NCBI RefSeq assembly: GCF_005116475.1
Contig: NZ_SWBO01000007.1
Coordinates: forward strand, 124,001 to 188,000
DNA length: 64,000 nt
Direction of reading: 5' to 3'
DNA from: Pedobacter cryotolerans
Lineage (GTDB): Bacteria; Bacteroidota; Bacteroidia; Sphingobacteriales; Sphingobacteriaceae
Each line of letters starts with the position of its first letter. The first letter of the stretch is position 1. Below are positions 1-64,000 of the stretch, piece by piece. The notes under the pieces are model-generated. The model saw nothing but the letters and a program-made list of their open reading frames with translations, had not been told where the DNA came from and searched no databases. The position numbers were made by a program, and so were the translations under genes.

Positions 1-277
1 TTATTTCTTGCTCTTTTAAAGCTTCAACGTTATTTTTATTACCAAAATTTTGCGTTTTATCTGCAAAATAAGCTAAAATATCAACAATCGAATCCAAGTT
101 ATCTGCAACTCTTTGGTGCATATCTGGTAAATCTTTATCTAATTTTTTATCGCCTAGTTCGATATTGTCAACTTCAATTTTTCCAATTTTTTGGATAATT
201 GCCTGTTGCGAATGTTGTAAGTCTTCTAATTCTCTTACAATCTTTTCCATTAACTCAAACTTCTTTAACGTATCCAT
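1..277 (-). CDS. Small coiled-coil hypothetical protein, 3' end outside window
   Basis: An open frame runs leftward from an ATG at 277 and is still open at base 1, so at least 92 residues are present and the C-terminus is missing. The product begins MDTLKKFELMEKIV and is rich in Glu, Lys, Leu and Gln with heptad-like spacing, which suggests a helical or coiled-coil protein. No signal peptide, membrane segment or catalytic motif is visible. A second in-frame ATG at 250 could also be the start. It is divergent from the TPR gene at 422. I do not recognise the family; coding is supported by frame length and amino-acid composition only. Confidence 0.6.
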   Translation of the reverse strand, partial: MDTLKKFELMEKIVRELEDLQHSQQAIIQKIGKIEVDNIELGDKKLDKDLPDMHQRVADNLDSIVDILAYFADKTQNFGNKNNVEALKEQEI

Positions 278-421
278 AATTCTTTTTTATTAATGATAAA
301 ACAATTTGTTTCATTTATATAACCAATTAAAACCTTAAAAGTTTGTTAAGCATCAATAAAAATTAAATACATTTTGGAAAAACAAATAATAACTAATAAA
401 TTAGTTTAAAATTATTCCATT

Positions 422-1594
422 ATGATGAAGTCCTTAATCCTGATTTTTTTGTTTTTAGTATCTTGCATTGTAAAAGCGCAAAATATAAATATCGATAGAG
501 AAAAATTGTTAGACTTATACCAAACTCAACGATATGCAGAAGCTGCTCAATATTTACAATCCATTTATCCACCAGATACAGATGATTTAAAAGCGCTTAG
601 TCAAATTGCATATTGTTACATGATGGCGGGTAAATTGCCCGATGCAGAAAAAAATTACCTAAAAATTAATGCATTACAACCAAATACACTTTCGGTTCTG
701 TTTAGTTTAGCCAACATTAATTCTAGACGAGGCAATACAGCTGCGGCCCAGTTTTATCTTTTAGACATTATAAAGCTAGATAGTACAAATTTTAATGCTT
801 TTAAGCAATTGGCCAACTATACAGACAGTATTAAACTTAAAGTAAAATACCTGGAAAAAGCCAATCGCCTTAACGTTACAGATGCTGATGTAGCGTTCGA
901 TTTAGCACTACAATATAAATATTTAAAAGTTTTTGAGCCAGCTTACAAAGTTTTACAAGTTGCCATATTAGCTGATACAAACAATTTGATATTACAACAA
1001 GCTCAATTACCTATTGCTAACGAACTTAAAAAGTATAAAGAAGTAATTAATGTTGGCGAAAAGCTATTAAGAAATGGTGGAGATGCTAACGTAGTAAGAG
1101 ATGTTGGCAAAGCCAATTTTTCTTTAAAGAACTATCAAAAATGTATTGACCTTTACAAACGATTAGAAAATATGTCGATGCAAAACGAATCGATATTGTA
1201 CTACATGAGTATTAGTTACCGCGAATTAAAAAATTATGAAATGGCGACATTTTATGCTAAAAAGACAATAGAGGAAGGAATTTCGCCAAATGTGCCACTA
1301 TATTATTCGCTTTTAGGTGGTATTTATGAAGAACGAAACCAAAATACTAACGCTACTGCAGCTTATAAAAAAGGTTTAACTTTTGGAGATTACAATAGCA
1401 TTTATTATCGATTGGCACTACTTTATGATTTTAAATTCAACCAACCTAAAACTGCATTAAGCTATTACAATCAATATTTAAAAAGCAAACCAACTGCGGG
1501 TGAAAAATCTCAAATTGATTATACCAAAACAAGAATAGCAGAAATTACTCAACCTAAATCTTCGAAAACTGGCTTAACATCTGTCCAAAATTGA
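422..1594 (+). CDS. Secreted tetratricopeptide-repeat protein
   Basis: The 390-residue product starts with a hydrophobic leader (MMKSLILIFLFLVSCIVKAQ) that can be cut after KA, or lipidated at Cys15 since LVSC resembles a lipobox. The rest is a series of about eight 34-residue helical repeats with TPR spacing, for example AYCYMMAGKLPDAEKNYLKI near 65 and YRELKNYEMATFYAKKTIEE near 267. TPR arrays are protein-binding scaffolds, so a periplasmic or outer-membrane assembly role is likely, but no partner can be named. ATG at 425 is an alternative start. The last 46 bp overlap the convergent DUF4268 gene, so the two mRNAs are antisense to each other there. Confidence 0.8.
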   Translation: MMKSLILIFLFLVSCIVKAQNINIDREKLLDLYQTQRYAEAAQYLQSIYPPDTDDLKALSQIAYCYMMAGKLPDAEKNYLKINALQPNTLSVLFSLANINSRRGNTAAAQFYLLDIIKLDSTNFNAFKQLANYTDSIKLKVKYLEKANRLNVTDADVAFDLALQYKYLKVFEPAYKVLQVAILADTNNLILQQAQLPIANELKKYKEVINVGEKLLRNGGDANVVRDVGKANFSLKNYQKCIDLYKRLENMSMQNESILYYMSISYRELKNYEMATFYAKKTIEEGISPNVPLYYSLLGGIYEERNQNTNATAAYKKGLTFGDYNSIYYRLALLYDFKFNQPKTALSYYNQYLKSKPTAGEKSQIDYTKTRIAEITQPKSSKTGLTSVQN

Positions 1595-2010
1595 TCTAAA
1601 GCAATAATACGAGGCTTTAAAAATGAAATGATTTTAGGCCAATCTTGTTGATTGAAAGCAGTAACATGAGTAATCGTTTTTGAAATTTTACTTAACGTAA
1701 CTCCATACTCATCCACCGCATTTGGCTCCCACTCCCATTGCTCATTTATTGCATCATTAAATAAGTTTTTAAAAGCTATAAATTGCTCAAAAAACAAAGT
1801 TCTAGTTGCAAAATCTGCGTGAGTGATGGCTATAGAAATAGTAGCATACTTTTGCTCGGCATTCATTTTAAAGAACACATTTTTAACACCTGTTTTATAG
1901 TTTACCCAATTAATCGGTAAGCCTTCGGCAGATAGAATGGGTTTCATGTACTTGCCAAATGTTATCCAAAATTGCTGGCGGAGTTTTGATGCTTCTTCTT
2001 TGCTATACAT
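1549..2010 (-). CDS. DUF4268 family protein
   Basis: The product is a 153-residue soluble protein without signal or membrane segments, beginning MYSKEEASKLRQQFWITFGK. The SKLRQQFW opening, a central ISIAITHADF strand and the EQWEW segment near 114 match my memory of DUF4268, a domain also found attached to restriction-related proteins and as a stand-alone gene in Bacteroidota. The function is unknown. It stands alone, converges on the TPR gene with a 46-bp overlap, and is separated from ribE by about 300 bp of repeat-rich DNA. Confidence 0.65.
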   Translation of the reverse strand: MYSKEEASKLRQQFWITFGKYMKPILSAEGLPINWVNYKTGVKNVFFKMNAEQKYATISIAITHADFATRTLFFEQFIAFKNLFNDAINEQWEWEPNAVDEYGVTLSKISKTITHVTAFNQQDWPKIISFLKPRIIALDQFWTDVKPVFEDLG

Positions 2011-2102
2011 TTTTTTTATTAACTATTGATAGTTAAGCGAATACATTTTTTTTTGAACTTGCAAATTTTTGTAACTGAACCTTTTTATCTAAACCTGATA
2101 GA

Positions 2103-2180
2103 GCGAAAATACTTTTTTTCTACGCTTTCCCTCCGACTACGCTTAGGCTGACAGCGAAAAAAAGATTGTAGGGAAAGCAG
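2103..2180. repeat. Nested inverted repeat containing a partial dispersed GTCA-type repeat
   Basis: Arms GCTTTCCC (2124-2131) and GGGAAAGC (2171-2178) are perfectly complementary, and gcgaaaa tracts recur at 2103 and 2154. Between them, 2132-2153 reads CCGACTACGCTTAGGCTGAC, a diverged half of the repeat seen intact at 47914 and 61152. One repeat unit therefore seems to have landed inside another palindrome. No coding potential is visible. Confidence 0.5.
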
Positions 2181-2227
2181 GGCTGAATTTTCAAAAGAAC
2201 CACTGTCTTTGCTTTTCAAAAACTAAC

Positions 2228-2311
2228 ATTAAGAAGTTAAGAAATATTAAGACTCAATTCTTCTTAATGCCTTAATGTTTAAGGCTACCGTACAAACAAT
2301 TGAACCAATGA
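2228..2311. repeat. Permuted-word low-complexity repeat after ribE
   Basis: The stretch is made of recurring words CATTAAG, AAGAAGTTAAG, TTCTTAATG and CCAATGAAC and folds back on itself (cattaagaag against cttcttaatg). It fills the gap next to the ribE stop codon. A similar CCAATGAAC word sits beside the S4-protein stop codon at 22563-22571. Confidence 0.45.
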
Positions 2312-2312
2312 A

Positions 2313-2900
2313 CTATTTATTTCCCATTAATCTAGCCACATATTTGCCAATAATATCAAACTCTAAATTTACGGTATCGCCTACTTTTACTTCGTGTAAA
2401 TTAGTATGCTCATAGGTATAAGGAATGATAAAAACCGAAAATTCATCATGCTGAGAATTAACAACGGTTAAGCTAATGCCATTTACACAAATTGAACCTT
2501 TTTCTACTGTAACATTGCCTAAGATTGCATTGTACTTAAAACGATATTCCCAGCTCCCATCAAGTTCGTTTACCAAAATGCATTTTGCAGTTTGATCTAC
2601 GTGACCTTGTACAATATGCCCATCTAAACGGGCATTCATTTGCATACAACGCTCTAAATTTACTTTACTACCAATTTTTAAATTACCTAAACTGGTTTTG
2701 TTTAATGTTTCTTCAATCGCAGTAACCGTATGCGAATTTTCATTTAAAGCTACCACCGTTAAGCAAACGCCATTATGCGCTACACTTTGGTCTATTTTAA
2801 GTTCGGCACAAATGGTAGATTTTACTGTTAAATGAACGTTTGTACCTTCTTTTACAATGTCTTGTATTTCGCCTAAGGTTTCTATTATTCCTGTAAACAT
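2313..2900 (-). CDS. ribE: Riboflavin synthase, alpha subunit
   Basis: This enzyme converts two 6,7-dimethyl-8-ribityllumazine molecules into riboflavin plus a pyrimidine in the cytosol, the last step of riboflavin synthesis. The 195-residue length is normal and the protein shows the two homologous lumazine-binding halves: the hallmark start MFTGIIETLGEI, the first-half VAHNGVCLTV (about 40-49), and the second-half counterpart VEKGSICVNGISLTVV (about 131-146). The HIVQGHVDQ motif near 95 links the halves. The ATG at 2900 gives the canonical N-terminus. A dispersed inverted repeat separates it from accC upstream. No FMN riboswitch is evident in the short 5' region. Confidence 0.95.
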   Translation of the reverse strand: MFTGIIETLGEIQDIVKEGTNVHLTVKSTICAELKIDQSVAHNGVCLTVVALNENSHTVTAIEETLNKTSLGNLKIGSKVNLERCMQMNARLDGHIVQGHVDQTAKCILVNELDGSWEYRFKYNAILGNVTVEKGSICVNGISLTVVNSQHDEFSVFIIPYTYEHTNLHEVKVGDTVNLEFDIIGKYVARLMGNK

Positions 2901-2913
2901 TTATTTCAGATAA

Positions 2914-2972
2914 TGTCATGTTGAGCTTGTCGAAACACCTCATTAAACTCCTTCGACAGGCTCAGGATGACA
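2914..2972. repeat. Dispersed GTCA..TGAC inverted repeat, copy R1
   Basis: TGTCATGTTGAGCTTGTCGA at the left and TCGACAGGCTCAGGATGACA at the right form a hairpin with a short A/T loop. It lies between accC and ribE, both read leftward. It has no T-run, so it is more likely a repeat than a simple terminator. Confidence 0.8.
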
Positions 2973-2976
2973 AATT

Positions 2977-4494
2977 TTACAAATAATTCTTTCTATTCTT
3001 TTTCCAACTACTCGCACTTTCTACTTGTGTATTAGCCGAAACTGCTATTTTTTCTTTTTGCAACATTAACACAGTTGCTAAAGCTGCCAACATAGCTTCT
3101 TCTTTATTATCGTTTTTTAAACTATCGGCATTAAAATACTTGCTTACAAAATGGGTATCAAAATTACCTGAAGTAAAAGCTTGATGTTGCATTACAAATT
3201 TACCGAAGCTTAAGGTAGTTTGTATGCCCGTAATGTCATATTCGTCAATTGCTCTAATCATTCGGTTAATGGCCTCTTCCCTATTGGCACCAAAGGTGAT
3301 CAATTTTGCAATCATCGGATCGTAATAAATTGGTATTTCCATACCTTCTTCAAAACCATCATCAACACGTACGCCATTGCCTTTTGGAATAACATAAGTT
3401 TGCAAAGTACCTATGTCTGGTAAAAAATTATTTAAAGGATCTTCTGCATAAACACGTAATTCTACCGCATGACCATTAATTTTTAAATCATCTTGTTGGT
3501 AGCTTAATGCTTCGCCTCTGGCAATTTTAATTTGCTCTTTTACCAAGTCTAATCCTGTAATCATTTCGGTAACAGGATGTTCAACCTGCAAACGGGTATT
3601 CATTTCTAGGAAGAAAAAATCCAGATTTTCATCTAAAATAAATTCTACTGTACCAGCGCCAACATAGTTTACCGAACGGGCAACATCAACCGCACAACGA
3701 CCCATTTCTTGTCTAATTTCTTCCGTTAAAACTGATGATGGTGCTTCTTCTACCACTTTTTGGTGGCGACGTTGCACTGAACATTCACGCTCAAACAAGT
3801 GCACAATATTGCCATAAGTATCGCCTAAAACTTGTATTTCGATATGGCGAGGCGAAGTAACGTATCTTTCAATAAAAACTGCGCCATCTCCAAATGCTGA
3901 TGTTGCTTCACTGACAGCCAAATGCATTTGCTCTTCAAAATCTTCTACCCTCTCTACAATTCGCATTCCTTTACCGCCACCGCCAGCTGCAGCTTTAATT
4001 AAGATTGGAAAACCAACTTCAACTGCTCTAATCTTAGCTTCTTCTAGATCGGTTATGGCTTCTTCTGTACCAGGCACCATCGGGATATTATACTTTAATG
4101 CTGCAGCTTTTGCGGAAAGTTTATTACCCATGGTTTCCATAGCTTCTGGCGTAGGACCAATTAAAATTAAGCCCGCATCTTTAACCGCTCTGGCAAAACC
4201 AGCATTTTCTGATAAAAATCCGTAACCAGGATGAATTGCCTGAGCACCAGTAGCTTTACATGCCTCAATAATTTTTTCGCCAACTAAATAAGATTGATTT
4301 GAAGGCGCTGGGCCAATGCAAATAGCCTCATCGGCATAACGAACATGCAAGGCATTTCTATCAGCTTCTGAAAAAACCGCAACTGTTTTAATACCCATTT
4401 CTTTTGCCGAACGCATGATACGCAAAGCGATTTCGCCACGGTTGGCAACTAATATTTTAGAAATTTGAGATGTGTGATTGGAGATTTGAGACAT
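2977..4494 (-). CDS. accC: Biotin carboxylase subunit of an acyl-CoA carboxylase
   Basis: An ATP-grasp enzyme that carboxylates biotin on a carrier protein for acetyl- or propionyl-CoA carboxylation. The 505 residues show the biotin-carboxylase N domain (KILVANRGEIALRIMRSA, about 13-30), HPGYGFLSEN near 90, the glycine-rich ATP loop AAAGGGGKGMRIV near 168-180, EMNTRLQVEHPVTE near 297-310 and the C domain. A tail of about 45 residues beyond the usual ~450, ending SSWKKNRKNYL, is what I expect of Bacteroidota acyl-CoA carboxylases, so propionyl-CoA is possible. No carrier or carboxyltransferase gene is adjacent. The first dozen residues (MSQISNHTSQIS) come from a low-complexity repeat, so the start is unusual. 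It begins 3 nt after ltaE ends, so they are probably one transcript. Confidence 0.9.
   Translation of the reverse strand: MSQISNHTSQISKILVANRGEIALRIMRSAKEMGIKTVAVFSEADRNALHVRYADEAICIGPAPSNQSYLVGEKIIEACKATGAQAIHPGYGFLSENAGFARAVKDAGLILIGPTPEAMETMGNKLSAKAAALKYNIPMVPGTEEAITDLEEAKIRAVEVGFPILIKAAAGGGGKGMRIVERVEDFEEQMHLAVSEATSAFGDGAVFIERYVTSPRHIEIQVLGDTYGNIVHLFERECSVQRRHQKVVEEAPSSVLTEEIRQEMGRCAVDVARSVNYVGAGTVEFILDENLDFFFLEMNTRLQVEHPVTEMITGLDLVKEQIKIARGEALSYQQDDLKINGHAVELRVYAEDPLNNFLPDIGTLQTYVIPKGNGVRVDDGFEEGMEIPIYYDPMIAKLITFGANREEAINRMIRAIDEYDITGIQTTLSFGKFVMQHQAFTSGNFDTHFVSKYFNADSLKNDNKEEAMLAALATVLMLQKEKIAVSANTQVESASSWKKNRKNYL
4461..4493. repeat. AGATTTGAGA-word repeat forming the accC 5' end
   Basis: On the + strand the words AAATTTGAGA and AGATTTGAGA flank TGTGTGATTGG. 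The same words recur in the rplK-nusG gap at 42868-42899. Here the repeat lies in frame and supplies the accC start codon and about twelve residues not typical of the family. Confidence 0.6.
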
Positions 4495-4497
4495 AGT

Positions 4498-5520
4498 TTA
4501 AATGTTCATTTTTTTGATTATTTCAATAGCTTCATCAACCATTGTTGCCGTAATATCTAAATGTGTTACAAACCTAATTGTTTTTGTTGATGTACTGTTG
4601 CAAAAAATTCCTTTGGCTTCCAAAGCTTTTATTACCTGCTCAACTTTATAATTTGGGGTTACATCAAAAAGCACAATATTGGTTTCTACTGGCATAACCG
4701 AACTTACAAAATTAGCCTCGCTTAGTGCAAGGGCTAAGGTTTTTGCATGTGCGTGGTCATCTGCTAATCTATTTACATGATGGTCTAAGGCATAAATACC
4801 AGCCGCAGCTAAAAAACCAGCCTGCCTCATACCGCCGCCCAAAACTTTTCTAATTTTTGTGGCTTTTTTAATTATTTCATTAGAACTTAAAAACACAGAG
4901 CCAACTGGAGCGCCCAAGCCTTTTGATAAACAAATCGAAATGCCGTGAAAATACTTTCCATAATCTTTGGCCTCATCGCCTGTGGCAACCAAGGCATTAA
5001 ATAACCGTGCCCCATCTAAGTGAAGTTTTAAACCTTTAACTGCACATAAATGATGTATTGGTTCTATTTGACTTAAGCTATAACATTTTCCGCCACCTTT
5101 ATTCACGGTATTTTCTAAAACCACCAAGCTCGAATTTGGATAATGAATGTTATCATCGTTAATTTCTGGCTCAATCATCTCTGGCGTTAAAATTCCTCTT
5201 TCGCCATTTAACAAACGTACAGAAGCTAATGAATTATAAGCAATACCACCTCCTTCGTATCTGTAAACGTGAGCTGTTTGGTCACAAATTACCTCATCCA
5301 TTGGGTTTGTAAAGCATTTGATGGCAATTTGGTTGCTCATCGTGCCCGATGGACAAAACAAAGCTGCTTCCATGTTAAACATATCAGCCAACTTCTTTTC
5401 CAATTCATTAACAGTTGGATCTTCGCCAAAAACATCATCACCTACTTTTGCACTCATCATGGCATCTAACATTCCAGCTGTAGGTTTAGTTACGGTATCA
5501 CTTCTAAAATCAATTCGCAT
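4498..5520 (-). CDS. ltaE: Low-specificity L-threonine aldolase
   Basis: A PLP-dependent, fold-type I enzyme that splits threonine or allo-threonine into glycine and acetaldehyde. The 340-residue length fits the family. Recognisable signatures are MRIDFRSDTVTKPT at the N-terminus, FGEDPTVNELE near 31-41, the CPSGTMSNQ cofactor-phosphate region near 56-64, LHLDGARLFNA (Asp169, Arg172) and the Schiff-base Lys200 in CLSKGLGAPVGS. It is the first gene of a leftward pair with accC (3-nt gap). I see no pathway link between the two products. Confidence 0.93.
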   Translation of the reverse strand: MRIDFRSDTVTKPTAGMLDAMMSAKVGDDVFGEDPTVNELEKKLADMFNMEAALFCPSGTMSNQIAIKCFTNPMDEVICDQTAHVYRYEGGGIAYNSLASVRLLNGERGILTPEMIEPEINDDNIHYPNSSLVVLENTVNKGGGKCYSLSQIEPIHHLCAVKGLKLHLDGARLFNALVATGDEAKDYGKYFHGISICLSKGLGAPVGSVFLSSNEIIKKATKIRKVLGGGMRQAGFLAAAGIYALDHHVNRLADDHAHAKTLALALSEANFVSSVMPVETNIVLFDVTPNYKVEQVIKALEAKGIFCNSTSTKTIRFVTHLDITATMVDEAIEIIKKMNI

Positions 5521-5589
5521 TATATATAATAAATTAGGATGTTTTAAATTAAAAAAAATCTTGCAACATGCATTTCAAATTGTTTAATT

Positions 5590-5647
5590 CTATAAAGCTA
5601 TAAATTTACAAAAATCAACAACTCAGGTTCAAAAATCATTTTAATGC
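5590..5647 (-). pseudogene. Fossil 3' end of an esterase gene
   Basis: This stretch aligns with 6642-6702, the 3' end of the intact esterase gene, over about 60 bp at roughly 75-80% identity with a few small gaps. Read leftward, its last codons give VVDFCKFIAL-stop against FVDFYKFIAR-stop in the intact gene; upstream of that the frame is broken by stops. It is either the remnant of a tandem esterase copy or the far end of a target duplication, since the Bro-N gene lies exactly between the two copies. Confidence 0.6.
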
Positions 5648-5712
5648 TTCTTCTTAAAATACGCTAAACTGGCCTTCTACCCTTAAGGCTCTTAAATTTT
5701 GGACTAGTAATT

Positions 5713-6558
5713 CTATTTTCCTTTTGTATCTAGTTTACTTGGGATGGGCAAAATTGTTTTTGCATTTAAAGAAGAAACTACTTTTCTACCAGTTTTGGCT
5801 TCTAATTCTTTCATCGCCACTTTTGCTACATTACCGCCTTGTTTTGCAACTTTTTTACTAGCGTCAAAATCTTTTGGATTAATTGCTTGAGAAATATCTT
5901 TAGTGGATGCTTCTGCAAGCATATTTAAAATAAGTTCGGTATTAGTCATATTATCTCTAAGGTTTTCCTTTTTTAAACCCTTTAATATTTTATATTCTTT
6001 AGTAGTTTTGCCAGCCCAAGCTTTAGTTATAATATCTGTTAGTGTTGCAAACTGTTGCCCTTCTTTTAAACCTCTCTTTTTCCATTCGTCTGTCAATTCC
6101 TTTCTTATTTCGATACTTTTTAAACGTTGATTTATCCAGCTCTCAGAATAACCTAATTGAATGTATTGCTCTAATGCCCTATCAATAGTCAATTCTGGAT
6201 CCTGCATTTCATCCAATCTTTCGGAGGCTATTTGAGCCAACCAAAGTTTAAAAGGTTCGGCTTTTGGGCTAGGTATAGATTGGATAAGTCGAAAGAGTTG
6301 TTCTGTATCGGCAACATCTGTTAGTCGCATTTTACCGTCTTGCGCAGGCAATTTCAAACCGTTACAATTTGTAACGGTTTCATTTCCTTCATCTTTTAGC
6401 CGCTTTTTCATTACTCTCCAATAAACTTGTGGATTTGGACTATCAGTTAAAACAGCAATCACATCAACAATAGAAACATACCACTTCTCTTGTTCAGTAT
6501 CCCAAACTGTTCTCACTTTATTATCCTCAAATATTTGTACAGCGTTTTGTTGTTTCAT
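5713..6558 (-). CDS. Bro-N domain (phage antirepressor-like) protein
   Basis: The 281-residue protein opens with a Bro-N-like domain (about 1-110): VQIFEDNKVRTVWD, WYVSIVDVIAVLTDS and YWRVMKKRLK are typical of BRO/antirepressor N-termini, which bind DNA in viral proteins. The rest is a basic helical region (about 120-281) with no metal or catalytic motif. Stand-alone genes like this occur in many Bacteroidota chromosomes without a known role. No integrase, capsid or lysis gene is nearby, so it is not evidence of a prophage. A ~60-bp direct repeat of the neighbouring esterase 3' end flanks it, suggesting arrival by insertion. Confidence 0.7.
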   Translation of the reverse strand: MKQQNAVQIFEDNKVRTVWDTEQEKWYVSIVDVIAVLTDSPNPQVYWRVMKKRLKDEGNETVTNCNGLKLPAQDGKMRLTDVADTEQLFRLIQSIPSPKAEPFKLWLAQIASERLDEMQDPELTIDRALEQYIQLGYSESWINQRLKSIEIRKELTDEWKKRGLKEGQQFATLTDIITKAWAGKTTKEYKILKGLKKENLRDNMTNTELILNMLAEASTKDISQAINPKDFDASKKVAKQGGNVAKVAMKELEAKTGRKVVSSLNAKTILPIPSKLDTKGK

Positions 6559-6641
6559 AATTCATTCATTTTAGTAAACAGAAAATCGAAGTCTTTTATT
6601 ACAAAATTTTGCATCTTATAATTTTGCATCAACAAATAGGT

Positions 6642-7775
6642 CTACCGAGCTATAAATTTATAAAAATCTACGAACTCACGACTCCAAAACCATTCTTTAT
6701 GCGCTCCATCAGTTTTTGTCACAAATTTTATATTTTTATATTTACCAGAAGGATTTATGATTTGATAGACCTCTTTCATATCGCTTACCATCGTTTTACT
6801 CTCTTGTTCACCAGCTACAAAATAAATTTTACGATTACGAATTTGATGCTGAGCAATCTTTAAATCATCTAAAATGGGTTTTCCAATCCAAAATGCTGGC
6901 GAAAAAATACCTGCATTACCAAAAACATTTGGATAACGTATAATGGCATACATACTGATCAATCCGCCCATTGAACTACCAGCAATACTTGTGTTTTTAA
7001 AATCTTTTTTGGTTCTATAAGTTTTATCGATGTAGGGTTTTAATGTTTTCGCCAAAAAATCTACATATTGTTTGCCCTCACCTTTTCCATATTCGCTATC
7101 ATAAGGATTATATTCTTTTAACCGATCGCTTTTTCCGTGATCTATACCCACCACAATAAATTCTTTAACTTCTTTTTTAGCAAAGTCATTCAAAATTTCA
7201 TCAATTTTCCACTCACCAAAACCACTTGTTGCCTCATCAAATAAATTTTGTCCATCGTGCATGTAAATAACTGGATATTTCGCATTTGTAATTTCATAAG
7301 TTGGTGGCAAATAAACCCATATTTTTCTCTTTTTCCCCAATTGGGGGATGTTAAAATCAGTATCAATTACTTTTACATTTGAAGTTGCAGTATTAAAAGG
7401 TTTAGATTTTTTAAAATGACCTGCCCAATTTAAAACCTTAATATCTATTGCAGTATCAATCTTTAAAGCTAATTTCCTGTTAGAAACTGTTTCCCCATTA
7501 ATGCCAGTTTCTACGCTTTTCCAATCGCCTTTGGTTAACTTATACTCATAATTACCTACCGGAAGATTTTTTTCGAGTATGTAAGAACCATCCGCTTTGC
7601 GCTTAAATTGAAATGCAGTGTCATTTGGTGTCCAATTGTTAAAATTACCTGCCACAAAATAATTTAATGATGAATCTAACTTATCAACTTTAAAGCTGAA
7701 AACAACCTTAATTTGAGCAAAACTAATTGCACAGATAAGCACTAAAAAGATAAAGAGACTGATTTTTTTGAACAT
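6642..7775 (-). CDS. Secreted alpha/beta-hydrolase esterase (enterochelin-esterase/feruloyl-esterase type) with N-terminal E-set domain
   Basis: I choose ATG 7775, which gives a clean signal peptide (MFKKISLFIFLVLICAISFA); an earlier ATG at 7832 would add 19 odd residues. Residues about 22-105 form an immunoglobulin-like, CBM48-type domain (YFVAGNFNNWTPND, GNYEYKLTKGDWK). Residues about 135-377 are a hydrolase fold with an HDGQNLFD loop, the nucleophile elbow AGSSMGG and a likely catalytic His in DGAHKEWFW near the C-terminus. The family hydrolyses esters on siderophores or plant-glycan side chains; the substrate here is unknown. It is divergent from the LacI regulator, so it may belong to the same carbohydrate locus. 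Confidence 0.85.
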   Translation of the reverse strand: MFKKISLFIFLVLICAISFAQIKVVFSFKVDKLDSSLNYFVAGNFNNWTPNDTAFQFKRKADGSYILEKNLPVGNYEYKLTKGDWKSVETGINGETVSNRKLALKIDTAIDIKVLNWAGHFKKSKPFNTATSNVKVIDTDFNIPQLGKKRKIWVYLPPTYEITNAKYPVIYMHDGQNLFDEATSGFGEWKIDEILNDFAKKEVKEFIVVGIDHGKSDRLKEYNPYDSEYGKGEGKQYVDFLAKTLKPYIDKTYRTKKDFKNTSIAGSSMGGLISMYAIIRYPNVFGNAGIFSPAFWIGKPILDDLKIAQHQIRNRKIYFVAGEQESKTMVSDMKEVYQIINPSGKYKNIKFVTKTDGAHKEWFWSREFVDFYKFIAR

Positions 7776-7877
7776 TAAATTTAATTTATAATCATTTAAC
7801 AAATAAATAGAAATAAATACTTTTTTTATCATTTATATTTACAACCAAAATCAGACAAAATTAACAGCTATCAGTAG

Positions 7878-8891
7878 ATGGATCACGTAAATATCAAAAT
7901 ACTTGCCGAGGCCCTTCGTCTTTCTACATCAACCGTATCTAGAGCTTTTAGAGACAATAGCGATATCAGCTCTGCAACAAAGGAGCGTATTTTGGCTATG
8001 GCAAAAGAGTTAAACTACCAGCCTAACCATTATGCTAGTAATTTACGTGAGCAAAAAAGCAAAACTATTGCTGTTATCGTACCAGAATTGGGTAATAATT
8101 ATTTCTCATTAGCCATACAAGGCATAGAAAGTGTTGCAAATGCCAAAGGCTATCACATTTTAGTTTATTCTACAAACGATCAGTTTGAAAAAGAGGTATC
8201 CTTTATTAAGCACTTACACAATGGCAGAGCCGATGGAATAATCATGTCGGTTTCTGGCGAAGCAAATGATCATAATTACCTCAATGAAATTGGTAAAAAG
8301 CGTTTGCCTTTGGTATTTTTCGATCGTGTTTATGAAGATATTGTAACCCCTCGTGTAATTACGAATGACTATGACAGTAGTTTTTCTGCCACCAAACACC
8401 TCATTCAACAAGGCTGTAAAAGAATAGCTTATCTAGCTGTAAACAAAACCTTGTCTATTGGTAAAACACGGATGCAAGGCTATATTGATGCGTTAAAGAA
8501 ATTTAAAATTCCTTTCAAAGACGAGCTGATTATAGATTGCACTAACAATTACAAAGAAAATATCGATTTATTAAAGCAAGCATTCATTACCTTAAAACCT
8601 GATGGCATTTTTACTTCGGTAGAGCGTTTGGCCTTTGCCACCTATTATGCTTGTAATGATATTAAGCTCTCCATTCCTAAAGATTTAAAGGTCATCGGTT
8701 TTTCTAGTTTAGAGATTGCCCCACTTTTAAATCCAGCTTTAAGTACCGTTACTCAACCTGCTGCCGAATTGGGTAAAACCGCAGCCGAACTGCTGTTTAA
8801 AATGCTCGAAAATCCTGCTGATGTTCATCCAGATTCGGAGGTGATTTTAAAGTCGAAATTGATCCAAAGAGAATCTACTTTTAACGGGTAA
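7878..8891 (+). CDS. LacI-family transcriptional regulator
   Basis: A 337-residue repressor/activator with an N-terminal helix-turn-helix and hinge (IKILAEALRLSTSTVSRAFR, then YQPNHYASNLR about 50-62) and a periplasmic-binding-like effector domain (about 63-335). Family members dimerise, bind a short palindrome with a central CG, and respond to a sugar. It lies between the divergent esterase and the SusC/SusD operon. Two AACGTTCCCG sites start 136 bp after its stop codon, so it is the obvious candidate regulator of the uptake genes. The effector cannot be read from sequence. Confidence 0.92.
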   Translation: MDHVNIKILAEALRLSTSTVSRAFRDNSDISSATKERILAMAKELNYQPNHYASNLREQKSKTIAVIVPELGNNYFSLAIQGIESVANAKGYHILVYSTNDQFEKEVSFIKHLHNGRADGIIMSVSGEANDHNYLNEIGKKRLPLVFFDRVYEDIVTPRVITNDYDSSFSATKHLIQQGCKRIAYLAVNKTLSIGKTRMQGYIDALKKFKIPFKDELIIDCTNNYKENIDLLKQAFITLKPDGIFTSVERLAFATYYACNDIKLSIPKDLKVIGFSSLEIAPLLNPALSTVTQPAAELGKTAAELLFKMLENPADVHPDSEVILKSKLIQRESTFNG

Positions 8892-9026
8892 ATCTGAGCT
8901 AAAAAACAGTCCAATTTTCTGCTTTAAATCCATGCATTTTTTTTCAAAAAAAATAGACTTTTCCTAAAAATACGCAGAATTTTAACCCTCGACTTACTGA
9001 GTGGTTGAAAAAAATGTTAATAATCT

Positions 9027-9052
9027 CGGGAACGTTCCCGAAAACGTTCCCG
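9027..9052. promoter_or_regulatory. Tandem LacI-type operator upstream of susC
   Basis: CGGGAACGTTCCCG (9027-9040) is a perfect 14-bp palindrome with the central CG expected for LacI-family proteins, followed 12 bp on by a second AACGTTCCCG (9043-9052). It lies in the 443-bp gap between lacI and susC. The remaining gap is A/T-rich and holds no gene; I could not find a good TAnnTTTG box in it. Binding by the adjacent regulator is inferred. Confidence 0.65.
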
Positions 9053-9075
9053 AAAACTGACATAAATTGTATATA

Positions 9076-9090
9076 GTGTAAAAATTACAC
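9076..9090. promoter_or_regulatory. Small palindrome GTGTAA-AAA-TTACAC upstream of susC
   Basis: A perfect 6-bp-arm palindrome preceded by GTATATAGT. The same GTATATAGT word occurs in the palindrome ahead of the kinase gene at 16985-17001, so the two may bind a common factor. Weak evidence only. Confidence 0.3.
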
Positions 9091-9157
9091 CTACTATGAT
9101 AAATTAATTTTTCAAAAGCTTGATTTACAAGTACTTGAAAGTTATAAAACTAATATA

Positions 9158-9247
9158 TTCAAAAAAAATGAGCTATAAAATTTGCTTTTTTAATGGTTTA
9201 ACATCCTCAAAATATGGTGTTCAAAAAAAATATGATATAAAATTTTG
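9158..9247 (+). repeat. 28-bp direct repeat in the susC leader
   Basis: Two imperfect copies (9158-9185 and 9220-9247, 62 bp apart) share the run TTCAAAAAAAAT, then ATATAAAATTT with small changes. They lie 90-180 bp before the susC start codon and may be duplicated promoter or regulatory DNA. There is no open frame. Confidence 0.45.
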
Positions 9248-9334
9248 AATTTTCATCTGCTACGTTAAATTTACAAAAGTGTAATACACAAGATTTTATA
9301 ACCAAATATTTAACCATTAAAACGGGCTTTTTCA

Positions 9335-12300
9335 ATGAAAAAACTTTACCCAATTAAGCTTTGTTTGTTAATGTTTTTTGCGCTCTGCACATTAACAACT
9401 TACGCTCAAACCGGAAGCATTTCTGGTAAAATTGTCGACGAGTCTAAACTACCAATTCCGGGTGCCTCTGTACAAGTAGACGGCACGCAAAAATTAACAG
9501 TTTCAGATAGCGATGGAAATTTCAGACTTACAGGTTTAACCAGTGGAACTTATACTTTAACTGCAAAGTATATTGGCTTCGCATCTTTAAAACAAACGGT
9601 AACTGTAGGTACTACAAATGTGGTGGCTAACTTTAACTTAAAAGGCGAGCAAACTAACCTAAACGAAGTAATTGTGGTTGGTTATGGCACCCAAACTAAA
9701 CGTGAGGTTACTGGCGCCATTTCTAAAGTGAGTGGCGATAAATTAACTTCATTGCCTACACCAAGTTTCGAAGCTAGTTTACAAGGACAGGCTGCAGGTG
9801 TACAAGTAACACAAGGCAGCGGTTTAGCTGGTAGCGGCTCGGTAATTAGAATTAGAGGTATTGGTTCTATTAGTGCTGGTGGTGATCCGCTATACGTTGT
9901 TGATGGAATTCCAATCACAGCTGACCCTTTTATTAGCGGTAACCGAGGAGCGATGAACCAAAATCCTTTGGCAACCATCAATCCTAATGACATCGAGTCT
10001 GTAGAGATTTTAAAAGATGCAGGTGCTGCAGGTATTTATGGCTCACGTGGTGCAAATGGTGTAATTTTAATTACTACTAAAAGAGGTAAAACTGGCAAAC
10101 CAAAAATCTCATTATCAACCAAGTATGGCTTAAGTACTTACGCGAATAGACCAGAATTTGTTACAGGATCAGAATGGTTACAATTGCGCCAAGAAGCATG
10201 GACGAATGATGGCAACACTGGTTTGGCTCCCCTACCTGGTGGTTTAACTTTGGCTCAAGCTCAACAAAACAATACCGATTGGTGGGATATTTTAACACAA
10301 ACCGGTAAGTCTAACGATCAAGCCATCTCATTTAGCCAAGGCACAGACAAAATAAAAACTTACATCTCTGCAAATTACAGTGATAATGAAAGTTTCTTAA
10401 AAGGTAACTCTTACGAGCGTTATGGTTTTAGAACTAACTTTGATATTAAACCAACATCATATTTTTCTACTAGTATTAACGTAGGTTATGATAAAGGTAC
10501 AAACCAACGAGTAAATGCAGCTTGGGGCGGTGGTTTAGGAGAAGCAATGTCTACAGCACTACCTATCTACCCAGTTTATAATGCTGATGGCACTTTCTTT
10601 AGCAATGGTGCTAACCCAGCAAGAAACCTAGGTTTATTGGATTGGAAAACTAGAAATTCTCGTCTATTAGCTGGTGTGGTTATGGAGTTAAAACCAATTA
10701 AGAACTTAAGTTTAAAAGGTAGTTTTAACATGGATAATTTGGATGTACAAGATAATATCTTCACTCCAGCATCGCTTAATAACTCAACTATTGGTAACGC
10801 TACATTATATCCAACCAAAATTTTCAACAGAACTTTTTCTGGTACTGCAACTTACGATTGGTTAATTTCAGATAAACATAAAGTTACAACCTTAATTGGC
10901 ACTGAGTCTCAATTCTCATACAGAAATAGTTATCCTAACGGGATAAATGGACCTGCAAATGAGCCATTTTCAGAAAATAAAGAAAATTTATATGCGGCAA
11001 TGCAAAATTTAGCTAACAGCAACAGTTTACTTTATTATAGCGGCAATGGTAGAGATACCTTTGCATCTCTTTTTGCTCGTATCAATTATTCTTACGATAA
11101 TAAATATTATCTACAGGTTTTAGCCCGTAGAGATGGATCATCCAAATTTGGTCCTGAAAACAAATATGGTTATTTCCCTGCTGCTTCTGCATCTTGGTAT
11201 ATCAGTCAAGAAGATTTCTTAAAAGACAATAAAGTAATCAGTAACTTAAAATTAAGAGCTAGTTATGGTTTGGTTGGTAGTTCTAACTTCCCATCTGCTC
11301 AATACTATCAACAATTCCAATTTTCTGGTAGTTATAACGGTCAGCCTGTTTTATTCCCAACTAACGTAGCAAATCCTTCTTTAAGATGGGAGGAAGGTAG
11401 AAATATGGATTTAGGCTTAGACTTTGGCTTATTTAAAGATCGTATTACTGGAGAATTCTCTTACTACAGAAAAACAACCAAAGGTGCTTTAATTAATGGC
11501 GGCATATCACCTTCTACTGGTTTTGGATCAGGTTATTTAAACGTAGGTGAAATTTTAAACGAAGGGGTTGAGTTAAGCTTAAATACAACCAATATTCAAT
11601 CTAAAAACTTTAAATGGGTAACACGCTTAAATGTCTCTAAAAACTATAATGAAGTGGTTAGTCTTGATGGATTGACACCTGATGCAGTTGGAGGTGGCAC
11701 TAACGATACGCGTATAGCTGAGGGATATCCAATCGGAACGAACTTTTTGGTACGTTTCAAAGGTGTCGATCCTAACGATGGTTTGCCAATTTGGCTAGAT
11801 AAAGACGGTTTTGAAACTAAAACTTTCTCACTAGATAACCGAGTACCCGTAGGTAAAATCTTGCCTGATTATGTTGGAGGATTAACAAATACCTTCTCGT
11901 TCAAAGGATTCGAATTAAATACGCTATTTACTTTCGCTATAGGTGGAAATTTATATGACGCATCAGCTAAACGTCAATTAGGTGTGGTTACTGATTGGAA
12001 TATAAGAACAGACATCGCTAACCGTTGGAGAAAGCCAGGAGATATTGCCGATTTCCCACGTTTAACAATGAGCCCAGGCACTTATGATGGATTATCAAGT
12101 GAATGGCAATACAATTCGACTATGTTTTTGTATGATGCTACTTTTGTAAGATTAAGAGAAGTTACATTATCTTATGCTTTACCTGCAAATTTTGCTAACA
12201 AATTGAGATTACAAAACCTAAGGTTATTTGCTACAGGTATGAATTTGTTAACATTCAGTAAGTATCCAGGTGGCGATCCAGAAATTGCAAGAGATTTCGA

Positions 12301-12394
12301 AAATCCACAAGATAGAAACATGAGCCCGAATGTAACGTATTTAACTACTCCACAACAAAAGTCTATCACTTTTGGCTTATCAACTTCATTTTAA
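9335..12394 (+). CDS. SusC/RagA-family TonB-dependent outer-membrane transporter
   Basis: A 1019-residue outer-membrane channel that imports oligosaccharides using TonB energy, working with a SusD lid. It has a signal peptide ending YAQ near residue 25, a CarboxypepD_reg-like domain (about 28-110), the SusC-specific LNEVIVVGYGTQ segment, a plug (about 120-235, with VDGIPI and GSRGANGVILITTKRG) and a beta-barrel ending in a terminal Phe (FGLSTSF). It is the first gene of a five-gene operon with susD 22 bp downstream. The long upstream gap holds LacI-type sites. No anti-sigma/ECF pair is nearby, so control by the adjacent LacI protein fits better. Confidence 0.95.
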   Translation: MKKLYPIKLCLLMFFALCTLTTYAQTGSISGKIVDESKLPIPGASVQVDGTQKLTVSDSDGNFRLTGLTSGTYTLTAKYIGFASLKQTVTVGTTNVVANFNLKGEQTNLNEVIVVGYGTQTKREVTGAISKVSGDKLTSLPTPSFEASLQGQAAGVQVTQGSGLAGSGSVIRIRGIGSISAGGDPLYVVDGIPITADPFISGNRGAMNQNPLATINPNDIESVEILKDAGAAGIYGSRGANGVILITTKRGKTGKPKISLSTKYGLSTYANRPEFVTGSEWLQLRQEAWTNDGNTGLAPLPGGLTLAQAQQNNTDWWDILTQTGKSNDQAISFSQGTDKIKTYISANYSDNESFLKGNSYERYGFRTNFDIKPTSYFSTSINVGYDKGTNQRVNAAWGGGLGEAMSTALPIYPVYNADGTFFSNGANPARNLGLLDWKTRNSRLLAGVVMELKPIKNLSLKGSFNMDNLDVQDNIFTPASLNNSTIGNATLYPTKIFNRTFSGTATYDWLISDKHKVTTLIGTESQFSYRNSYPNGINGPANEPFSENKENLYAAMQNLANSNSLLYYSGNGRDTFASLFARINYSYDNKYYLQVLARRDGSSKFGPENKYGYFPAASASWYISQEDFLKDNKVISNLKLRASYGLVGSSNFPSAQYYQQFQFSGSYNGQPVLFPTNVANPSLRWEEGRNMDLGLDFGLFKDRITGEFSYYRKTTKGALINGGISPSTGFGSGYLNVGEILNEGVELSLNTTNIQSKNFKWVTRLNVSKNYNEVVSLDGLTPDAVGGGTNDTRIAEGYPIGTNFLVRFKGVDPNDGLPIWLDKDGFETKTFSLDNRVPVGKILPDYVGGLTNTFSFKGFELNTLFTFAIGGNLYDASAKRQLGVVTDWNIRTDIANRWRKPGDIADFPRLTMSPGTYDGLSSEWQYNSTMFLYDATFVRLREVTLSYALPANFANKLRLQNLRLFATGMNLLTFSKYPGGDPEIARDFENPQDRNMSPNVTYLTTPQQKSITFGLSTSF

Positions 12395-12416
12395 TACACA
12401 TTAATAGCTAAAGAAA

Positions 12417-13790
12417 ATGAAAATTAATTATAAAAATATTTTAAAATCCTTCATTGTACTTTCTGTTATTACAGTAGTAGGTACAGGTTGTGAAAAATTC
12501 CTTGAAACTCCTCCTTTGGAGTCGATACCAAAGGAACAAGCCATTGCAGATGAAACTGGATTAAAAGCAGTAATGAATTCTGCTTATCAAATTGTAGGTG
12601 GAGGAAACATGTTCGGCGGTAAAATCCAAGTTATCAATGAAATGCTAGGCGATCAAATAAACGGAACATTATTAACTGGGGATTTCGGTGAAATTTTTGG
12701 CCGTAAAACTTCTGTTTTCGGTGATTATAAAAATGGAATGTATACTGATATTTACCAATCAATTTTTAGAGCAAATACAGTTTTAGAAAATTTAGATAAG
12801 GCTATCTCAATGAGAGATAACTTAGAAGGTCAGGCAAAATTTATTAGAGCATTATCTCATTTCCAATTGGTCCAGTTTTTTGCACAACCTTATGGATTTA
12901 CTTCAGACAATTCACATTTAGGTATTCCTATTAGATTAACAACTAGTATTGACCCTGGAGTTAGGGCTCCTGTTAAACAAGTTTATGATCAAATCATTAC
13001 AGATTTAAAAATTGCAGAACTGAAATTACCAGATGAAAACGGAGGTTATGCTACAAGATGGGCCGCAAAAGCATTATTAGCAAAAGTGTATTTTCAGATG
13101 AACGATTTTGCTAATGCATACCTTTATTCAAATCAAGTAATTACAAGTAATAAATTTATTTTAGACACTTACATTTCACGTTTTTCTGAAGCAGGTTCTA
13201 AAGAAAGTATTTTCAAAATCATCAGTACTTTAAGTGCTTATGAAGCTGGTGGCGAATTACGTGGACAATTCAGGTCTGATTTTAACTTACCCACGTTCCG
13301 TTTAACGGCAGATTTTTACGCGAGTGTTAACACAACTAATGATACGCGTAAAGTTTTATATGATAATGTTAAATACCCTGGTTTTATTGTAACTACTAAA
13401 TACAATAAAGATAGATTTGAAGTTCCAGTTATTCACTTAACAGAAATCAAGTTAATTAGAGCAGAATCTGCTGCAGAAACTGGCACAAATTTAACTGTTG
13501 CTGCTCAAGACATCAATGATATTTTAGCTAGAGCTTATAATAACACCAGAAGTATTCCTTTGGCTTCTTCTGCTAGCTTAATCAAAACCAATGCTCGTTT
13601 CGAACGTAGCATTGAAATGGCTGGCGAAGGCAATAGAATTTCAGAAATTAAAAGAATTGGTGCCAAAGGTGAAAACATTGATAAACGTGGTGCAGTTTGG
13701 AACTGCCCAGGCTTGGTATTGCAGTTTCCTCAAGGTGAAATGGCAAGCAACACAAGTTTTCAAAGAAATCCTGAAGGTGGTTGTAACTAA
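12417..13790 (+). CDS. SusD/RagB-family glycan-binding lipoprotein
   Basis: The 457-residue surface lipoprotein has a lipobox (VGTGC, Cys25) followed by EKFLETPP, the usual SusD start, then a helical TPR-like N-terminal half (QSIFRANTVLENLDKA near 113-128, RALSHFQLVQFFAQPYG near 145-161) and the family C-terminal region. SusD proteins cap the SusC barrel and bind the glycan. The 22-bp spacing to susC implies co-translation. At 457 residues it is slightly short for the family, but the end is intact. Confidence 0.93.
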   Translation: MKINYKNILKSFIVLSVITVVGTGCEKFLETPPLESIPKEQAIADETGLKAVMNSAYQIVGGGNMFGGKIQVINEMLGDQINGTLLTGDFGEIFGRKTSVFGDYKNGMYTDIYQSIFRANTVLENLDKAISMRDNLEGQAKFIRALSHFQLVQFFAQPYGFTSDNSHLGIPIRLTTSIDPGVRAPVKQVYDQIITDLKIAELKLPDENGGYATRWAAKALLAKVYFQMNDFANAYLYSNQVITSNKFILDTYISRFSEAGSKESIFKIISTLSAYEAGGELRGQFRSDFNLPTFRLTADFYASVNTTNDTRKVLYDNVKYPGFIVTTKYNKDRFEVPVIHLTEIKLIRAESAAETGTNLTVAAQDINDILARAYNNTRSIPLASSASLIKTNARFERSIEMAGEGNRISEIKRIGAKGENIDKRGAVWNCPGLVLQFPQGEMASNTSFQRNPEGGCN

Positions 13791-13805
13791 TTAACATAAA
13801 GAAAT

Positions 13806-14303
13806 ATGAAAATTATTAAATATATCGTATTGGCATTATGCATTACTAGCATTTATAGTTGCAAGCCAGAAGAATTTGGGCCAATTGGCGAAGAAGAAAA
13901 TATAGTGAAATCATTACAAGGTACTTGGGGTTTAACCAAGGTTACCCAAAAAGATGAAGATGCAGCCACCAAAGGTTTCCCATACAAAGAATTAGACATT
14001 ACCAATGTATATGCTTACAAAGATTTAGTGATTGCATTACAAGGAGATGCAGCTGGAACACCAACATCTTTTATCATTACACAGGGTAACTCTCCTAAAA
14101 TTTCAGATTTTAATACGGGCACTTGGACAGTTGATAATGTTAAAGCTCCAACTGTAATCAACCTAAAAAGTGGCACATTAACTTCTGAGTTAACTTTAGG
14201 TTCTTATGCCGAACTAAAAACAGGTAAATTTTATCTTAAAAAAGTTAAAAAATCTAACGGCAAAGCAATTGTTAGTTACACTTATCAATTCACTAAAAAG
14301 TAA
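13806..14303 (+). CDS. Small lipoprotein of the glycan-uptake operon (DUF5004-like)
   Basis: The 165-residue product carries a lipobox-like IYSC (Cys19). After it the chain has LQGTWGLTKVTQKDED and GTWTVDNVKAP, the lipocalin-like beta pattern I associate with DUF5004 proteins of Sus-type operons; the family assignment is from memory. It follows susD by 15 bp. A role as an accessory surface or periplasmic binding protein is inferred from position only. Confidence 0.7.
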   Translation: MKIIKYIVLALCITSIYSCKPEEFGPIGEEENIVKSLQGTWGLTKVTQKDEDAATKGFPYKELDITNVYAYKDLVIALQGDAAGTPTSFIITQGNSPKISDFNTGTWTVDNVKAPTVINLKSGTLTSELTLGSYAELKTGKFYLKKVKKSNGKAIVSYTYQFTKK

Positions 14304-14311
14304 TTAAAAAG

Positions 14312-15094
14312 ATGAAAAAATTAGTATTAACAATAATATTAGGTTTTTGTGCGGCTTTTACCTTTGCGCAAAGTAACCCAAGCTTTAGCCCGGCAACATT
14401 TACCGCTGAAGATGAAGTAACCATTACCTTAGATGTAACTGGAACTGGAATGGCCGGACAAACTGATGTTTATTTATGGATGTTTTCTAACGATGGCGTT
14501 GGTGGCGGTAAAGATGCACTAACCAATGGGCAATGGGGCAGTTCTTCTGAAGCAGCTAAAATGACTAGAGTTGCTGGAAATGTATTTACCTTCAAATTTA
14601 CCGGTACAACTTTGTTTGGCCAAAGTCCAGCAGAGCTGATTAATTTTGGCTTTTTAGGTAAAAGTAAAGATGGAACTAAACAAACCCAGGATTTTAAGCC
14701 TTTTAAATTTGATCCTTTGGTATTTACAGCGTCACAATTCCGCGTTTTTCCATCAAAAATGGATTTTACCGATATGGCAACTGTTTATTTTCACCAAGAT
14801 TTAGCTACAGATCAGAATTTGCAGCGCATGTTTGATGTGAAAGTTACCTTAACTTTTTATTCTGATGCAATACCACAAACAGTTGTGGCTACTAGAAATG
14901 CATTAGTAGCAACTAAAGAATCAAATGTTCTTTATTCTTATTCTTTCATTCCAGAAAGACTAATTACGCTACCTGCAGGCACTAAGTTGGGCAAATTCAG
15001 CTATCAATTTACTGGCAGTATTAAAGATGCAAATGGTACCAATGTGCCAACATCTGGTCCAGTAACTGAAGTTAGCTATACAGTTTTTAATTAA
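14312..15094 (+). CDS. Secreted beta-sandwich protein of the glycan-uptake operon
   Basis: The 260-residue product has a clear signal peptide (MKKLVLTIILGFCAAFTFAQ) and no lipobox. The mature part begins SNPSFSPATFTAEDEVTITL, an E-set or immunoglobulin-like strand pattern, and continues with aromatic-rich strands (VYLWMFSNDGVGGGKDAL, NFGFLGKSKDGTK) suitable for carbohydrate binding. I recall similar proteins (possibly DUF4961) in Bacteroidota starch-type loci but am not certain. It lies 8 bp after the preceding gene and 7 bp before the SusE/F-like gene, so it is clearly co-transcribed. Confidence 0.7.
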   Translation: MKKLVLTIILGFCAAFTFAQSNPSFSPATFTAEDEVTITLDVTGTGMAGQTDVYLWMFSNDGVGGGKDALTNGQWGSSSEAAKMTRVAGNVFTFKFTGTTLFGQSPAELINFGFLGKSKDGTKQTQDFKPFKFDPLVFTASQFRVFPSKMDFTDMATVYFHQDLATDQNLQRMFDVKVTLTFYSDAIPQTVVATRNALVATKESNVLYSYSFIPERLITLPAGTKLGKFSYQFTGSIKDANGTNVPTSGPVTEVSYTVFN

Positions 15095-15101
15095 TCATAT
15101 T

Positions 15102-16883
15102 ATGAAAAACAAAATATTATACCTCCTAATTGCTATTGTAGCAATTGCTTTAGGTTGTAAAAAATCAGATTTTGATGATGTATCTAAGGGTGAAGCTTTA
15201 GGGAACTTTACCATTACTGCACCGGCAAATAATGCCATGCTGGTATTAAATTCGGCTACACCAAGTGCAAAACTCACGTTTTCTTGGACAGCTGCTAAGC
15301 CAGGTATTAGTACCGCTCCTACTTACAAATTTGTAGCAGCTTTAAAAACTGGTAATATAGATGCGCCAATAATTGAATTACCATCTGATAATGCTGGTGC
15401 AAGTGCCACACTTACTTTAACTCAAAAACAATTAGATGATGCTTTAAAAGCTAAATCAATTGCTGACGGAGTTAAAACAGATTTAATTTGGGCTGTAAAA
15501 GCTACCAATGGTTCAGTTACAGTTAGCACTACTCCTATTTTAAATGTTTCTATTACCCGCATGGGCGATGGAGTGAGCAATTTCTTACTATATGGTCCAG
15601 TTTCTTCTAATACAGCTATAGTAATAAATCCAAATTCTACTACAGATCTATTAAAGTTTAAATGGCAAAAATCATTTCCAGGTGTTGCAAGCAGTTTAAC
15701 TAAATATCAAGTTAAATTTGTAGCTAAAGGTGGTAATTTTAACACACCATTATTTACTTATACCTCAGATAACAATGGTTTAGACTCTGCTCTATCAGTA
15801 TCTTACAAAGACATTAGCGATAAAATGACAGCTGCTGGTTTTACGGATCAAGCTTCTCCTACTGCTTTACAATGGACAGTTGAAGCCACTTCTGGGAACT
15901 TCAAAAAAACAGCTGATTATGTAAATGATTTGGTAATTACCAGAGAAGTTAAAATATTTTTAGTTGGCGGTGATACACCAGCGGGATGGAATGATGCAGC
16001 TGCAATACAGATGATTCCTGATGCTTCTAATCCTGGAACATTCTTTATTTATGTTAAACTTACTACAGGAAATGGTGGATTCAAATTTTTGAACCAGCAA
16101 CAATGGCCAGGTGGCAGCTTAAATTCTTCTGACTGGGGAATGAAACCGGGTACACCTGGTGATGCTGTTGTAGACAACGAAGCCAATATCGAAAATTACG
16201 GCACTAGTGGAGTATATCGTGTTACTTTCGACCAAAAGAACCTTAAATATTATGTACAAGCTGGTAGAATGGGTGCCGTTGGAGGTGCAACAGCTGCTGG
16301 TTGGAATCCACCAAACATTTTTCCTTCGCAGGCTTTAACACACATTGCTACTAATAAATTTATGGGCTTTGTAACTTTAACAGGTGGTGGTGAATTTAAA
16401 TTGATAGATGGTGCAAATTGGCCAAACGGTGGCGGACCAGTTAATCAAGAGAGAGATTATGGTAAAGGCGCAACAGAGGGAGTATTGCTAGAAACTGGTG
16501 AAAGTAACTTCATAGTTCCTGGAGCAACTGGTTTAAAACGTATTGTATGGGATGGAACAGATATCAAGAATTTAAAATATGCCATTACAGACGGCACTAT
16601 GTTCTTAGTAGGTAATGCCACAACGGGAGGTTGGGATAACTCTGTTGGCAATGCCTTATTACCTGCTATGACATACAGTGGAAATGGAAAATGGACTGTT
16701 ACTACCAATATGAGTGTGGGTGAATTTAAGTTCATTTTCACTAAAGGAAGCTGGACTAATGAATATGGAGGTACTGCAGGCGCAATAGCCGAAGGGGGAG
16801 CTAACATCGGCATCACCAGCGCAGGTAATTATACCATTATATTGGATGAGTTTAACAGAACTTATACCGTTACCAAAAATTAA
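15102..16883 (+). CDS. SusE/SusF-like outer-membrane starch-binding lipoprotein
   Basis: The 593-residue lipoprotein (Cys19 in ALGCKK) has two N-terminal SusE-type beta domains (about 30-150 and 160-280) and then three repeated modules: FLVGGDTPAGWNDAA near 286, RMGAVGGATAAGWNPPN near 389 and MFLVGNATTGGWDNSVGN near 500. The GW(N/D) signature with FKF(L/I) strands is that of the SusE/SusF starch-binding modules. In Bacteroides such proteins hold alpha-glucan at the cell surface and are not enzymes. It closes the operon and is followed by a strong terminator. Alpha-glucan as substrate is inferred from the family. Confidence 0.85.
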   Translation: MKNKILYLLIAIVAIALGCKKSDFDDVSKGEALGNFTITAPANNAMLVLNSATPSAKLTFSWTAAKPGISTAPTYKFVAALKTGNIDAPIIELPSDNAGASATLTLTQKQLDDALKAKSIADGVKTDLIWAVKATNGSVTVSTTPILNVSITRMGDGVSNFLLYGPVSSNTAIVINPNSTTDLLKFKWQKSFPGVASSLTKYQVKFVAKGGNFNTPLFTYTSDNNGLDSALSVSYKDISDKMTAAGFTDQASPTALQWTVEATSGNFKKTADYVNDLVITREVKIFLVGGDTPAGWNDAAAIQMIPDASNPGTFFIYVKLTTGNGGFKFLNQQQWPGGSLNSSDWGMKPGTPGDAVVDNEANIENYGTSGVYRVTFDQKNLKYYVQAGRMGAVGGATAAGWNPPNIFPSQALTHIATNKFMGFVTLTGGGEFKLIDGANWPNGGGPVNQERDYGKGATEGVLLETGESNFIVPGATGLKRIVWDGTDIKNLKYAITDGTMFLVGNATTGGWDNSVGNALLPAMTYSGNGKWTVTTNMSVGEFKFIFTKGSWTNEYGGTAGAIAEGGANIGITSAGNYTIILDEFNRTYTVTKN

Positions 16884-16900
16884 ACAACGATATTTTCACT

Positions 16901-16937
16901 AAAACGCCCTTAATATTTTTTAAGGGCGTTTTGTTTT
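16901..16937 (+). terminator. Rho-independent terminator of the susC operon
   Basis: A 12-bp perfect stem, AAAACGCCCTTA with TAAGGGCGTTTT, around an 8-nt T-rich loop, followed by GTTTTT. It lies 17 bp after the last operon gene. Confidence 0.92.
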
Positions 16938-16984
16938 TAATTAGCTTATACCAATAGTAAAACTGGTCTAAAACGGTGCTTAAT

Positions 16985-17001
16985 AGTGTATATAGTACAC
17001 T
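16985..17001. promoter_or_regulatory. Palindrome upstream of the kinase gene
   Basis: AGTGTATATAGTACACT has six paired bases on each side of a TATAG centre. It is about 150 bp before the kinase start, in a gap with no other gene, and shares GTATATAGT with the susC leader. Candidate operator only. Confidence 0.35.
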
Positions 17002-17151
17002 TTCTATTAAAACTCAAATTCTCGTTCGTATACAAACTTTTAGCATAAAATTAGTGTTAAGAAAATAAAAACTAAATTTTAATTTTTTATTTGAAAAAAG
17101 GCACATATATTGGTAGACTTTTTACTTATTACATAACTTAAAGAACAAGAA

Positions 17152-18003
17152 ATGATAGTTATTGCAGATGGTGGATCAACAAAAACAAATTGGTGTTTAA
17201 TAAATGAAGCCGGAAGAAAAATCCATTTTAATACAGAAGGTTACAACCCCTATTTTGTTGATAGTGATTACATAGAACACTCACTTAAAACATCATTACC
17301 AGATCACCTTGAAGCCGAAAAATTAACTGAGGTATATTACTACGGCGCTGGCTGCTCTACCGATGCTAAAAAGAAAATTGTTGAAGATGGTATGCAAAAT
17401 ATCTTTACCAATGCTAAAATAAATATAGGACATGATTTATTAGCTTCTTGCAGAGCTTTATTAGGAGACAATGAAGGTTTCGCAGCAATTTTAGGCACAG
17501 GAACAAATTCTTGTTTGTATGATGGAAATGACATTACTTTAAACATTGATTCGCTTGGTTATTTTTTAGGTGATGAAGGTAGCGGTAGTTATATTGGCAA
17601 ACGTATTTTAGCCGATTATATGAAAGGTTACATGCCGAAAGGTTTAAGAGAAAGCTTTTATGACAATTATGCATTAACTAACGAAGATATTTTTGATCAT
17701 ATTTACAACAAACCTTTGCCAAACCGTTTCTGCGCAAGTTTTAGTAAATTTATTTACGACTTTAAAGATAGCTATGAAGATTACACCCACTCAGTTGTAG
17801 ATTATGCTTTTACCGCATTCTTCGAAAACTTGGTGATCCACTACCCTAACTACAAAAACTATAAATTAAATTGTGTTGGTTCTGTAGGTTATAGCTTTAG
17901 AGACATTTTAAGCATCGTAGCTGATCGTTATGAAATGGGTGTGGGTAAAATCATTCGCTCGCCTATAGATGATTTGGTAGATTACCATTTAAGCAAGAAA
18001 TAA
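17152..18003 (+). CDS. BadF/BadG/BcrA-type ATPase, probable N-acetylglucosamine kinase
   Basis: A 283-residue member of the ASKHA sugar-kinase fold. The phosphate-1 loop DGGSTKTNW (residues 6-14) opens the protein, the phosphate-2 region ILGTGTNSCLYDG lies near 113-125, GDEGSGSYIGKR near 139-150, and an adenosine region (NCVGSVGYSF) near 240. The family includes eukaryote-type GlcNAc kinases and bacterial homologues; the sugar is not certain. It has its own upstream gap with a palindrome and its own terminator, but follows the SusC/D operon in the same direction, so it may phosphorylate a sugar from the imported glycan. Confidence 0.8.
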   Translation: MIVIADGGSTKTNWCLINEAGRKIHFNTEGYNPYFVDSDYIEHSLKTSLPDHLEAEKLTEVYYYGAGCSTDAKKKIVEDGMQNIFTNAKINIGHDLLASCRALLGDNEGFAAILGTGTNSCLYDGNDITLNIDSLGYFLGDEGSGSYIGKRILADYMKGYMPKGLRESFYDNYALTNEDIFDHIYNKPLPNRFCASFSKFIYDFKDSYEDYTHSVVDYAFTAFFENLVIHYPNYKNYKLNCVGSVGYSFRDILSIVADRYEMGVGKIIRSPIDDLVDYHLSKK

Positions 18004-18013
18004 AAACATATTA

Positions 18014-18043
18014 AAAACCTCAGCATTAGTTGAGGTTTTTTTT
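18014..18043 (+). terminator. Terminator after the kinase gene
   Basis: Stem AAAACCTCA (18014-18022) and TGAGGTTTT (18031-18039) with loop GCATTAGT and an eight-T run. Confidence 0.9.
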
Positions 18044-18131
18044 GCAACTATTTTTGAAATGATGCATTTACACCATGCAACCTTAGATAGTAGCATTTTT
18101 GTAGCCACCTAAACTGGATTGAAGTGGCATC

Positions 18132-18148
18132 TCCCGATTTTATCGGGA
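18132..18148. repeat. TCCCGAT..ATCGGGA palindrome
   Basis: TCCCGAT-TTT-ATCGGGA is a perfect 7-bp-arm palindrome in the kinase-gyrB gap. Similar TCCCG..CGGGA palindromes are embedded in repeats at 31823-31838, 43966-43980 and 60422-60441. Not followed by a T-run. Confidence 0.5.
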
Positions 18149-18216
18149 ATATAACGTAAAGCCAGATTAACTTTCATCTTACATCTGCTTTTGCTTTTCA
18201 CAAAATTTTAAAAAAC

Positions 18217-18250
18217 AAAAAACCTCCCAAAAATTAACTTGGAAGGTTTA
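18217..18250 (-). terminator. gyrB terminator
   Basis: Read leftward: AAACCTTCCAAG pairs with the TTGGGAGGTTT arm (one bulge), followed by a T-rich tract. Between it and the gyrB stop codon is the word repeat AAGCTTAAAGCTTAAAGC (about 18262-18282). Confidence 0.75.
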
Positions 18251-18282
18251 TATATTGCTTTCTGCTTTAAGCTTTAAGCTTT

Positions 18283-20256
<1,974 letters not shown>

Positions 20257-20448
20257 TTAAAGATTCAAAAATAACCATTTTTTACTACTTAAAACACATT
20301 GTGGATAACTATTTGAGTGTTGAAAGTGTCATAAAATATCGCCCATTTTTCATCAAATAATTCAATAAATTTTAAAAACTAAGTTTACTAACTAAAACCC
20401 AAAATTGATTTAAAAACCATGATTTTTAGGATAGTCGGTTTTGATTTT

Positions 20449-20456
20449 TATATTTG
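20449..20456 (+). promoter_or_regulatory. Bacteroidota -7 box (TATATTTG) of the ompH-like gene
   Basis: TATATTTG matches the TAnnTTTG consensus and lies 20 bp before the start codon, leaving a very short leader. No convincing TTTG -33 box is seen, so this is tentative. Confidence 0.4.
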
Positions 20457-20476
20457 CTAAAATTTATTAAAATAGG

Positions 20477-21076
20477 ATGAAATTAAACACACTAAAAGTA
20501 AGCAGTTTAGCTACTGCGATTGCATTAGTATCTGTACTAACTGCTTGTGGAGATAAAGAAAGTAAAACTGATACTTCTGCTACAAAAACAACTACTACTG
20601 TTACAGCCGAAAACGAAATTGTTTATGTAAATTCTGATACTTTACTTTCTAAATATCAATACGCAAAAGATATTACTGCTAAAATGGAAAGCAAAGGCAA
20701 AGCAGCCGAAAGTGATTTAGTTGCTAAAGGACAAGCTTTTCAACGTGAAGTACAACAGTATCAAGCTCAAGCAAATAGCTTAGCGGCAGATCAAAGAGCT
20801 GCAACAGAGCAAAGATTGCAACGTAAAGATCAAGAGTTAAAAGCTTACCAACAAAATGCTGGTACTGCTTTGCAAAATGAAAATGCTAAAGAGCAAGAAG
20901 CGCTTTACAATAAAATTGCTGATTATTTGAAAACTTACTCAAAATCTAAAGGTTACAAAATGGTGTTAACTTACTCAAAAGGTAACGCGAACGTTTTATT
21001 TGCTGATGAAAGTTTAGATGTAACCAATGCTGTAGTAAAAGGCTTAAACGACGCTTACGCTAAAGACAAAAAATAA
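20477..21076 (+). CDS. OmpH/Skp-like lipoprotein
   Basis: The 199-residue product has a lipobox (VLTAC, Cys24), a Ser/Thr-rich linker (about 28-44), and an OmpH/Skp-like domain: strand NEIVYVNSDTLLSKY, two long charged helices (about 65-140) and a closing KGYKMVLTYSKGNANVLFAD strand. Skp-type proteins are periplasmic chaperones for outer-membrane proteins; a lipid-anchored version is common in Bacteroidota. It is a single gene with its own terminator and is divergent from gyrB. Confidence 0.85.
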   Translation: MKLNTLKVSSLATAIALVSVLTACGDKESKTDTSATKTTTTVTAENEIVYVNSDTLLSKYQYAKDITAKMESKGKAAESDLVAKGQAFQREVQQYQAQANSLAADQRAATEQRLQRKDQELKAYQQNAGTALQNENAKEQEALYNKIADYLKTYSKSKGYKMVLTYSKGNANVLFADESLDVTNAVVKGLNDAYAKDKK

Positions 21077-21102
21077 TAATTGCATTTTAATGCTTTATAA
21101 TG

Positions 21103-21133
21103 AAATGCCTCGAACAATCGAGGCATTTTTTTG
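21103..21133 (+). terminator. Terminator of the ompH-like gene
   Basis: Ten-bp stem AAATGCCTCG with CGAGGCATTT, loop AACAAT, then a T-run. Confidence 0.92.
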
Positions 21134-21210
21134 TATTATATTTTGTTAAACCAATGTTTGTTTATTAACTGTCTAAATTGCAATACGAATAATTAATCTC
21201 AGTAAAGTAT

Positions 21211-21690
21211 ATGGAAAATAATAGCCAACATGAAAAATTTATGCGCATTGCGATACAGCTTTCAACTAAAAATGTTTCTGAAGGGTTGGGTGGTCCTTTT
21301 GGTGCAGTTGTAGTTAAGGATGGAGAAATTATTGGCGAAAGTGCAAATACAGTACATCAAACAATTGACCCTACAGCACATGCTGAAATAGCGGCAATAA
21401 GGTTAGCATGTACAAACCTAAAAACCATTGATTTGACTGGAGCTACAATTTATACTAGCTGTGAGCCATGCCCTATGTGTTTAGGTGCAATTTATTGGAG
21501 TGGTATTGACACCATTTATTATGGAAACACCAAACAAGATGCTGCAGCGATAGATTTTGATGATGAGTTTATTTATCAGGAAATAGAAAAACCTCTGGAA
21601 AGCAGAAAATTACCCATTAAGCAACTGTTAAGAAATGAAGCTCAGCAAGCGTTTAAGCTATGGCAGAAATCGCCATTAAAAGAGGAGTAA
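21211..21690 (+). CDS. guaD: Guanine deaminase (cytidine-deaminase fold)
   Basis: A zinc hydrolase that converts guanine to xanthine in purine salvage. The 159 residues carry the zinc site HAE (His57, Glu59) and PCPMC (Cys87, Cys90). The segments TSCEPCPMCLGAIYWSGID and the DAAAIDFDDEFIYQEI stretch resemble the short Bacillus-type GuaD rather than tRNA adenosine deaminase TadA. Activity on other nucleobases cannot be excluded. It is probably monocistronic; the next gene starts 66 bp later in the same direction. Confidence 0.85.
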   Translation: MENNSQHEKFMRIAIQLSTKNVSEGLGGPFGAVVVKDGEIIGESANTVHQTIDPTAHAEIAAIRLACTNLKTIDLTGATIYTSCEPCPMCLGAIYWSGIDTIYYGNTKQDAAAIDFDDEFIYQEIEKPLESRKLPIKQLLRNEAQQAFKLWQKSPLKEE

Positions 21691-21756
21691 AATAATCTTT
21701 GCGTAACATTTAAGTTTAGTGTTTTGTCTTATGCACAATTAAGTATTTAATAAAAA

Positions 21757-22503
21757 ATGAATAATTACGAACAACAGATTGGCTACGAACTTGATTTTTG
21801 GAAGATGGAATTGATGAAAAAACCATCAATGCTTGGCAATTTGGCTACAAAAGTGCAAACCAAAATCAATAGCTATATCCCTACAAAAGTGCATAAAGCT
21901 ATTACCGCTACCATTAAACAAATGGTTAAAGCTGTACTTTTTGGTTCAACTTATACTACATCGGCTATGCCAGATAAAAGCATCAGCTTGTTGCATAGAG
22001 AAGCATTGGTAAAAGCTAAAATTGATAGTTACAGTAAAACTGGCGCTGCCGAAGGTGGCATAACTGGTGCTGGTGGTTTTTTAATGAGCATGGCCGATTT
22101 TCCGATTTTAATTGGCATAAAAATGAAAATGCTTTTTGAAATTGCCGCTTTGTACGGTTATGATGTGAAAGATTATAGAGAGCGACTTTATATTTTACAT
22201 ATTTTCCAGTTAGCATTTTCGAGCAAAACCGGTACGCAAAATGTGTTTAAGCAAATGCAAAACTGGGATCAGAAACTGATTGTTTTACCCGAAAGTGCCG
22301 AAAATTTCGATTGGCAAACTTTTCAGCAAGAATACCGAGATTATATAGATTTGGCTAAACTTGCTCAATTACTACCTGTTGTGGGTGCTGCAGTTGGTGC
22401 AGTTGCAAATTATCAACTGATTAAAAAATTAGGCAAAACTGCAATGATGGCTTACAGAATGAGAGATAAATCAATTTCGAATGATAGAATTTTGAGTGAT
22501 TGA
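21757..22503 (+). CDS. EcsC family protein
   Basis: A 248-residue protein with the EcsC pattern: an amphipathic N-terminal part, then GAAEGGITGAGGFLMSMADF near 92-111 with a conserved Gly-rich, weakly hydrophobic segment, and a second such segment LAQLLPVVGAAVGAVANYQL near 203-222. The biochemical role of EcsC is not established; in Bacillus it is encoded with an ABC transporter, but there is none here. It is likely a peripheral membrane protein. Confidence 0.8.
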   Translation: MNNYEQQIGYELDFWKMELMKKPSMLGNLATKVQTKINSYIPTKVHKAITATIKQMVKAVLFGSTYTTSAMPDKSISLLHREALVKAKIDSYSKTGAAEGGITGAGGFLMSMADFPILIGIKMKMLFEIAALYGYDVKDYRERLYILHIFQLAFSSKTGTQNVFKQMQNWDQKLIVLPESAENFDWQTFQQEYRDYIDLAKLAQLLPVVGAAVGAVANYQLIKKLGKTAMMAYRMRDKSISNDRILSD

Positions 22504-22508
22504 TTTAT

Positions 22509-22546
22509 TGTATGAATGAGTGAATTTTGAATGAATTAATGAATGA
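22509..22546. repeat. GAATGA-word repeat, copy A1
   Basis: Recurring words TGAATGA, GTGAATTTTGAATGA and TTAATGAATGA occupy the gap immediately after the EcsC stop codon. The same words occur at 36640, 43750, 45536 and 63700. Confidence 0.55.
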
Positions 22547-22572
22547 TCAACGTAACTAATGACACCAATGAA

Positions 22573-22968
22573 CTAATCCCCAAACATCCCCTCTATTAAA
22601 TCATCAGTTTCTCTTCTATCTTTTTTGGTTGGCCTACCTGCACCTCTATCTCTCTTTAAAGTTGGCGCATGAAAAACAGATTTAAAGGCGTGTGTTTCTT
22701 CTTCTGGTGTTAAATCTTTGTATTTAGTTACGGCAATTTTCGATTCAACCCTGTTGTATAAAAGTTCAACTACCTCTATTATTTTTTTTTCGATGCCTTT
22801 AGAAACCTGATAAACCTCTCCTACTTTTACAATGGCTGATGGTTTTAAATTTTGCCCATTTAGTTTTATCCTACCCGCTTTGCAAGCTTCGGTAGCCAAA
22901 CTTCTAGTTTTAAATAATCTAATTGCCCAAAGGTATTTATCAATCCTTAGTTTCTCTTTTTCACTCAT
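22573..22968 (-). CDS. S4-domain RNA-binding protein (heat-shock protein 15 type)
   Basis: I take ATG 22968 as the start (MSEKEKLRIDKYLWAIRLFK); upstream in-frame ATGs at 22989 and 22974 would add only a hydrophobic scrap. Residues about 8-70 form an S4 RNA-binding domain (RIDKYLWAIRLFKTRSLATE, AGRIKLNGQNLKPS). The basic tail KRDRGAGRPTKKDRRETDD is typical of the HslR group, which binds stalled 50S subunits carrying nascent peptidyl-tRNA in E. coli. It converges with ecsC across a word-repeat gap. Confidence 0.85.
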   Translation of the reverse strand: MSEKEKLRIDKYLWAIRLFKTRSLATEACKAGRIKLNGQNLKPSAIVKVGEVYQVSKGIEKKIIEVVELLYNRVESKIAVTKYKDLTPEEETHAFKSVFHAPTLKRDRGAGRPTKKDRRETDDLIEGMFGD

Positions 22969-23117
22969 AAACATCAAAATTACTAACAAAGATTTTATCG
23001 TGCCAAAAAAAAAAAATATAGCCTCTGTTAGTTTGTTGCAATAAATCTACATTTAATTGAGCTAAAACACCGATCAATACATAAAATTGATTTATTTTGT
23101 AGAAAATTAAAAATACC

Positions 23118-23936
23118 ATGATTGGAGAATTAAAAAAACTGATAGAAGCCGCTTGGGAAGATAGGTCGTTATTAGCCTATAACAACTATTGCGAGGCAAT
23201 TGAAGAAGTAATATTGAGATTAGACAAAGGCGAATTACGTGTTGCAGAGCCTATTTTAAATAGTTGGGGCATAAATGAATGGATTAAAAAAGCCGTTATT
23301 TTATATTTCCCAATCAAACAAATGAAAGAAATTAAAGTTGGTCCGTTTGTTTACCATGATAAAATGGAACTTAAGACTAACTACCAAGAGCAAGGTGTAC
23401 GTGTTGTACCTATGGCAAGCGCCCGTTATGGTGCTTATTTGGCTAAAGGTGTTATCATGATGCCTTCTTATGTAAACATTGGCGCTTATGTTGATGAAGG
23501 TACAATGGTTGATACTTGGGCTACCGTTGGTTCTTGTGCACAAATTGGTAAACGCGTTCACTTAAGTGGTGGTGTTGGTATCGGTGGTGTTTTAGAACCT
23601 GTTCAAGCTGCTCCAGTAATTATAGAAGACGATTGCTTTTTAGGATCTAGAGCTATTGTTGTTGAAGGTGTGAAAGTAGAAAGAGAAGCCGTTTTAGGTG
23701 CAAATGTGGTTTTAACTGCATCAACCAAAATTATTGATGTAACTGGCGATACTCCAATTGAATACAAAGGTGTGGTACCTGCTCGTTCTGTGGTAATACC
23801 TGGTTCGTATACTAAAAAATTCCCTGCCGGAGATTTTCAAGTACCATGTGCTTTAATTATTGGGCAACGTAAAGAATCTACAGATAAAAAAACTTCTCTT
23901 AATGATGCATTGAGAGAAAATAATGTAGCTGTATAA
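23118..23936 (+). CDS. dapD: 2,3,4,5-Tetrahydropyridine-2,6-dicarboxylate N-succinyltransferase
   Basis: Transfers succinyl from succinyl-CoA to tetrahydrodipicolinate in the lysine/diaminopimelate pathway. The 272-residue length is standard. An N-terminal helical domain (about 1-100) is followed by a left-handed beta-helix of hexapeptide repeats (about 105-220), with MPSYVNIGAYVDEGTMVDTW, the GSCAQIGKRVHLSGG turn and the DDCFLGSRAIVVEGV turn. The C-terminal VIPGSYTKKFPAG is also typical. Its presence implies the succinylase branch of DAP synthesis. The glycosyltransferase genes follow in the same direction but across a hairpin repeat. Confidence 0.96.
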   Translation: MIGELKKLIEAAWEDRSLLAYNNYCEAIEEVILRLDKGELRVAEPILNSWGINEWIKKAVILYFPIKQMKEIKVGPFVYHDKMELKTNYQEQGVRVVPMASARYGAYLAKGVIMMPSYVNIGAYVDEGTMVDTWATVGSCAQIGKRVHLSGGVGIGGVLEPVQAAPVIIEDDCFLGSRAIVVEGVKVEREAVLGANVVLTASTKIIDVTGDTPIEYKGVVPARSVVIPGSYTKKFPAGDFQVPCALIIGQRKESTDKKTSLNDALRENNVAV

Positions 23937-23940
23937 TTTT

Positions 23941-23988
23941 GTTGTAAAGTTGGAATGTTTAAATGTTTCAACGTTCCAACTTTACAAC
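23941..23988. repeat. Perfect 15-bp inverted repeat between dapD and a glycosyltransferase
   Basis: GTTGTAAAGTTGGAA (23941-23955) is exactly matched by TTCCAACTTTACAAC (23974-23988), with an 18-nt loop. It begins within 5 bp of the dapD stop codon and lacks a T-run, so it looks like another boundary palindrome rather than a conventional terminator. An upstream ATG inside it (23955) is in frame with the next gene but should not be used as its start. Confidence 0.75.
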
Positions 23989-23999
23989 ATTTAAACAAC

Positions 24000-25118
24000 A
24001 TGAAAATAGGTTTCGATGGCAAACGTGCTGCAAATAATTTAACCGGTTTAGGCAATTACAGTAGATCGTTAATTGAGCATTTAGCCAAGGGTTTTACGCA
24101 AAATCAATATTTCATTTATACGCCAAAGGCGAAAGCAAGCATTATTGATTTTCCGCTTTTTAAAAGAGAAAATATTTCCCTTAAACTACCCCAAAAAGCA
24201 AAATTTTTATGGCGGAGTTTAGGTGTTAAACATCAATTATTAGAAGATAAGATTGATCTTTTTCATGGTTTGAGTTATGAAATCCCCTTTGGGTTAAAAA
24301 AAACCGGAATTAAAAGTGTAGTTACTATACACGATTTAATATTTTTGCGCAAACCTGAATATTATCAACCAATTGATCGATTTATTTACGATTACAAAAG
24401 TAAATATGCTTGTAAAAATGCTGATCAAATTATTGCCATCAGCGAAAAAACAAAACAAGACATCATTGAACTTTACAACATCAGCCCTGCTAAAATTGAG
24501 GTAATTTACCAAAGTTGCGATGATAGTTTTAAAGTAGCGGCTACTGCAGCCCAAGAAGAAGAAGTTAAGATAAAATATAACCTACCAAACCAATACATTT
24601 TAAGTGTTGGCACCATAGAACCCCGTAAAAATATTTTGGCTATTGTTAAGGCTATGCCGAAAATTAACGCAGACTTTAAATTGATTATTATTGGTAAAGA
24701 AAAACCTTACGCCAAAATAGTAAAGCAAGAAATTGAAAAATTAGGCATAACAAATAGAGTTGTATTTTTAAAAGATATCCCATTTAAAGATTTACCAAGT
24801 ATTTACCAAATGGCGAGTTTATTTGTGCTACCATCTTACTATGAAGGTTTCGGTATACCAATTATTGAGGCTTTGTACAGTGAAGTTCCCGTTATTGCCG
24901 CCACTGGTTCTTGCCTAGAAGAAGCTGGTGGGCCAAATAGTTTATATGTTAATCCAGATGATTTTGAAGGCTTTGCAAAAGCAATTAATAATGTTTTAAC
25001 TAACGTTTCGCTACAGCAAACGATGAAGGAAAAAGGATTGCAATATGTACAAAGCTTTAACAATGAAGTCATAAATGAACATTTAATGGCTTGCTATCTC
25101 AAAACCTTAAACATTTAA
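24000..25118 (+). CDS. Glycosyltransferase family 4-type (GT-B) enzyme
   Basis: The start at 24000 gives MKIGFDGKRAANNLTGLGNY, the glycine-rich opening of retaining GT-B enzymes. The 372-residue chain has FHGLSYEIP and SVVTIHDLIF in the N domain and the nucleotide-sugar half with YILSVGTIEPRKN near 199-211 and LPSYYEGFGIPIIEAL near 282-297, where the Glu pair (E-x7-E) marks the GT4 active site. It probably adds a hexose to a surface polysaccharide. It opens a three-gene run of glycosyltransferases. Acceptor and donor are unknown. Confidence 0.9.
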   Translation: MKIGFDGKRAANNLTGLGNYSRSLIEHLAKGFTQNQYFIYTPKAKASIIDFPLFKRENISLKLPQKAKFLWRSLGVKHQLLEDKIDLFHGLSYEIPFGLKKTGIKSVVTIHDLIFLRKPEYYQPIDRFIYDYKSKYACKNADQIIAISEKTKQDIIELYNISPAKIEVIYQSCDDSFKVAATAAQEEEVKIKYNLPNQYILSVGTIEPRKNILAIVKAMPKINADFKLIIIGKEKPYAKIVKQEIEKLGITNRVVFLKDIPFKDLPSIYQMASLFVLPSYYEGFGIPIIEALYSEVPVIAATGSCLEEAGGPNSLYVNPDDFEGFAKAINNVLTNVSLQQTMKEKGLQYVQSFNNEVINEHLMACYLKTLNI

Positions 25119-25182
25119 GTTAAAATATATACCTTCGTGGTTATTCAATTCTTAAACAATAACCAATTTTGTATCTTCCTTA

Positions 25183-26064
25183 ATGAAAGTAGCGGGTTTT
25201 ACCTTTATTAGAAATGCCATCCAAAATGATTATTCTATCGTTGAGGCTATTACTTCTATCCTTCCAATATGCGATGAATTTGTTGTTGCTCATGGCAATT
25301 CAAGTGATGAAACGCTACATTTAATTGAGCAAATTGGCTCACCAAAAATAAAAATTATCCAAACCATTTGGGATGATACCGCTAGAGAAGGTGGAAAAGT
25401 TTTTGCACTAGAAACCGATAAGGCATTTAAAGCAATTAGTAAAGATGTAGATTGGGCATTTTACATTCAAGGTGACGAATGCGTTCATGAAAAATATCTG
25501 GAAAATATTAAAAATGAAATGCAAAACAGCTTAAATGATCCAAATATTGAAGGTTTGTTATTTAATTACAAGCATTTTTACGGTTCGTATGATTTTTTTG
25601 CTCATTCGCGAAGATGGTACAGAAGAGAAGTTAGAATTATTAGAAACTTACCCGGCATGCATTCATACAGGGATGCACAAGGATTTAGATTTAATAACCG
25701 CAAGATTAAGGTTAAACACATAGCAGCTTATATTTACCATTATGGCTGGGTAAAACCACCAAAGGGTTTGAATAATAAAGTTAGAAATTTCAATCAGTTT
25801 TATACTACAGATGATCAATGGATAGCAGATACTTATCCAGAATTTGCAGAGTTTGATTATCAAAATGCGGATCAACTTTTTAATTTCGAAGAAAGCCATC
25901 CGTTGGTAATGCAAAACAGGATAACCAAAAGCAACTGGAAATTTAACTTCGACCCTACACAAACACAAAAAAAACTACCTTTTAGAAGAAAATTACTAGC
26001 TTGGTTTGAAGAAAAGACAGGAATTAGGCTTTTCGAGTATAAAAACTATCAAATAATCAACTAA
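25183..26064 (+). CDS. Glycosyltransferase-like protein, GT2-type fold
   Basis: The 293-residue protein opens MKVAGFTFIRNAIQNDYSIV and has ILPICDEFVVAHGNSSDET near 26-44, a GT-A nucleotide-binding pattern, and WAFYIQGDECVHEKY near 90-104, where GDE takes the place of the usual DxD. The IRNLPGMHSYRDAQGFRF stretch and the HIAAYIYHYGWVKPP segment near 185-199 contain further conserved-looking charged and aromatic residues. No membrane segment is present. It lies 3 bp before the next glycosyltransferase gene, so they are co-translated. Probably a surface glycan enzyme; substrate unknown. Confidence 0.75.
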   Translation: MKVAGFTFIRNAIQNDYSIVEAITSILPICDEFVVAHGNSSDETLHLIEQIGSPKIKIIQTIWDDTAREGGKVFALETDKAFKAISKDVDWAFYIQGDECVHEKYLENIKNEMQNSLNDPNIEGLLFNYKHFYGSYDFFAHSRRWYRREVRIIRNLPGMHSYRDAQGFRFNNRKIKVKHIAAYIYHYGWVKPPKGLNNKVRNFNQFYTTDDQWIADTYPEFAEFDYQNADQLFNFEESHPLVMQNRITKSNWKFNFDPTQTQKKLPFRRKLLAWFEEKTGIRLFEYKNYQIIN

Positions 26065-26067
26065 TGA

Positions 26068-27060
26068 ATGGCTAAAATAGCGCTTAGTATTTCGGTTATA
26101 TTACCAAATTTTAATGGCAAACATTTATTAGAGATGTATTTGCCTGCTACTATTGAGGCTTTAATGCATAGCAAAATTTCTTACGAGATTATTATAATCG
26201 ATGATTGCTCCATTGATGATTCTATTTCCTTTATCCAACAAAACTATCCACAAATCATTTTATTAAAAAACGAGGCTAATAGCGGTTTTTCATATACCTG
26301 TAACCAAGGAATTTATATTGCAACGAAAGATTTGGTTTTACTGCTCAATACAGACGTTAAACTTACGGCCAATTTTTTTGAACAACAATTTAAGTATTTT
26401 AATAAAGAAGATACTTTTGGAGTGATGGGACGAATAATGAGCATGGATGGGAATAAAATTGAAGATGCTGCTCGTTTACCCTATTTCAAAGGCTCTAAGT
26501 TTAAGGCAAACAAATTCTATTATACAAATGAGCAAGATAATAGCACACTTACTTGTTATTTATCTGGTGCAAATGCATTGGTAAAAAGAGATAAACTGCT
26601 TTTATTAAATGGTTTTGATGAAATATATTCGCCATTTTATTTTGAAGATTTCGATTTAGGATTAAAGGCATGGAGAATGGGCTGGAAACTATATTATGAA
26701 CACGAAGCGATTTGTTATCATCAAGTTAGTTCATCAACTAATAAATTGAACAAATCTAACTTTGTCCAAATTACTTACAACAGAAATAGCTTTATTTTAC
26801 AAAGCATTCATTTACAAGGGTTAAAGCTTCTAACCTGGCATTTACAATTATTTACCATCACATTAATTGGTCATTTATTTAAAGGAGAGTTTTGGATATT
26901 TAAAAGCTTGAAAGGTTTTATCGCCAAGAAAAGTGAAATTAAAAAATCAAGAAAAAATCTTCAGATCCTACAGCAAAAAGTTAATATTAATAATGGTTTA
27001 AGTAATATCATTACCGAAATTAAAAAATCATTAATAGGCAAAAAGGTCAATTGGCTGTAA
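26068..27060 (+). CDS. Glycosyltransferase family 2
   Basis: An inverting GT-A enzyme of 330 residues: LSISVILPNFNGKHLLEMYL at the start, YEIIIIDDCSIDDSI near 39-53, LLLNTDVKLT near 92-101 as the DxD metal site, and ANALVKRDKLLLLNGFDE with FYFEDFDLGLKAWRMGW near 192-208 as the acceptor side (the ED pair is the usual general base). The last ~100 residues have hydrophobic stretches (about 250-280) that could sit on the membrane. It overlaps functionally with the rhamnosyltransferase-like group, but the sugar is unknown. Last gene of the run. Confidence 0.9.
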   Translation: MAKIALSISVILPNFNGKHLLEMYLPATIEALMHSKISYEIIIIDDCSIDDSISFIQQNYPQIILLKNEANSGFSYTCNQGIYIATKDLVLLLNTDVKLTANFFEQQFKYFNKEDTFGVMGRIMSMDGNKIEDAARLPYFKGSKFKANKFYYTNEQDNSTLTCYLSGANALVKRDKLLLLNGFDEIYSPFYFEDFDLGLKAWRMGWKLYYEHEAICYHQVSSSTNKLNKSNFVQITYNRNSFILQSIHLQGLKLLTWHLQLFTITLIGHLFKGEFWIFKSLKGFIAKKSEIKKSRKNLQILQQKVNINNGLSNIITEIKKSLIGKKVNWL

Positions 27061-27074
27061 GTTAAATAGCTAAA

Positions 27075-27105
27075 AAAAGCCGTTAAATATAATTTAACAG
27101 CTTCT
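27075..27105. terminator. Hairpin between convergent glycosyltransferase and DUF4136 genes
   Basis: AGCCGTTAAAT and ATTTAACAGCT pair with a single mismatch around an ATA loop, followed on the + strand by TCTTT. A weak terminator that could serve both directions. Confidence 0.55.
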
Positions 27106-27130
27106 TTAATCTCAAGGTAATTAACCAATT

Positions 27131-27694
27131 CTATTTTGCAGTTACGCCATTGTTTGGATATTGTTTCAAAATCTCGCCAACACCTTGTTGTAAACGCTCT
27201 TCTCTTTTTGCAAAGTTATCTAAGTTAAAACCAGCGCCTCTTCCGTGCCAAAACAAAATCTTTTTAGCAGGATCTAAAAAATCGATGATAATGGTACCTT
27301 CTTGATATTGGTTTACATAAGCTGGTCCACCCCAAGGACCGCCGAAGCCCCAACCCCATCTTCCACCCCAGCCCCAGCCAAGTCCTCCGTAAAACCCAGA
27401 ATCATAAATATCAGCTCTTTCTCTAGCAACAACTACCAAGTTAACCAGCATATCTGGTTTATCAGCCTTTGTAAAGCCTTTTAAATTCATTTCGGTTTCT
27501 ACAGCAGCCATCAATCTTCTTTTGTCTAAGTTGTTTAGTCTGATTTTTTCCAAACCCTTATCGTAAAAATTATAGGTTTTGTAAACGCTCAAATTTACAT
27601 CTTTGTCAACATCAGATACAGTGCGTAAGCTACTGCAACCTACAAATGCTATCCCTATCGTAAACAGCATTAAAAGTTTTAATAAATTTTTCAT
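27131..27694 (-). CDS. DUF4136 lipoprotein
   Basis: A 187-residue lipoprotein (lipobox FVGC, Cys20) with the DUF4136 layout: VNLSVYKTYNFYD near 33-45, KRRLMAAVETEMNLKGF near 58-74, and a C-terminal GTIIIDFLDPAKKILFWHGRG. The centre holds a Gly/Trp-rich insert (GGLGWGWGGRWGWGFGG) found in many members. The function is unknown; it is expected in the periplasm or on the outer membrane. It is a single gene with about 200 bp of A/T-rich DNA upstream that shows nothing else. Confidence 0.85.
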   Translation of the reverse strand: MKNLLKLLMLFTIGIAFVGCSSLRTVSDVDKDVNLSVYKTYNFYDKGLEKIRLNNLDKRRLMAAVETEMNLKGFTKADKPDMLVNLVVVARERADIYDSGFYGGLGWGWGGRWGWGFGGPWGGPAYVNQYQEGTIIIDFLDPAKKILFWHGRGAGFNLDNFAKREERLQQGVGEILKQYPNNGVTAK

Positions 27695-27895
27695 TTTATG
27701 TGTGTGTTTTATATTTGATTAACCTTTATAAAAATAGCAAATTAATCATTTCATTTATAATGATTTATGCAACAATTTTACAACTAATATATAACCAAGA
27801 AACGATTATTGAGCTTGTTTAGTTTTCGCATATAGCATACGGTTTTAACTTATTACCAAAATTTAACATTTGCATAAATTAATTAACTTTGCTGC

Positions 27896-28462
27896 ATGCT
27901 AAGAGACGAAGTAAATAAGGCTTTAGAAGTATTAAAAAATGGCGGCGTAATACTTTATCCAACAGATACTGTTTGGGGTTTAGGATGCGATGCTACAAAT
28001 GAAGAGGCAGTAGCTAAAGTAAATAACATTAAGGGTCGCGGGGCGGATAAAAGTTTAATTGTGTTAATTGATACCGACAATAAATTACAAAGTTATGTAA
28101 CAGAGATTCCAGAAGTTGCGTATCAGCTGATAGAGTATGCAGAAAACCCAATGACCATCATTTTCTCTGGAGCCAAAAATTTAGCTAAAAACGTTATAAA
28201 TACTGATGGATCTGTTGGTATTAGAGTAGTTAAGAATGATTTTTGCGAACAACTGCTCCAACGTTTTAGAAAACCTATCGTTTCTACATCTGCGAATATC
28301 AGCGGCCAGCCTACACCCCAATTTTTTGATGAAATAAGTGATGATGTAAAAGACGCGGTTGATTATGTAGTTGATTATAATCAAGAAGATAGAACCGAAA
28401 AAAAACCATCAACAATTATAAAACTTGGTCCATCTGGTCAATTTGAATTGATTCGTAAGTAA
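27896..28462 (+). CDS. tsaC: L-threonylcarbamoyladenylate synthase (Sua5/YciO/YrdC)
   Basis: Makes threonylcarbamoyl-AMP from threonine, bicarbonate and ATP for the t6A modification of ANN-decoding tRNAs. The 188-residue product is a single YrdC domain: GGVILYPTDTVWGLGCDAT near 16-34, the KxR-like IKGRGADKSLIVLI near 45-58, and STSANISGQPTP near 135-146, which contacts the nucleotide. There is no Sua5 C-terminal domain. It is the first of a group of tRNA-maturation genes with cca and miaA. Some homologues of the YciO type lack known function; the conserved motifs favour TsaC. Confidence 0.9.
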   Translation: MLRDEVNKALEVLKNGGVILYPTDTVWGLGCDATNEEAVAKVNNIKGRGADKSLIVLIDTDNKLQSYVTEIPEVAYQLIEYAENPMTIIFSGAKNLAKNVINTDGSVGIRVVKNDFCEQLLQRFRKPIVSTSANISGQPTPQFFDEISDDVKDAVDYVVDYNQEDRTEKKPSTIIKLGPSGQFELIRK

Positions 28463-28543
28463 ACCCAATCAGCCTTTAGCTGAGCATTATTCAGCATTAA
28501 ATTAAAGAAGCACCAATAGTTTTTATTAATTTTAACAATTCTT

Positions 28544-28603
28544 TGTCATTCTGAGCTTGCGACAAATCTCTAATATGGGATGCCTGCTTCTTCATCATGA
28601 CAA
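28544..28603. repeat. Dispersed GTCA..TGAC repeat, copy R2
   Basis: TGTCATTCTGAGCTTGCGAC at the left and TCATCATGACA at the right bracket a degenerate stem between tsaC and cca. Its right end contains the upstream in-frame ATG (28597) of the cca frame. Confidence 0.65.
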
Positions 28604-28614
28604 AATCCACAATT

Positions 28615-30021
28615 ATGCAACATCACCTATCAAATCCAATTTTTAAAGTTTTAGCAGACATCGCTAGGCAATCTCAAACTGAAGCGTATGTAATTGGTGG
28701 TTTTGTTCGCGATTTATTTTTGCAACGCCCATCAAAAGATATTGATATTGTAATACTTGGCAATGGAATTGAATTTGCCGAAAAGGTAGGTGAACATTTA
28801 AAAACCAAAGTTGCGGTTTTTAAAAATTTCGGAACAGCAATGCTTAAATACAAAGATCTAGAGATTGAATTTGTTGGAGCAAGGAAAGAATCTTACCGCT
28901 CTGATTCAAGAAAGCCAATTGTAGAAAATGGAACTTTAGAAGATGACCAGTTACGAAGAGATTTTACCATTAATGCTTTAGCAATTTCATTAAACCATGA
29001 TAATTTTGGCAGTTTAATTGATCCATTTGATGGGTTAAAAGATTTGGAAAGTAAGTTAATTCGAACTCCTTTAGATCCAAAAAATACCTTTTCTGATGAT
29101 CCTTTAAGAATGATGCGAGCCATCCGCTTTGCTACACAATTAGAATTTGAGATTGATCAAAACGCAATTGATGCAATAAGCGCCCAAAGAGAAAGAATTA
29201 AAATTATTTCTAAAGAACGAATTACTGATGAATTAAATAAGATTATTCTTTCTAAAACTCCATCAATTGGCTTTAAACATCTTTTTGATACAGGTTTATT
29301 GCACATCATTTTTCCACAAATGGCCAATCTTTACGGCGTAGATATTATTAAAGGTAAAGGGCATAAAGATAATTTTTACCATACTTTACAGGTTTTAGAT
29401 AACATTTGTACAACAACAAATGATCTTTGGTTGCGTTGGGCAGCAATTTTACATGATATCGCTAAACCAGCTACCAAAAGATTTGAAGAAGGGCATGGTT
29501 GGACGTTTCATGGCCACGAAGATAAAGGTGCGAGAATGGTGCCTCAAATATTTGCTCAACTAAAACTTCCTTTAAACGAAAAAATGAAATTAGTTCAAAA
29601 GTTGGTGCAATTACACTTGAGGCCAATTGTTTTAGCTCAAGAACAAGTAACCGATTCGGCAGTACGCAGATTACTTTTTGAAGCTGGGGAAGAAATTGAA
29701 AGCTTAATGTTGTTGTGCAATGCTGATGTAACCACAAAAAATGAATACAAAATTAAAAAGTACCGCAATAATTTTGAGTTGGTTAAGCAAAAGCTGAAAG
29801 ATGTTGAAGAAAGAGATCATTTGCGCAACTGGCAACCTCCAATTTCTGGTAATGATATTATGGTAACATTTGGATTAACAGCAGGCAAAGAGGTAGGTAT
29901 TTTAAAAAATGCAATTAGAGAAGCTATTTTAGAAGGCGAAATAAGAAACGATTACAACGAGGCATTTAATTTTATGTTAATTAAAGCCAAACAATTAGGT
30001 TTAAATCAGGTTACAAAGTAA
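28615..30021 (+). CDS. cca: CCA-adding tRNA nucleotidyltransferase with HD domain
   Basis: Adds or repairs the 3' CCA end of tRNAs. I start at 28615 (MQHHLSNPIFKVL) because the earlier in-frame ATG at 28597 lies inside a dispersed repeat. The 468 residues show the class II nucleotidyltransferase head (YVIGGFVRDLFL and KDIDIVILG, the catalytic DxD), the basic arm region (RRDFTINALAI), the fold following it (DDPLRMMRAIRFATQLEFEI) and a C-terminal HD domain (WLRWAAILHDIAKP, with HGHEDKGARM). Poly(A) polymerases share the fold; the HD domain and tRNA-gene neighbours favour CCA addition. Confidence 0.9.
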   Translation: MQHHLSNPIFKVLADIARQSQTEAYVIGGFVRDLFLQRPSKDIDIVILGNGIEFAEKVGEHLKTKVAVFKNFGTAMLKYKDLEIEFVGARKESYRSDSRKPIVENGTLEDDQLRRDFTINALAISLNHDNFGSLIDPFDGLKDLESKLIRTPLDPKNTFSDDPLRMMRAIRFATQLEFEIDQNAIDAISAQRERIKIISKERITDELNKIILSKTPSIGFKHLFDTGLLHIIFPQMANLYGVDIIKGKGHKDNFYHTLQVLDNICTTTNDLWLRWAAILHDIAKPATKRFEEGHGWTFHGHEDKGARMVPQIFAQLKLPLNEKMKLVQKLVQLHLRPIVLAQEQVTDSAVRRLLFEAGEEIESLMLLCNADVTTKNEYKIKKYRNNFELVKQKLKDVEERDHLRNWQPPISGNDIMVTFGLTAGKEVGILKNAIREAILEGEIRNDYNEAFNFMLIKAKQLGLNQVTK

Positions 30022-30081
30022 TTCTAAGAGCAAATTTTATTTTTAATTTCTTAATTTTACAAACAGAAACAGAACAGCGCA

Positions 30082-30729
30082 ATGGCAATTTATAGATTTA
30101 GAATTTCTTTTGAAGATTTTGATGAGGTAAGCAGAGAAATCGATATCAAAACAAATCAAACTTTTGAGGATTTACATAGAGCATTCCACCGCTCAACCGG
30201 ATATAATGCAGATAAATCATCATCATTTTATGTAAGCACAGATAATTGGATTAAAGGCGATGAAATAGCTATTTTGCCAAATCAACGTAAAATTGATAAC
30301 GGTGTTGCGCTTATGGAGAAATCGAAATTGAGTAATTTTATCGAAGATCCACACCAAAAATTTTATTATATCTACGATTTTGAACGCCCATTTGACTTTC
30401 ACGTTGAATTGATCAAAATAATTTTAGAAAACGATCCAAATATCGAATATCCTTATGTTGTGAAAAGCATCGGCGAAGCTCCAAAAATTATCGATAAAAA
30501 TAACATCGGTAGTTTTGCTGTTGGCGCTGCAGCAGCTTCAACAGATTTCGACTTTTTAAATGAGCTAGATTTTGTGCCAGAAGACACTGAAGAATTAGAA
30601 GCCATGGGCGGTAGAGGCATAATGGCAGAAGAAGTTGATGAAGAAGCAGAGGATGAGGAAAAAGATGAATTTGGAGATGGAGACGATTTTGCAGATGAAG
30701 AATACGGTAGCGATAAGGAAGAGTATTAA
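30082..30729 (+). CDS. Plasmid pRiA4b ORF-3-like protein with acidic tail
   Basis: A 215-residue protein whose first ~110 residues (MAIYRFRISFEDFDEVSREI, then TFEDLHRAFHRSTGYN, then FYYIYDFERPFDFHVELIKI) match the pRiA4b ORF-3 / IS1096 passenger family, of unknown function. The C-terminal third is very acidic (EEAEDEEKDEFGDGDDFADE). There is no transposase or inverted repeat around it, so it is not part of an IS here. It sits between cca and miaA in the same direction, and a link to RNA metabolism is only a guess from position. Confidence 0.8.
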   Translation: MAIYRFRISFEDFDEVSREIDIKTNQTFEDLHRAFHRSTGYNADKSSSFYVSTDNWIKGDEIAILPNQRKIDNGVALMEKSKLSNFIEDPHQKFYYIYDFERPFDFHVELIKIILENDPNIEYPYVVKSIGEAPKIIDKNNIGSFAVGAAAASTDFDFLNELDFVPEDTEELEAMGGRGIMAEEVDEEAEDEEKDEFGDGDDFADEEYGSDKEEY

Positions 30730-30748
30730 AATTTGATTTCACAGATTT

Positions 30749-30818
30749 AATTAATTTCACAGATTTAATATAACCGTCATTTTTAATTAATTTCACAGAT
30801 TTAATATAACCGTCATTT
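30749..30818 (+). repeat. Two tandem copies of a 36-bp repeat
   Basis: The 34-bp core that begins AATTAATTTCACAGATTTAA and ends TATAACCGTCATTT occurs exactly at 30749-30782 and 30785-30818 (period 36). A partial third unit (ATTTCACAGATTTAATT) precedes it. The last copy runs straight into dispersed repeat R3. Confidence 0.85.
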
Positions 30819-30845
30819 CGAGTGAACGTAGCGATGAGAAATCTG
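30812..30845. repeat. Dispersed GTCA-type repeat, copy R3 (half unit)
   Basis: GTCATTTCGAGTGAACGTAG followed by CGATGAGAAATCTG, the commonest form of this family in Bacteroidota by memory. It ends about 50 bp before miaA. Confidence 0.7.
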
Positions 30846-30897
30846 TTGTTTTTACCCTGAACCTGTTATTAATTACAGCAATTAAGTTTTAAGATCA

Positions 30898-31854
30898 ATG
30901 CTAAAAAAACAAAAAACTTTAATTGTAGTAGTTGGGCCAACAGCCATTGGTAAAACTGAGTTAGCGATCCAGCTTGCTCAGTTTTACAAAACAGAAATTA
31001 TATCTGCCGATTCGAGACAGTTTTTTAAAGAAATGCATATTGGCACAGCTAAACCATCGAAAGAGGAATTGGCTGCTGCACCACATCATTTGATCAATTC
31101 TCATTCAGTTAAAACACTTTTTAGTGTTGGCGATTTTGAAGCGGAAGCTTTACAGCTAATAGAGCAATTATTCTTAAAAAATGATGTGGCAATATTAGTT
31201 GGTGGTTCGGGTTTATATATTGATGCCGTATGTAAAGGCTTAGATGAACTACCTGAAATTGATTTAAATATTCGTGAGCAACTCAATCAACAATTAGCGA
31301 ATGATGGAATTGAGGTTATTAAAAATCAACTACAGGAATTAGATCCCGAATATTTTGCCAAAGTAGATCAATCTAATCCACAACGAATGATTAGAGGATT
31401 AGAAGTTATACTTTCTAGCGGACAAAAGCTAAGTTCATTTCTAACCGCTCAAAAAAAAGAAAGACCTTTTAATATCGTTAAAATCGGATTAAATACCGAA
31501 CGCAGTATTTTGTATGACCGGATTAATCATCGTGTAGATGTAATGATGAATGCAGGTTTGTTAGATGAGGTAAAAAGCCTAATACTCTATCGTAAATACA
31601 ATGCCTTAAATACCGTTGGCTATTCAGAGCTCTTTGATTTCATTGATGGTAAAACAGAGTTCTCTTCCGCAGTTGCGATGATTAAACAAAACACCCGTCG
31701 CTTTGCAAAAAGACAGCTAACTTGGTTTAGGCGGGATCAAGATACCGCTTGGTTTGAGCCAAATCAGTTTGAAGAAATTATTAAGCACGTAACCAGCTTT
31801 TGTCATTCCGAGGAACAGCCTGTCCCGAGTTCTCGGGAAGGAATCTCTTTTTAA
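30898..31854 (+). CDS. miaA: tRNA dimethylallyltransferase
   Basis: Transfers the dimethylallyl group to A37 of tRNAs that read UNN codons. Landmarks in 318 residues: the P-loop VVGPTAIGKTELA (about 11-23), ADSRQFFKEMHIGTAKPS near 38-55, GGSGLYIDAVCKGLDELPEI near 100-119, SNPQRMIRGLEVILSSG near 158-174 and RFAKRQLTWFRRD near 269-281. The protein proper seems to end near HVTSF; from Cys302 the last 17 residues are read from dispersed repeat R4. It is the fourth gene of a tRNA-maturation cluster. Confidence 0.94.
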   Translation: MLKKQKTLIVVVGPTAIGKTELAIQLAQFYKTEIISADSRQFFKEMHIGTAKPSKEELAAAPHHLINSHSVKTLFSVGDFEAEALQLIEQLFLKNDVAILVGGSGLYIDAVCKGLDELPEIDLNIREQLNQQLANDGIEVIKNQLQELDPEYFAKVDQSNPQRMIRGLEVILSSGQKLSSFLTAQKKERPFNIVKIGLNTERSILYDRINHRVDVMMNAGLLDEVKSLILYRKYNALNTVGYSELFDFIDGKTEFSSAVAMIKQNTRRFAKRQLTWFRRDQDTAWFEPNQFEEIIKHVTSFCHSEEQPVPSSREGISF

Positions 31855-31901
31855 AGTTTAACAATTTAGATCTTTCTCCGCCGCGGCGGATCTGGATGAC
31901 A
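31801..31901. repeat. Dispersed GTCA..TGAC repeat, copy R4, entering miaA
   Basis: TGTCATTCCGAGGAACAG opens the unit exactly at miaA codon 302, followed by the palindrome TCCCGAG-TT-CTCGGGA (31823-31838), GGAATCTC, a second palindrome TCCGCCGCGGCGGA, and the closing GGATGACA. It provides the miaA stop codon. Confidence 0.85.
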
Positions 31902-31907
31902 AGACTC

Positions 31908-32222
31908 CTAAGCTTGTGCTGTTGGTCCACCAAAATTCATCGGAAAACCTGGAGGTTCATCTTGAGTTTTAATTTTACCATGTGCCATTTCAAATTTTTC
32001 GATATTATCTTGCATAGCATGTAATAAACGCTTAGCATGTTCTGGCGTTAATATAATTCTCGATTTTACCTTCGCCTTTGGCACACCAGGCATTACTCTT
32101 ATAAAATCTAATACAAACTCTGTATTTGAATGAGTAATAATGGCCAAATTAGAAAAAATACCTTCTGCAATTTCTTCTGATAATTCTATATTGATTTGAT
32201 TTTCGTTTTGTTGCTCTTCCAT
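31908..32222 (-). CDS. DUF3467 family protein
   Basis: The start at 32222 (MEEQQNENQINIELSEEIAE) is preferred; an earlier in-frame ATG at 32285 would translate through the rpoC terminator. The 104-residue product has the DUF3467 pattern: GIFSNLAIITHSNTEFVLDF near 22-41, RVMPGVPKAKVKSRIILTPE near 43-62 and AKRLLHAMQDNIEKFE near 64-79, ending in a Pro/Gly tail. The function is unknown. It lies downstream of rpoC beyond a strong terminator, so it needs its own promoter or read-through. Confidence 0.85.
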   Translation of the reverse strand: MEEQQNENQINIELSEEIAEGIFSNLAIITHSNTEFVLDFIRVMPGVPKAKVKSRIILTPEHAKRLLHAMQDNIEKFEMAHGKIKTQDEPPGFPMNFGGPTAQA

Positions 32223-32264
32223 AATTATCAAAAGTATAAAAAGCCTTGTTAAAAACAGTATTAT

Positions 32265-32301
32265 CCACAAAAAAATCCCTAGCAAATAAATGCTAGGGAT
32301 T
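32265..32301 (-). terminator. rpoC operon terminator
   Basis: Read leftward: AAATCCCTAGCA, loop TTTATT, TGCTAGGGATTT, then TTTTTG. A perfect 12-bp stem. Confidence 0.92.
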
Positions 32302-32308
32302 TGATATT

Positions 32309-32335
32309 AAGTCCCTTTTAGGGGATTTAGGGGTT
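32309..32335. repeat. CCCCTAAA-type palindrome at the rpoC stop codon
   Basis: Read leftward the rpoC stop runs directly into TAACCCCTAAATCCCC then TAAAAGGGACTT. A fuller version of the same motif starts at the stop codon of the gene ending at 53595. Confidence 0.55.
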
Positions 32336-35300
32336 ATGCTTCTACTTCCTCTTCAGCTTTAGATGCTAATAATTTATCGTATTCTTCTTGAGAACCTACA
32401 ATGATACGCTCGTAGCCACGTACGCCAGTACCTGAAGGGATCAAGTGACCAACAATTACGTTTTCTTTTAAGCCTAACATGTTATCGCGTTTACCTGCAA
32501 TTGCTGCCTCATTCAGTACTTTTGTAGTTTCCTGGAATGATGCCGCAGAGATAAACGATTTGGTACCTAATGAAGCTCTAGTAATACCTTGCAAAATTGA
32601 ACTCGCTGTAGCAGGTTGTGCATCACGTACTTCAATTTGTTTCAAATCTTTACGTTTCAATTGAGAATTTTCGTCTCTTAATTTACGTAAAGAAAGAATT
32701 TGACCTGGTTTTACTGTTTCAGAATCGCCTGCCTCTACCACAACTTTTTTGTCGTAAATTTCGTCGTTCTCAACCATAAAGTCCCATCTATCAACAGAAT
32801 CATTTTCTAAGAAACGAGTATCACCCGGATCTTCGATATGAACTTTCTGCATCATTTGGTGTACAATAACCTCGAAATGTTTATCGTTGATTTTTACACC
32901 TTGTAAACGGTAAACCTCTTGGATACCATTTACTAAGTATTCTTGTACAGCCGCTGGGCCTTTAATTGCTAAAATATCAGCTGGAGAAATCGATCCATCA
33001 GATAATGGCATACCTGCTTTCACGAAATCGTTATCCTGTACCAAAATGTGTTTAGACAATGGAACAAGATATTTTTTAACTTCTCCGTCTTTAGATTCGA
33101 TAGTCATCTCACGATTACCACGTTTAACACCACCTAAAGTTACTACACCATCAATCTCAGTTACTACAGCTGGGTTAGATGGGTTACGTGCTTCGAATAA
33201 CTCAGTTACACGTGGTAAACCACCTGTAATATCTCGAGTTTTACCAGTTGCACGAGGTATTTTAACCAAAATCTGTCCTGTTTGAACTGCTTCGCCTTCT
33301 TCAATAGCGATGTGAGCTCCTACCGGAATGTTATAGTTTCTGATTAATTCACCTTTTTTATCTACTACTTGAATAGCAGGGTTTTTAGTTTTATCACGTG
33401 TATCGATAATTACTTTCTCACGGTGACCAGTTTGCTCATCAGACTCTTCGCGGAAAGTTACACCTTCTACAATTGCATCAAATTGAATTTTACCAGCAAA
33501 CTCGGAGATAATAACCGCGTTATATGGATCCCATGAACAAATTTTATCTCCTTTAGAAACTTTATCTCCTTCTTTTACAAAAAGGAAAGCACCATAAGGA
33601 ACGTTATTTGTAACGATTACTTTTCCTGTACCAGGCTCAGTAATTTTAAATTCACCAGAACGACCTAATACGATATCAGTAGTACCTTCTTCAGTTTGAG
33701 TTTCTACAGTACGTAAGTTTTCAAACTCGATAACACCATCAAATTTTGCATTGATTTGAGATTCTGCAGCAATGTTTGATGCAGTACCACCCACGTGGAA
33801 GGTACGTAAGGTTAACTGTGTACCCGGCTCACCGATAGACTGTGCAGCAATTACACCAACAGCCTCACCTTTTTGAACGCGTTTACCAGAAGCTAAGTTA
33901 CGACCATAACACAATGAACAAACACCACGTTTATTTTCGCAAGTTAATACCGAACGAATTTCAACTCCTTCAAGTGGAGATTCTTCAATTGTTTTAGCAA
34001 TTTCTTCAGTAATATCTTCGCCTGCACCTACTAATAATTTTCCATCTAAAGGATTGAAAACATCATGAAGTGAAATACGACCTAAAATACGCTCATATAA
34101 CGGCTCAACAATATCTTCTTGATCTTTTAATGCAGTAGTGTACATACCTCTTAAAGTACCACAATCTACAGCGTTAACAATCATATCTTGTGCAACATCA
34201 TGCAAACGACGAGTTAAGTAACCAGCATCTGCTGTTTTTAACGCCGTATCTGCCAAACCTTTACGAGCACCGTGAGTAGAAATAAAGTATTCTAATACCG
34301 ATAAACCTTCTTTAAAGTTTGATAAAATCGGATTTTCGATAATCTCACCACCTGAACCAGATTTTTGAGGTTTAGCCATCAAACCACGCATACCCGCTAA
34401 CTGACGAATTTGCTCTTTAGAACCACGGGCTCCAGAGTCAAGCATCATGTAAACAGAGTTGAAACCTTGATTATCTGATGATAACTGGTTCATTACAAAC
34501 GTTGTTAAACGGTTGTTAATACGTGTCCAGATATCGATAATTTGGTTGTAACGTTCGTTGTTGGTAATGAAACCCATGTTATAGTTGTTTCTTACCTCTT
34601 CAACTTCGCCAGCTGCTTGTTCTAGTAAAGTATGTTTCTCTACAGGAATGTTAACATCTTGTAAGTTAAATGATAATCCACCTTGGAAAGCCATTCTAAA
34701 ACCAAGTTCTTTGATATCATCAAGGAATCTTGCAGAACGGGCCATACCAGTCATTTTCACTACTTCACCAATAATATCTCTTAAAGATTTTTTAGTTAAT
34801 AGTTCATTGATATAACCAACTTCTTCTGGTACCATTTGGTTGAACAATACTCTACCAACAGTAGTTTCAGTTAATTTATTTACAATCGTTCCGTCTTCTT
34901 GTTTTACATTAACTTTTACTTTGATAAAAGCATGTAAATCAATCATTTTCTCGTTGTAAGCAATAATTACTTCTTCTGGAGAATAGAAAGATTGGTCTTG
35001 TCCTTTAACTACACGTCCTTCGTCAGTTCTACGGCCTTTAGTAATATAATAAAGACCCAAAACCATATCCTGAGATGGAACCGTAATCGGCGTACCATTC
35101 GCAGGGTTTAGAATGTTGTGAGCAGCTAACATCAAAACTTGGGCTTCCAAAATTGCTGCATGACCTAAAGGTAAATGCACCGCCATCTGGTCACCATCAA
35201 AATCCGCGTTAAATGCAGTACACACTAATGGGTGTAATTGTATCGCTTTTCCTTCAATTAAACGTGGTTGGAAAGACTGGATACCTAATCTGTGTAATGT

Positions 35301-36623
35301 AGGAGCACGATTTAGTAACACTGGGTGTCCTTTTAAAACGTTCTCTAAAATATCCCAAACTAACGGATCTTTTCTATCTACGATTTTCTTTGCAGATTTT
35401 ACAGTTTTTACAATTCCACGTTCAATCATCTTACGAATAATGAATGGTTTGTAAAGTTCTGCTGCCATATCTTTAGGGATACCGCACTCGTGCAATTTAA
35501 GGTTTGGTCCTACAACAATTACCGAACGAGCAGAATAATCTACACGTTTACCTAGTAAATTCTGACGGAAACGACCTTGTTTACCTTTTAAAATATCTGA
35601 TAAAGATTTTAATGCTCTGTTACCTTCAGTTTTAACAGCATTTACTTTACGTGAGTTATCAAATAACGAATCTACAGCTTCCTGTAACATACGTTTTTCG
35701 TTACGTAAAATAACTTCTGGTGCTTTAATCTCAATCAAACGTTTTAAACGGTTGTTACGGATAATTACACGACGATATAAATCGTTCAAATCTGAAGTTG
35801 CAAAACGACCACCTTCTAAAGGTACTAAAGGACGTAATTCTGGTGGAATAACAGGAACGATTTTAATAATCATCCACTCTGGATTATTCTCAATACGAGT
35901 TCTAGCACCACGGAAAGCTTCTACAACTTGAAGACGTTTTAAAGCCTCATTTTTACGTTGTTGCGAAGTTTCGTTAGCAGCTTGGTGACGTAAATTGTAA
36001 GATAAAGTATCTAAATCAATACGTTTTAATAAATCTTCTAAAGCCTCTGCTCCCATTTTGGCAACAAATTTATTAGGATCTTTATCGTCTAAATATTGAT
36101 TTTCTTTAGGTAATTTATCTAAGATATCTAAATACTCTTCTTCAGTTAAGAAGTCCATGTAATTGATACCTTGATCTGCCATTAAACCAGCTTGAATTAC
36201 TACATAACGTTCGTAGTAAATAATCAAATCTAATCTTTTGGTTGGTAAACCTAATAGATAACCGATTTTGTTTGGTAACGAACGGAAATACCAGATATGC
36301 GCAACAGGAACCACCAAATTAATGTGTCCCATACGCTCTCTACGTACTTTTTTCTCGGTTACCTCAACACCACAACGGTCGCAAACAATACCTTTATAAC
36401 GGATACGCTTGTATTTACCACAGTGGCATTCGTAATCTTTTACCGGACCAAAAATACGCTCACAAAACAAACCATCACGTTCAGGTTTGTAAGTACGGTA
36501 ATTGATAGTCTCAGGTTTTAACACCTCACCACTAGAACGTTCCAAAATAGTTTCTGGAGACGATAAACTAATGGTTATCGAGGTGAAATTGCTTTTTAAT
36601 TTATTATCCTTTTTGTAAGACAT
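32334..36623 (-). CDS. rpoC: DNA-directed RNA polymerase, beta' subunit
   Basis: The catalytic clamp subunit of RNA polymerase; 1429 residues, as expected for Bacteroidota. The N-terminal zinc site is [20 protein letters not shown]; the catalytic Mg loop is [15 protein letters not shown] near residue 470; the bridge-helix/trigger-loop region follows ([20 protein letters not shown]), and the second zinc site is [19 protein letters not shown]. The C-terminal part includes [20 protein letters not shown]. It follows rpoB by 87 bp, across a word-repeat hairpin, and ends at a terminator. Confidence 0.98.
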
Positions 36624-36639
36624 AGCTCTTTTTTTAATG

Positions 36640-36710
36640 ATTGAAGGATTGAGTGATTGAATGATAGGATGAGCTAACCCATTCTATCATTCACTCATTC
36701 TTTCATTCGA
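36640..36710. repeat. GAATGA-word quasi-palindrome in the rpoB-rpoC gap, copy A2
   Basis: GATTGAATGATAGGATGAG on one side and CTATCATTCACTCATTC on the other pair to form a hairpin (GAATGATAG with CTATCATTC). It fills nearly the whole gap and ends at the rpoB stop codon. Confidence 0.65.
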
Positions 36711-39700
36711 TTAGTCTAACGTAATATCTAAACCTAAACCGCGTAACTCATGTACCAATACATTAAATGATTCTGGTACACCTGGAGTTGGTAGGTTTTC
36801 GCCTTTAACGATGGCTTCGTAAGTTTTGGCCCTTCCAATAACATCATCAGATTTAACTGTTAAGATTTCTTGTAAGATATTAGCTGCACCAAATGCCTCT
36901 AATGCCCAAACCTCCATCTCACCAAAACGCTGACCACCAAATTGAGCTTTACCACCCAATGGTTGTTGTGTAATTAATGAGTATGGTCCGATAGAACGAG
37001 CGTGCATCTTATCATCAACCATGTGACCAAGTTTAAGCATATAAATAATACCTACTGTAGTCGGCTGATCAAATTTCTCACCCGTTAAACCATTGTGTAA
37101 GTAAGTTCTACCAGAAGCCGGTACACCTGCCTTAGCAATCCACTCTTCAACCTCATCAGATTTAGCACCATCAAAAATTGGAGTTGCAAATTTAACACCC
37201 AATTCTTTACCAGCCCAAGCCAATACAGTTTCATAGATTTGGCCCAAGTTCATACGTGAAGGTACACCCAGTGGGTTCAACACAATATCAACTGGTGTTC
37301 CATCTTCTAAGAATGGCATATCTTCATCACGTACAATACGAGCAACAATACCCTTATTACCGTGACGACCAGCCATCTTATCACCTACTTTTAATTTACG
37401 TTTTTTAGCTACATAAACTTTCGCCATTTGTACAATTCCTGATGGTAACTCATCACCAACACTAATTGCAAATTTATCGCGTTTGTAAGCACCCAATTCT
37501 TCGTTAACACGGATACCATAATTGTGTAATAACAACTTGATTTGATCATTTTTATCATCATCAGTTGTCCACTTGTATGGGTTAATATGCGCATACTCTA
37601 GGTCTGCCAATATTTTCTGAGTAAACTTAGCACCCTTAGCGATTAACATTTCCTTATAAACGTTAAATACACCTTGAGATGTTTTACCATTTACAATTTG
37701 GAACAATTTATCAACTAATTCGTTTTTAAGGTTTTCTGTAGCTAAATTATATCTTTTATCTAATTTCTCAATAGCCGATTTTTCTTCAGCTTTAGTAGTT
37801 TTTTTAGCTCTTGAGAATAATTTAGTATCAATTACCACACCTTTAATTGAAGGTGGCGTTTTTAATGAAGCATCTTTAACATCACCGGCTTTATCACCAA
37901 AGATAGCACGAAGTAATTTCTCTTCTGGAGAAGGATCAGACTCACCTTTTGGTGTAATTTTACCAATTAGGATATCGCCTTCTTTAACTTCAGCACCAAC
38001 ACGGATGATACCGTTTTCATCTAAATCTTTAGTAGCTTCTTCAGAAACGTTAGGGATATCTGGCGTTAATTCCTCTTCTCCACGTTTAGTATCACGTACT
38101 TCTAATTCAAATTCTTCAATGTGTAAAGAGGTAAAAATATCATCTCTAACAATACGTTCGTTAATTACAATCGCATCCTCAAAGTTATATCCTTGCCAAG
38201 GCATGAAAGCTACTTTTAAGTTTCTTCCTAATGCCAACTCGCCATTTTCAGTTGCATAACCTTCACAAAGTACTTGTCCTTTAACAACTTTCTGACCTTT
38301 TTTAACAATTGGCTTTAAGTTGATACAAGTATTCTGATTGGTTTTTTTGAACTTGATTAATTTATAAGTTTTGCTATCACCTTCAAAAGATACCAAACGA
38401 TCTCCATCGTTACGTACATAATTAATGGTAATTTCGTTAGCATCTACGTATTCTACTACTCCATCGCCTTCAGCATTGATCAAAGTTCTTGAGTCACGAG
38501 CAACGCGACCTTCTAAACCTGTACCAACAATTGGAGCTTCTGGACGTAATAAAGGCACAGCTTGGCGTTGCATGTTTGATCCCATCAAAGCCCTGTTCGC
38601 ATCATCATGTTCCAAGAAAGGAATTAATGAAGCTGCGATTGAGGTAATTTGGTTAGGTGCAATATCCATTAAGTCTAATTTCTCAGGCTCAATAATTGGG
38701 AAGTCACCCTCGTAACGTGCTTTAACACGAGCAGTTGTAAAGTTACCTTTATCATCGTACTCGGCGTTAGCTTGTGCAATTGTTTTACCATCTTCATCCT
38801 CTGCAGAAAGATAGATCACATCTTTATCCATTGCTACAACACCATTCTCAACAATTTTATAAGGAGTTTCAATAAATCCTAAATTGTTAATTTTTGCGTG
38901 TACACATAGTGATGAAATCAAACCAATGTTTGGTCCCTCTGGAGTTTCAATGGTACATAAACGACCATAGTGAGTGTAGTGAACATCACGAACCTCGAAA
39001 CCAGCACGCTCACGTGATAAACCACCTGGGCCTAAAGCTGACAAACGACGTTTGTGTGTAATCTCTGCCAAAGGATTGGTTTGATCCATAAACTGAGATA
39101 ATTGGTTAGTACCAAAAAATGAATTAATAACCGACGATAAAGTACGGGCATTAATCAAATCAGTTGGCGTAAACACCTCGTTATCACGAATATTCATACG
39201 CTCACGGATAGTTCTAGCCATACGAGCTAAACCTACACCAAATTGCGCATATAATTGCTCACCTACTGTACGTACACGACGGTTAGACAAGTGATCAATA
39301 TCATCCACTTCTTCTTTAGAGTTAATCAATTTGATCAAGTATTTAACAATAGCAATAATATCTGCCTTAGTTAATACTTTCACATGATCAGGAGTATCCA
39401 TTTTTAACTTACGGTTAATACGGTATCTACCCACATCACCTAAGTCATAACGTTTATCTGAGAAGAATAAACGCTCAATAATACCTCTTGCAGTTTCCTC
39501 ATCAGGTGGTTCTGCGTTACGCAAAGCACGATAGATGTTTTCAACAGCCTCTTTTTCAGAGTTTGAAGTATCTTTTTGTAAAGTATTGTATATAATAGTA
39601 TAATCAGCTTGCGATGCACCATCTTCTTTAGACAAGATAATAGTTTTAACACCTGCATCGATGATCATATCGATATGGTCTTCTTCAAGAACAGTATCCC

Positions 39701-40517
39701 TATCTAAGATAACTTCATTACGATCTATAGAAACAACTTCACCTGTATCTTCATCTACAAAATCTTCAGTCCATTTTCTTAAAACTCTTGCAGCAAGTTT
39801 ACGACCTGTGTATTTCTTTAAACCAGATTTACTAACTTTTACTTCGTCAGCTAAATCAAATAATTCTAAGATATCTTTATCAGAATCATAACCAATAGCA
39901 CGCAATAAGGTGGTTACCGGGAATTTTTTCTTACGGTCGATGTAGGCATACATTACGTTATTAACGTCTGTAGCAAACTCAATCCAAGAACCTTTGAAAG
40001 GAATCACACGAGCAGAGTACAATTTAGTTCCATTTGTGTGACGGCTTTGACCGAAGAACACACCTGGAGACCTGTGCAATTGAGAAACAATTACACGTTC
40101 TGCACCGTTGATCACGAAAGTACCTTTTGGAGTCATATATGGTATGGTTCCTAAGTATACATCCTGAATGATGGTTTCAAAATCCTCATGTTCTGCATCG
40201 TTACAAGAAAGTTTTAGCTTTGCTTTTAACGGAACACTGTAAGTTAACCCACGATCAATACATTCTGGAATGTCATAACGTGGTGGGTCAATAAAATAAT
40301 CTAAAAATTCTAAAACGAATATGTTTCTAGAATCAGTGATTGGAAAATTTTCAGCAAATACTTTAAACAAACCTTCTGTGTGACGGTTGTCTGAAGTGGT
40401 TTCTATCTGAAAAAATTCTCTAAATGATTGCAACTGCACATCCAAAAAATCTGGATAATCTATGATGTGCTTACTACGTGCAAAATTTACTCTTTGGTCT
40501 ACGACTTTATTTGCCAA
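36711..40517 (-). CDS. rpoB: DNA-directed RNA polymerase, beta subunit
   Basis: The 1268-residue beta subunit, with [20 protein letters not shown] near the start, the rifampicin region ([20 protein letters not shown], then [20 protein letters not shown]), GMKA-equivalent [20 protein letters not shown], and [15 protein letters not shown] near the C-terminus with [20 protein letters not shown]. The only start that keeps the conserved N-terminus is TTG at 40517; an in-frame stop lies 6 codons upstream with no ATG between. It follows rplL across two hairpins. Confidence 0.98.
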
Positions 40518-40572
40518 GGGACTAAATTTAATTTAGTTTAAGAATAAACTATTTGTTTGGTTTGCCTCGATG

Positions 40573-40640
40573 CATTTCATCAACCAAACAAGATGAAATG
40601 TTTATAAACAGGAATAGACTCCGACTTTACAGTCGGAGTC
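40573..40640. promoter_or_regulatory. Two hairpins in the rplL-rpoB gap
   Basis: First, CATTTCATC (40573-40581 region) pairs with GATGAAATG near 40592-40600. Second, GACTCCGAC (40617-40625) pairs with GTCGGAGTC (40632-40640). On the coding (minus) strand the second stem is not followed by a T-run, so partial termination or RNA processing between the ribosomal-protein and polymerase genes is more likely than a full stop. Confidence 0.6.
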
Positions 40641-40670
40641 TTTTCTTAAAGGTTCGTTAAAATTAAGTGA

Positions 40671-41048
40671 TTACTTAATCTCAACTACAGCTCCAGCTTC
40701 TTCTAATTGTTTTTTCAAAGCTTCAGCTTCGTCTTTAGCAACACCTGATTTTAATTCTTTTGGTGCACCGTCAACTAAGTCTTTAGCTTCTTTTAAACCT
40801 AAACCAGTTAAGTCTTTAACAAGTTTTACAACTGCTAATTTCTGACCACCAGCTTCTTTCAAGATAACATCGAAAGTAGATTTTTCTTCAACTGCAGCAG
40901 CTTCGCCACCAGCAGCAGGACCTGCAATAGCAACTGCAGCAGCAGCTGGTTCGATACCATACTCGTCTTTTAAGATTTGAGCTAATTCGTTAACTTCTTT
41001 AACTGTTAAGTTTACCAATTGCTCAGCAAACGCTTTTAAATCTGCCAT
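40671..41048 (-). CDS. rplL: Ribosomal protein bL12 (L7/L12)
   Basis: The 125-residue stalk protein that recruits translational GTPases. The N-terminal dimerisation part ([20 protein letters not shown]) is followed by an Ala/Gly hinge (about 34-56: [18 protein letters not shown]) and the globular C domain ([49 protein letters not shown]). It lies 63 bp after rplJ, the standard pair. Confidence 0.97.
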
Positions 41049-41111
41049 TTTATTAAGATTTTAAAAATTTACGTAATAATAATTTTGTTTATTGCGAACT
41101 TTAGGTGTTCG

Positions 41112-41633
41112 TTAACCTCTTTCTTGTAGTGTTTTAACAATACCTGCAATTTTGTTACCGCCACACTGTAATGCCGATATAACATTTTTAGCTGGTGATT
41201 GTAATAAGCCAATGATTTCGCCAATAAGTTCTTCTCTTGATTTAAGACTTACTAATGCATCTAATTGGTTATCGCCAACAAATATAGCTGTATCGATATA
41301 AGCTCCTTTAAGCTCTGGTTTCGTTTCTTTACCTTTTCTTAAAGATTTGATCAGCTTAGCTGGTGCATTTCCTACTTTTGAAAATAATAAAGCCGATTGA
41401 CCTTTTAATGCTGAATGTATCTCAGATGAGTCGCCTTCTAATCCATCAATCGCAATTTTGATTAATGTATTTTTTGCAACTTTCATTTCGATACCGCTTT
41501 CGAAACATTTGCGACGGATATTATTTACTTTCTCAACAGATAAGCCTGAGGTATCAGCAATATAAAAATTGCCATACTCTTGCATTTTCTCTTGTAGAGC
41601 TAAAACTACTTCGTTTTTTTCTTCTCTGTTCAT
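41112..41633 (-). CDS. rplJ: Ribosomal protein uL10
   Basis: The 173-residue base of the ribosomal stalk: MNREEKNEVVLALQEKM, FYIADTSGLSVEKVNNIRRK near 23-42, and a C-terminal helix that binds L7/L12 dimers. It starts 2 bp after rplA ends, so the two are translationally linked. In other bacteria L10-L12 represses its own mRNA; the leader is not long enough here to judge. Confidence 0.96.
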   Translation of the reverse strand: MNREEKNEVVLALQEKMQEYGNFYIADTSGLSVEKVNNIRRKCFESGIEMKVAKNTLIKIAIDGLEGDSSEIHSALKGQSALLFSKVGNAPAKLIKSLRKGKETKPELKGAYIDTAIFVGDNQLDALVSLKSREELIGEIIGLLQSPAKNVISALQCGGNKIAGIVKTLQERG

Positions 41634-41635
41634 AA

Positions 41636-42334
41636 TTAGATCCCCGCTACTGATTTAGTTTCGATTGCAATTCCAGGACTCATTGTAGAAGACACGTGAA
41701 TGCTTTTAAAATAAGTTCCTTTTGCAGCAGAAGGTTTTAATTTTGAAATCGTTTGAAGTACTTCTAACGCGTTTTCATATATTTTCTCTGCTGAGAATGA
41801 TACTTTTCCTATTGAAGCATGGATGATACCAGTTTTGTCAACTTTAAAATCAATCTTACCGCCTTTTACGTCAGTTACAGCTTTACCAACTTCGTTGGTT
41901 ACTGTACCTGATTTTGGGTTTGGCATAAGGTTACGTGGACCTAAAACTCGGCCCAATTTACCTACCTTAGCCATACAAGCAGGAGTAGTGATAATAATGT
42001 CAACATCTGTCCAACCACCTTCAATCTTAGACACATACTCGTCTAAACCTACGAAATCTGCTCCTGCTGCTTTAGCTTCATCTTCCTTATCTGGAGTACA
42101 AAGTACTAAAACACGTACAGTTTTACCTGTACCATGAGGTAAAGTAGCAATACCACGTACCATTTGATTGGCTTTACGTGGATCTACACCTAAAGAAACA
42201 TCGATATCTACTGATGCATCAAATTTAGTTGTAGTGATCTCTTTTACCAAAGCAGCCGCATCCTGTAAAGAATACGATTTACCTATTTCTAGTTTAGCGT
42301 GTGCCAGTTTTTGATTTTTTGTTAATTTCGCCAC
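41636..42334 (-). CDS. rplA: Ribosomal protein uL1
   Basis: A 232-residue 23S rRNA stalk protein: [40 protein letters not shown] near 54 and the signature [21 protein letters not shown] near 122-141, ending with ATGs lost ([16 protein letters not shown]). It is 23 bp downstream of rplK; in E. coli L1 represses the L11-L1 mRNA. Confidence 0.97.
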
Positions 42335-42357
42335 TGTTGTAAACTGTTTTTTGTTAA

Positions 42358-42801
42358 TTAATTTGTCCAGGGTGCATCACCGCTAACGGTAATTCCCATA
42401 CTGCGTGCTGTACCTGCTACCATCTTCATAGCAGATTCGATAGTGAATGCATTTAAATCAGTCATCTTATCTTCAGCAATTGACTTAACTTGATCCCAAG
42501 TCACCGAACCAACTTTCTTACGGTTGGGCTCAGCAGAACCACTCGATAATTTTGTAGCTTCCAATAATTGGATAGCAACTGGAGGGGTTTTGATGATAAA
42601 TTCGAAAGACTTGTCGACATATACAGTAATTACAACGGGTAATACTTTACCTGGCTTATCTTGGGTACGAGCATTGAATTGTTTGCAAAACTCCATGATA
42701 TTAACACCTTTGGCACCTAATGCAGGTCCTACTGGTGGTGATGGGTTTGCAGCTCCGCCTTTGATTTGTAATTTAACAAGTGCACCGACTTCTTTTGCCA
42801 T
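42358..42801 (-). CDS. rplK: Ribosomal protein uL11
   Basis: The 147-residue GTPase-centre protein: [20 protein letters not shown] near 9-28, [14 protein letters not shown] near 34-47 and the signature [20 protein letters not shown] near 110-129, with [10 protein letters not shown] near the end. It is the first gene of the rplKAJL run, about 200 bp after nusG. Confidence 0.97.
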
Positions 42802-42867
42802 TTTCTGATTTGTTAATTGTAATACTCAATGTTAAATATTGGAAGCATGTAACATTTTTTTCCTATT

Positions 42868-42899
42868 AGATATGAGATTTGAGTAGTGAGATTTGAGAA
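42868..42899. repeat. GAGATTTGAG-word repeat between nusG and rplK
   Basis: ATATGAGATTTGAG and TAGTGAGATTTGAGAA are adjacent imperfect repeats of the words that also make up the accC 5' end. Confidence 0.55.
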
Positions 42900-42943
42900 A
42901 TTAGCCTCTTTAAACAGCTACAACAACTCCACATAAAACCAAA

Positions 42944-42976
42944 AGGACTGCAAAGATATGAATTATCTTGCAGTCC
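42944..42976 (-). terminator. Hairpin after nusG
   Basis: AGGACTGCAAGATA and TATCTTTGCAGTCCT pair on the coding strand with one bulged base and a 5-nt loop, followed by TTTGGTTTT. It would separate secE-nusG from rplK or attenuate between them. Confidence 0.7.
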
Positions 42977-43000
42977 TCAAATATATTTTGTAAATAAATT

Positions 43001-43543
43001 TTATTCTTTTTCTACTTGCATATAGTTAAGCTCAAGTGGAGTTTTACGTCCAAAGATTTTAACCATTACTTTTAGTTTTTTCTTTTCTTCGTTAACTTCT
43101 TCAATTACTCCGGTAAAACCATTAAAAGGACCATCCATTACTTTAATGTTCTCGCCTACATAATAAGCGATGTTCATTGTTTCGGCTTGTTGGCTCATTT
43201 CATCAACCTTACCTAAAATACGGTTAACTTCTGCTTGGCGCATTGGTATCGCATTACCGGCTTTATCACCTAAAAATCCGATTACACTATTTACACCTTT
43301 AATGATGTGTTCTAATTCTCCGTCTAAAGTAGCTTCAATTAAAACATATCCAGGATAAAAATTACGTTCTTTTGCAATTTTTTTTCCTTCTTTCATCTGG
43401 TAATATTTCTCCATCGGTATCAATACCTGAGGAACTAAATGAGAAAGACCTAAACGACTAATTTCAGAATCAATGTATTGCTTTACTTTCTTCTCTTTAC
43501 CACTAACCGCTCTAACTACGTACCACTTTAATTGATCGTTCAT
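43001..43543 (-). CDS. nusG: Transcription elongation/antitermination factor NusG
   Basis: The 180-residue protein has an NGN domain (KWYVVRAVSGKEKKVKQYID, VPQVLIPMEKYY, FYPGYVLIEATLDGE) and a C-terminal KOW domain (VGENIKVMDGPFNGFTGVIE near 128-147, then VMVKIFGRKTPLELNYMQVE). It binds RNA polymerase and couples it to ribosomes. It is 6 bp after secE, the usual arrangement. Confidence 0.96.
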   Translation of the reverse strand: MNDQLKWYVVRAVSGKEKKVKQYIDSEISRLGLSHLVPQVLIPMEKYYQMKEGKKIAKERNFYPGYVLIEATLDGELEHIIKGVNSVIGFLGDKAGNAIPMRQAEVNRILGKVDEMSQQAETMNIAYYVGENIKVMDGPFNGFTGVIEEVNEEKKKLKVMVKIFGRKTPLELNYMQVEKE

Positions 43544-43549
43544 ATTAAT

Positions 43550-43741
43550 TTAAAGTGAGTTATAAAAAGTTTCTAATATATAGTTTGCGCCTTTATCCAT
43601 AGCAAAAATAACTAATGCGATAATAAATGAAGCAACTAAAACCAATACTGCAGAATTTTGCAATTCACCCCAAGTAGGCCAAGTAACCTTCTGGGTCATT
43701 TCTTCGTATGATTCTTTAACAAACTGAACTACACTAGCCAT
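43550..43741 (-). CDS. secE: Preprotein translocase subunit SecE
   Basis: I start at 43741 (MASVVQFVKESYEEMTQKVT), giving a 63-residue protein; the longer frame from 43792 reads through the ATTCATTC repeat and adds 17 unlikely residues. The short SecE has the conserved KVTWPTWGELQNSAVLVLV amphipathic-to-membrane junction and one membrane helix (about 29-52). SecE holds the SecY channel together. It lies upstream of nusG as in most bacteria. Confidence 0.93.
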   Translation of the reverse strand: MASVVQFVKESYEEMTQKVTWPTWGELQNSAVLVLVASFIIALVIFAMDKGANYILETFYNSL

Positions 43742-43749
43742 ATTTATAT

Positions 43750-43826
43750 AATTTTGAATGCTTGAATGAATGAATGAGTGAATGTAGACCATTCGAAATT
43801 AAATCATTCAAAATTCAATCATTTGT
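43750..43826. repeat. GAATGA-word quasi-palindrome, copy A3
   Basis: TTGAATGAATGAATGAGTGA on the left and AATCATTCAAAATTCAATCA on the right face each other around a short AGACCATTCGAAATT spacer, between secE and tRNA-Trp. Confidence 0.6.
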
Positions 43827-43832
43827 TTAATA

Positions 43833-43905
43833 GCACGGGTGGAGAGATTCGAACTCCCATCAACGGTTTTGGAGACCGGTATGCTACCATTGCACCACAC
43901 CCGTG
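43833..43905 (-). tRNA. tRNA-Trp (CCA)
   Basis: A complete 73-nt cloverleaf: acceptor CACGGGT/ACCCGTG, D-arm with AATGGTAG, anticodon loop CTCCAAA with anticodon CCA, T-arm GGGAGTTCGAATCTCTC. It lies between tuf and secE, a common bacterial location. Confidence 0.96.
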
Positions 43906-43916
43906 TTTGTAGAAAA

Positions 43917-43951
43917 CAAAGTACCTAAGATAAATCTTAAGTACTTTGTTT
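43917..43951 (-). terminator. tuf terminator hairpin
   Basis: AAAGTACTTAAGAT and ATCTTAGGTACTTT form a long stem followed by GTTTTC on the coding strand (GTTTTTG on the other). Next to it, TCCCGGTTAACCGGGA (43966-43981) is a separate palindrome just after the tuf stop codon. Confidence 0.75.
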
Positions 43952-43989
43952 TTGATATCCTTATCTCCCGGTTAACCGGGATTTAGAAT

Positions 43990-45177
43990 TTATTTTAAAA
44001 TTTCAGTTACCTGACCAGCACCTACTGTTCTACCACCTTCACGGATAGCGAAACGTAGACCTTTTTCCATTGCGATAGGAGAAATCAATTTCACAGAAAT
44101 TGTAACGTTATCACCTGGCATTACCATTTCAGTTCCTTCAGCTAATGAAATTTCACCAGTTACATCTGTTGTACGGAAATAGAATTGTGGACGGTATTTG
44201 TTAAAGAATGGAGTATGACGTCCACCTTCTGCTTTTGATAATACATAGATCTCAGCTTTGAAATCAGCATGAGGAGTTACTGAACCTGGTTTACAGATTA
44301 CCATACCACGACGGATATCAGTTTTCTCAATACCACGTAACAATAAACCTACGTTATCACCAGCTTCACCGTAATCTAAAATTTTACGGAACATCTCAAC
44401 ACCAGTTACTGTAGATTTTAAGTTCTCAGCACCCATACCTAAGATTTCAACTGGATCTCCAGAGTTGATTACACCACGCTCAATACGACCAGTTGCAACA
44501 GTACCACGACCAGTGATCGAGAATACATCTTCAACAGGCATTAAGAATGGAAGTTCTGTTAAACGTGGAGGAATTGGAATGTAGCTATCTACAGCATCCA
44601 TTAATTCCATAATTTTTGCTACCCATTTAGCATCACCGTTCAAACCACCAAGAGCTGAACCTTGAATTACAGGGATATCATCACCAGGGAATTCATAGAA
44701 AGATAATAATTCACGAACTTCCATCTCTACTAATTCTAGTAATTCTGGATCATCCACCATATCAACTTTGTTCATGAAAACAACTAATGAAGGTACACCT
44801 ACCTGACGAGCCAATAGAATGTGCTCGCGAGTTTGAGGCATTGGACCATCTGTAGCTGCTACCACAATAATAGCACCATCCATTTGAGCAGCACCAGTTA
44901 CCATGTTCTTTACATAATCCGCGTGACCTGGACAGTCTACGTGTGCATAGTGACGGTTAGCTGTTGAATACTCAACGTGAGCTGTGTTAATTGTGATACC
45001 TCTTTCTTTTTCCTCTGGAGCAGAGTCAATTGAATCGAATGAACGTGCCTCAGATAAACCTGCATCAGATAACACTTTAGTGATAGCTGCTGTTAAGGTT
45101 GTTTTACCGTGGTCAACGTGACCGATTGTGCCGATGTTTAAGTGCGGCTTGCTGCGGTCAAACTTTTCTTTTGCCAT
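43990..45177 (-). CDS. tuf: Elongation factor Tu
   Basis: The GTPase that delivers aminoacyl-tRNA to the ribosome; 395 residues. G1 is GHVDHGKT (19-26), G2 lies in [17 protein letters not shown]3 is [12 protein letters not shown] near 81-92, G4 NKVD near 136-139, and domains 2-3 include [14 protein letters not shown] and the ending [15 protein letters not shown]. It stands between four tRNA genes and tRNA-Trp/secE, the same order as E. coli tufB. No rpsL-rpsG-fusA genes are near. Confidence 0.98.
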
Positions 45178-45298
45178 TTTTTTATACTTATTAGTAGGTT
45201 AACTTTTTTATTTATTTATTGTTTTGATACAATTTCAATACAAAAAACCTTGTTCGTTCTGTTTCCAGATTAACAAAGCTTTTAATTTTTTCTTTTTG

Positions 45299-45370
<72 letters not shown>

Positions 45371-45375
45371 TTTTT

Positions 45376-45441
45376 AGTTTTTCAGTTCCCAGTATTCAGT
45401 TTTCAGTAAAAACTGCTAACTGTAAACCGTCAACTGCTCAC
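45376..45441. repeat. CAGTT-word repeat between tRNA-Gly and tRNA-Thr
   Basis: The words TTCAGTT, TTCAGTTTTCAGT and, in the opposite sense, AACTGC, AACTG recur and fold on each other. They sit between two co-transcribed tRNAs, so the hairpin would be in the precursor RNA. Confidence 0.55.
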
Positions 45442-45451
45442 TTATTTTCAG

Positions 45452-45524
45452 AGCGGAAGACGAGGTTCGAACTCGCGACCTATAGCTTGGAAGGCTATCG
45501 CTCTACCAACTGAGCTACTTCCGC
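45452..45524 (-). tRNA. tRNA-Gly (TCC)
   Basis: A 73-nt cloverleaf with acceptor GCGGAAG/CTTCCGC, D-arm AGCTCAGTTGGTAGAGC, anticodon loop CTTCCAA (TCC) and T-arm GCGAGTTCGAACCTCGT. Confidence 0.96.
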
Positions 45525-45535
45525 TTTTTCCAAAT

Positions 45536-45602
45536 GATTAAATGAGAGAATATTTAAATGACAGAATGTTAATCATTCGATCCTTCAAAATTCAATCATT
45601 TT
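45536..45602. repeat. GAATGA-word quasi-palindrome, copy A4
   Basis: TTAAATGAGAGAATATTTAA, then TCATTCGATCCTTC and AAAATTCAATCATTTT, between tRNA-Gly and tRNA-Tyr. Same words as copies A1, A2, A3 and A5. Confidence 0.55.
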
Positions 45603-45613
45603 ACCTTTCGGTG

Positions 45614-45696
45614 TGGGGGGAGAAGGATTCGAACCTTCGAAATCTTGCGATAACAGAGTTACAGTCTGTCCCATTTGGCCGCTCTGGAATCCCCCC
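45614..45696 (-). tRNA. tRNA-Tyr (GTA)
   Basis: An 83-nt class II tRNA with acceptor GGGGGGA/TCCCCCC and discriminator A, anticodon loop CTGTAAC (GTA), a long variable arm (ATCGCAAGAT) and T-arm GAAGGTTCGAATCCTTC. Confidence 0.96.
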
Positions 45697-45783
45697 TACT
45701 TTCAATTTACTATTTTTGATACCGAATTACGATTGGGATTTAACTCAATCATCAATCTAAAACCAACAACCGTAAATAAAAAG

Positions 45784-45856
<73 letters not shown>

Positions 45857-45879
45857 TTTTATCTTTTTTAAATGTGGCG

Positions 45880-45911
45880 CAAATATATAAAAAATTGTGC
45901 TTTTATACAAT
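45880..45911 (-). promoter_or_regulatory. Promoter of the tRNA-tuf transcript
   Basis: Read leftward: ATTG (-33 box, 45911-45908), a 20-bp spacer, then TATATTTG (45887-45880), an exact TAnnTTTG -7 box. Transcription would begin near 45874, about 18 nt before the first tRNA. This is the clearest Bacteroidota promoter in the window. Confidence 0.8.
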
Positions 45912-46032
45912 TGAACTTAACATTTTTTATTTTTTAATCTTTTAAAAGAACTTACCATTTCGTTGCTGCACTTATGCCCTTTCTGAAATGGAATGCAAAT
46001 CTACAATAATAAATCTTTCAAAAAAATTTATT

Positions 46033-46072
46033 TTAAAAAAAAAGTTTGATAGCTGTTACACCATCAAACTTT
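46033..46072 (-). terminator. hpf terminator
   Basis: Read leftward: AAAGTTTGAT, loop of 12, ATCAAACTTT, then a T-run. It ends the xerC-hpf unit before the tRNA promoter region. Confidence 0.9.
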
Positions 46073-46098
46073 AACTATATGTTTTAAAAAATATTAGC

Positions 46099-46446
46099 TT
46101 AATAATCAGCTACTTCATCTGCGTTTAACAAAGCTTTATGTTCACTTAATTTTACACGAGTTTTTTCTTTATGTTTTGTAATTTGTTTTTTTAACGACTC
46201 GATTGACAAATCTGTGGCCTCTTCAAATGATTTACATTGTTCTTTTGCGAAAAGCGTAACGCCTGGAACCATCAATTTTATTTCTGATATTTTGTTTGCT
46301 TCATCTTCTACATTCTCCAATTTTAGGTAAACTTCCCCTCCAATAATCTGATCGTAAAACTGATCTAACTTATCTACCTTTTTTTGAATAAACTCTAATA
46401 ATTTCTTGTCTGCATTGAAATGGATTGACTGTACTCTGATTTTCAT
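46099..46446 (-). CDS. hpf: Ribosome hibernation promoting factor, short form
   Basis: The 115-residue protein is a single S30AE/HPF domain: MKIRVQSIHFNADKKLLEFI, KVDKLDQFYDQIIGGEVYLK near 23-42, FAKEQCKSFEEATDLSIESL near 66-85, KKQITKHKEKTR near 86-97. Short HPFs bind between the 30S head and body and promote 100S dimers in stationary phase. It begins 14 bp after the xerC stop. The start has AAGGAGG four nt before the ATG, a strong Shine-Dalgarno sequence, which is rare in this phylum. Confidence 0.93.
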   Translation of the reverse strand: MKIRVQSIHFNADKKLLEFIQKKVDKLDQFYDQIIGGEVYLKLENVEDEANKISEIKLMVPGVTLFAKEQCKSFEEATDLSIESLKKQITKHKEKTRVKLSEHKALLNADEVADY

Positions 46447-46450
46447 TTTT

Positions 46451-46457
46451 CCTCCTT
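46451..46457 (-). promoter_or_regulatory. Strong Shine-Dalgarno sequence of hpf
   Basis: On the coding strand AAGGAGG is followed by AAAA and the ATG (4-nt spacing), inside the 14-nt gap after xerC. The other protein genes whose starts I inspected in the window, apart from rpsU, have no comparable sequence. Confidence 0.75.
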
Positions 46458-46460
46458 TTT

Positions 46461-47357
46461 TTATGCCTTTGGATGGGCTTGTTTATATATAGATTTTAAA
46501 CGCTCTACTGAGTTATGCGTATAAACTTGCGTTGCCGCCAAGCTTGCATGCCCCAGTAATTCTTTAATTGCATTTAAATCTGCTCCTTTATTGAGCAAAC
46601 TACTTGCAAATGAGTGCCGCAGTATATGCGGACTTTTTTTATCTTGGGTTGATATGATTGTCAAATAACGATTCACTATCCTATACACTAATTTAGGATA
46701 AGCAGTAGCACCTGCATTTGTAACGATTAAGGTAGTGATTTTGTTATTAAATTGTTGTGTTAATTTTAAATTAATGTAAATTTTTAATTGAGCCTCTAAT
46801 TGAGCATGCAAAGGAACTATTCGTTCTTTATTGCGTTTACCTAATACTTTAATTGTTCCTTCGTAATAATTGATATCAGTCTCTTTTAAGGCCAACAATT
46901 CTGCCAAACGGATACCTGTACCAAAAAGCAATTCTAAAACAATCTTGTCTCGCTGACTAGCAAAACTTTCATCGAATATCAGTTTCCCCTCTACCCCGCC
47001 ATCCAATAACAAATCCATCTTGGCATCTTCTATAAATACCGGTAGGCGTTTGGGCACCTTGGGCGCTTTAATTAAAGCCATTGGGTTAATTTTTAAATCT
47101 CCCTCTCGCAATAAATATTTATAAAAACTTCTTAGGGTTGATATTTTTCTCCCAACTGCATTTTCAGCTATCTGGTTATCTAATAGAAACACCATGAAAC
47201 TTCTAATATGGGTAGCTTTTGCTTGTAGAGCTGTTATTTCCAAATTTTTTTTTAGAAAACCTATAAACTGCAGTAAATCTGTTTGATAAGATGTAATGGT
47301 ATGAGGAGAATAGCGCTTCTCATGTTGCAGGTAGATTAGAAAGCTTTCGATAAGCAT
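46461..47357 (-). CDS. Tyrosine site-specific recombinase of the XerC/XerD type
   Basis: A 298-residue recombinase with a SAM-like core-binding N domain (about 1-85) and the catalytic domain: Arg150 (GTGIRLAELLAL), Lys174, His244-x-x-Arg247 (HILRHSFASSLL), His270 (LLGHASLAATQVYTH) and Tyr279. The length and the uniform fit to XerC/D suggest chromosome-dimer resolution at dif. Whether it is XerC or XerD cannot be told from sequence. There is no integrative element nearby. It lies between rpsU and hpf in the same direction. Confidence 0.92.
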   Translation of the reverse strand: MLIESFLIYLQHEKRYSPHTITSYQTDLLQFIGFLKKNLEITALQAKATHIRSFMVFLLDNQIAENAVGRKISTLRSFYKYLLREGDLKINPMALIKAPKVPKRLPVFIEDAKMDLLLDGGVEGKLIFDESFASQRDKIVLELLFGTGIRLAELLALKETDINYYEGTIKVLGKRNKERIVPLHAQLEAQLKIYINLKLTQQFNNKITTLIVTNAGATAYPKLVYRIVNRYLTIISTQDKKSPHILRHSFASSLLNKGADLNAIKELLGHASLAATQVYTHNSVERLKSIYKQAHPKA

Positions 47358-47428
47358 AGGCTTGATTTGGTATTCGTTAAATGTGAATATACAAAATTTA
47401 ACTTTTGCTAGTTAAATCTTTTCCAAAA

Positions 47429-47456
47429 AAAATGCCCCGAATAAATTCGAGGCATT
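47429..47456 (-). terminator. rpsU terminator
   Basis: Read leftward: AAATGCCTCGAAT, short loop, ATTCGGGGCATTT, then TTTTT. It separates rpsU from the xer gene, though partial read-through is possible. Confidence 0.88.
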
Positions 47457-47482
47457 TAATATCTATTTAAACAAGTTACGAA

Positions 47483-47677
47483 CTATAAAGTTCCTTCTTG
47501 GTTCATGTTCTGAATATAAACAGCGTGTTTAATTTCTGTACGACGAGCAACAGATTTTTTCTCGTATGCTTGACGGCTACGTAGTTCTCTCAAAACTCCA
47601 GTTTTTTCAAACTTTTTCTTGAAACGTTTCAGCGCTTTATCTAGTGATTCGCCGTCTTTAATATTAATGATAATCAT
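47483..47677 (-). CDS. rpsU: Ribosomal protein bS21
   Basis: A 64-residue basic protein (MIIINIKDGESLDKALKRFK, FEKTGVLRELRSRQAYEKKS, VARRTEIKHAVYIQNMNQEG). In Bacteroidota bS21 helps hide the 3' tail of 16S rRNA, which is why most mRNAs do not use Shine-Dalgarno pairing. Its own mRNA here has GAGAGGAGG (47698-47690) before the ATG, in line with the autoregulation described in Flavobacterium johnsoniae. The spacing to the ATG is 12 nt, on the long side. Confidence 0.95.
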   Translation of the reverse strand: MIIINIKDGESLDKALKRFKKKFEKTGVLRELRSRQAYEKKSVARRTEIKHAVYIQNMNQEGTL

Positions 47678-47689
47678 AACGTAGAAATA

Positions 47690-47698
47690 CCTCCTCTC
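47690..47698 (-). promoter_or_regulatory. Strong Shine-Dalgarno sequence of rpsU
   Basis: GAGAGGAGG followed by a T, complementary to the conserved CCUCCU of the 16S 3' end. A TACATTTG box (47737-47730) further upstream matches the -7 promoter consensus. Confidence 0.8.
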
Positions 47699-47913
47699 GA
47701 TGTTTTTAAATACCCTGTAATTGGGGTTGCAAATGTAAGCAAATTATTGACACAGAGAAAGTTTTTATTGAAAATAATAATTTGGCTTTGTTTTCAATTC
47801 AATAATTATTCAGTCAATATTAAAAAAAACAAACATTTTTGGTATTTATTTAGTTAGTTAGTGATTTTAAAATTTAAAAAACTAGTTAAAAATGATACTT
47901 AAAAGTTATTGTT

Positions 47914-47968
47914 AGTCTGAGCGTAGTCGAAGACCTTGGTTAAATCCTTCGACTACGCTCAGGATGAC
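47914..47968. repeat. Dispersed GTCA..TGAC repeat, copy R5
   Basis: GAGCGTAGTCGAAG (47919-47932) is perfectly complementary to CTTCGACTACGCTC (47947-47960), with an outer AGTCT and GGATGAC. The remainder of the 438-bp rpsU-48116 gap (47678-48115) is A/T-rich and holds no recognisable gene. Confidence 0.85.
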
Positions 47969-48115
47969 CCTTCACTAAGAAAGTTATTCGATTGAAATTT
48001 AAACAGATCCTAATTATTTTTATATGGATTACAATTCATCAGGAATTAATTTCAATTTAACTTGTTCACCAATTAATTTCATACATTTAAAAACCTAAAT
48101 TAAACATATCATAAC

Positions 48116-48502
48116 ATGACGACTGGAAAGAAAATTACCTCAATAATAGCTGTAATTGTTGTATTAACTATTGCTATCTTTTTTTATTACCGATTTTATT
48201 TTGTTTTTGGCGAAGGCGTAAAGGCTGGTGAGCTTAACTACATTGTTAAAAAAGGTTATATGTTTAAAACTTATGAAGGAAAATTAATTCAATCTGGCAT
48301 AAGATCTAGACAAACAGGAACTGTACAATCTAATGAGTTTGAATTTTCTGTTGCTGATGAAGCGGTAGCAAAAAAAATGATGCTCAACAGCGGGAAAATT
48401 TTTGAGCTACATTACAAAGAATATAAAGGAACTTTGCCTTGGCGAGGTTTTAGTGTTTACGTGGTAGACAGCGTGGTTACCATGAGAGAACCGATGAATT
48501 AA
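48116..48502 (+). CDS. Small membrane-anchored protein of unknown function
   Basis: The 128-residue protein has one N-terminal membrane helix (ITSIIAVIVVLTIAIFFYYR, about 7-26) and a small domain rich in beta strands (GELNYIVKKGYMFKTYEGKL, GTVQSNEFEFSVADEAVAKK, TLPWRGFSVYVVDSVV). Relatives in Bacteroidota are often labelled 6-phosphogluconate dehydrogenase, which cannot be right for a protein of this size without a Rossmann motif. The domain probably faces the periplasm. It is a single gene with its own terminator. Confidence 0.75.
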   Translation: MTTGKKITSIIAVIVVLTIAIFFYYRFYFVFGEGVKAGELNYIVKKGYMFKTYEGKLIQSGIRSRQTGTVQSNEFEFSVADEAVAKKMMLNSGKIFELHYKEYKGTLPWRGFSVYVVDSVVTMREPMN

Positions 48503-48522
48503 ATAAAATTTAATATTGAACT

Positions 48523-48552
48523 AAAAATAGCCGCAAATGCGGCTATTTTTGT
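48523..48552 (+). terminator. Terminator of the small membrane-protein gene
   Basis: AAAAATAGCCGCA and TGCGGCTATTTTT form a perfect 13-bp stem with a 2-base AA centre, followed by GTTT. Confidence 0.9.
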
Positions 48553-48581
48553 TTAATCATTTTATAATATGTTATTAAAAC

Positions 48582-48648
48582 TGATGCTGAAATAAATTCA
48601 GCACGAAGTGTTTATAATTTACGTCACCCTGAATTATTTCAGGGTCTG
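48582..48648. repeat. Dispersed repeat, copy R6 (CTGAAAT..ATTCAG variant)
   Basis: TGATGCTGAAATAAATTCAG then CACGAAG, and further on GTCACCCTGAATTATTTCAG followed by GGTCT. Two short palindromes (TGCTGAA..TTCAGCA and CCCTGAA..TTCAGGG) make up the unit, a variant of the GTCA family. Confidence 0.6.
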
Positions 48649-48723
48649 TTAGGCGTTAGAGTGCTCTATATAATCCTTAAAAGATTAAGTGGCAACAATA
48701 AAACTCAGTTATTATATTTGAAC

Positions 48724-49875
48724 CTATTTTAATATCTCTCTAGCAATTACTAACTTCTGAATTTCTGAAGTACCCTCTCCTATGGTACACAATTTGCTAT
48801 CGCGATAAAATTTCTCTACCGGAAAATCTTTGGTATAACCATAACCACCAAATATCTGTACAGCTTCTGTAGCACAACGTACTGCAACTTCTGATGCATA
48901 ATATTTAGCCATTGCTGATTCTTTAGTCATAGGTTGGTGGCGGTTTTTTAAATCTGCTGCTTGACGAATCAATAATTCTGCGGCTTCAATTTCTGTAGCC
49001 ATATCTGCCAATTTAAAACTAATACCTTGGAAACTTGAAATTGGCACACCAAACTGATGGCGTTGCTTAGCATAATTTACTGCAGCAATATAAGCTCCTT
49101 TTGCAATACCTAAAGATAAAGCAGCGATAGAAATACGACCACCATCTAATACTTTCATGGCTTGTTTAAAACCATCACCTTCGCTGCCCAACAGGTTTTC
49201 TTTTGGTACACGGCAATTATCGAAAATCATTTCAGTGGTTTCTGAAGCACGCATACCCAATTTATTTTCTTTTTTGCCTGCTGTAAAACCTGGTGTACCA
49301 CGCTCTACAACAATTGCAGAAATACCTTTTGAACTACCAGCTTCGCCCGTACGAACCATAACAACAGCAACATCACCAGATTTACCATGGGTAATCCAGT
49401 TTTTTGCGCCATTAATTACGTATTCATCACCATCTAAAACAGCAGTTGTCGTCATTCTTAAGGCATCAGAACCTGTATTGGCTTCGGTTAAACCCCAAGC
49501 GCCAATCCATTCGGCTGTAGCCAGCTTAGGCAACCATTTCATTTTTTGTTCTTCGCTACCAAAAGCCAAAATATGGCCAGTACAAAGTGAGTTATGTGCA
49601 GCTAATGATAAACCGATAGAGCCACATACTTTAGAAACTTCTACAATAACGTCTACATATTCTTGATAGCCAAAACCAGAACCGCCATAAATTTCGGGAA
49701 CTAATACTCCCATTAAACCTAATTCTCCTAACTGTTTAAAAATTTCTACTGGAAAGTGTTGTGCTTCATCCCATTCCATTACGTTTTGACGAATGTTCTT
49801 TTCGGCAAAATCACTCACCATTTTTTTGATGATTTCTTGATTCTCTGCTACTTCAAAGCTTAAGCCTGTGTGCAT
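48724..49875 (-). CDS. Acyl-CoA dehydrogenase
   Basis: An FAD enzyme that introduces the alpha-beta double bond into an acyl-CoA in beta-oxidation or branched-chain amino-acid catabolism. The start at 49875 (MHTGLSFEVAENQEII) is preferred over 49920. The 383 residues show AAHNSLCTGHILAFGSEEQK near 83-102, GAWGLTEANTGSDALRMTTT near 118-137, FAD contacts WITHGKSGDVAVV, and the C-terminal QIFGGYGYTKDFPVEKFYRD with the catalytic-position Glu in TIGEGTSEIQ. Substrate chain length cannot be read. It is 450 bp from apt, in the same direction. Confidence 0.93.
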   Translation of the reverse strand: MHTGLSFEVAENQEIIKKMVSDFAEKNIRQNVMEWDEAQHFPVEIFKQLGELGLMGVLVPEIYGGSGFGYQEYVDVIVEVSKVCGSIGLSLAAHNSLCTGHILAFGSEEQKMKWLPKLATAEWIGAWGLTEANTGSDALRMTTTAVLDGDEYVINGAKNWITHGKSGDVAVVMVRTGEAGSSKGISAIVVERGTPGFTAGKKENKLGMRASETTEMIFDNCRVPKENLLGSEGDGFKQAMKVLDGGRISIAALSLGIAKGAYIAAVNYAKQRHQFGVPISSFQGISFKLADMATEIEAAELLIRQAADLKNRHQPMTKESAMAKYYASEVAVRCATEAVQIFGGYGYTKDFPVEKFYRDSKLCTIGEGTSEIQKLVIAREILK

Positions 49876-50181
49876 ATACGATTTGATTTTAAATAAAGAA
49901 AAGTTTAAATCGGCGCCCATAAATAAGCGTTTGGATTTAAACTTTTCTTAAGATTTATATTTGGTTTGAGACAATGATAAGCAAATAAAATCATACCATC
50001 AAAGCAATAAGCCCTACTTAAAATTAGTCTGTTTTGGTATTTGGTTCATTTCTTTTGCCAAATGAATGACACACAAACATTTTTAACAAAATATTTTTTT
50101 AAAATAATTTGAGCTTTTTTTATTGATTTAAGCGTTTTGCTGGTAAATGGAGGTTTTTTACACTAAGGGGTGTTTTATAAA

Positions 50182-50227
50182 CCCGATAGTAATGGAGCAA
50201 TTTTTATTTGCAAAATGGATAGCGGGG
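50182..50227. other. Possible structured element in the apt downstream gap
   Basis: CCCG (50182-50185) pairs with CGGG (50223-50226), and inside it GCAA (50197-50200) with TTGC (50208-50211). The intervening strands are both 11 nt and share GATAG and ATGG. It lies in a 450-bp gap (49876-50325) with no gene. It could be a decayed element or part of an RNA. Confidence 0.3.
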
Positions 50228-50325
50228 CAGAAATTGCCGATAAAATACTGCCATTCTTTTTCTAATAATAATAATAAACCACAATTGCATTTATGAATAA
50301 CAAACACTAACGTGGTAATAAATTC

Positions 50326-50853
50326 TTAATAGCTTACTAAAGAAAATGTGTGTTTACTAAAATCAGCTAATTTTTGTTTGCCATTTAAAAAATCGAGACT
50401 AATTAAAAAAGAATATGCCGCAACGTTGGCTTGTAATTGATTTACCAATTTAGATGCAGCAACAACTGTTCCGCCTGTTGCTAACAAATCATCGTGAATT
50501 AAAACATTTTGTCCGGCAGTAAATGCATCTTCATGAACTTCTAAAATTGCACTCCCATATTCTAGCTCGTAGGCTTGCTGAATAGTTTTATAAGGCAATT
50601 TACCTGCTTTACGAATAGGCACAAAAGGAACTTTTAATGCTTGCGCCAACGCTAAACCAAATAAAAAACCCCTACTTTCGATACCTGCAACAACATCTAT
50701 TTTTACATCCTTTAATTGTAAAGCCAGAGCTTCGGTAATTTCGGCACAGAGTGCTGCATCTTTTAAAACTGGAGTAATATCTTTAAAAACAATACCTGGT
50801 TTTGGGAAATCGGCAACATCGCGTAGGGTTTGTTTAATTTTGGTTTGTAGCAT
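50326..50853 (-). CDS. apt: Adenine phosphoribosyltransferase
   Basis: Makes AMP from adenine and PRPP. The 175-residue type I phosphoribosyltransferase has DFPKPGIVFKDITPVLKDA near 15-33, GIESRGFLFGLALAQAL near 58-74, VPFVPIRKAGKLPYK near 76-90 and the PRPP loop NVLIHDDLLATGGTVVAA near 115-132. The ATG overlaps the stop codon of the upstream gene (TAATG), so the two are translationally coupled. Confidence 0.96.
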   Translation of the reverse strand: MLQTKIKQTLRDVADFPKPGIVFKDITPVLKDAALCAEITEALALQLKDVKIDVVAGIESRGFLFGLALAQALKVPFVPIRKAGKLPYKTIQQAYELEYGSAILEVHEDAFTAGQNVLIHDDLLATGGTVVAASKLVNQLQANVAAYSFLISLDFLNGKQKLADFSKHTFSLVSY

Positions 50854-51782
50854 TATTGGAAAACGAGATAAGGTGTTAAATTTTGAATAATTTGAGGCGT
50901 TAAGATAAGCACTTTCTTTAAATCATCTATACTATTAAACTTACCGTGTTGTTTTCGGTACTGAATAATTGCGTTTATTTGCTTAAATTTTAGGTAAGGA
51001 TGATTTTTAAGGTCATCGAACTCGGCAGCATTGATGTTAATTTTTTTAATGTTTGAGATGTCTATTTTAATTTGGTCTTTAATTTCGGCATATTTTAAAG
51101 TATCCAATCCATACACTTCTAACAATTGTTCTTTTTTATAAAAACCACCTAGCTTATTTCTGTAGTTTGCTATTCGCCTTGCGAATGCCGCACCTATTCC
51201 TTTTATTTCATCTAATTGCAAAGTATCGGCACCATTAATTTCTATAATTGCCAATTCTTTTTTAACATACGCAACTTTATCAGGATCGCTTTTTTTCTCG
51301 AATTTATTGGCAAATTCTTGACCTTTAATCTGAATATAAGGTAGCAAAGCTTGATATTTTTCTGCAGAAATAGTATACATCTTCTGTAAATCTTCAGATT
51401 TATAAAACTTACCGCCTTTATTGCGGTAATTGATTATTGATTGTGCCTGCTTTGCTGATAAGCCAAGTTTTTGCCATTCGGCGATACCAATTGTGTTTGG
51501 ATCGAAACTAAAAAGTGTGATTGATTTTTTTAGATCGGCGTCTTCAATTTCACTTTGTGTATTTTGGTAAGCGTATTTTGACTGCTGCTTATTTACAAGC
51601 ACTAATTTTTGTAAAGCAAGCTGATCATTTGTGGATTGAAAAACAGGTTTAACGAAATATGAGTGATAAAAATAAGGCAATACAGTAACTAAAAATAATA
51701 TAGCCATTAAAAACAATAGCCCATTAAGCTCTCGTTTTGTAAAGCCAAAGTAGTTATTTAACCAATTTTTAATAGATAACAT
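50853..51782 (-). CDS. Membrane-anchored helix-hairpin-helix (ComEA-like) protein
   Basis: The 309-residue protein has one membrane helix near the N-terminus (LLFLMAILFLVTVLPYFYHS, about 22-41) and three helix-hairpin-helix modules: GLSAKQAQSIINYRNKGGKF near 103-122, LDEIKGIGAAFARRIANYRN near 176-195 and FDDLKNHPYLKFKQINAIIQ near 244-263. HhH motifs bind DNA backbone non-specifically and occur in ComEA competence receptors, so a role in DNA uptake or envelope-side DNA binding is possible. It is joined to apt by a one-base overlap, which does not reveal a functional link. Confidence 0.85.
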   Translation of the reverse strand: MLSIKNWLNNYFGFTKRELNGLLFLMAILFLVTVLPYFYHSYFVKPVFQSTNDQLALQKLVLVNKQQSKYAYQNTQSEIEDADLKKSITLFSFDPNTIGIAEWQKLGLSAKQAQSIINYRNKGGKFYKSEDLQKMYTISAEKYQALLPYIQIKGQEFANKFEKKSDPDKVAYVKKELAIIEINGADTLQLDEIKGIGAAFARRIANYRNKLGGFYKKEQLLEVYGLDTLKYAEIKDQIKIDISNIKKININAAEFDDLKNHPYLKFKQINAIIQYRKQHGKFNSIDDLKKVLILTPQIIQNLTPYLVFQ

Positions 51783-51843
51783 AGGTACTCTAAATATAAA
51801 TCTTATTTTTGATATTGCTTTATAAATTAATGCCGCTATTTAA

Positions 51844-53595
51844 ATGAAGATTATAACCAAACAAGAATTTGCCAAAGCAACCAAAATTGATAAGTTAGGC
51901 GTACCAGGCCTTGCTACTTTGTTAATGGAGGTAATGAAGTTGAATGACATTAACGAAGTATTTTCTAAAAATGAGCATTTTGCAGGACTAGAATTTGTTG
52001 ATAAAATTTTAGAAACCATTGGCGTAACGATAGATTTTGATGAGGAGGATTTAAAGAATATCCCTAAAACAGGGGGCTTTATTGCAATTGCAAATCATCC
52101 GTATGGAGGTGTAGAAGGCTTGGCTTTGGTAAAACTGCTGTGTACAGTTAGGCCAGAGGCGAAGGTAATGGTAAATTTTATCCTCAAAAAAATCCCTAAT
52201 TTAAGTGAGTTTTTTGTGGCAGTTAATCCTTTCGAAAATGTTCAACATTCATCGAGCATTAGCGGTTTAAAAGCAACTTTTGATTTATTGCAAAGCGGTA
52301 CTCCTATCGGGATTTTTCCGGCAGGAGAAGTTTCTACTTTTAATTTAGAAACCCAAGAAATTACAGACCGATTGTGGCACCCGGTGGTTGGCAAATTAAT
52401 CTCTAGATCTAAAGTACCGGTTGTACCTATCTATTTTCATGGCAATAATGGTGTGCTTTTTAACATCTTGAGTTTTATACACCCTACGTTAAGAACTGCC
52501 AAATTGCCATCAGAGTTTTTAAATAAAAAAGGTTTAAAAATTAAAGTACGCATTGGCAAGCCTATTAAAATTGAAGACATCAGCTATAAAAAGGATACCA
52601 ATAAATTACTAGATTTTTTAAGAGCAAGAACTTACGCATTGGGCACAAGTTTAGAGCAGGAGAAAAAACTTTTTAATCCGATAAATTTATTTAAACGTAA
52701 GAAAAACCCAGATGCCGTAGTTGCTGAAACAGACAGAGGTTTAATAGTTACTGAAGTTGCCAAATTAGAGGAGTTTAGGGTTTGGGAAGAAAAAAACTAT
52801 GAAGTTTATATTGTACCAACCGCAAGCATTCCGAATATTTTACGTGAAATTGGTCGCTTACGCGAAATTACTTTTAGAGAGGTTGGTGAAGGCACAAATA
52901 AGAAAATTGATTTAGATAATTACGACATTTATTATAACCATTTATTTATTTGGGATAAAGATTTACAAAATATTGTTGGGGCATACAGAATTGGCAAGGG
53001 CGATGAAATTTTAGACACCATGGGGAGAAGAGGTTTTTACCTATCGGAATTGTTTAAAATTAAAGAACCTTTTTATCCGATTTTAAGACAAGGCATAGAA
53101 CTTGGCCGCTCGTGGATTAGAAAAGAATATCAACAAAAACCTTTGCCGCTGTTTTTATTATGGAAGGGAATTTTAAAATACCTGATTGACAATCCGCAAT
53201 ACCGTTACATGTTTGGGCCAGTAAGTATCAGTAATAATTTTTCTAAATTATCTAAATCTCTGATTGTTGATTACATCATTAAAAATCATTTTGATTATGA
53301 ATTGGCTTCTTACGTAAAACCAAAAAATAAATTTAAAGCAGATTTAACAGCTATTGATAGAGATTTGTTGGTTGAGAGTAGCGAATCGCTCAAAGATTTA
53401 GATGGTTTGATTGGCGATATCGAAAATTCGCACATTAAAATTCCGGTGTTATTGAGACAGTACATGAATTTAAATGCTAAGATTATCTGTTTTAATATCG
53501 ACCCTAAATTTTCAGATTGTTTAGATGGATTTTTAGTAGTTGATGCACATAAAATTCCGGCAGAAATGTTGGAGAAAATTGGAAAGAATTTCTAA
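51844..53595 (+). CDS. olsF: Two-domain acyltransferase, OlsF-like ornithine/glycine-lipid synthase
   Basis: The 583-residue protein combines a PlsC-type lysophospholipid acyltransferase (about 50-285: AIANHPYGGVEGLALVKLL, GIFPAGEVSTF, VVPIYFHGNNG) with a C-terminal GNAT-type N-acyltransferase (about 300-560: REIGRLREITFREVGEG, FYLSELFKIKEPFYPILRQG, IELGRSWIRKEYQQKPLPLF, YRYMFGPVSISNNFSK). That order is what is described for the bifunctional OlsF of Flavobacterium and Serratia, where the C-terminal half makes the lyso-aminolipid and the N-terminal half adds the second acyl chain. The amino acid acceptor (ornithine or glycine) is not determinable here. It is divergent from the HhH-apt pair. 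Confidence 0.8.
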   Translation: MKIITKQEFAKATKIDKLGVPGLATLLMEVMKLNDINEVFSKNEHFAGLEFVDKILETIGVTIDFDEEDLKNIPKTGGFIAIANHPYGGVEGLALVKLLCTVRPEAKVMVNFILKKIPNLSEFFVAVNPFENVQHSSSISGLKATFDLLQSGTPIGIFPAGEVSTFNLETQEITDRLWHPVVGKLISRSKVPVVPIYFHGNNGVLFNILSFIHPTLRTAKLPSEFLNKKGLKIKVRIGKPIKIEDISYKKDTNKLLDFLRARTYALGTSLEQEKKLFNPINLFKRKKNPDAVVAETDRGLIVTEVAKLEEFRVWEEKNYEVYIVPTASIPNILREIGRLREITFREVGEGTNKKIDLDNYDIYYNHLFIWDKDLQNIVGAYRIGKGDEILDTMGRRGFYLSELFKIKEPFYPILRQGIELGRSWIRKEYQQKPLPLFLLWKGILKYLIDNPQYRYMFGPVSISNNFSKLSKSLIVDYIIKNHFDYELASYVKPKNKFKADLTAIDRDLLVESSESLKDLDGLIGDIENSHIKIPVLLRQYMNLNAKIICFNIDPKFSDCLDGFLVVDAHKIPAEMLEKIGKNF

Positions 53596-53650
53596 ACCCC
53601 AACCCCCTGAAGGGGGCTTCATAGTTCAACTCCCCTTTAGGGGTTGGGGG
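53596..53650. repeat. C/G-rich nested palindrome directly after the olsF-like stop codon
   Basis: The stop codon runs straight into ACCCCAACCCCCTGAAGGGG, then GCTTCATAGTTCAACTCCCC and TTTAGGGGTTGGGGG. The outer arms CCCCAACCCC and GGGGTTGGGG pair, and the inner pairs CCCCC/GGGGG and CCCC/GGGG can pair instead, so two folds compete. A shorter relative touches the rpoC stop codon. Confidence 0.7.
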
Positions 53651-53657
53651 TAATAAC

Positions 53658-53686
53658 AAAAGCCACGACATCCATCGTGGCTTTTT
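53658..53686 (+). terminator. Terminator of the olsF-like gene
   Basis: AGCCACGA (53661-53668) and TCGTGGCT (53675-53682) with a 6-nt loop and a T-run (TTTT, then GCTTT). Confidence 0.88.
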
Positions 53687-53755
53687 GCTTTACTAACTAA
53701 CCTAAACTTGTTATTTATTAACCAAATATTTAACACCACAAAAGTAGATTCAGGA

Positions 53756-53850
53756 TGTTAAACTGATGTTAAGTATGGGTTATTAAAATGAAAAACTTAA
53801 TATTGCTTCATTGTTAATTTTAGCTACATTTAATGTTAACTAAATATTAA
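53756..53850 (+). promoter_or_regulatory. TGTTAA direct repeats in 11-bp register upstream of the 53855 gene
   Basis: TGTTAA starts at 53756 and 53767, with GGTTAT at 53778 in the same register. Further on TGTTAA starts at 53812 and 53834 with TATTAA at 53845 (offsets 22 and 11). This spacing resembles that of Pho-type boxes and of the array at 59905-59965. The series is shorter and the A/T background raises chance matches. Confidence 0.45.
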
Positions 53851-53854
53851 CAAC

Positions 53855-55057
53855 ATGAAAACAGCTGCCAAAAGTTTGATTGTACTTATAGTGTTAACTA
53901 TATTGATTAATAGCAATATAAAAGGACAAAATTATGCAGTAGATTTTTACGAGCACACTTTTAATTTCACGGCAGATGAAACTATAACTATCAAATTTGA
54001 TGGCGATTTAAACAAAGAAGCTGTGGTTTCATTTTATAATGAAATTAGCAAAAGCAATCACCAATCCATTATTAATTCTCTTTTAAAATATAAGGCTGAT
54101 TATAAACTGAATGATTGGTTGTACTATCAATTAATTAGAAAAACCGCACAGCAACTAAGTCCGAAAAATATAAATTACAACAGGTATACATTGTATAAAT
54201 GGTTTTTGATGAACAAATCTGGTTACGATGCCAAACTTGCTATTGGAAATAACCAACTGATTTTTTATGTTTTTAATGATGAAGACATTGCTGATATTCC
54301 GTTTTTTATGGTAGATGATAAAAAATATATGTGTTTAAATTACCATGACTTTGGCAGACTATTTAATAAAGAAAGTGTTTATATTCCTGTTAAAATTAAT
54401 ATTCCAGAAGCAACGCATTCCTTTAGTTATAAAGTTACCCGACTGCCAGATTTTAAACCAGAACAGTACACCGAAAAACAAATTAGCTTTAATTACAAGC
54501 AAAAACCTTATCACTTTAAAATTAAAATAAGTAGTGAAATAGAAGGTATTTTTGCTAACTATCCGGTAGTTGATTTTGCAACCTATTTTAATATTCCTTT
54601 AAGTAGAGAAACTTACCAATCGTTTATTCCGATACTAAAAGATAAATTAAAAAAAATGAGCAAAAAAAACGGGGTTGATTATTTGATGCGTTTTACCAGA
54701 TATGCGTTTTTATATGAAGATGATGAAGCAAATTATGGCAAGGAAAAAAGATTATCGCCAGAACAAACTTTGTTTACAGAATCTAGCGATTGCGATGATA
54801 GAGCAGCTTTATTTTTTTATTTAGTTAAAGAAATTTATAATTTACCGATGATTGCCATGCTTTATCCCACTCATATTACGATGGCAGTTGAGTTAGAAAA
54901 ACCAATTGGCGATGTGGTGATTTATCAAGGAAAATCGTATTCTGTTTGTGAGCCAACACCACAAAAACAAAATTTAAAGATTGGCCAAATGGCCGCTAAT
55001 TTGCGAAATATACCTTATCAAATTGTTTATGCTTATGCTCCTTCTCCAATAAAATAG
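53855..55057 (+). CDS. Secreted protein with a transglutaminase-like C-terminal domain
   Basis: The 400-residue protein has a signal peptide ending near KGQ (residues 1-25). The central part (about 30-260) is rich in beta strands with no match I know. The C-terminal part has the transglutaminase-like order Cys313 (ESSDCDDRAALFFYLVKE), His340 (LYPTHITMAVEL) and an acidic residue near Glu366 (YSVCEPTPQ), with a preceding FTRYAFLYEDD. Such papain-like folds are often peptidases or protein-processing enzymes; activity is not established here. It is a single gene preceded by TGTTAA-type repeats. Confidence 0.7.
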   Translation: MKTAAKSLIVLIVLTILINSNIKGQNYAVDFYEHTFNFTADETITIKFDGDLNKEAVVSFYNEISKSNHQSIINSLLKYKADYKLNDWLYYQLIRKTAQQLSPKNINYNRYTLYKWFLMNKSGYDAKLAIGNNQLIFYVFNDEDIADIPFFMVDDKKYMCLNYHDFGRLFNKESVYIPVKINIPEATHSFSYKVTRLPDFKPEQYTEKQISFNYKQKPYHFKIKISSEIEGIFANYPVVDFATYFNIPLSRETYQSFIPILKDKLKKMSKKNGVDYLMRFTRYAFLYEDDEANYGKEKRLSPEQTLFTESSDCDDRAALFFYLVKEIYNLPMIAMLYPTHITMAVELEKPIGDVVIYQGKSYSVCEPTPQKQNLKIGQMAANLRNIPYQIVYAYAPSPIK

Positions 55058-55072
55058 TTGTAATCAATGTAT

Positions 55073-55101
55073 GTTAAGTAGCATTAACTGCTTAACATAA
55101 T
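55073..55101. terminator. Hairpin after the transglutaminase-like gene
   Basis: ATGTTAAG (55074-55081 region) pairs with CTTAACAT near 55092-55099 around TAGCATTAACTG. It has no T-run, so termination is uncertain. Confidence 0.45.
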
Positions 55102-55159
55102 GATAATATCAATTGATTTATATGCAACCTATCTTTGGATTTATTAAAATTTGATCATT

Positions 55160-55441
55160 ATGAAGAAAGAAAAATCGAAATCTGAAGGCAAAAAAGCTAA
55201 GAAAGAATTAGAAGATAAACTTATAAATGCATTTACTGCTGTTGTTGCTGAATATGGAAAAGCAAAAAAAACGAAAGCAATTATTGAGAAATTTACGAAA
55301 CTGTTGAGTAAAAAAGTTGAACTAAAAAACAAAGTAGTAATTGAGAAAGTAGAAGAAACAGTAGAAAAACCTTCAGTAGAACAAGCAGAAATAGTAGCCA
55401 AACCAAAAGTTGTTAAAAAGGCTGCAGTTACTAAAAAATAA
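55160..55441 (+). CDS. Small Lys/Glu-rich protein with a basic C-terminal tail
   Basis: A 93-residue, very charged protein starting MKKEKSKSEGKKAKKELEDK, with a helical centre (LINAFTAVVAEYGKAKKTKA) and a tail of KPKVVKKAAVTKK resembling the AKP-type tails of bacterial histone-H1-like proteins. I start at 55160 because the two upstream codons add only MIIM. A longer open frame on the opposite strand (55144-55479) is low-complexity Ser/Phe and is taken as its shadow. Nucleoid binding is a guess from composition. A shared hairpin terminator follows. Confidence 0.6.
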   Translation: MKKEKSKSEGKKAKKELEDKLINAFTAVVAEYGKAKKTKAIIEKFTKLLSKKVELKNKVVIEKVEETVEKPSVEQAEIVAKPKVVKKAAVTKK

Positions 55442-55450
55442 TAAGGTAAA

Positions 55451-55487
55451 AAAAATGCCGAAGTTTTAAGCTTCGGCATTTTTTTTT
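55451..55487. terminator. Bidirectional terminator
   Basis: AAAAATGCCGAAG and CTTCGGCATTTTT pair around TTTTAAG, with T-runs on both sides. It serves the small + strand gene and the convergent lipoprotein gene. Confidence 0.92.
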
Positions 55488-55498
55488 AAGATAATTAC

Positions 55499-57007
55499 TT
55501 ACAAATAAACATTTTGTTGAGGCGTAAAACTTGCCCAACCAGTTGACCAATCTGTAGTACCAAACGCACCTCTATAGGTTACTGTTTCAAATCCTGATAA
55601 ACCAGTAAAGTTAGCGCCACTTAGCAAAATAGAGCCTGTATTTGGTGTAAGTTTTGGAGTTGCACCTAAATCAAATATAGATCCATCAATACCCATATCT
55701 TCCCATTTTGGTAGGCTTTGGTTTCCAAATGCAGTAGTGTTAAACCATTCAACAACTGTTTGGGCACCAATGTTTCCATTAGAAATAATTGGACTACCTT
55801 TTGGATTAGGAAAATTCACAGAACCACCTGTTCCATAACCATTATCACCCCAACCATTTACACCTGCAAGAACATTGTTTTTAAATACTAAATCTCCACT
55901 TGCTGCATTTGCTAAAGTTGTAGATCCATCAATATATAATCCATTAGGATAACCAGTAAAAACCGAGTTATGAATCTTTAACTTATTATTTCTTCTTAAA
56001 TGCAAAGCATTTTGAAATTGAACAGAAATCGTTTTGTCTTTATCTTTCTTTGGACCTATAATTGTCATGTTTGAAAATGTACCAGAAGTAAAAGGACTAG
56101 CAGCAGAGCCTGTTCCATCATTATCAACTTCAAATCCATTAGAACCAGATTGATCAGCTGCATTTGCGTCTCTAATACCAATTGCAAATTGAACTTTACC
56201 ATTGTAACCAAAATCTACATCAAAATCATCATCTAAACCACGGTAAGCAATTAAGTGTTTTGCATTAACTGTTCCACCGAACCACTCAAAGGCATCATCT
56301 AAACCATAAGAACATTGTACATAATCTACAACTGTAGCACTTCCAACTGAGCCCATTGTTAATGAGTTAACCTCTTGATTTGGATTTATTGGCGTACCTG
56401 CATATTCAATTCTAACATATTTAATTACACCAGAATTATCTGTATTTGCTGTACCACCATGCCATGCGCCATAATTTCCTTCTAATTCTGCTTCGCCATT
56501 TGGCTGATTATTAACGGCTTTACCACAAATAACTAAACCTCCCCAATCTCCTGGTTCGCGGAAACCTGGAGCTCTTTCTGAAGTAAATATAATTGGTGCA
56601 CTAGCAGTACCCTCAGCTAATATTTTATTTCCTCTTTGAACAACCAAAGTACCTTTACTCTCGCGATCGCCGATTATGGTTGTCCCAGCTTCAATTTCTA
56701 AAGTTATGTTTTCTACTGCAGGCAAGCTTTGCGTATTTTTAGCATCTCTACCAACTCTAACAAATCCATTGATACGGTAAACCTTATCTTTTGTCCATTT
56801 TGTATTTACCAAAATATTACCAGCTGGAATTTCTACTATACTTTTAGTAGTTGTGCCACCACCATCTCCATCTGTTTTACCAGCTTCGATATACTCAATG
56901 ATGGTTGTTTTTTTACAAGCACCAAATACTAGTGATAAGCTCAAAATAAGCAAGGCTGCTTTAGATTTGAAATTTAATTTTGTTTTGTAATTGAATTGCA
57001 TATTCAT
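55499..57007 (-). CDS. Beta-helix lipoprotein paired with a TonB receptor
   Basis: A 502-residue lipoprotein (lipobox VFGAC, Cys31). The mature protein has the irregular repeats of a right-handed beta-helix: LEIEAGTTIIGDRESKGTLV near 96-115, APIIFTSERAPGFREPGDWG near 134-153, SGVIKYVRIEYAG near 190-202 and LHLRRNNKLKIHNSVFTGYP near 331-350. No catalytic triad is evident, so binding rather than cleavage is likely. It lies 35 bp after the TonB receptor in one operon. I recall such pairs in many Bacteroidota but not their substrate. Confidence 0.8.
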   Translation of the reverse strand: MNMQFNYKTKLNFKSKAALLILSLSLVFGACKKTTIIEYIEAGKTDGDGGGTTTKSIVEIPAGNILVNTKWTKDKVYRINGFVRVGRDAKNTQSLPAVENITLEIEAGTTIIGDRESKGTLVVQRGNKILAEGTASAPIIFTSERAPGFREPGDWGGLVICGKAVNNQPNGEAELEGNYGAWHGGTANTDNSGVIKYVRIEYAGTPINPNQEVNSLTMGSVGSATVVDYVQCSYGLDDAFEWFGGTVNAKHLIAYRGLDDDFDVDFGYNGKVQFAIGIRDANAADQSGSNGFEVDNDGTGSAASPFTSGTFSNMTIIGPKKDKDKTISVQFQNALHLRRNNKLKIHNSVFTGYPNGLYIDGSTTLANAASGDLVFKNNVLAGVNGWGDNGYGTGGSVNFPNPKGSPIISNGNIGAQTVVEWFNTTAFGNQSLPKWEDMGIDGSIFDLGATPKLTPNTGSILLSGANFTGLSGFETVTYRGAFGTTDWSTGWASFTPQQNVYL

Positions 57008-57042
57008 TTTATGGATTTTTTGAAATATTTTTTTTATGTTGA

Positions 57043-59865
57043 TTAAAATAATTTATAGGTAAGCGTTAAGCCAAATAATCGACCATTTCGGAAACTTGAG
57101 ATGGTTTGATCTCCTATTCTATCAAATGTGCCATCACCATTTCCATCTTGAAGGAATAAAGATTCTTGATTAAGAAGATCATTAAGATTTGCTCTTAAAC
57201 TCAATTTATTTGTGAAAGTTTTAGTAACCGTTAAGTCTAATACATTTCTCGGCATCTCATAGATATCTGGGTATCCTGGGTATCCTACATAAGCTATTCG
57301 TTTACCAATTACATTATATAAGAGATTTACTTGTACCTTACTTTTTACATTATTATAAAATAAAGCTGTATTTAAAATATAAGGCGCTTGCCCTTGTAGT
57401 GATCTATCAACATCAGAAGATAATTCTGGATTTCTTAAAACCACACTGCTATTAATGTATGATGTATTTACTAAAACAGTTAAATCATCAACAAATTTTA
57501 AATTTGTTAGTCCATTTAATGACTTTCTAACCTCTAGCTCTACACCATAATTTTGTGCAGAGATTTGATTTTCGAATGAAAAAGTTTTAGCACCTCCTGA
57601 ACCGGCACCTGGAATAAATACAGTCTCAATTGGATTTATAAAACGCTTGTAAAAGCCAGAAACACTTATAATTTCTGAAGAAGATGGATAAAACTCAAAC
57701 TTAGCATCATAATTATCAATACTTGATGTTTGTAAGTCTTTGTTACCTTTATTTGTGAAATTTAAATCAAAATCATAAAAACTAAATGGGGCTAACTCTC
57801 TAAACTCTGGTCTATTAAGCGTTTTACCATAAGCTAAACGAAATAACATTTTCTCGTTTATATTGTATGATAAATTTGCAGAAGGCAATAGTTTAGTAAT
57901 GTCATTATTTACATTTACAGGACCTTGATCATCTGCGCTTGTTAGCGTTTGTAAATTGTTTTCTACACGAGCACCAGCAACTAGTGTTAATTTATCTTTT
58001 AATGGTAAGATGAAATTGGCATAACCAGCGAATAATCTATTTGTTGCAAAATAATTATCATTTGGATTTGATTTTTCATCCAATTTAACACCAGTATTTG
58101 TATTAATATTTTCCCATGCAAACAATTGATCAATTGGCTGATTAAGTAAATCAGTGTTAAACTGAGAGCTATTTGCTCTTACATAACCGATGTTTCTTGA
58201 AGTAAAATCACGATTTTTATCTTCAAAATAACCACCAATTTTTAAACTCGGCTTAAATATCTCAGATTTCGGATTTAGTGCTTGCTCAATATTAAAAACT
58301 CCTGTTTTAACGTTTTCATCCATCCTTGAATAGAAACGACCCAAAAATTCTGCTTGAGCTGCGCCAATTGGAACAAATAAGGTTTTTTCACCTGTGGTAG
58401 TATTTACATCAGAACGGTATCTTTTGTAATCTGGCTGATCACGATAAGATTTACCGTATCCAATTACCCAATCTAACTTGGTATTTTCACCATTAAATTT
58501 ATGTGTTCCTGTTAATTGTCCTGAATACACTCCTCTATATAAAACACTTGAGGCATAGCTATCTGGAGAATAATTAGACTCGAAATTATTACCAGTTCTA
58601 TTGATAAATTGAGATGTACTTAATTGGTTGTATAAATTTTTAAACTCGAAAGTATGACTTGGGTTTAATTTAAATGCCCAATTATGAATAATACCTAAGC
58701 GCACATTATAATTATATTGTTGATCATCATAGTTATAAATAGTGTTTGATCTTTGAGCTACAGGATCGTAAGTATTATAATCTCCTCTGAAAACATCATT
58801 ATTTGTTTTGCTATTACTATAACTGATTGCTGTGATATTACCCAACAATTTATTCTTGATGTTAAAACGCTTACTTCCGTAAATATTTAATTTTTGATCT
58901 AAATTAGCAATGTTATTAACAGGCAACCAAGTATTACCTAAAGCATGACCTGCTGCATTAATTCTACTTGAGGTTGTACTATTTAAGCTCGAAGGAAAAT
59001 TAATAGGTAAATCATTATCTCCAGTATTAAATCCTGAGAAAAATAAATCTCCTGATGAAGGGCGATTAAAAGATTGAAAAGAAGCATTCTGACGATAATT
59101 TGTTCCATAATCAATTGTTAGTTTATCCTCGTCTGGTATACTTTTAACAAATACTTTAACTACACCACCAGCAAAATCTGCTGGTAATTCTGCCGATGGA
59201 CTTTTATATACTAAAATTTTATCTATCTGATTGCTAGGAATTAAATCAAAAGAAAATGATCGAATATCTGTTTCTAAACTTGGAGCAACAACATTATTTA
59301 ACTGTACACTATTGTAACGCTCAGATAACCCCCTAATATTGATAAACCTATTATCTACAATTGTAATACCTGGCACACGACGAACAACTTGAGCTGCATC
59401 AGAGTCTCCAGATTTTTGAATAGTTTGACTAGAAACACCATTTGCGATTGACTGTGATTTTTTTAATTCTGATAAAACAGCAACTTCATTTCCAGTTGGT
59501 CTATTTCCAGAAATAGTAATGGCATTTAGCATTGCCATATCTGGTTCCATTACGGCATTAAGCGTTGTTGTATTTCCTGGGGTTACTACAACATTCGAAA
59601 TTAATTGCCTTTTAAAAGAAACATAAGTAAATATAACTTTATAGGTACCTGGTTTAATTGTATTTAATGAATAATTACCTTCTGCATTTGTGGTTGCACC
59701 AATTGATGTACCCTCAATAAATACCGATAACCCAACTAATTTTTCGCCAGTTCCTTTTTCAGTTACTTGCCCAGAAATTTTACCATTTTGAGCTAAAGTA
59801 ATTGTACTGAAAAAACAGATTAATAGTACAAATCCTGCGCTTTTTAAATTTTGATGTAAGTTCAA
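57043..59865 (-). CDS. TonB-dependent outer-membrane receptor
   Basis: The 940-residue receptor has a signal peptide (about 1-25, ending TLAQ), a carboxypeptidase-like regulatory domain (GKISGQVTEKGTGEKLVGLS, about 28-105), a plug (about 135-235, RRVPGITIVDNRFINIRGLS, ELPADFAGGVVKVFVKSIPD) and a barrel ending in terminal Phe (LTLTYKLF). It is not a SusC type (no VIVVGYG segment). The only start preserving the signal peptide is TTG at 59865, since an in-frame stop lies upstream with no ATG between. An 11-bp array lies 40 bp upstream, so regulation by an OmpR/PhoB-type protein is likely. Confidence 0.92.
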   Translation of the reverse strand: MNLHQNLKSAGFVLLICFFSTITLAQNGKISGQVTEKGTGEKLVGLSVFIEGTSIGATTNAEGNYSLNTIKPGTYKVIFTYVSFKRQLISNVVVTPGNTTTLNAVMEPDMAMLNAITISGNRPTGNEVAVLSELKKSQSIANGVSSQTIQKSGDSDAAQVVRRVPGITIVDNRFINIRGLSERYNSVQLNNVVAPSLETDIRSFSFDLIPSNQIDKILVYKSPSAELPADFAGGVVKVFVKSIPDEDKLTIDYGTNYRQNASFQSFNRPSSGDLFFSGFNTGDNDLPINFPSSLNSTTSSRINAAGHALGNTWLPVNNIANLDQKLNIYGSKRFNIKNKLLGNITAISYSNSKTNNDVFRGDYNTYDPVAQRSNTIYNYDDQQYNYNVRLGIIHNWAFKLNPSHTFEFKNLYNQLSTSQFINRTGNNFESNYSPDSYASSVLYRGVYSGQLTGTHKFNGENTKLDWVIGYGKSYRDQPDYKRYRSDVNTTTGEKTLFVPIGAAQAEFLGRFYSRMDENVKTGVFNIEQALNPKSEIFKPSLKIGGYFEDKNRDFTSRNIGYVRANSSQFNTDLLNQPIDQLFAWENINTNTGVKLDEKSNPNDNYFATNRLFAGYANFILPLKDKLTLVAGARVENNLQTLTSADDQGPVNVNNDITKLLPSANLSYNINEKMLFRLAYGKTLNRPEFRELAPFSFYDFDLNFTNKGNKDLQTSSIDNYDAKFEFYPSSSEIISVSGFYKRFINPIETVFIPGAGSGGAKTFSFENQISAQNYGVELEVRKSLNGLTNLKFVDDLTVLVNTSYINSSVVLRNPELSSDVDRSLQGQAPYILNTALFYNNVKSKVQVNLLYNVIGKRIAYVGYPGYPDIYEMPRNVLDLTVTKTFTNKLSLRANLNDLLNQESLFLQDGNGDGTFDRIGDQTISSFRNGRLFGLTLTYKLF

Positions 59866-59904
59866 TTTGCTTAATTTTTATTTTAAGCAAAAGTATTTCT
59901 ACTA

Positions 59905-59965
59905 TGTTAGCTACATGTTAGCTGTAAATTACCATTCGTTTACCATCGTGTTAACTAATTGTTAA
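59905..59965 (-). promoter_or_regulatory. Six-unit 11-bp-period array upstream of the TonB receptor
   Basis: On the + strand TTA-centred units start exactly every 11 bp: TGTTAG (59905), TGTTAG (59916), AATTAC (59927), GTTTAC (59938), TGTTAA (59949), TGTTAA (59960). In the gene's direction they read TTAACA, TTAACA, GTAAAC, GTAATT, CTAACA, CTAACA. Direct repeats at one helical turn are the layout bound by PhoB/PhoP-type response regulators; TTAACA with 5-bp spacers is also the Bacillus Pho box pattern. The array ends 40 bp before the start codon. Confidence 0.7.
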
Positions 59966-60188
59966 ATGGTTTGGTAATTAATATTTTAAGGCTGTTTTTT
60001 AATAGAATAGATTACATACGATGAATTACCGCTGTTAACAAAAAATTAACTTGGTGGGCTTGTTCGTTGAGGCTGGATTCAAATTAGAATTATGAAATTT
60101 TAAAAGAATTAAATTTGGTGGTTTAGTAATGCTCAGGGATATTTATGTTATAAAAAACAATATTATTGAGGTTAGTTTTAGCATCCTT

Positions 60189-60261
60189 TGTCATTCTGAA
60201 CGAAGTGAAGAATCTCGAATATTGCATTCCAAAATGAGATTCCTCGTTCCTCGGAATGACA
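60189..60261. repeat. Dispersed GTCA..TGAC repeat, copy R7
   Basis: TGTCATTCTGAACGAAGTGA, then AGAATCTCG, and on the right GAGATTCCTCG, CGGAATGACA. It lies in a 628-bp gap (59866-60493) that otherwise contains only the upstream array, A/T-rich DNA and repeat R8. Confidence 0.8.
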
Positions 60262-60318
60262 AAACTAGGAGTTTATATTTTTTTATAAAATATTGGTTTA
60301 TAGAAACTAAATAAATAA

Positions 60319-60444
60319 CGTCAATGGTAGCATCCCGAAGTAAATTCGAAACAAGTGACTTGGCATCGTAATGCATAAGTTAGGAAGTTCTTTAATTCTT
60401 ATCACCCTTATCGCATTACGATTCCCGTATGCACGGGAATGACG
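60319..60444. repeat. Dispersed repeat, copy R8 (long, degenerate)
   Basis: CGTCAATGGTAGCATCCCGA at the left and ATTCCCGTATGCACGGGAAT with GACG at the right (60422-60444). The right part is a perfect palindrome, ATTCCCGT-ATGC-ACGGGAAT. The centre is not recognisable. Confidence 0.55.
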
Positions 60445-60493
60445 CGAATTAGATGAGCAATACCATATTTTATTAAAGCCAACAGGAGAAAGC

Positions 60494-60994
60494 TTAATAC
60501 TTCAACCCTACTTTTTTGCAAACAAAGTGCAATAACCAAATTGGGCCGATTAACAAAAACTTAACATCATCTAAAAACGATGGTTTTTTCCCTTCTATTT
60601 TGTGACCAATGAATTGCCCTATCCAAGCCAACACAAAAATTGAAGCATAAATAAGATAAGCGGTTGAACTGCCCAGCCCAACCATCAATTCTATTTTAAC
60701 GATGATGTAACTCATTAAACCAATAATCCAAATCATGATGAAAAACAAAACTGGTGATAAGGTAAAATAATAATACATGGCAAAGGCAATTAAAAAAGAA
60801 GCCCAATTTAAAAATCCATTGTATTGCCCCAAAAAATTTAAATGTGGAAATGGAATTTGCCAAACTAAACCTAATAAGCTAAAAACTATTAGCGGAACGC
60901 AAATCCAATGAATTAACTCATTTGTTTGATTTTGATGACTTTCTGCATATTTATCAAAAAGTAAATCTACTGGGCGTTTTTCTGTATTTTCCAT
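60494..60994 (-). CDS. Mpo1-like (DUF962) membrane protein
   Basis: A 166-residue protein with several hydrophobic segments (about 35-55, 65-85, 80-105, 115-135) and conserved histidines (SHQNQTNELIHWICVPLIVF near 19-38 and GQFIGHKIEGKKPSFLDDVK near 126-145). This pattern belongs to the DUF962/Mpo1 family; yeast Mpo1 is an iron-dependent dioxygenase that shortens 2-hydroxy fatty acids. Activity of the bacterial members is not known to me. It is a single gene between repeat-rich gaps. Confidence 0.85.
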   Translation of the reverse strand: MENTEKRPVDLLFDKYAESHQNQTNELIHWICVPLIVFSLLGLVWQIPFPHLNFLGQYNGFLNWASFLIAFAMYYYFTLSPVLFFIMIWIIGLMSYIIVKIELMVGLGSSTAYLIYASIFVLAWIGQFIGHKIEGKKPSFLDDVKFLLIGPIWLLHFVCKKVGLKY

Positions 60995-61011
60995 TTAGTT
61001 ATTAATTGAGT

Positions 61012-61085
61012 CGTCATGCCGAATTTACTTCAGCATCTGGATTGCCAGAAAGACCTTGATCCCGAACGTTCGGAACAGGGTGACG
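61012..61085. repeat. Dispersed GTCA..TGAC repeat, copy R9
   Basis: CGTCATGCCGAATTTACTTC at the left and CAGGGTGACG at the right, with TCCCGAACGTTCGGAA as an inner palindrome. It begins 17 bp after the start codon of the Mpo1-like gene on the upstream side. Confidence 0.6.
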
Positions 61086-61103
61086 AATTTAGTATAAAGA
61101 TAA

Positions 61104-61133
61104 AAAAGCGTCCCAAATTATTGGAACGCTTGT
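61104..61133 (-). terminator. Probable rny terminator
   Basis: Read leftward: AAGCGTTCCAA, short loop, TTGGGACGCTT with one mismatch, then TTTTT. It lies about 100 bp after rny, on the far side of repeat R10. Confidence 0.75.
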
Positions 61134-61151
61134 AAAATATTATTACGTATC

Positions 61152-61214
61152 AGTCTGAGCATGTCGAAGACCTTACGACCTTACTATTATCCTTCGACTA
61201 CGCTCAGGATGACA
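61152..61214. repeat. Dispersed GTCA..TGAC repeat, copy R10
   Basis: AGTCTGAGCATGTCGAAGAC at the left and CCTTCGACTACGCTCAGGAT with GACA at the right, between rny and its terminator. Confidence 0.85.
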
Positions 61215-61238
61215 AATCATCAAGAATAACAAAGCTAA

Positions 61239-62810
61239 TTACTTAGCAAAAGCTACAGACCTCGTTTCTCTAATTACAGTAACTTTAATCTGACCAGGGT
61301 AAGTCATTTCGGTTTGAATACGGTTAGAAATATCAGCCGCTAATAATTCCGCCTGTGCATCTGTAATTCTTTCACTTTCTACAATTACGCGTAATTCTCT
61401 ACCTGCTTGTATCGCAAAAGTTTTCTCTACACCAGGATATGACAATGCCAATTCTTCTAATTCTTTTAGACGCTTAATGTAACTCTCTACAACCTCACGA
61501 CGAGCACCTGGTCTAGCACCAGAAATCGAGTCACAAGCTTGTATAATTGGAGAAATCATTGAAGTCATTTCAATCTCGTCGTGGTGAGCTCCAATTGCAT
61601 TACAGATTTCTGGATGCTCTTTATATTTTTCTGCCAATTGCATACCCAATATTGCGTGTGGCAATTCAGGATTATCATCAGGTACTTTACCTATATCGTG
61701 TAATAAACCAGCACGTTTAGCCATTTTAGCATTTAAACCAAGTTCTGCAGCCATGGTTGCACAGAAATTAGCTACCTCACGAGAGTGGTGCAATAAATTT
61801 TGTCCGTATGATGAACGGTAACGCATACGTCCAACCATTCTAATCAATTCTGGATGTAAACCATGAATACCTAAATCGATTACTGTACGTTCACCAATTT
61901 CTACAATCTCATCTTCGATTTGTTTTTTGGTCTTAGCAACCACTTCTTCAATACGAGCTGGGTGAATACGACCATCAGTTACCAAACGGTGTAAAGCCAG
62001 ACGGGCAATCTCTCTTCTTACTGGATCGAAACCTGATAAAATAATTGCCTCAGGAGTATCATCAACTATAATTTCTATTCCTGTAGCTGCTTCTAAAGCA
62101 CGAATATTTCTTCCTTCTCTACCAATTACACGACCTTTAATTTCATCACTCTCAATATGAAAAATAGATACAGAATTTTCAATTGCAGCTTCTGATGCAG
62201 TACGTTGAATGGTTTGGATAACAACTTTTTTAGCTTCTTTGCTAGCCGTTAATTTTGCTTCGTCAACAATATCCTTAACCTGCATCATGGCTTGAGAACG
62301 GGCTTCACTTTTCATGTTCTCTACCAGCTGGTTTTTTGCTTCTTCTGCACTTAAACCCGCAATGGTTTCTAATTGTTGTACATGCTGATTTTTCAATAAA
62401 TCAACTTCTTCCTGCTTTTTAACAGCAAGAGCTGTTTGTTTTTCTAAATTTGTTTTATGCGTATCTAACTCTTGTTCTTTGCGATTAAGGTTCTCTAATT
62501 TAGAATTAAGTGATTGTTCCTTTTGTTTAATGCTATTTTCACGCTGATTAATTTCGTTATTACGAGAATTTACCTGTTGCTCATGCTCTGCTTTTAGCTG
62601 TAAAAACTTCTCTTTTGCTTCAAGTAATCTATCTTTTTTTAAGATTTCTGCATTACTTTCTGCGTCTCTTAATATTTTTTTCGCTTTGTTTTGAGCAGCT
62701 ATTTCTTGCTGCTTTAAAAGGTTACGCAACAGGTATCTTCCTATTACAATACCCAAAGCTAAACTGGCTAATACACCTCCAATTATACCTGCTATGTCAA
62801 TTATGTCCAT
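61239..62810 (-). CDS. rny: Ribonuclease Y
   Basis: A membrane-tethered endoribonuclease that starts mRNA decay. The 523 residues comprise an N-terminal membrane helix ([20 protein letters not shown], about 6-25), a long coiled coil (about 30-200), a KH domain ([20 protein letters not shown] near 219-238) and an HD domain ([19 protein letters not shown] near 369-387, with [11 protein letters not shown]). The usual Bacteroidota neighbours are here: a 6S-like RNA and zapA immediately upstream. It is followed by repeat R10 and a terminator. Confidence 0.96.
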
Positions 62811-62898
62811 TTTTCATTTGTTTAAATTTTTCTTTATTTGTGATCAAGCTACCATGATTAATTATTGTATTTGATAATCATGGCGGTTAATCTCAAAT

Positions 62899-63002
62899 AA
62901 AAAACCGTAACTAAATATTTATGCATCATGCGTAGGTTTTAAACTCACAGCAAAGCTGAAAGATTTAAAAACAAATATTGAAACATAAAAACTTAGCCAC
63001 GG
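62899..63002 (-). ncRNA. ssrS: Candidate 6S RNA
   Basis: Read leftward from 63002, CCGTGGCTAAGTTTTTATG pairs with CATAAATATTTAGTTACGG (ending at 62905), a 19-bp stem with a single mismatch (counting G-T pairs), directly followed by TTTTTT. Inside is a large asymmetric bubble and then an apical stem (TTTTAAAT..GTTTAAAA, CAGC-TTT-GCTG). Closing stem, central bubble and apical hairpin are the 6S layout, and zapA is the immediate upstream neighbour as in E. coli. At about 104 nt it is shorter than the ~185-nt classical forms, so another small RNA is possible. Confidence 0.6.
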
Positions 63003-63072
63003 CCAAATTTTATTAGCTTGATAATTCAGATAGACTAAATTTTAATCAATCGAATTACTTATAAAGAACGTT

Positions 63073-63363
63073 TTATTTAGTAAAAAACCCTTTTAATAAA
63101 CTATCTAATTCCTCAACTTTATCGGCTACCGCAGTATCTTGATGCTGCGCTTTATGTTCTGTTCTCAAAACCGCTGTTGCATAATGCAGCACCGCCATCG
63201 AAAGCAAATCTTGTTTATCTCTAACCGCATAATTTTCTTGGTAGTCTTTTATACGTTCATTAATAATCTTAGCCGCTCGTCTAACAATTTCTTCTTCTTC
63301 TACATTTACCTTTAATGGGTAAATACGGTCGGAGATAGTTATTTTAATAGAGATTTCTCCCAT
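63073..63363 (-). CDS. zapA: Cell division protein ZapA
   Basis: A 96-residue FtsZ-ring-associated protein: MGEISIKITISDRIYPLKVN with VEEEEIVRRAAKIINERIKD near 21-40, then a long helix to the end (YAVRDKQDLLSMAVLHYATA). ZapA tetramers bundle FtsZ protofilaments. The coiled-coil gene at 63395 precedes it by 31 bp in the same direction and the 6S-like RNA follows. Confidence 0.92.
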   Translation of the reverse strand: MGEISIKITISDRIYPLKVNVEEEEIVRRAAKIINERIKDYQENYAVRDKQDLLSMAVLHYATAVLRTEHKAQHQDTAVADKVEELDSLLKGFFTK

Positions 63364-63394
63364 TTTTAGCTTTGTTTCAATTTTTTTATGTTAC

Positions 63395-63685
63395 CTATTT
63401 TTTAAGCAACACTACACACTTATCAATCTCCCGCACAAATTCGTTAATTTTTTGCTTTATATCAAGTGTCTTTTCACTTGTTCCCTCAATACTTTTGGCT
63501 AATTTAAGTACTCTTAGCTTTTCATCAAGGTCGTTATGCTTTATTTTAGCAGTTTCTAAGGCTACTTTTGTTTGTTCATTTTCTTTTTTTAATAAGTCAT
63601 TTTCTTCTTGTAAAGCATTACAAAGCTCAATTAAGCGAGCTGTTTTATGAATTACACTATCTAATTGTTCTGCAACTGATGACAT
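63395..63685 (-). CDS. Small coiled-coil protein next to zapA
   Basis: A 96-residue, almost wholly helical protein (SVAEQLDSVIHKTARLIELC, ALQEENDLLKKENEQTKVAL, LDEKLRVLKLAKSIEG). The size, heptads and position resemble ZapB-like division factors, but sequence identity to ZapB is not evident to me. Probably co-transcribed with zapA; a role in FtsZ-ring organisation is inferred from position. Confidence 0.75.
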   Translation of the reverse strand: MSSVAEQLDSVIHKTARLIELCNALQEENDLLKKENEQTKVALETAKIKHNDLDEKLRVLKLAKSIEGTSEKTLDIKQKINEFVREIDKCVVLLKK

Positions 63686-63701
63686 TACTAAATTTAATTT
63701 T

Positions 63702-63776
63702 GAATGAGAGAATTTTGAATGAGAGAATGCATGCTAACATTCAATAATTCTTTCCCTCAATTATTCTATCATTTCT
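63702..63776. repeat. GAATGA-word quasi-palindrome, copy A5
   Basis: TTGAATGAGAGAATTTTGAA with TGAGAGAATGCATGC on one side, and ATTCAATAATTC, CCCTCAATTATTC on the other. It lies between pheT and the coiled-coil gene. Confidence 0.6.
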
Positions 63777-63778
63777 TT

Positions 63779-64000
63779 TTATCGTATTTCTGCTTTTGCA
63801 GTTTGGGCTAAGTTAGCGATAATCTTTTGCATAATTGCATCAATTTGCTTGTCGGTTAAAGTTTGCTCTTCATCCTGTAAAGTAAAGTTTAATGCGTAAG
63901 ATTTTTTGCCTTGTGGTAATTTATCACCCTCAAAAACATCAAATATTTGCACTTCTTTTAACAGTTTTTTCTCTGTTTTAAAAGCGATTGCTTTCAATTG
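63779..64000 (-). CDS. pheT: Phenylalanine-tRNA ligase beta subunit, C-terminal end
   Basis: Only the last 73 residues lie in the window; the frame is open to base 64000, so this is the tail of a long gene. The sequence (LLKEVQIFDVFEGDKLPQGK, SYALNFTLQDEEQTLTDKQI, MQKIIANLAQTAKAEIR) is the FDX-ACB domain that binds the tRNA anticodon. PheT aminoacylates tRNA-Phe with PheS; the rest cannot be checked here. Confidence 0.9.
   Translation of the reverse strand, partial: QLKAIAFKTEKKLLKEVQIFDVFEGDKLPQGKKSYALNFTLQDEEQTLTDKQIDAIMQKIIANLAQTAKAEIR

Follow-up and report, generated by a model that had tools for sequence, protein, structure and literature searches.

A probable Pho box phased to the Bacteroidota promoter element upstream of a TonB receptor operon and of a predicted small RNA family in Pedobacter

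Upstream of a TonB-dependent receptor operon of Pedobacter cryotolerans lies a strictly periodic run of TTA-centred units, which raises the question of which regulator reads it and to which signal it answers. A sequence-only reading of the 64-kb stretch of DNA analysed here (the window) had proposed a Pho-type box under a regulator of the OmpR/PhoB family. Its description of six units exactly every 11 bp holds: on the forward strand TTA stands at 59907, 59918, 59929, 59940, 59951 and 59962, and on the receptor strand the units read TTAACA, TTAACA, GTAAAC, GTAATT, CTAACA and CTAACA, each followed by 5 bp. The array does end upstream of the TTG start codon, at a distance of 39 nt rather than the 40 bp given earlier. 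Six in-phase TTA occur once in the window at period 11 and at none of the other periods from 6 to 21; first-order Markov copies, 200 made from the window and 20,000 from the local intergenic region, contain no such run. Further upstream, REP/MITE-like inverted segments (gtcattctgaacgaagtgaagaatc ... cctcggaatgac, 60186-60445) lengthen the gap between the array and an Mpo1-like gene, whose end in congeners lies about 115 bp upstream of the receptor start.

Table 1. Features of the window with their coordinates, strand and basis.
Feature	Position	Strand	Basis
Six-unit Pho box of 11-bp period (TTAACA-n5 type), receptor operon	59905..59965	-	sequence, period statistics, register kept in orthologous loci
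Promoter -7 element TACTTTTG (TAnnTTTG)	59888..59895	-	sequence; equal spacing in orthologue, DUF47-Pit and small RNA promoters
TonB-dependent receptor (CarboxypepD_reg, plug, beta-barrel; TIGR01782-like), TTG start	57043..59865	-	Pfam, NCBIfam; orthologues always with lipoprotein
Lipoprotein, predicted parallel beta-helix, receptor's partner	55499..57007	-	pair conservation, AlphaFold model
Second Pho-type array: three in-phase TAAC (53757-53782), -7 element TACTTTTG (53739-53746)	53739..53782	-	pattern search; orthologous promoters
Predicted small RNA gene, about 85 nt	53652..53736	-	RNA models R1 and R2, folding z -3.6, covariation
OlsF-like bifunctional acyltransferase (ornithine-lipid synthase type), convergent with small RNA	51844..53595	+	Pfam, NCBIfam, synteny

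Pho boxes consist of 11-bp direct repeats (PMC4415409), the E. coli box lying 10 bp upstream of the -10 element (PMC1906773), and the -7 element of Bacteroidota has the consensus TAnnTTTG (PMC9723704). Two or more direct repeats at this spacing define such a box, and the receptor array has six. A Pho box also holds a fixed position at the core promoter, where it replaces the -35/-33 element, and this too is found: the nearest TAAC begins exactly 14 bp upstream of TACTTTTG at the receptor promoter, and the same 14 bp separate TAAC and TAnnTTTG in the DUF47-Pit and small RNA promoters, the start sites being predicted. Neither the phasing to TACTTTTG nor the second, identically phased array of the window had been noticed in the sequence-only reading. 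In E. coli, phosphorylated PhoB binds its 11-bp repeats head to tail from a box directly upstream of the core promoter (PMC4415409, PMC1906773, PMC3616915); that the distance to TAnnTTTG is invariant argues for the same mode of PhoB action, presumably with an adaptation to the sigma factor of Bacteroidota.

The register of the array is conserved. The receptor orthologues compared, 18 in all, come from uncultured relatives and from named members of Pedobacter, Runella, Rhabdobacter and Arundinibacter; 17 carry the array in equal register, and one uncultured member (L039) has a degenerate version only. With positions anchored on the promoter element closest to the start, TAAC or TAAT (TAAY) stands at -14, -25 and -36 in 14, 14 and 15 of the 18 promoters, respectively. 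In the genome of P. cryotolerans and 24 congeners, the strict pattern TTAAC-N6-TTAAC-N10-TAnnTTTG has 32 sites and its reversal, which served as control, has 1; in 16 genomes from other families of the class the strict pattern has none. The genome search proposed earlier therefore succeeds for arrays phased to TAnnTTTG, whereas plain TTAACA-N5-TTAACA pairs remain at chance level, at or below the reversed control; TAAC triplets with mismatches do likewise, so that neither can be used as a signature. The level of the unphased pairs, together with the A/T-richness of the region, is what a mere chance run of TTA would lead one to expect. Yet such runs are missing from shuffled sequence, phase and promoter spacing are kept across several genera, and the strict pattern outnumbers its control 32 to 1; a chance origin is ruled out by conservation, and we give it practically no weight. 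Among individual matches, two of the six exact degenerate ones in the P. cryotolerans genome (L080, L081) and an in-gene TAAC triplet at C5:68849 (L049) were rejected as chance-like.

The genes that follow these arrays speak to the signal. At 30 strict-pattern loci that were read, a DUF47 (PhoU-like)-Pit gene pair lies downstream in 24 and a short RNA gene in 6. Because these loci had been selected by the pattern itself, the test was repeated from the protein side: 29 of 30 unselected DUF47 orthologues, sampled across the family, are preceded by the array, and every anchored DUF47 promoter (25/25) has TAAY at both -14 and -25. In each of the 24 Pedobacter genomes where the phoB-like gene was found, its promoter carries three in-phase units of its own, with TAAY at -25, -36 and -47. 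In P. cryotolerans a degenerate pattern also precedes a SusC-SusD-DUF5689-phosphoesterase-GDPD operon beside glycerol-3-phosphate genes. On contig 31 (L239, 9442-19721) the order is DeoR regulator, Pho-type array, SusCD, DUF5689, calcineurin-like phosphoesterase and GDPD, next to genes for glycerol kinase and a glycerol-3-phosphate dehydrogenase-like protein; this is a candidate locus for the use of glycerophosphodiesters. The presence of phosphate-acquisition genes and of the regulator gene itself downstream of phased arrays is a further mark of a Pho box and supports the proposal of the sequence-only reading, and judging by gene content the predicted functions are those of phosphate acquisition throughout.

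The regulator gene (G000, C12:400180-400866) encodes a receiver and a Trans_reg_C winged-helix domain. In NCBIfam its product matches two PhoB models best, both below the equivalog cutoff (TIGR02154, 226.5 against 296.2; NF053854, 218.8 against 270), and we therefore call it a PhoB-like orthologue. A PnpS/PhoR-like kinase (NCBIfam) is encoded directly upstream of DUF47-Pit. Orthologues of this kinase, 47-48% identical, directly adjoin the regulator orthologue in two genomes, G028 and G034, so that kinase and regulator most likely belong to a single system whose genes have become separated in Pedobacter. In G028, another Bacteroidia genome, phoB, phoR, the lipoprotein, the receptor and a Na/Pi cotransporter share one cluster.

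The receptor and lipoprotein genes are adjacent in all 18 loci. The receptor matches TIGR01782 (TonB-Xanth-Caul) below its cutoff, and the AlphaFold model of the lipoprotein is beta-rich (pTM 0.81), with most and best matches in the PDB to beta-helix proteins, all of them weak (E at least 0.0038). The pair resembles two receptor/lipoprotein pairs of Flavobacterium johnsoniae, Fjoh_0545/0546 and Fjoh_3857/3856, which are induced by Pi depletion (PMC8115612). There, too, a TonB receptor adjoins a lipoprotein. Fjoh_0545 and Fjoh_0546 are strongly induced and lie within the phoBR operon, and the lipoprotein Fjoh_0546 has a pectin-lyase-fold signature; the likeness to these named proteins is one of arrangement, predicted fold and published description (PMC8115612). 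The cluster of G028 resembles this operon, whereas in Pedobacter the pair lies away from phoB; a Porin_O_P gene close to phoBR, as in F. johnsoniae, was looked for, and the sole match in the genome is weak and lies at another place. An analogous proteobacterial pair, which the Pedobacter genes likewise resemble, is formed by the Caulobacter phosphate-starvation lipoprotein ElpS (Cc0170) and the adjacent TonB receptor Cc0171; it differs from the Pedobacter pair as proposed here in that ElpS is exported by type II secretion and in that Cc0171 is reported to be constitutive (PMC2996285). Next to the pair in the window, 53855-55057 encodes a neighbour that is conserved in Pedobacter at about 50-73% identity and for which Pfam gave no match at E 0.001.

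Tandem sites at 11-bp spacing are typical across the OmpR family. A Pho-like spacing by itself would thus also suit a different response regulator of this family that answers to another signal, such as envelope or metal, and the genome does hold further OmpR-type regulators, for example in the kinase/regulator pair at L238 (14042-16585). Such a regulator is improbable in our estimation, given that the genes downstream of the sites found are DUF47-Pit, phoB itself and phosphoesterase/GDPD genes and that the receptor/lipoprotein pair resembles one induced by phosphate depletion in relatives (PMC8115612). We conclude that the array is very probably a Pho box, through which a PhoB orthologue phosphorylated in phosphate starvation would switch on the receptor/lipoprotein pair together with its other targets.

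We infer that PhoB binds and activates, and also what the pair transports; the sequence, its phasing, its conservation and the target genes are as observed above. During phosphate starvation, the PhoB orthologue would become phosphorylated and line up head to tail on the 11-bp TTAAC units; occupying the place of the -33 element, it would bring RNA polymerase to TACTTTTG. The receptor and its putative beta-helix lipoprotein would thereby be turned on and capture a phosphorus compound, and the same switch would serve DUF47-Pit, phoB, the SusCD-phosphoesterase-GDPD operon and the small RNA. The boxes of E. coli PhoB, Bacillus PhoP and cyanobacterial SphR are likewise 11-bp tandem direct repeats upstream of phosphate genes. 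The resemblance of TTAACA to the Bacillus pattern, which had been pointed out from the sequence, stands as a functional likeness to Pho boxes and not as one specific to Bacillus, since the cyanobacterial SphR unit CTTAACCT is equally close, being nearly identical to the Pedobacter unit (PMC1906773). In contrast to all three, the Pedobacter array is tied to TAnnTTTG, the -7 element of Bacteroidota, reaches up to six units and has Pit and TonB/Sus systems as its targets.

The second array of the window, six kilobases from the first, faces the end of the OlsF-like gene, and no protein-coding gene follows downstream of it. What follows is a predicted RNA with a 5' AU hairpin bearing a UGGUU loop, a conserved unpaired GUUUAGGUUAGUU linker and an intrinsic terminator. 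Own promoter, terminator and conserved unpaired segment, by which a small regulatory RNA is recognised, are all present at this predicted gene. Of 119 Pedobacter genomes, 113 have 1-5 copies each according to a covariance model built without the promoter. The RNA recurs at the equivalent olsF-linked place in other Pedobacter and as extra copies at unrelated loci. Eleven base pairs show two-sided changes and no shuffle reached the covariation score, the signal coming mostly from the terminator, with the 5' hairpin weakly supported. The promoters of all 42 first copies have TAAY at -18 and -40 relative to TTTG, and 36 of the 42 have it at -29; anchored dispersed copies have it at -29 in 17 of 17 and at -18 in 10. 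The olsF-linked copies share ancestry, and their counts are therefore not independent events, the dispersed copies coming nearer to independence. Comparison with Rfam gave no family at the gathering score, only sub-threshold matches.

The element could also be a mere terminator remnant or a 3'-end element of olsF, for its terminator is able to serve both strands and its commonest copy is convergent with olsF. This is an unlikely reading, as other copies lie at unrelated loci away from olsF, each with a phased promoter of its own, and as the stems are less conserved than loop and linker. We regard 53652-53736 as a member of a predicted small RNA family of Pedobacter, genus-wide, multi-copy and apparently driven by Pho-type arrays. 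Other bacteria have small RNAs that are similarly short and structured, with promoter and terminator of their own, such as those predicted for Sinorhizobium (PMC2573895) and Rfp18, found in Flavobacterium (PMC9723704); the Pedobacter RNA differs from them in its Pho-box promoter, its multiple copies across the genus and its lack of an Rfam family. Matches of the model outside Pedobacter (L189-L199) were rejected as weak and mostly confined to the terminator. Two of them (L195, L199, genus g102) show units like the small RNA with a GUUUAGUUUAGUUAGU linker, with TATATCTTTG upstream and with no phased array, and are possibly a distant relative under different control. As for the convergent gene, OlsF is the top NCBIfam match of its protein at 426.8 bits, under the cutoff of 620, and no phased array of its own was seen in the upstream sequence read. 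Between its stop codon and the small RNA terminator, a C/G-rich inverted repeat (ccccaacccctaaagggg ... cccccttcagggggttgggg, 53600-53650) was not seen at that place in the congeners read.

What such an RNA might pair with is suggested by GGUUAG, which is common to loop and linker. The genome has 21 non-self sites that would pair with the linker with at most one mismatch; four near-perfect ones (L324, L325, L333, L334) lie in sense orientation 23-33 nt upstream of a start codon, where a rough estimate expects about 0.4; two of the four genes are susC-like and start with MKKLLRSLF. In sampled stretches of a congener bearing the small RNA, CTAACC shares first place among 60 letter permutations in leaders, with 9 occurrences where the mean is 1.9, and in a relative without a convincing copy it is rare (1 against 2.1). 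In P. cryotolerans itself the count is unremarkable (3 against 1.8, in sampled stretches omitting two that had been chosen for target-hint sites), and the antisense motif AACTAACCTAAAC is not enriched overall (23 against 28 in the control). We tentatively speculate, while holding it less probable than its opposite, that the repeated UUUGGUUAG / UUUAGGUUAG of the Pho-box-driven small RNA might pair with CUAACC(U/A)AA in leaders of envelope genes, those of susC type among them, whereby phosphate starvation would post-transcriptionally retune carbon-uptake receptors.

Bacteroidota are major mobilisers of soil phosphorus. Genes that they express at low phosphate are known (PMC8115612), and the literature searched yielded no account of a DNA switch behind their control, nor of any Bacteroidota Pho box. 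The consensus TTAAC-N6-TTAAC-N10-TAnnTTTG would make the phosphate regulon of Sphingobacteriaceae predictable from sequence, and it at once exposes a predicted genus-wide small RNA that belongs to no Rfam family.
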